Below, piece by piece: positions 1 through 16,453 of a stretch of 16,453 nucleotides of DNA. Position 1 is the first letter of the stretch. Every line of letters begins with the position of its first letter. Source of the DNA: Firmicutes bacterium UBA4049 (GTDB lineage: Bacteria > Bacillota > Desulfotomaculia > Desulfotomaculales > Nap2-2B); contig DFZT01000074.1 in the NCBI GenBank assembly GCA_002382755.1, forward strand, positions 10,817 to 27,269, in the 5' to 3' direction. The notes beneath the pieces are model-generated. The model was given only the letters and a program-made list of their open reading frames with translations, ran no database searches and was not told where the DNA came from. The translations under genes and the position numbers were made by a program.

Positions 1-1
1 G

Positions 2-70
2 GTAAATGTTCACATCCAGGGAGTTTCGTTCAACAGTTCGGACAAGGAAGACGAACAGCGGACGAAATAA
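2..70 (+). CDS. Asp23/Gls24 family envelope stress protein, C-terminal end only
   Basis: Only the last 22 codons and the TAA stop are in the window; the gene begins upstream. The readable tail starts VNVHIQGVSF and ends in a charged, Ser/Asp/Glu-rich stretch. The VNV-I-Q-G-F pattern is the usual last strand of the Asp23/Gls24 fold. Asp23 is an abundant cytoplasmic protein held at the membrane by AmaP and linked to cell-envelope homeostasis. The call is strengthened by amaP starting 15 bases later. The first base belongs to the preceding codon, so the frame begins at position 2. Confidence 0.75.
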   Translation, partial: VNVHIQGVSFNSSDKEDEQRTK

Positions 71-85
71 GGAGGCTTTGTTAAG

Positions 86-616
86 TTGCGGCCTTTTGAC
101 CGCGTTTTGCTGTTTATCTACACGTTCATCCTGACAGTTTTATTTTTAGCCGCGCTCCCTATTGTTGCCGGCTGGCTGCATGTTGACCAAATTCAGCCGC
201 AGTTATTACATGCGATACAGCAGCCGGGAGTGATTTTTTTACTGTTGGGAATATTTATTATAGCCGGAATCCGCCTCCTATGGGCTAACGTTAAACCAAC
301 TCGGGAACAAGCAGTCGTTTATGAGAGCAAAATGGGAAATGTACATATTGCACTGACAGCGATAGAGAGCCTTGCGGAAAAAGTTGTTTCACAGAGCAGC
401 GGTGTTCGCGAGGTAAAAGCCCGGGTCTTTAACCGTCCTCAGGGAATTGGAATACGGATCAAAGCTGCGGTAACTCCCGATATAAGTATCCCTGAAGTGT
501 CCGACACCCTTCAGGAACAGGTAAAGGAAAGGGTTCTTGCCGTAACAGGAATCACTGTACAGCAGGTTGAATTTCTTGTCCACAGTATTTCAGCCGGTAA
601 GCCGCGTGTAGAGTGA
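86..616 (+). CDS. amaP: Alkaline shock response membrane anchor protein AmaP
   Basis: A 176-residue membrane protein that in Bacillota anchors Asp23 to the cytoplasmic membrane. Two hydrophobic segments, roughly residues 7-29 and 47-68, are followed by a soluble C-terminal region (about 75-165). That region contains GVREVKARVF and resembles the Asp23 fold itself, as is usual for AmaP. The start is TTG at position 86. It is the only start codon in frame after the upstream stop that keeps both membrane segments, and GGAGG lies ten bases before it. The gene directly follows the asp23 tail and precedes a DUF2273 gene, the standard order of this cluster. Family assignment is firm; the physiological role here is inferred from Staphylococcus and Bacillus work. 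Confidence 0.85.
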   Translation: MRPFDRVLLFIYTFILTVLFLAALPIVAGWLHVDQIQPQLLHAIQQPGVIFLLLGIFIIAGIRLLWANVKPTREQAVVYESKMGNVHIALTAIESLAEKVVSQSSGVREVKARVFNRPQGIGIRIKAAVTPDISIPEVSDTLQEQVKERVLAVTGITVQQVEFLVHSISAGKPRVE

Positions 617-644
617 TTTATTTATTATTTAAGGGGCGCCGATA

Positions 645-863
645 ATGAATTTGGCCGATATTATGGATTTCTTAAGCAGGCACCGCGGTAAGGTAACAGG
701 AGTCATAATAGGATTAATCTTTGGCTGGCTGGTAATCAAATACGGGATTATAAAATCAATTTTTGTAGCAATCTGTGTGGGGGTTGGCTATTATATAGGC
801 AAGCGTCTTGACGAGCGCTTAGGGATAAAAGATATATTTTACAATATATTCCGCAAAGATTAA
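645..863 (+). CDS. DUF2273 family small membrane protein
   Basis: A 72-residue protein with two hydrophobic helices (about residues 17-33 and 36-52) separated by a short turn containing KYG, then a charged tail. DUF2273 proteins are small integral membrane proteins of unknown biochemical role found almost always beside Asp23 and AmaP. They are thought to belong to the same envelope-stress membrane assembly. The ATG at 645 has AAGGGG about ten bases upstream. The gap to amaP is 28 bases and to nusB 14 bases, so the genes are probably co-transcribed. No conserved catalytic residues are seen. Confidence 0.8.
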   Translation: MNLADIMDFLSRHRGKVTGVIIGLIFGWLVIKYGIIKSIFVAICVGVGYYIGKRLDERLGIKDIFYNIFRKD

Positions 864-877
864 ACAAGGAGCTGCAA

Positions 878-1297
878 ATGAGCAGAAGGCAGGCCAGAGA
901 ACTCGCTTTACAGATCTTATTTCAAATTGATCTGGGCCAGGCGCCTCCCGAAACAGCCTTTCAATATACTATTCAGGAGAAGGATCTGGATCAGGAAAGC
1001 ATAGAATTCATCCGCAGAATTGTGTTTGGAACACTCCAAAATTTAAAAATACTCGATAAAGCAATAGCCAGTGTCAGCCGCGATTGGGATTTGGGACGCA
1101 TGGCTGCAGTAGACCGCAACATAATGCGCATGGCTCTTTTTGAAATATTCTACTGTGAAGACATCCCCGGAAGCGTATCCCTCAACGAGGCAATTGAACT
1201 GGCTAAAATTTTTGGCACGGACGACTCCGGCAGGTTTGTGAACGGAGTTTTAGGCAAGATAGTAGAAGCCCCGTTCGCGTATTTAACTTGCAATTGA
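878..1297 (+). CDS. nusB: Transcription antitermination factor NusB
   Basis: A 139-residue all-helical RNA-binding protein of normal NusB length. It opens with the family signature SRRQARELALQILFQ (residues 2-16), whose Arg residues contact boxA RNA. It has the late NusB motif SVSLNEAIELAKIFG (residues 99-113), and then the FVNGVLGKI segment that forms the last helix. NusB with NusE (ribosomal protein S10) binds boxA in rRNA leaders and prevents premature termination. AAGGAG stands seven bases before the ATG. nusB downstream of asp23-amaP is the common Bacillota arrangement. The last residues (after about 130) are not conserved in the family. Confidence 0.95.
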   Translation: MSRRQARELALQILFQIDLGQAPPETAFQYTIQEKDLDQESIEFIRRIVFGTLQNLKILDKAIASVSRDWDLGRMAAVDRNIMRMALFEIFYCEDIPGSVSLNEAIELAKIFGTDDSGRFVNGVLGKIVEAPFAYLTCN

Positions 1298-1314
1298 ACA
1301 ACTTGGCACAAACT

Positions 1315-1344
1315 ATTAATCAAAAATAAATTAATCAAAAATAA
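1315..1344 (+). repeat. Perfect 15-bp tandem duplication between nusB and nfnA
   Basis: The unit ATTAATCAAAAATAA occurs twice head to tail (1315-1329 and 1330-1344), in the 69-base gap between nusB and nfnA. It is A/T rich and lies just upstream of the nfnA ribosome binding site GGAGAG (1353-1358). It may be a slippage product; no regulatory role is visible. Confidence 0.85.
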
Positions 1345-1366
1345 AAGGAAATGGAGAGAAGAATTC

Positions 1367-2218
1367 ATGTCCAAGATACTGGACAAGCAGGTTCTTTCAC
1401 CAGTTATTAAGCTTATGGTGGTCGAGGCGCCTGAAATAGCCAGAAAATGCCTGCCAGGACAGTTCATTATCCTGCGTATCGGCGAAGAGGGTGAACGTAT
1501 TCCTTTAACTATTGCCGATTTCGACCGCAAAAACGGGACTATCACACTTGTCTTTCAGGAAGTGGGAAAAACCACAAAGCATTTGGGCATGTTGAAAACA
1601 GGGGATTCAATCAGGGACCTTGCAGGACCGCTGGGAACACCATCTCACGTAGAAAATTTCGGCGCCGTAATATGTGTCGGGGGAGGCGTAGGCGTAGCCC
1701 CGGTATATCCAATTACCCGCGCCCTCAAAGAAGCAGGCAACCATGTCATAGGAATTATCGGGTCAAGGAATAAGGAGCTTTTATTCTGGGAGGATAAGAT
1801 GCGGGAAGCTTCATCAGAGCTTTATATTACTACTGATGACGGCTCTTATGCAAGGAAAGGCTTTGTTTCCGATGTTTTAAAGGAAATCATCGAGGGCAGG
1901 GGAAAAGACCGGATAGCCATGGTTCTTGCCATAGGGCCCCAGCCAATGATGAGGGCATGCTGCCGTTTAACCGAAGAGTATGGAGTTAAAACTATTATCA
2001 GCCTTAATTCTCTTATGGTGGATGGTACAGGCATGTGCGGCTGCTGCCGGGTAACCGTCGGCGGAAAAACAAGGTTTGTCTGCGTGGACGGCCCGGAATT
2101 TGACGGTCACCAGGTTGACTTTAACGAACTTGCCCTCAGGTCCGCTTACTTCCAAAACGAAGAACGGGCGGCTATGGAACGTTTTTCAGCACATTGCAAC
2201 TGCGGAGGTGCTCAATAA
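1367..2218 (+). CDS. nfnA: NADH-dependent ferredoxin:NADP+ oxidoreductase subunit alpha (NfnA; sulfide dehydrogenase SudB type)
   Basis: Small subunit of the cytoplasmic NfnAB complex, which couples reduced ferredoxin and NADH to formation of two NADPH by flavin-based electron bifurcation, and can run in reverse. The 283 residues show a ferredoxin-reductase layout. An N-terminal FAD-binding barrel has RIPLTI (44-49), the nucleotide domain has VGGGVGVAP (104-112), and a C-terminal [2Fe-2S] segment has Asp219, Cys224, Cys227 and Cys239. In characterised NfnA the cluster is held by one Asp and three Cys, which fits. The PyrK-type electron-transfer subunit of dihydroorotate dehydrogenase is related, but the immediate partner is nfnB, not pyrD. 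The stop overlaps the nfnB start by one base, so translation is probably coupled. ATG at 1367 has GGAGAG eight bases upstream. Confidence 0.9.
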   Translation: MSKILDKQVLSPVIKLMVVEAPEIARKCLPGQFIILRIGEEGERIPLTIADFDRKNGTITLVFQEVGKTTKHLGMLKTGDSIRDLAGPLGTPSHVENFGAVICVGGGVGVAPVYPITRALKEAGNHVIGIIGSRNKELLFWEDKMREASSELYITTDDGSYARKGFVSDVLKEIIEGRGKDRIAMVLAIGPQPMMRACCRLTEEYGVKTIISLNSLMVDGTGMCGCCRVTVGGKTRFVCVDGPEFDGHQVDFNELALRSAYFQNEERAAMERFSAHCNCGGAQ

Positions 2219-3645
2219 TGGATTCCGAACAAAAAGCAGGCAAACAAAAAAAGGAAATCATCCCTAAAAAGCATCCCATGCCCTCACAGGACGCCGTTGC
2301 TCGCATAAAAAATTTCAGCGAAGTAGCAACCGGATACACAAAGGAAACAGCCATTGCTGAAGCAAAAAGGTGCATCCAGTGCAAAAAACCTTTCTGCCGG
2401 GAAGGCTGCCCGGTAGATGTGGACATACCCGGTTTTATAAAACTTGTCTCTGAAGGAGACTTTGCCGGGGCAATTAGAGTAATCAAAGAAAAAAACGCCC
2501 TGCCGGCAATTTGCGGGCGTGTCTGCCCGCAGGAAAACCAGTGCGAACAAGTCTGTACAATGGGCAAAAAAAACGAGCCGGTAGCAATTGGCAGGCTGGA
2601 AAGATTCTGCGCTGACTGGGAACTTGCCGGTGAAGTTACGCCCCCCAAAGTTGAACAGCCCACCGGATTTAAGGTAGCTGTTGTAGGGTCCGGCCCGGGA
2701 GGTCTTACCTGCGCCGCGGACCTTGCCAAACTAGGATACCAGGTTACTATTTTCGAGGCCCTGCATGTGCCCGGCGGCGTGCTTATGTACGGCATCCCCG
2801 AGTTCAGGCTGCCAAAGAAAGTAGTTCAGACAGAGATCGAAAACCTTAAAAAGATCGGTGTTGAGATAAAAGTCAACTCTGTCGTCGGCAAGTTCGCCAC
2901 CATCGATGAACTCCTCGATGGGGGAGGTTTTGACGCTATATATATTGGTACTGGAGCAGGGCTGCCGTATTTCATGAACATCCCTGGCGAAAATTCCTGC
3001 GGCGTATACTCAGCCAATGAATTTCTCACCAGAGTAAACCTGATGAAAGCATACCTTTTCCCTGAATGGGACACTCCCGTTAAAATTGGCAAGAAGGTTG
3101 CCGTCTTAGGCGGCGGCAATGTCGCCATGGACTCCGCCCGTACCGCGCTCCGCCTTGGCGCGGAAGAATCTTGGATAGTCTACAGGCGGTCGGAGAAGGA
3201 ACTTCCCGCCCGGCACGAAGAAGTGGAACACGCTATTGAAGAGGGCGTTAAATTTGCCTTCCTGACCAGCCCGGTTAAAATAATAGCTGATGAAAAAGGC
3301 ATTGCTACAAGCATGGAATGCTTGAGGTATGAGCTTGGAGAACCTGATCAATCAGGCAGACGAAGCCCTGTCCCCATCCCGGGTTCGGAATTCATCATGG
3401 ACGCGGATACTGTTGTTGTGGCTATAGGACAGGGTCCAAACCCGCTTGTTCCCAGGACAACCAAAGGGCTGGAAGTTACCAAAAAGGGCAACATTGTGGC
3501 TGACCTGCAAACGGGCGCCACATCAAAACAGGGCGTTTATGCGGGCGGTGATGTAGTCACCGGCGCCGCAACAGTTATTCTGGCAATGGGCGCAGGCCGT
3601 ATTGCCGCCAAGTCTATCCATGAATATTTAGCGAATAAAAAATAA
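2218..3645 (+). CDS. nfnB: NADH-dependent ferredoxin:NADP+ oxidoreductase subunit beta (NfnB; GltA/glutamate synthase small-subunit type)
   Basis: Large subunit of NfnAB, often annotated as NADPH-dependent glutamate synthase GltA. From the ATG at 2218 it has 475 residues. An N-terminal ferredoxin-like domain has two [4Fe-4S] sets (Cys52, 55, 60, 64 and Cys99, 103, 109, 113). An FAD domain has GSGPGG (157-162), an NADPH domain has GGGNVAMDSART, and the FAD signature AGGDVVTGAATVI lies near the end. I chose ATG 2218, overlapping the nfnA stop, because GGAGGTG lies seven bases before it; the TTG at 2194 would add eight residues but has no ribosome binding site. No glutamate synthase large subunit is nearby and NfnA is fused in context, so NfnB is preferred over a true GltD. 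Confidence 0.9.
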   Translation: MDSEQKAGKQKKEIIPKKHPMPSQDAVARIKNFSEVATGYTKETAIAEAKRCIQCKKPFCREGCPVDVDIPGFIKLVSEGDFAGAIRVIKEKNALPAICGRVCPQENQCEQVCTMGKKNEPVAIGRLERFCADWELAGEVTPPKVEQPTGFKVAVVGSGPGGLTCAADLAKLGYQVTIFEALHVPGGVLMYGIPEFRLPKKVVQTEIENLKKIGVEIKVNSVVGKFATIDELLDGGGFDAIYIGTGAGLPYFMNIPGENSCGVYSANEFLTRVNLMKAYLFPEWDTPVKIGKKVAVLGGGNVAMDSARTALRLGAEESWIVYRRSEKELPARHEEVEHAIEEGVKFAFLTSPVKIIADEKGIATSMECLRYELGEPDQSGRRSPVPIPGSEFIMDADTVVVAIGQGPNPLVPRTTKGLEVTKKGNIVADLQTGATSKQGVYAGGDVVTGAATVILAMGAGRIAAKSIHEYLANKK

Positions 3646-3673
3646 TACCAGACTTTAAGAAGGCCGGCTGGCA

Positions 3674-4879
3674 ATGAAAATACTTTCGGTTTCAGAAGTA
3701 ACCGCACACATTAAAGAAATAATGGATAATGACCTTTTACTTCTCAATTTATGGGTAAAAGGAGAAATTTCCAACTGCAAACAGGCAGGCAGCGGGCATA
3801 TTTACTTTACACTCAAGGATGAACAATGCGTAATCAAGTCCGTTATGTTCCGTTCAAGAGCCAAAAACCTTTCCTTCCAGCCGGAGAACGGCCTGGCCGT
3901 AAGAGCACGCGGATATGTCACAGTTTACGAGCGCGATGGAATTTACCAGCTATATGTTGAGGAAATGGAACCTGACGGAACAGGTTCCCTGTATCAGGCT
4001 TTCGAGCTGCTTAAAAAGAAATTACAGTCTGAAGGTCTTTTTGACAGCGGAAAAAAGAAGAAGCTTCCGCTTTTACCCAGGAGGATTGGAATTGTCTCTT
4101 CCCCTACCGGCGCTGTGATCCGTGACATGGTTGACATTATTGGACGGCGCTGGCCGGGAATGCATATTGTTTTTGCCCCTGCAGCGGTCCAGGGAGATAC
4201 CGCCGGTTATGAAATTGCCAGGTCCATTGAGCTTTTAAACAATATTGATTTAATAGACGTAATCATAATCGGCAGGGGCGGGGGTTCAATTGAAGAATTG
4301 TGGGCATTCAATACGGAAGTAGTAGCCCGCAGTATTTACAATTCCAGAATACCCGTTGTTTCCGCCGTAGGGCATGAAACGGATTTTACGATAGCTGATT
4401 TTGTTGCCGATATGCGCGCCGCTACACCGTCCGCAGCTGCGGAACTCGTAGTACCTGTAAAACAAGAAATGATTAAAATAACCCGACATTTAAAAGACCG
4501 GCTTTTCCAGGGGATACAAGCCCATTTAAACAGGTATATGCAGCGTCTTGAAGCCTGCCTTGACCGCCCGGTTTTACGCCGGCCTGTACATGAATTATGC
4601 ACAAGTAAGGAGCAGCAGTTGGATTTTATTTCACAAAAGCTGCAGCAGGTTGCAGGCCGTTTTCTTGAACAAAACCGGAGCAGACTCGCTGTTCAGGTAA
4701 ACCGCCTGGAAGCATTAAGCCCCCTGGCAACATTGGCAAGAGGTTACAGTATTTGCAGCCGGGCGGATTCACACCAGATAATTCGCAGCGCGGAAGAAAC
4801 AGCCAGGGGAGAGCCGGTACGGGTGGAGCTTTTTAAAGGAAGGCTGCTCTGCCTGATCGAAGAAACAATACCCGAATAG
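3674..4879 (+). CDS. xseA: Exodeoxyribonuclease VII large subunit XseA
   Basis: Catalytic and DNA-binding subunit of exonuclease VII, which degrades single-stranded DNA from both ends in mismatch repair and recombination. The 401 residues follow the family plan. An N-terminal OB fold (about 1-100) contains LWVKGEISNCK and GHIYFTLKD. A catalytic domain contains RIGIVSSPTGAVIRD, IIGRGGGSIEELWAFN and AVGHETDFTIADFVAD. A coiled-coil stalk (about 265-350) precedes the C-terminal SPLATLARGYSI segment. The ATG at 3674 has AAGAAGG ten bases upstream. The small subunit gene xseB, which usually follows directly, is not in the 17-base gap before folD nor elsewhere in the window. Confidence 0.95.
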   Translation: MKILSVSEVTAHIKEIMDNDLLLLNLWVKGEISNCKQAGSGHIYFTLKDEQCVIKSVMFRSRAKNLSFQPENGLAVRARGYVTVYERDGIYQLYVEEMEPDGTGSLYQAFELLKKKLQSEGLFDSGKKKKLPLLPRRIGIVSSPTGAVIRDMVDIIGRRWPGMHIVFAPAAVQGDTAGYEIARSIELLNNIDLIDVIIIGRGGGSIEELWAFNTEVVARSIYNSRIPVVSAVGHETDFTIADFVADMRAATPSAAAELVVPVKQEMIKITRHLKDRLFQGIQAHLNRYMQRLEACLDRPVLRRPVHELCTSKEQQLDFISQKLQQVAGRFLEQNRSRLAVQVNRLEALSPLATLARGYSICSRADSHQIIRSAEETARGEPVRVELFKGRLLCLIEETIPE

Positions 4880-4896
4880 CAGAAAGAAGAATTAAA

Positions 4897-5790
4897 ATGA
4901 CCGCAAAAATTATTAACGGAACCGAAATGGCCAGAGCAATAGGTGAAGAACTCAAGGGGGAAGTTAAGTCCCTGAAGGAGCGCCATGGAATCATACCCGG
5001 CCTGGTAACCATTCTTGTGGGGGATGATCCGGCATCTGTAAGCTATGTCAAGGGGAAACAGGCCAATGCCAAGGAACTTGGCTTTTACTCCGTTCAGGAT
5101 AACCAGCCGTCTGATGTAAGTGAGGAACAGCTTATTGCCTTGATCAACAAGTACAACAATGACCCTTTGATACACGGCATACTGGTACAGCTGCCTCTGC
5201 CGGGACAGCTTAATGAAAACAGGGTAATCTATGCTATAGACCCTGATAAAGATGTAGACGCGCTTCACCCGGTAAATGCAGGCAGACTGATGATCGGAGA
5301 AGCTAACTATTACCCCTGCACACCCTACGGTATTCACCAAATGCTGATCAGGTCAGGCATTAACTTGGATGGAGCCGAGGTGGTTGTCTTGGGCAGGAGC
5401 AACCTTGTCGGCAAACCAATTTCCATGATCCTGGTTCAGAAACAAAACAAAGCCAATGCAACAGTCACTATTTGTCACACAGGCACGAAAAACATTGCCG
5501 AACACACAAGAAGGGCTGATATCCTGATCGTCGCCGCCGGCCGCCCTAAAACTGTTACAGCGGACATGGTTAAAGAAGAATCGGTAATTATTGATGTCGG
5601 AGTAAACAGAATAGGCATGACCCCGGCGGGGAAAGCAATCCTTTGCGGCGATGTTGATTTTGAAACTGTCAAGAAAAAAGCCGGCTTAATCACACCGGTT
5701 CCGGGCGGCGTCGGTCCGATGACAAGAATGATGCTTATGTTAAACGTGATTAAGGCGGCAAAAGTCAACACAGAAAAAAACTCCCGCTAG
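4897..5790 (+). CDS. folD: Bifunctional methylenetetrahydrofolate dehydrogenase/methenyltetrahydrofolate cyclohydrolase FolD
   Basis: Cytoplasmic enzyme that interconverts 5,10-methylene-, methenyl- and 10-formyl-tetrahydrofolate using NADP(H). It links to the methyl branch of the acetyl-CoA pathway in anaerobes and to purine synthesis. The 297 residues show the catalytic SxxYxxxK set (Ser47, Tyr50, Lys54), QLPLP, DKDVDALHP, the Rossmann motif GRSNLVGKP and the C-terminal PVPGGVGPMT. Length and motifs are normal. The ribosome binding region AGAAAGAAG ends seven bases before the ATG. It is the last gene before a strong terminator. Neighbouring NfnAB makes NADPH, the usual cofactor of FolD, although a direct link is inference. 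Confidence 0.96.
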   Translation: MTAKIINGTEMARAIGEELKGEVKSLKERHGIIPGLVTILVGDDPASVSYVKGKQANAKELGFYSVQDNQPSDVSEEQLIALINKYNNDPLIHGILVQLPLPGQLNENRVIYAIDPDKDVDALHPVNAGRLMIGEANYYPCTPYGIHQMLIRSGINLDGAEVVVLGRSNLVGKPISMILVQKQNKANATVTICHTGTKNIAEHTRRADILIVAAGRPKTVTADMVKEESVIIDVGVNRIGMTPAGKAILCGDVDFETVKKKAGLITPVPGGVGPMTRMMLMLNVIKAAKVNTEKNSR

Positions 5791-5835
5791 AAGCCATTTT
5801 GACTATAAACAGCAGCTACAGACCCTGAAGGTCAA

Positions 5836-5863
5836 ACCCTCCCGCAGAACCGGGCGGGTTTTT
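5836..5863 (+). terminator. Rho-independent terminator after folD
   Basis: ACCCTCCCG pairs with CGGGCGGGT across a six-base loop, with one internal T/C mismatch, and is followed at once by TTTTT. It closes the nusB-folD transcription unit and separates it from the magnesium unit. Confidence 0.85.
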
Positions 5864-5893
5864 ACTTTTTGTCGTTATTTCTTTCTTTCCGGC

Positions 5894-5923
5894 TTGACCG
5901 GTAGTCAAAGGAAGGTTTATACT
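5894..5923 (+). promoter_or_regulatory. Sigma-A type promoter of the magnesium operon
   Basis: TTGACC (5894-5899) and TATACT (5918-5923) are separated by 18 bases. A start near 5930 would begin the transcript just before the 5' strand of the M-box P1 stem at about 5935, which is what a riboswitch leader needs. Both boxes match the consensus at five of six (-35) and five of six (-10) positions. Confidence 0.75.
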
Positions 5924-5932
5924 TAAAAAAAG

Positions 5933-6097
5933 AATCCTTGTTAGGCGAGGCTTCTACATAGAACATACGCCACTGCCCGGAAATGTCGAGAGACACCAAT
6001 GGGATAACAGGTTTTGTCGGATTAAGGCTTTACCTAGTGTGGCTGGGGTGGTTTGCCCCTAGCTGTGTATGTGCCAAAACTCGAACGAGCGGGGAAG
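5933..6097 (+). promoter_or_regulatory. M-box (ykoK leader) Mg2+ riboswitch aptamer
   Basis: The conserved M-box core is readable by eye: TTAGGCGAGGCTTCTACATA, then CATACGCCACTGCCCGGAAA, then TGTCGAGAGAC, CCAATGGG and AACAG, in the family order and spacing. A closing P1 stem forms between TCCTTGTT (5935-5942) and AGCGGGGA (6088-6095), with G-U pairs. M-box aptamers fold when Mg2+ is plentiful and shut off downstream Mg2+ transporter genes. Here a terminator hairpin follows at 6130-6165 and the operon encodes an MgtE-domain protein and an Nramp-type transporter. Exact ends of the aptamer are approximate. Confidence 0.93.
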
Positions 6098-6129
6098 ATT
6101 AAATAAAAACAATATTTACTTTGTTTTCA

Positions 6130-6165
6130 AATAAACTTCCCTTTATTGCGGAAGTTTATTTTATA
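6130..6165 (+). terminator. Expression-platform terminator of the M-box leader
   Basis: AATAAACTTCC (6130-6140) pairs perfectly with GGAAGTTTATT (6150-6160) around a nine-base loop. The run continues as TTTATTTTATA. Lying between the M-box and the first gene, it is the expected off-state terminator at high Mg2+. It ends 25 bases before the mgtE-like ATG. Confidence 0.85.
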
Positions 6166-6190
6166 TACGATTGTTCCGGGGGAATTAAAG

Positions 6191-7480
6191 ATGGCACAGG
6201 TAGACGTCCTTGGCGAATTCTTTTTCAGCCGCGTGGTTGGAAAGCCGATTACCGACGCTGAGGGAAGAAAAGTAGGCCGTATAAAAGATATGGCAGTCCG
6301 GTGGGACAGCATCTGCCCGCGCGTAACAGGCATCAAGTACGCAAAGGGTGTTCAAAGCCATATAGATATAAACCAGATTGAAAGCTGGGATGAAAGCGGC
6401 CTCAAATTAAGGGGCAGCTTCAGCGCAGAAAAGCTTACTTTGCTCAAGGATGACGAAATATACGTCAGCAAGTGGCTGATGGATAAGCAGGTTATCGACT
6501 TAAAAGGATCCAAGCTCGTACGTGTAAACGATATCAAAATTTCCTGGGTTCGGCATGGGGAAACTGTAGATATAATTCTGGTGTCTTTTGACATCGGGTT
6601 ACGGGGATTGCTGCGCAGAGTGGGGATGGATTTTCTTGTTAAAGAGAATGAAAGCAGCTTCATCGGCTGGCAGTTTGTCAAACCCCTGGAAAGCAAGACC
6701 GCCAGCTTAAGGCTGAGTCAGGAACAGGATCAACTTAAAAGAATGCACCCTGCCGACATCGCAGATATTATAGAAGATCTTGACCATCACGAGCGCACCG
6801 ATTTCCTGGATAACCTGGATAACCAGACGGCGGCTGAGGCTCTGGCGAAAGTTGATCTTGACACCCAGGTAAAAATCATTGAACAGATGGACCCCGAGAG
6901 AGCTTCCGACATACTTGAAGAAATGCCTCCGGACGAAGCTGCCGATTTGCTTGGCGAATTGACAGAGCAAAGATCCAGCGAACTTTTAAACCTGATGGAA
7001 CCCGGCGAAGCTGAAGACGTGCGCGATCTGATGAGTTACCCGGAGGATACGGCCGGCTCCCTGATGACTACAGAATATATCGCTTTCCCAATCGGAATGA
7101 CCGTGGAAGAAACAATCAACCGTTTGCGGGAACTGGCGCCGTCCGCCGAAACGATTTATTACCTTTATGTCATTGGCGAAGAAGATGAGTCACTGCTTGG
7201 AGTACTCTCTTTAAGAGACCTGATTGTTGCGCAGCCGGATGCAGTTATAGGGGATCTGATGAACACAAGGATAATATCAGTCAACCATCATGACGACAAC
7301 AGAAAAGTTCTTGAAGTTGTAAGCAAATACAACCTTTTAGCGGTTCCGGTGGTAGATGATCAAAATATACTGCAGGGCATAATTACAGTGGATGATGTAA
7401 TCGAAACTCTGATGCCAAACCGCAGTGACTTAAAAACATTCTCGTGGTTCATGCTGCCGAGGAGACCTGGCCGGGGGTAA
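6191..7480 (+). CDS. Soluble PRC-barrel / MgtE_N / CBS-pair protein, putative Mg2+ sensor of the adjacent transporter
   Basis: A 429-residue protein with no membrane segment. Residues about 4-75 and 98-165 look like two PRC-barrel repeats (VVGKPITDAEGRKVGRIKDM in the first). Residues about 180-285 are the MgtE_N superhelical domain (HPADIADIIEDL, MDPERASDILEEMPPDEAADLLGEL). Residues about 284-410 are a CBS pair opening with the MgtE hinge YPEDTAGSLMTTEYIAF. In MgtE these cytosolic domains bind Mg2+ in acidic clefts and gate the channel, but the channel domain is wholly absent: the protein ends soon after the second CBS. ATG 6191 is chosen because GGGGG lies eight bases before it; the longer frame from 6146 would start inside the riboswitch terminator. 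Three bases separate it from the transporter gene. I infer a sensor or gating subunit for that transporter. Confidence 0.85.
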   Translation: MAQVDVLGEFFFSRVVGKPITDAEGRKVGRIKDMAVRWDSICPRVTGIKYAKGVQSHIDINQIESWDESGLKLRGSFSAEKLTLLKDDEIYVSKWLMDKQVIDLKGSKLVRVNDIKISWVRHGETVDIILVSFDIGLRGLLRRVGMDFLVKENESSFIGWQFVKPLESKTASLRLSQEQDQLKRMHPADIADIIEDLDHHERTDFLDNLDNQTAAEALAKVDLDTQVKIIEQMDPERASDILEEMPPDEAADLLGELTEQRSSELLNLMEPGEAEDVRDLMSYPEDTAGSLMTTEYIAFPIGMTVEETINRLRELAPSAETIYYLYVIGEEDESLLGVLSLRDLIVAQPDAVIGDLMNTRIISVNHHDDNRKVLEVVSKYNLLAVPVVDDQNILQGIITVDDVIETLMPNRSDLKTFSWFMLPRRPGRG

Positions 7481-7483
7481 GCG

Positions 7484-8737
7484 ATGAAACTGAAACGTAA
7501 CGGCTTTTTACGCAGTCTGTTTATATTTTTTGCGGTACTTGGGCCCGGAATTGTCACATCCAATGTAGACAACGATGCCGGCGGAATCACAACTTATTCC
7601 ATAGCCGGGGCTCATTTTGGGTACAGTCTGCTATGGATATTCGTTCCTATAACCATTGCCCTGATCGTTGTCCAGGAAATGTGCGTCCGGATGGGCGCAG
7701 TAACGGGCAAAGGGCTTGCCGACCTGATCAGGGAACGTTATGGCATCCGGATCATCTTATTTGTAATGATTGGCCTGATCTTTACCAATCTCGGCAACAC
7801 AGTCGCAGAATTTGCCGGAATAGCGGCCAGCACCGAGCTCTTCGGTCTGAGCAAATATATTTCCATACCCGTCGGGGCGCTTTTGGTCTGGGGTATTGTT
7901 CTTAAGGGATCATACAAGACCGTTGAGAGGGTTTTTCTGTTTGCTTCTGTCTTATTTTTAAGCTATGTTATATCGGGCGCATTGGCGAAACCGGACTGGG
8001 GCGCCGTACTCGAAGGAGTAGTGAAACCTACTTTTAGCCTGCAAAGCGGCTATCTTAGCTTGATAATAGGGCTGGTTGGAACAACTATTGCTCCTTGGAT
8101 GCAGTTTTACATCCAATCGACGGTTGTTGAAAAGGGTATTACCGTACAAAGATACGCATATTCGAGACTGGATGTTATAGTAGGAAGTTTTATGGCTGTT
8201 TTTGTCGCGATATTTATTGTAGTCGCTTGTTCAGCCACACTTTTTACGCACGGAGTCCAGGTTGAAACAGCCAAGGACGCGGCGCAGGCCCTGGCCCCTC
8301 TGGCAGGAAAATGGGCTTCCATACTTTTCGCGCTAGGTCTTTTAAACGCCTCGCTTTTTGCCGCTTCAATACTGCCGTTGTCAACTTCTTATTATGTTTG
8401 CGAAGCATTCGGGTTTGAAGCCGGAATTGATAAGTCCTGGTCCGAGGCGCCGGTATTTTATTCATTGTATACTATTTTTATAATCATCGGCGCCAGCATC
8501 ATCCTAATCCCGAAAATTTCACTTATCCTGGTAATGTTGTGGTCACAGATAATTAACGGAATTCTGCTGCCCTTTATTTTAATTTTCATGCTGCAGTTGG
8601 TCAATAATACCGATTTAATGGGCAAATATGTGAATTCCCGGGTTTACAACGTCATTGCCTGGGTTACAACAGCGGTTATGATCAGCCTTACAGTTCTTCT
8701 CGTGCTGACTTCTATTTTCCCGAATATGCTCTCTTAG
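7484..8737 (+). CDS. Nramp-related Mg2+ transporter (NRMT, SLC11-like)
   Basis: A 417-residue polytopic membrane protein with about 11 hydrophobic helices and the LeuT-type Nramp fold. Helix 1 reads GPGIVTSNVDNDAGG and then AGAHFGYSLLW, aligning residue for residue with the classical Nramp start. However, the metal motif DPGN is DAGG (Asp31 to Gly34). Helix 6 has GTTIAPWMQFY where Mn/Fe transporters have MPH: the metal-binding Met is Ala203 and the His is Trp205. Loss of the helix 1 Asn and helix 6 Met is what is described for Mg2+-transporting Nramp relatives. The M-box upstream and the MgtE-domain partner both point to Mg2+ import rather than Mn2+. A GGGGG ribosome binding site lies in the 3' end of the preceding gene. 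An automatic label of MntH would probably be wrong. Confidence 0.88.
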   Translation: MKLKRNGFLRSLFIFFAVLGPGIVTSNVDNDAGGITTYSIAGAHFGYSLLWIFVPITIALIVVQEMCVRMGAVTGKGLADLIRERYGIRIILFVMIGLIFTNLGNTVAEFAGIAASTELFGLSKYISIPVGALLVWGIVLKGSYKTVERVFLFASVLFLSYVISGALAKPDWGAVLEGVVKPTFSLQSGYLSLIIGLVGTTIAPWMQFYIQSTVVEKGITVQRYAYSRLDVIVGSFMAVFVAIFIVVACSATLFTHGVQVETAKDAAQALAPLAGKWASILFALGLLNASLFAASILPLSTSYYVCEAFGFEAGIDKSWSEAPVFYSLYTIFIIIGASIILIPKISLILVMLWSQIINGILLPFILIFMLQLVNNTDLMGKYVNSRVYNVIAWVTTAVMISLTVLLVLTSIFPNMLS

Positions 8738-8754
8738 CATATTCTTACCTGTAA

Positions 8755-8877
8755 CTATCCCGATAATGATCTTTTTAGGTGACCAGTTCTTTTTTTGTCC
8801 TCGTATAAAGACCAGATGGCTTCATTGATCATTACCTGTAAAACGCGGTTCGAAATAAAGCCCGGCACGTCATTTTT
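8755..8877 (-). pseudogene. Remnant of 3-hydroxyacyl-CoA dehydrogenase (Hbd-type), C-terminal domain start
   Basis: A 40-codon open stretch on the minus strand, with no start codon that makes sense, reads VPGFISNRVLQVMINEA and then IWSLYED before drifting into unrelated residues and a TAG stop. PGF-NR-L-MINEA is the strongly conserved link into the C-terminal domain of short-chain 3-hydroxyacyl-CoA dehydrogenases. A stop codon lies directly upstream in frame, and no other part of the gene is visible on either side. It sits 18 bases beyond the stop of the thiolase gene on the same strand, where an intact hbd is often found. So it is most likely the leftover of a deleted thl-hbd pair. Confidence 0.7.
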
Positions 8878-8895
8878 TTACCCCGCTATTTGTTT

Positions 8896-10107
8896 TTAGT
8901 CTACCTTAATTAACATGGCGTCACCCTGGGCTGCGCCGCTGCATATTCCGCAGATACCGACCCCGCCGCCGCGCCGTCTCAACTCGTAAGCCATTGTCAT
9001 GGCTATCCGCGCTCCAGTCGCCCCTATCGGGTGGCCGAACGCAATAGCGCCTCCATTAACATTTACCCGGTTTCGCATATCCGTATCCGACATCCCCAGG
9101 ATTTTTTTGCCGCTCACTACAGCAACGGCCGCAAAAGCTTCATTGATCTCAATAAGCTTCATATCGTCAAGAGAATATCCTGTCCCGCCCAGAAGCTTCT
9201 TTATGGAAAGTCCGGGAACGGTAGCAATATATTTGGGGTCCTGAGAAACCTCAGTATACCCCAAAATTGTACACAAGGGTTTAATCCCTAACTGAACAGC
9301 CTTTTCAAGGGTCATGAGCACGACTGCGCCGGCGCCATCATTAAGCCCCGGCGCGTTGCCCGCCGTAACTGTCCCTTCAGGATCAAAAACAGGAGGCAAC
9401 TTGGCAAGCCCTTCCATGGTTGTATCAGCTCTCGGCCCCTCGTCCGTGTCGAAAAATACTTCCATGCCCTTCGTTCCTTTTAGTTTTACAGGCTCAATTT
9501 CATCTTTTAAAGCTCCGGCTGCAATAGCTTTGTTGGCCATTGTCTGTGAATAATAAGCCCATTCATCCTGTTCCTCGCGAGTAACTCCAAACTCCCGGGA
9601 AACATCCGAACCGTGGACAGCCATATGACGGTTGTAAAAAGAACACCATAGACCATCTACAACCATCAGGTCGACGACATCCTTGCTGGGAACGCCCATT
9701 TTTGCGCCCCAGCGCATTTCTGGAAGGCCATAGGGCACATTGGACATGCTTTCCATTCCTCCGGCGACACATATATCAGCCCTGCCGGTCTGAATCATTT
9801 GAACTGCCAGGTCAATGGCTTTAATACCCGAAGAGCATACCTTGTTTATGGTTATTGATGGCGTTAGTGAAGGTATACCCGCCTTAATTGACGCCTGCCT
9901 GCTGGGCACCTGGCCACAGCCTGCCGTCAGTACCTGTCCCATAAAAACATAATCGACTTTCTCGGGTTCCACACATGCTCTGGCCAGCGCCTCTTTAATA
10001 ACAAGGGCTCCAAGTTCCGCTGCTGTAAATTTCTGCAGCGCGCCCCCAAACTTGCCTATCGGCGTTCTACAAGCGCTCGCAATTACAACTTCGTTTAACT
10101 TAATCAC
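8896..10107 (-). CDS. thlA: Acetyl-CoA acetyltransferase (thiolase II)
   Basis: A 403-residue thiolase that condenses two acetyl-CoA to acetoacetyl-CoA or cleaves acetoacetyl-CoA in beta-oxidation. It opens with EVVIASACRTPIGKFGG. The nucleophile is Cys91 in NKVCSSGIKA, Asn322 lies in INEAFA, His359 in FGHPIGATG and the second cysteine, Cys389, in CSGAAQGDA, so all catalytic residues are present. The C-terminal motif is CSGAAQG instead of the common CxGGGQG. The start is GTG at 10107 with AGGAAA about ten bases upstream; GAGGTG overlaps the start codon and is too close to serve. The gene stands alone on its strand, about 410 bases from the ligase gene, with a fragment of a dehydrogenase gene beyond its end. 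Butanoate/fatty-acid degradation by a syntroph is a plausible role. Confidence 0.94.
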   Translation of the reverse strand: MIKLNEVVIASACRTPIGKFGGALQKFTAAELGALVIKEALARACVEPEKVDYVFMGQVLTAGCGQVPSRQASIKAGIPSLTPSITINKVCSSGIKAIDLAVQMIQTGRADICVAGGMESMSNVPYGLPEMRWGAKMGVPSKDVVDLMVVDGLWCSFYNRHMAVHGSDVSREFGVTREEQDEWAYYSQTMANKAIAAGALKDEIEPVKLKGTKGMEVFFDTDEGPRADTTMEGLAKLPPVFDPEGTVTAGNAPGLNDGAGAVVLMTLEKAVQLGIKPLCTILGYTEVSQDPKYIATVPGLSIKKLLGGTGYSLDDMKLIEINEAFAAVAVVSGKKILGMSDTDMRNRVNVNGGAIAFGHPIGATGARIAMTMAYELRRRGGGVGICGICSGAAQGDAMLIKVD

Positions 10108-10129
10108 CTCATTTTTTTCCTGGGTAAAA

Positions 10130-10146
10130 GTAAAATATATTTTTAC
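10130..10146. promoter_or_regulatory. Palindrome in the thiolase leader, possible operator
   Basis: GTAAAA and TTTTAC form perfect arms around TATAT, 23 bases upstream of the thiolase GTG. The position suits a repressor operator or a leader hairpin. No regulator family can be named from the sequence, and A/T-rich palindromes arise readily by chance. Confidence 0.3.
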
Positions 10147-10295
10147 GGTTACTTACTTAGGGGTAGAAATTTAATTGCTTATTAACTTTCCGGAAGGCTA
10201 GCGCTTCTATAACACTTAATATAATTACGCAATTAATTGTATAACCCCTGTCTGAATATCCCTTAGTAAACTTTTCTATAAGTTCAACAGAAGTT

Positions 10296-10325
10296 ATTAT
10301 ATCAGCCTTACCCCAGAGACGCCAA
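10296..10325 (-). promoter_or_regulatory. Promoter-like boxes in repeat copy 1, reading toward the thiolase gene
   Basis: On the minus strand the repeat reads TTGGCG, 18 bases, then a perfect TATAAT (10301-10296). Transcription would start near 10289 and give a leader of about 180 bases before the thiolase GTG. The -10 box is perfect; the -35 box keeps only TTG and one further match. Confidence 0.5.
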
Positions 10326-10361
10326 TAACGTAGACCCTAATGTCCAGATTCAAATAACGTT

Positions 10362-10391
10362 ATTATATCAGCCTTACCCCAGAGACGCCAA
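10362..10391 (-). promoter_or_regulatory. Promoter-like boxes in repeat copy 2, reading toward the thiolase gene
   Basis: Identical TTGGCG-18-TATAAT arrangement to copy 1, 66 bases farther upstream (TATAAT at 10367-10362). If active, the thiolase has tandem duplicated promoters. Confidence 0.5.
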
Positions 10392-10467
10392 CCTTTTCTG
10401 GAAGATATATCAAAAGCAGTAGCTGATAAATGGTTATATGCCTGGAATAATTTTCCTTGCCCGGCCC

Positions 10468-10492
10468 ACCTGCATTAAACAGGCAGGTTTTT
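10468..10492 (+). terminator. Hairpin with T-run on the plus strand; no plus-strand gene feeds it
   Basis: ACCTGC (10468-10473) pairs with GCAGGT (10483-10488) around a nine-base loop, followed by TTTTT. It has the form of a plus-strand terminator though both neighbours are on the minus strand. An overlapping inverted repeat, AAACAGGC (10477-10484) with GCCTGTTT (10502-10509), lies just past the ligase stop. It may act as the minus-strand end of that gene, but it lacks a good T-run. Confidence 0.55.
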
Positions 10493-10517
10493 ATTTAATT
10501 GGCCTGTTTTCCGGCGA

Positions 10518-12161
10518 CTATTTCACGTAAAGCTTTCTTAAGGCAACTTTGTTTATTTTGCCTACGCTTGTTTTAGGGATTGCTTCGATAAATTCAACAT
10601 GATCGGGCAGGCCATACTTGGGCAGCATGCCGCTATCCACAAACCCTTTTAAGTGCAGCCTCAAATCCTCCTCCTTTACCTTTCCTCTGTACTCCGGTTT
10701 TAAGACCACCAGGACCAGTGGGCGCTCTCCCCATTTTTCATCAGGAACACCAATTGCCGCAGCTTCCGAAACAGATTCATGCTGACTGGTGTAATTCTCC
10801 AGTTCAAGGGAGGAAACCCATTCACCGCCGGACTTGATAACATCTTTAAGCCTGTCGGTAATCTGCACATATCCCTCTTGATCAATCGTGGCGACATCGC
10901 CGCCATGCATCCAACCGTCCCGCCAAAGTTCTTTTGTTCGTTCAGGTTCTTTAAAATAGCTTTCCGTAAGCCAGGGCGCCCGCATAATCAACTCCCCCGA
11001 CGTTACCCCGTCTTTGGGCAGAAATTTTCCCGAAGCGTCTGCTATTTCCAATTCATAAAAGGGAAGCGGGAGGCCTGGTTTGATAAGGACATCCAGCTGT
11101 TCATCTTCATCCCATTGCCGCATATGTTCTTTAAGGTTTGATATGGTAACCACGGGAAAAGCTTCCGACATACCGAAACTGGCGAAAATTTTTATCCCCC
11201 GGGAAGCGATTGCTTTGGCAAGACCTTTGGGCAGCGCGGCGCCGCCAATAACGACCTTCCAATTTGATAAATCCTTATCTTTTGCCTCCTGACTGTTGAT
11301 TAACATATGCATTACTGTCGGTACACAATGCGAAAAGGTTACTTTTTCTGTTTCGATCAGGTTTAAGATATATCCCGGTTCATACCTTCCCGGATAGACC
11401 TGTTTGACTCCAAGCAGGAAAGCCAGGTAGGGAATGCCCCAGGCATGAGCGTGAAACATCGGTGTCAGCGGCATGTACACATCCATGGAGCGAAATATGG
11501 AAGATGCAAAACAGCCTAAAGTCACGGCGAGGGAAAAGGTATGCAAAACAACCTGCCGGTGAGAGAAGTAAACACCCTTGGGAAGACCTGTCGTTCCGGT
11601 CGTATAAAATGTGGTTGCTTTCGTATTCTCGTCCAAATCCGGAAAATCAAAAACTGGAAAAGCCTGCCCAAGCATATTCTCGTATTCTATATCCGCCTTA
11701 ACATTACATTCAGGAGCATTTTCCCCGTCCCGGATTAAGATAATTTTTTTAACCGTAGTGAGTTCATTCAGGATAGATTCAAACAAAGGAAGGAAGTCTT
11801 CGTGAATTATAACAAGATCGTCCCCGGCGTGATTCATCGTATAAAGAATCTGATCAGATGATAAACGCCAGTTCATAGTATGAAGCGCCGCCCCCATCAT
11901 AGGTACGGCAAAGAAACATTCCAGATAGCGGTGGCTGTCATAATCAAAAATACAGACTGTATCTCCCGGGCAGACTCCCATTCCCCTCAATCCGTCAGCG
12001 AGCCTGTTGATCCGTTCGTATAAAGCCCGGTATGAATATCGAACCTTGTCCCGGTAGATGATTTCTTGTTCTGGCGAATAGAGAAGGGGATTGACAAGAA
12101 GTTTCTTAACAATTAAAGGATATTTATAGCTTTCTCCTGCTTCGTAAAATTTATCCGGCAC
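10518..12161 (-). CDS. AMP-forming acyl-CoA ligase (medium/long-chain fatty acid--CoA ligase family)
   Basis: A 547-residue ANL-superfamily enzyme that adenylates a carboxylic acid and transfers it to CoA. The P-loop is YTTGTTGLPKG (186-196). Later come FGMSEAFPV, GWMHGGDVATID (the usual TGD is GGD), the hinge ITDRLKDVIKSGGEWVSS and the C-terminal PKTSVGKINK with the adenylation Lys535. The N-terminal SYKYPLIVKKLL and the long MPLTPMFHAHAWG segment are like AlkK/FadD3-type ligases for medium or long chains rather than acetyl-CoA synthetase. The substrate cannot be fixed. The GTG start at 12161 has GGGAGG about ten to twelve bases upstream. Grouping with the thiolase suggests fatty acid activation for degradation. 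It is probably cytoplasmic or membrane-peripheral, as no signal or membrane helix is seen. Confidence 0.92.
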   Translation of the reverse strand: MPDKFYEAGESYKYPLIVKKLLVNPLLYSPEQEIIYRDKVRYSYRALYERINRLADGLRGMGVCPGDTVCIFDYDSHRYLECFFAVPMMGAALHTMNWRLSSDQILYTMNHAGDDLVIIHEDFLPLFESILNELTTVKKIILIRDGENAPECNVKADIEYENMLGQAFPVFDFPDLDENTKATTFYTTGTTGLPKGVYFSHRQVVLHTFSLAVTLGCFASSIFRSMDVYMPLTPMFHAHAWGIPYLAFLLGVKQVYPGRYEPGYILNLIETEKVTFSHCVPTVMHMLINSQEAKDKDLSNWKVVIGGAALPKGLAKAIASRGIKIFASFGMSEAFPVVTISNLKEHMRQWDEDEQLDVLIKPGLPLPFYELEIADASGKFLPKDGVTSGELIMRAPWLTESYFKEPERTKELWRDGWMHGGDVATIDQEGYVQITDRLKDVIKSGGEWVSSLELENYTSQHESVSEAAAIGVPDEKWGERPLVLVVLKPEYRGKVKEEDLRLHLKGFVDSGMLPKYGLPDHVEFIEAIPKTSVGKINKVALRKLYVK

Positions 12162-12325
12162 AGGAAATACAACCTCCCTTATACAGTTGCCTTAATTTTT
12201 CTATACCTCTTATAATAAATCCTTTCTTAACAGTTTTAACATAATTGACTAAATATATTTTAAAACAGGTATTTGTCATATTGTGGCGAATTAATCAAAG
12301 TATAACATATTATGGAGGTGTTGCT

Positions 12326-12439
12326 ATGAAAAGAAACCCGGTAATAATTCTAGCAATTGCCATACTGCTGTTGTTGATAATGTCTTCAGCAGCTCTGGCA
12401 GGGAACAAAGTAGGGCTGATCGTACAGATGAAGCGGTAA
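12326..12439 (+). pseudogene. Truncated start of a secreted protein gene
   Basis: An ATG with GGAGGTG at perfect spacing opens a 37-codon frame: MKRNPVIILAIAILLLLIM followed by SSAALAG, a classical Sec signal peptide with an Ala-x-Ala cleavage site. It then runs only eleven more residues to a TAA. The stop is reached where the reading frame of an IS256-type transposase tail takes over (about 12403-12430). So this looks like the 5' end of an exported protein whose body was lost at an insertion-sequence junction. It could be a real very short secreted peptide, but nothing supports that. Confidence 0.5.
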
Positions 12440-12567
12440 AAAAGTCGGTGTACCTCTCGGTCCAGGAAATCGCCAAAAAATGGAGTATGCCGATAAAAGA
12501 CTGGGGAATAATAATGGGACAGTTGATGATTTTCTTCGAGGGCAGGTTGTCTTTGAAGGTTGGGTAA
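12403..12567 (+). pseudogene. C-terminal fragment of an IS256 (Mutator) family transposase
   Basis: In frame 12403-12567 the translation reads RTDEAVKKSVYLSVQEIAKK, then a W-SMP link, then WGIIMGQLMIFFEGR, ending at TAA 12565. The Y-L-x-x-x-E/x-x-KKW-MP-x-x-W-x-x-x-x-x-QL-I-FF-x-x-R pattern is the last 50 or so residues of IS256-type transposases. The DDE catalytic residues lie far upstream in the family and are missing here. No start codon or ribosome binding site fits, so it is a dead fragment. The left limit is uncertain because the frame stays open into the signal-peptide sequence. Confidence 0.72.
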
Positions 12568-12585
12568 ATGTGTTTAACGCTTTGA

Positions 12586-12695
12586 GGGCTGCCGCTGAAG
12601 TTGAAACCGGCCCCATAGACGGAACCGGCTTCAGCGTTTAGCCCACATCCGGACGCTCGGGTCGCTCTCCAGCGTTGCCCTATCCTTCCGGATGT
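12586..12695. other. Two adjacent strong stem-loops after the transposase fragment
   Basis: Hairpin one: GGGCT plus CGCTGAAG (12586-12600) pair with CTTCAGCG plus AGCCC (12629-12644), with a small internal loop and CCGG elements inside the apical loop. Hairpin two: ACATCCGGA (12645-12653) pairs with TCCGGATGT (12687-12695), enclosing GGG/CCC and CGCT-CTCC-AGCG. They abut with no gap. They may be the end of the lost insertion sequence, a folded RNA, or the leftover of another element. Confidence 0.6.
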
Positions 12696-12954
12696 AGTTA
12701 AATTATAGCCATGTTTTGCGGGTTTTAATCTTGCAGCCAAAGAACCAATTACACTAAAGTTGAAACATTCCCAGACGGGGCTTTACGTGCCCGCCTTTGG
12801 CTAGTAATTAGTATCATATTTAACATTGCATGGTTATTACACTATCAATTCGTCCAAGCAACATTTATAGCCGGACAGGTAGATGTGACGTTATATTTGA
12901 TACTGTCTACTAGTTTCAAATGCTCTTGAAAAAGCTACAGTTTTTCATTGTAAA

Positions 12955-12987
12955 CCCATCTGTTTGAGAACAGGTGGGCTTTTGTTT
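12955..12987 (+). terminator. Rho-independent terminator, plus-strand polarity, between the scar region and the protease gene
   Basis: CCCATCTGTT pairs with AACAGGTGGG (one G-U pair) around the loop TGAG, followed by CTTTTGTTT. It closes plus-strand transcription from the scar region. It also lies 12 bases beyond the protease stop on the other strand and may act there too, though with a weaker T-run. The 260 bases between 12696 and 12954 hold only unrecognised short open frames. Confidence 0.75.
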
Positions 12988-12998
12988 CCCATTTGTAA

Positions 12999-15900
12999 TC
13001 AATTGCTGATGAAATCATAATTACTGAGTAAAAGCCCTAAATCCCCAATGTTAACTATATCGTCACCGTTCAAGTCGCAATTTTGTTTATAGCCTATTTG
13101 GCCTTCTGCAGTATTATAAGAATTGGCAAACTGCACAAGGTCTAAAAGGCTTATTCTGCCATCGCCGTTTATATCTCCCGCTCTTAAGTAAACATTTCCA
13201 ATCTTTGCAGTACTGCCATCATACACATTGATTCCGGTTTTTCTTTTTGCAAGATAATTTTCCGACTTAAATCTGAGGTTATATTGGGCAGGAGGCAAAC
13301 CAGTCATGACAAACAAGTCGCTGCTTTGCGCGCTTAATGTTGAGACTAAACTACCCTGCGCGTTATATGCTTCTATACTTATAGCTTTATATTTTCCTTC
13401 CGCCAGACCATCCAGGTAAACCGTACCTGTAATAATCCCGCCCGTTCCAGGTTCTGGTCCTGTAACAAAGTTAATCTTAAGCCCTTCGACAAAATTATTT
13501 CCGGCAGCATCTTTAACCGCAAAAGCAGGGATATTCAATATATAGCTGCAGCCATAATCCAGTATATTTACAGGTTCTAAGACCAGAGTCCTGTTATCCA
13601 GGCTCTTAATAAGTTCTATTTCACTATTCTGCGAATCTCTCAAAGAGATACTATTGTATGAGTTCCCTTCCTGTATGTTTTCACCGAAAGTAATAATAAA
13701 ACTAATATCAACAGACACATCAACAGTGCCAACCTGAGGATCATTTTCGACTATCTCAGGACGTGTTAAATCAAGTAAAATAGTTTCCTGGCCAGCAGCA
13801 ATATTGCCGCTTAAATCTTTAACCTTAATAAAAACTGTCTGAATACCTTCCTTATTGATAAGTTCCCATTCTTTTACAGCATTATATGATTCCCATTTTG
13901 TCCAGTTAACACTGTCGTTGGAAAAACTAACAAGGAGTTTAGACTGTTCATCTTTTTCATCGGCAGCTTGAATGGAGAGGGTTACAGCTGTATCATTTGT
14001 CGCCTCAGCGCCATCGTTTATTGTGAAGACGCTTATTATTGGGGGAGTAACATCCAGTTGCTGCAATGTGAAATCAAGAACAGAACCTTCAGCCCAGCCG
14101 ACGGCGTTGTGGGCCATAGCTTTAAACTCGTAGGTCTGTCCTGAACCTAAGCCGGTCAGGCTGTAGTTGAACGCTTCTGCGCCGAAAGAGCCGTTCTGCA
14201 GGCCGGCATCCGTCCAGTTAGCCGCACCCTTTACCCTGTACTGGAATTTCCTCTGGTCGCAGTTCTGACCGCCTGTGTTCGTGATGCTGCCGTTTAATGT
14301 CGCCGAGTTGAAAGTAATATTTGTTGCTGCGCTGGTCTGTACTGTTGGCAGGTTGACTTTAGGAAAAGCGTTCAGAGCATCAGCTCTGCCATAGCCATAC
14401 ACATAATCATACCCGGAAGCTCCTAAATCAATTGATAAACTGGTTAAGATATTACGTATTTCACTTGAAGATTTGTCAGGATACTGCTCCATAATTAAGG
14501 CTGCAATTGCGGCTATATGTGGGGCTGCAGCGCTTGTCCCATAAAAAGGATTAGAAAAACCGCCCGCGCCGGTTATCCTTATTCCGGCCATTCCGCATAG
14601 GTCGGGTTTTTTTCTGGTTTCACTGGCAGGATAGCTAATTGTAACCGGGCCTTGAGAGGAATATACTGCAATCTGGTTTTGGTCCGGAACATCTATTGCC
14701 CCTACAGAAATGACATCCGGAATAGCGGTTTGGCCGAAAATGGAATCTCGTGAGGTAAGGCTATCCTGGTAAACAAGTGTTCCGTTCCCAGGATAAATAT
14801 ATATCTCAAGTGTTTTCGAGGCTGCTAAACCCCGGTAGTTGCTTACTAAAAAAACCCCTTCTATTGTAGAATCGCCGTTATTAACGCCTCCTATTACTTC
14901 CAGTGGATCATCATTGCCGTTCTGGGTGTTTTCGCTCCAGGCAATTATCTCTTGAGATGCTAAATCCCCAAGATAAAGATCATAATCGTTGCCTGAAGAG
15001 CCGAACTTATCATTCCACTCCAAAACAATTATAATATTGCCCCCAGGAGGTATATCTACATACAATGGTTTATTATTGCAATTATAACCGTCGTTATAGT
15101 AAACACCCTGATAATGTCTAAGCGCACTATTACCAGCCGAAGAAATATAAGTTATATTGTTATTTCTAATAACTGACGCCATATGACTGGCAACGACCCC
15201 ATCCTCAAAGAAAGGTTCAGCAATCCAACTTATATCATCACAGATAATTTCACAGCCATTGCTTACAAGTTCATCAACCGCATTATTGAATCCAACAACA
15301 TTATCACTACAATCATGAAAGTACAATTCTGCCCCCGGGGCAAGATCATGGACTATTTCTAACATAGCTGTCCCTTCATCGCCGCCTTGCATATTGCTTA
15401 AAACATTCAGATTCGAAGGAAGATCTCCTTTATCTCTGGCGCTGGTCCAGTGGTCTACCCCGTCAGATATAATTCCAACTTTTACACCGCTTCCGTTTTT
15501 TCCATATTGTGCGCGTACCTGATCAGCCCTGTGGATTGCATCACCTTCACTGGTTACGGAACCTGTATTCAAGTAGGGGGGTAAAACGGTTCTTATAAAA
15601 CTCACTGCATCAAGTCCAGTCAAGATCTTCAGTTTGGTTACACTTACCCAGGCAACAGCAAGATGGTTTTGTTCATCCCTGTCTGTAACCTCCTGTACAT
15701 ACGGTTCTATTATGCTTGTTGCAGCATTAGAAGCCAAATGTATATATACATACACCTGTTCATCAGTTTGCTTGATACCTTCCCTGACGGAAGTGTAGTA
15801 ACGGAATTGTTTTAACGACTGCATTTTCTTGATCAGGTCTTCTCTTGACTGAATGCCAGTAAGAACATCTGCGCTTGTTAACTCAAGCAAATCTGTACTG

Positions 15901-16085
15901 AGCTTTTGTTGCTGCAGGCTAAGGTTCGCCTTTTGACTGCTCATTATTCCCAGTTTATTTTTGACACCTTCTATCGAGGTATTAGCCTGTATTCCTTTAG
16001 TGATTTGTTGTGCTGCACAACTGCCTGCAGTAATAAAAAAAATAAAAATAATGGCCGGCAAAAAGAATAGTTTATTTTTTAACAA
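12999..16085 (-). CDS. Secreted S8/S53-like serine protease with FN3, Ig-like, Big_5, CarboxypepD_reg-like and dockerin domains
   Basis: From the TTG at 16085 (AAGGGG eight bases upstream) the protein has 1028 residues and opens with an ideal signal peptide ending SCAAQQ. The open frame continues to a GTG at 16163, but that start lacks a ribosome binding site. A propeptide-like region (about 30-180) precedes the peptidase: Asp208 in VGIISDGVD, Glu237 in GGDEGTAMLEIVHD where subtilases have His-Gly-Thr, oxyanion Asn319 in SSAGN, and nucleophile Ser518 in YGTSAAAPH. A beta-rich insert (about 335-440) splits the domain. Next come a fibronectin III module (580-674), an Ig-like module (679-774), a Big_5-like module (775-876), a carboxypeptidase-regulatory-like module (880-968) and a type I dockerin (970-1026) with GDINGDGRISLLD and CDLNGDDIVNIGD calcium loops. 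It is an extracellular enzyme, perhaps docked to a cohesin. Substrate unknown. Confidence 0.88.
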   Translation of the reverse strand: MLKNKLFFLPAIIFIFFITAGSCAAQQITKGIQANTSIEGVKNKLGIMSSQKANLSLQQQKLSTDLLELTSADVLTGIQSREDLIKKMQSLKQFRYYTSVREGIKQTDEQVYVYIHLASNAATSIIEPYVQEVTDRDEQNHLAVAWVSVTKLKILTGLDAVSFIRTVLPPYLNTGSVTSEGDAIHRADQVRAQYGKNGSGVKVGIISDGVDHWTSARDKGDLPSNLNVLSNMQGGDEGTAMLEIVHDLAPGAELYFHDCSDNVVGFNNAVDELVSNGCEIICDDISWIAEPFFEDGVVASHMASVIRNNNITYISSAGNSALRHYQGVYYNDGYNCNNKPLYVDIPPGGNIIIVLEWNDKFGSSGNDYDLYLGDLASQEIIAWSENTQNGNDDPLEVIGGVNNGDSTIEGVFLVSNYRGLAASKTLEIYIYPGNGTLVYQDSLTSRDSIFGQTAIPDVISVGAIDVPDQNQIAVYSSQGPVTISYPASETRKKPDLCGMAGIRITGAGGFSNPFYGTSAAAPHIAAIAALIMEQYPDKSSSEIRNILTSLSIDLGASGYDYVYGYGRADALNAFPKVNLPTVQTSAATNITFNSATLNGSITNTGGQNCDQRKFQYRVKGAANWTDAGLQNGSFGAEAFNYSLTGLGSGQTYEFKAMAHNAVGWAEGSVLDFTLQQLDVTPPIISVFTINDGAEATNDTAVTLSIQAADEKDEQSKLLVSFSNDSVNWTKWESYNAVKEWELINKEGIQTVFIKVKDLSGNIAAGQETILLDLTRPEIVENDPQVGTVDVSVDISFIITFGENIQEGNSYNSISLRDSQNSEIELIKSLDNRTLVLEPVNILDYGCSYILNIPAFAVKDAAGNNFVEGLKINFVTGPEPGTGGIITGTVYLDGLAEGKYKAISIEAYNAQGSLVSTLSAQSSDLFVMTGLPPAQYNLRFKSENYLAKRKTGINVYDGSTAKIGNVYLRAGDINGDGRISLLDLVQFANSYNTAEGQIGYKQNCDLNGDDIVNIGDLGLLLSNYDFISN

Positions 16086-16205
16086 ACCGTTAACCCCTTG
16101 CTTAATAATTGCTGCTGAAAAAAATGAATTCTTTAATCTCATCTTTAGCAACAGAATAGTCACTTCTCATTCTTCGACATAAAGGTATGATACCCTTCAC
16201 AAATA

Positions 16206-16225
16206 TTACGACATTTTACGACATT
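16206..16225. repeat. Perfect 10-bp tandem repeat upstream of the protease gene
   Basis: TTACGACATT occurs twice head to tail, one DNA turn apart, between the divergent protease gene and the small ORF at 16275. A further inverted repeat, GGTATGATACC, lies at about 16184-16194. The spacing suits a regulator binding the same DNA face twice. No promoter boxes are convincing here. Confidence 0.8.
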
Positions 16226-16274
16226 TATTTACTTTACCAGATAAGCTGCAATAAAAAGGAAAAGGGACCGTTTG

Positions 16275-16388
16275 ATGATAGCCAAAAATTTTCCAGAGCT
16301 GACGCATAACATTAATTTCGTTGATAAGCTTGAGGGTAAGAGGAAAATCGAAAAAACTTTTTCGCAATTCCCTGCTGAACAAACTTAA
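16275..16388 (+). CDS. Small hypothetical protein, 37 residues
   Basis: An ATG with AAAGGGA seven bases upstream opens a 37-codon frame starting MIAKNFPELTHNINF, then a Lys/Glu-rich middle and FPAEQT before TAA. It is hydrophilic, with no signal peptide or membrane segment and no motif I recognise. It is divergent from the protease gene and precedes another start at 16435. It may be a real small gene, a leader peptide or a gene remnant; the ribosome binding site is the main support. Confidence 0.4.
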   Translation: MIAKNFPELTHNINFVDKLEGKRKIEKTFSQFPAEQT

Positions 16389-16434
16389 AGCGCCGTGAGA
16401 TAATAGTGTGAAAACTTGTAGGGGGGCGAAAACT

Positions 16435-16453
16435 ATGCGTCAGGAAGCAGGAC
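16435..16453 (+). CDS. Start of a further gene, cut by the window end
   Basis: ATG at 16435 follows a strong GGGGGG run eight bases upstream and reads MRQEAG before the window ends. Too short for identification; listed because the ribosome binding site is clear. Confidence 0.4.

Follow-up and report, generated by a model that had tools for sequence, protein, structure and literature searches.

In the closest systems described, the operons reported by Shin et al. in 2014, a gene for the cytoplasmic domain of the Mg2+ channel MgtE adjoins the majority of NrmT genes, in many cases with an M-box in control; either feedback regulation or a chaperone role was proposed for the MgtE-fragment partner (PMC4072509). 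According to the same report, C. acetobutylicum transporters rescued growth without the partner; with the A. capsulatum pair, co-expression brought no gain in rescue, and the transporter appears to carry Mn2+ (PMC4072509). We regard these rescue data as neutral on gating, because an inhibitory sensor is not expected to improve rescue. NRMT is functional without the partner both in B. subtilis (PMC4072509) and in liposomes (PMC8806188), and the partner is therefore not required for transport. EleNRMT of Eggerthella lenta (7qia) had no partner protein with it when its structure was determined and its transport assayed (PMC8806188), a paper from which the terms operon, CBS, PRC and genomic are absent; EleNRMT transports Mg2+ without proton coupling, and something should therefore stop such a carrier in a Mg2+-full cell. 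The main text of Shin et al. does not contain the terms PRC, CBS and neighbor. Among the matches listed in a search of openly accessible papers, we found no later work on the function of the partner, and the term PRC-barrel is absent from those of the matches that were searched for it. The gene pair and the proposal of gating are already in print (Shin et al. 2014, PMC4072509); new here are a survey, an account of which metal sites are retained and which are lost, a tandem PRC-like module and pore-less membrane forms.

The window analysed here, the whole 16,453-nucleotide stretch of DNA from Firmicutes bacterium UBA4049, holds an ordinary, well-formed member of this known operon type (Table 1). 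It resembles the operons of Shin et al. in its gene pair, in its putative M-box control and in the cytosolic feedback proposed for it; the MgtE fragment of C. acetobutylicum is encoded by two genes, whereas that of the window is one gene, the usual arrangement according to PMC4072509. The transporter has the same D/G/T/A/W site pattern as EleNRMT (PMC8806188). The MgtE-derived protein, hereafter the sensor, shares with T. thermophilus MgtE (TtMgtE; 2yvx/2yvy) the N domain, the CBS pair and the ligands of Mg4, Mg6 and Mg7, but lacks the plug helix and the membrane domain with its D432 pore, carries an added tandem PRC-like module at the N terminus and has an altered Mg5 site.

Table 1 Features of the sensor–NRMT locus (positions in the window)
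Feature	Position	Strand	Remarks
Sigma-70-type promoter candidate, TTGACC-18-TATACT	5894..5923	+	Weak: 6 sites in the region against 4.5 by chance
M-box Mg2+ riboswitch aptamer (RF00380)	5930..6100	+	Full-length match at 132.7 bits against a gathering score of 44, E 3.4e-30
Antiterminator candidate, GGGAAG 6092-6097 with CUUCCC 6136-6141	6092..6141	+	Putative, from a loose-rule fold
Terminator-like hairpin with U-rich tail	6129..6161	+	Mutually exclusive with the antiterminator candidate
Sensor gene, PRC-PRC-MgtE_N-CBS-CBS	6191..7480	+	429 aa; no channel, no plug helix
PRC-like repeat 1	6200..6409	+	Residues 4-73; Pfam, hhalign, AlphaFold2 model
PRC-like repeat 2	6434..6688	+	Residues 82-166; hhalign, AlphaFold2 model
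MgtE_N domain	6743..7048	+	Residues 185-286; Pfam; contains E216, D248, D252
CBS pair	7061..7411	+	About residues 291-407; Pfam; contains D402
NRMT-type Nramp transporter gene	7484..8737	+	417 aa; D31, G34, E109, T200, A203, W205, Q355

In the leader, the GGGAAG arm of the antiterminator candidate overlaps the 3′ strand of the M-box closing stem. The folding energy is −17.0 kcal/mol for 6096–6178 (z −4.2) and −14.5 kcal/mol for 6120–6172 (z −6.1), and a simple terminator scan made no call for the hairpin at 6129–6161. The riboswitch at this locus probably acts by Mg2+-dependent termination. A terminator comparison over 31 M-box leaders was set aside as evidence of conservation: its loose rules gave some hairpin in 30 of them, and in the window the same comparison picked the antiterminator-like hairpin. 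The M-box had been missed in an earlier note on this DNA.

The open reading frame of the sensor was listed with a TTG start at 6146; we favour the ATG at 6191, because of a purine-rich stretch 5′ of it and the starts of relatives, with the stop codon at 7478–7480. Pfam recognizes MgtE_N (99.9 bits, residues 185–286) and CBS (64.6 bits, in two stretches) in the product and finds no MgtE channel domain there, and the TIGR00400 mgtE profile scores 198.4, below its cut-off of 232.75, with a match to profile positions 21–252 of 450 only. The N-terminal 172 residues are two repeats, residues 1–82 aligning with 84–172 in hhalign at a probability of 94.5% (E 7.5e-8) against 0.06–3.8% in three control pairings, and residues 1–182 give a beta-rich AlphaFold2 model (pLDDT 85.5, pTM 0.81). 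These repeats may be of the PRC-barrel type, on a PRC match (PF05239) that is marginal in this protein (21.6 bits, just above the 21.2 cut-off, at residues 8–34) and reaches up to 35 bits in its relatives. The nearest relatives, at 92–93% identity, come from metagenome-assembled Bacillota, one of them named Desulfotomaculum sp. The window's own genome (1.8 Mb, 101 contigs) has one sensor, one NRMT and one CorA, and no MgtE channel was found in its contigs, which at 92.9% completeness may hide more.

The earlier note had read the sensor gene as two N-terminal repeats followed by the complete gating half of MgtE, with no channel. The repeats, the MgtE_N domain, the CBS pair and the missing channel all stand, but not the completeness, the plug helix being absent. 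It was also right in placing an Nramp-fold gene with a Mg2+-type site three bases on: the transporter's ATG at 7484 lies three bases past the sensor's stop in the same frame, and the product matches Nramp at 334.6 bits in Pfam, with EleNRMT as the best solved relative (7qia; E 1.8e-118, 399 bits) and D. radiodurans MntH as the second best (E 1.5e-33, 120 bits). At the site the Asp is kept, whereas Asn is replaced by Gly, Met by Ala, Ala by Thr and His by Trp, which is the NRMT pattern; D31, G34, T200, A203 and W205 match EleNRMT (PMC8806188). The site and the M-box together suggest that the window's NRMT transports Mg2+. Across 99 unique sensor–NRMT pairs, position 203 is T in 70, A in 29 and M in none. 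Residue 203 was rejected as a marker of Mg2+ control: at the 75 paired loci among L005–L084, an M-box goes with A at 8 of 18 and with T at 24 of 57.

An artificial read-through chain gave an AlphaFold2 model with a pLDDT of 87.9 and a pTM of 0.71, with a low-confidence joint at 410–435; its alignment had 96 rows, 15 of which, the query apart, were pairs fused or in frame. Of the 17 in-frame loci, 14 were used, with L056, L058 and L107 left out. The transporter half fits EleNRMT with a TM of 0.91, and the N–CBS part fits the Mg2+-bound MgtE cytosolic structure 2yvy with a TM of 0.85 (rmsd 2.0). The model came without inter-domain error or coordinates, and we therefore claim no sensor–NRMT contact from it. 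Candidate natural sensor–transporter fusions (P0123, P0187, P0168, P0137 and P0124) were also set aside as evidence of contact: apart from P0168, which has 12 members, each is a lone metagenomic protein, and several contain stretches affected by frameshifts or deletions.

To compare metal sites, we mapped the MgtE part of the sensor onto TtMgtE, with the Mg2+ sites as given in PMC5882242. E216, D248 and D252 in MgtE_N correspond to TtMgtE E59, D91 and D95, and D402 in the CBS pair to D247. The counts refer to the 99 unique pairs, which form 44 clusters at 70%, and were redone on these, an earlier set of 118 pairs having contained some loci twice. Of the six cytosolic MgtE Mg2+ sites, three have ligands that are nearly invariant in the sensor: D91 and D247 of Mg4 in 99/99 pairs, D95 of Mg6 in 96/99, and D or E at the E59 position of Mg7 in 96/99. 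By contrast, the Mg5 ligand D226 is D in just 7 of the 99 pairs, with D or E at D250 in 89; and the protein stops shortly past CBS2, so that with the plug helix the Mg2/Mg3 ligands E258 and D259 are absent. In a control set of 20 genuine MgtEs, drawn from the genomes sampled here, D91, D95, D247, D250 and an acidic plug are each found in 20/20, D226 in 15/20, F227 in 12/20 and an acidic residue at the E59 position in 6/20. By this alignment, the sensor retains the sites (Mg4, Mg6 and Mg7) through which the N domain is clamped to the CBS pair and lacks those reaching toward the pore, and the window's protein would be expected to bind Mg2+.

The earlier note had called for a survey of the neighbourhood across genomes, and the pairing is indeed conserved, strongly in Bacillota and Nitrospirota and more loosely in Chloroflexota. 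Among 80 related loci from several phyla, NRMT adjoins the sensor in 75, on the same strand in 74 (L051 is a convergent pair), and none lies within reach at L007, L042, L049 (a contig end), L054 and L078; in the 45 genomes searched of these 80, including those of the five unpaired loci, an NRMT is present somewhere in all 45. The two genes most often overlap by 4 bases, as they do in 45 of the 99 unique pairs (starts were assigned by script). In 398 Bacillota genomes the sensor lies directly upstream at 35/35 NRMT loci (34 genomes), with NRMT taken as 379 bits or more, a cut placed in the 379–212 gap after inspection of the table; it leaves out a 141-bit fragment in G141 and Nramp matches scoring about 212 bits or lower. 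In G114 the upstream sensor is split in two. Four Bacillota sensors have no adjoining NRMT, one of them at a contig end, and in one genus of the sample an NRMT is found at 27 of 29 sensor loci. In 148 Nitrospirota genomes a sensor is present in 48/48 NRMT genomes and adjacent at 47/48 loci, the exception having the two genes on different contigs; six further genomes have a sensor match only.

For Chloroflexota (251 genomes), the sample holds 97 NRMT loci in 82 genomes at 300 bits or more, weaker Nramp matches being left out. The uncorrected tables give adjacency at 57/97 loci and a PRC-sensor match in 69/82 genomes, with 13 lacking one and 14 genomes having the sensor only. When the regions of the 13 table-negative genomes were read, a soluble or membrane-bound sensor was found in 12, adjoining NRMT in five of these (G526, where only the CBS end is visible at a contig edge, G548, G559, G567 and G653); in G540 the single region read has a canonical MgtE, and in G440 a divergent sensor lies beside one NRMT (L160). 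Thus corrected, 81/82 genomes have both genes, and 63/97 loci are adjacent, leaving 34/97 without a visible adjacent sensor. In three genomes counted as NRMT-less (G496, G626 and G711) the sensor adjoins an NRMT-like gene at 35–36% identity. In eleven regions around unlinked Chloroflexota NRMTs, read by eye, the related loci L173 and L175–L177 share neighbours, and beyond these no common alternative NRMT partner was seen. A KimA-like permease downstream of one orphan sensor (G003, L090) is treated as a chance neighbour, because tblastn over 129 loci matched that locus only.

We propose that the window holds an M-box-controlled Mg2+-uptake operon with two layers of feedback, in which the sensor slows or locks NRMT; we hold this to be fairly probable. 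High cytosolic Mg2+ would lead the riboswitch to favour the terminator, so that neither gene is transcribed. A cytosolic Mg2+ sensor, derived from MgtE's regulatory half and carrying the tandem PRC-like module, would come from the first gene, and from the second an NRMT in which the Nramp fold carries a Mg2+-type site. The Mg2+-loaded sensor, closed at its N domain, would bind the cytosolic face of NRMT and slow or lock transport, and the Mg2+-free sensor would let NRMT run. We infer the contact between the two proteins, the sign of its effect and the role of the PRC repeats, which would be the likeliest docking part; gating of NRMT by the sensor is, in our judgement, the best mechanism available. 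In support of the operon proposal are the M-box with its exclusive hairpins, the conserved pairing, the Mg2+ ligands, the fit to 2yvy and the pore-less relatives described below. Counting against it are the ability of NRMT to work without the sensor, the A. capsulatum pair, which does not behave as a Mg2+ system (PMC4072509), the changes at Mg5 and F227, the 34 of 97 unlinked Chloroflexota NRMT loci, the few sensors without an adjoining NRMT and the soluble sensors that accompany the pore-less membrane forms. If the sensor does stop NRMT, one Mg2+ sensor has been re-used to control transporters of two unrelated folds, and part of the working system is missing from the structures solved for EleNRMT.

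The sensor might instead report another signal, such as Mn2+ or a nucleotide in the CBS cleft, with Mg2+ secondary. The A. capsulatum pair is tied to Mn2+ (PMC4072509), and measured against the ATP contacts of MgtE (PMC5529423) the nucleotide pocket is altered rather than absent, the equivalents of Y170 and R187 being kept in 98 and 95 of the 99 sensors and F227 being L in 98. With D226 of Mg5 mostly lost and F227 replaced by L, sensing must therefore differ from that of MgtE. However, Mg4 is invariant, and an M-box stands before 33 of the 80 related loci and also before L089, a sensor without an adjoining NRMT, linking expression to Mg2+; we consider this explanation unlikely. A Mg2+ buffer or delivery protein, taking Mg2+ at the transporter's exit with no gating, would account for the retention of Mg2+ ligands in a protein that lacks the plug helix by which MgtE transmits gating, and a chaperone role was raised by Shin et al. 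(PMC4072509). Such a protein would hardly be needed at a cytosolic Mg2+ of about 0.5–2 mM (PMC4072509), the sites kept in the sensor are those that clamp its domains together, and some of its relatives are anchored in the membrane; we consider this role very improbable. The idea of an NRMT assembly or localization factor acting through its PRC repeats draws on a PRC region kept across the aligned sensors (sets of 14 and 42) and on both genes being kept in genomes where they lie apart, but incidental, merely inherited Mg2+ ligands would not stay near-invariant across phyla, and we give it very little credence.

Part of the support for the proposed operon comes from membrane-bound relatives. In some Chloroflexota the PRC–MgtE_N–CBS protein is fused to an MgtE-type membrane domain, in open frames of 650–751 residues (the form at L193 is cut by its contig and its PRC part is not visible). 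The first three of these forms match the channel profile at 99.65% (E 3.5e-25) against 20 genuine MgtEs, and Pfam gives the MgtE channel 35–40 bits in two of the three. We took all 11 Chloroflexota table rows with a match pattern of about 170 to 403. The pore aspartate D432 is lost in 11/11 (A in 10, V in 1), and the GGN motif has S, A or G in place of N329, likewise in 11/11; the plug acids are retained; D432 and N329 are both retained in two canonical Chloroflexota MgtEs and in 20/20 control MgtEs. In MgtE, mutation of Mg1 (D432) abolishes conduction (PMC5882242). An NRMT match is found in 11/11 of the membrane-form genomes, which are related and non-independent cases (that of G707 is partial, 249 bits), compared with 91/251 in the whole sample. 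A soluble PRC sensor, apart from NRMT, is present in 9/9 of the membrane-form genomes read and, by table, in the remaining two (G683 and G707); in these genomes the membrane form therefore exists alongside the soluble one and does not replace it, and it is not tied to NRMT alone.

These forms suggest that an MgtE channel was recruited as a regulatory subunit of an Nramp-fold transporter. Some PRC-bearing MgtEs may have lost the pore (D432 and GGN) and kept the sensor, plug and membrane domain, others may have lost the membrane domain, and both forms may serve NRMT. We advance this reading tentatively and with some doubt, its probability being lowered because the genomes with pore-less forms also carry a soluble sensor. 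If true, sensor gating has moved between two unrelated transporter folds; the pore-less MgtE relatives offer a direct route to testing the regulatory-subunit proposal.

Sensors of Coriobacteriia (Collinsella and Enorma) are about 614 residues long and also have a membrane domain. Pfam did not recognize this domain in the five coriobacterial proteins scanned; its match to MgtE is weak (91%, E 1.1e-6) and it lacks the GGN motif. Two proteins (P0276 and P0278) in which a coriobacterial sensor is followed by an MgtE channel that seems intact look like assembly chimeras and were not counted. In the D432 column, which is uncertain here, V, L or T stands in 13/13 coriobacterial proteins, a part of those listed. 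The coriobacterial link between sensor and NRMT is one metagenomic protein, P0124; EleNRMT, too, comes from Coriobacteriia.

An MgtE-type membrane domain was found on PRC-MgtE_N-CBS proteins, relatives of the soluble sensor, at the Chloroflexota loci L170, L171, L172 and L186-L193. The pore aspartate, D432 of the MgtE channel, is absent from all of these membrane forms (11 of 11), and the genomes that encode them also carry the soluble sensor. Coriobacterial sensors of about 614 amino acids (P0242, P0256, P0275, P0298 and P0357) have a C-terminal membrane domain as well, which Pfam did not recognize in any of these five proteins.

Some sensor genes lie away from a gene for the Nramp-fold transporter NRMT. 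At one such locus the gene for a TerC-family membrane protein is convergent to the sensor gene (L007:5367-6032), and the NRMT of the same genome is kept at another place. A KimA-like relative of potassium transporters follows another sensor lacking an NRMT by about 190 bases (L090:6022-9408), the sole such pairing among the loci compared. At a third locus, the sensor gene is preceded by an M-box Mg2+ riboswitch and has no adjoining NRMT (L089:5261-6932). At each of two Pelosinus loci, M-box riboswitches form a tandem pair upstream of the sensor gene (L024:3305-3794 and L033:3310-3788). Elsewhere, two tandem NRMT-like genes are followed by the gene for a divergent sensor (L174:4847-9031).

Another gene in the window
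Feature	Position	Strand	Domains
Large subtilase-type protein	12999-16163	-	Bacterial Ig-like domain; C-terminal dockerin type I match
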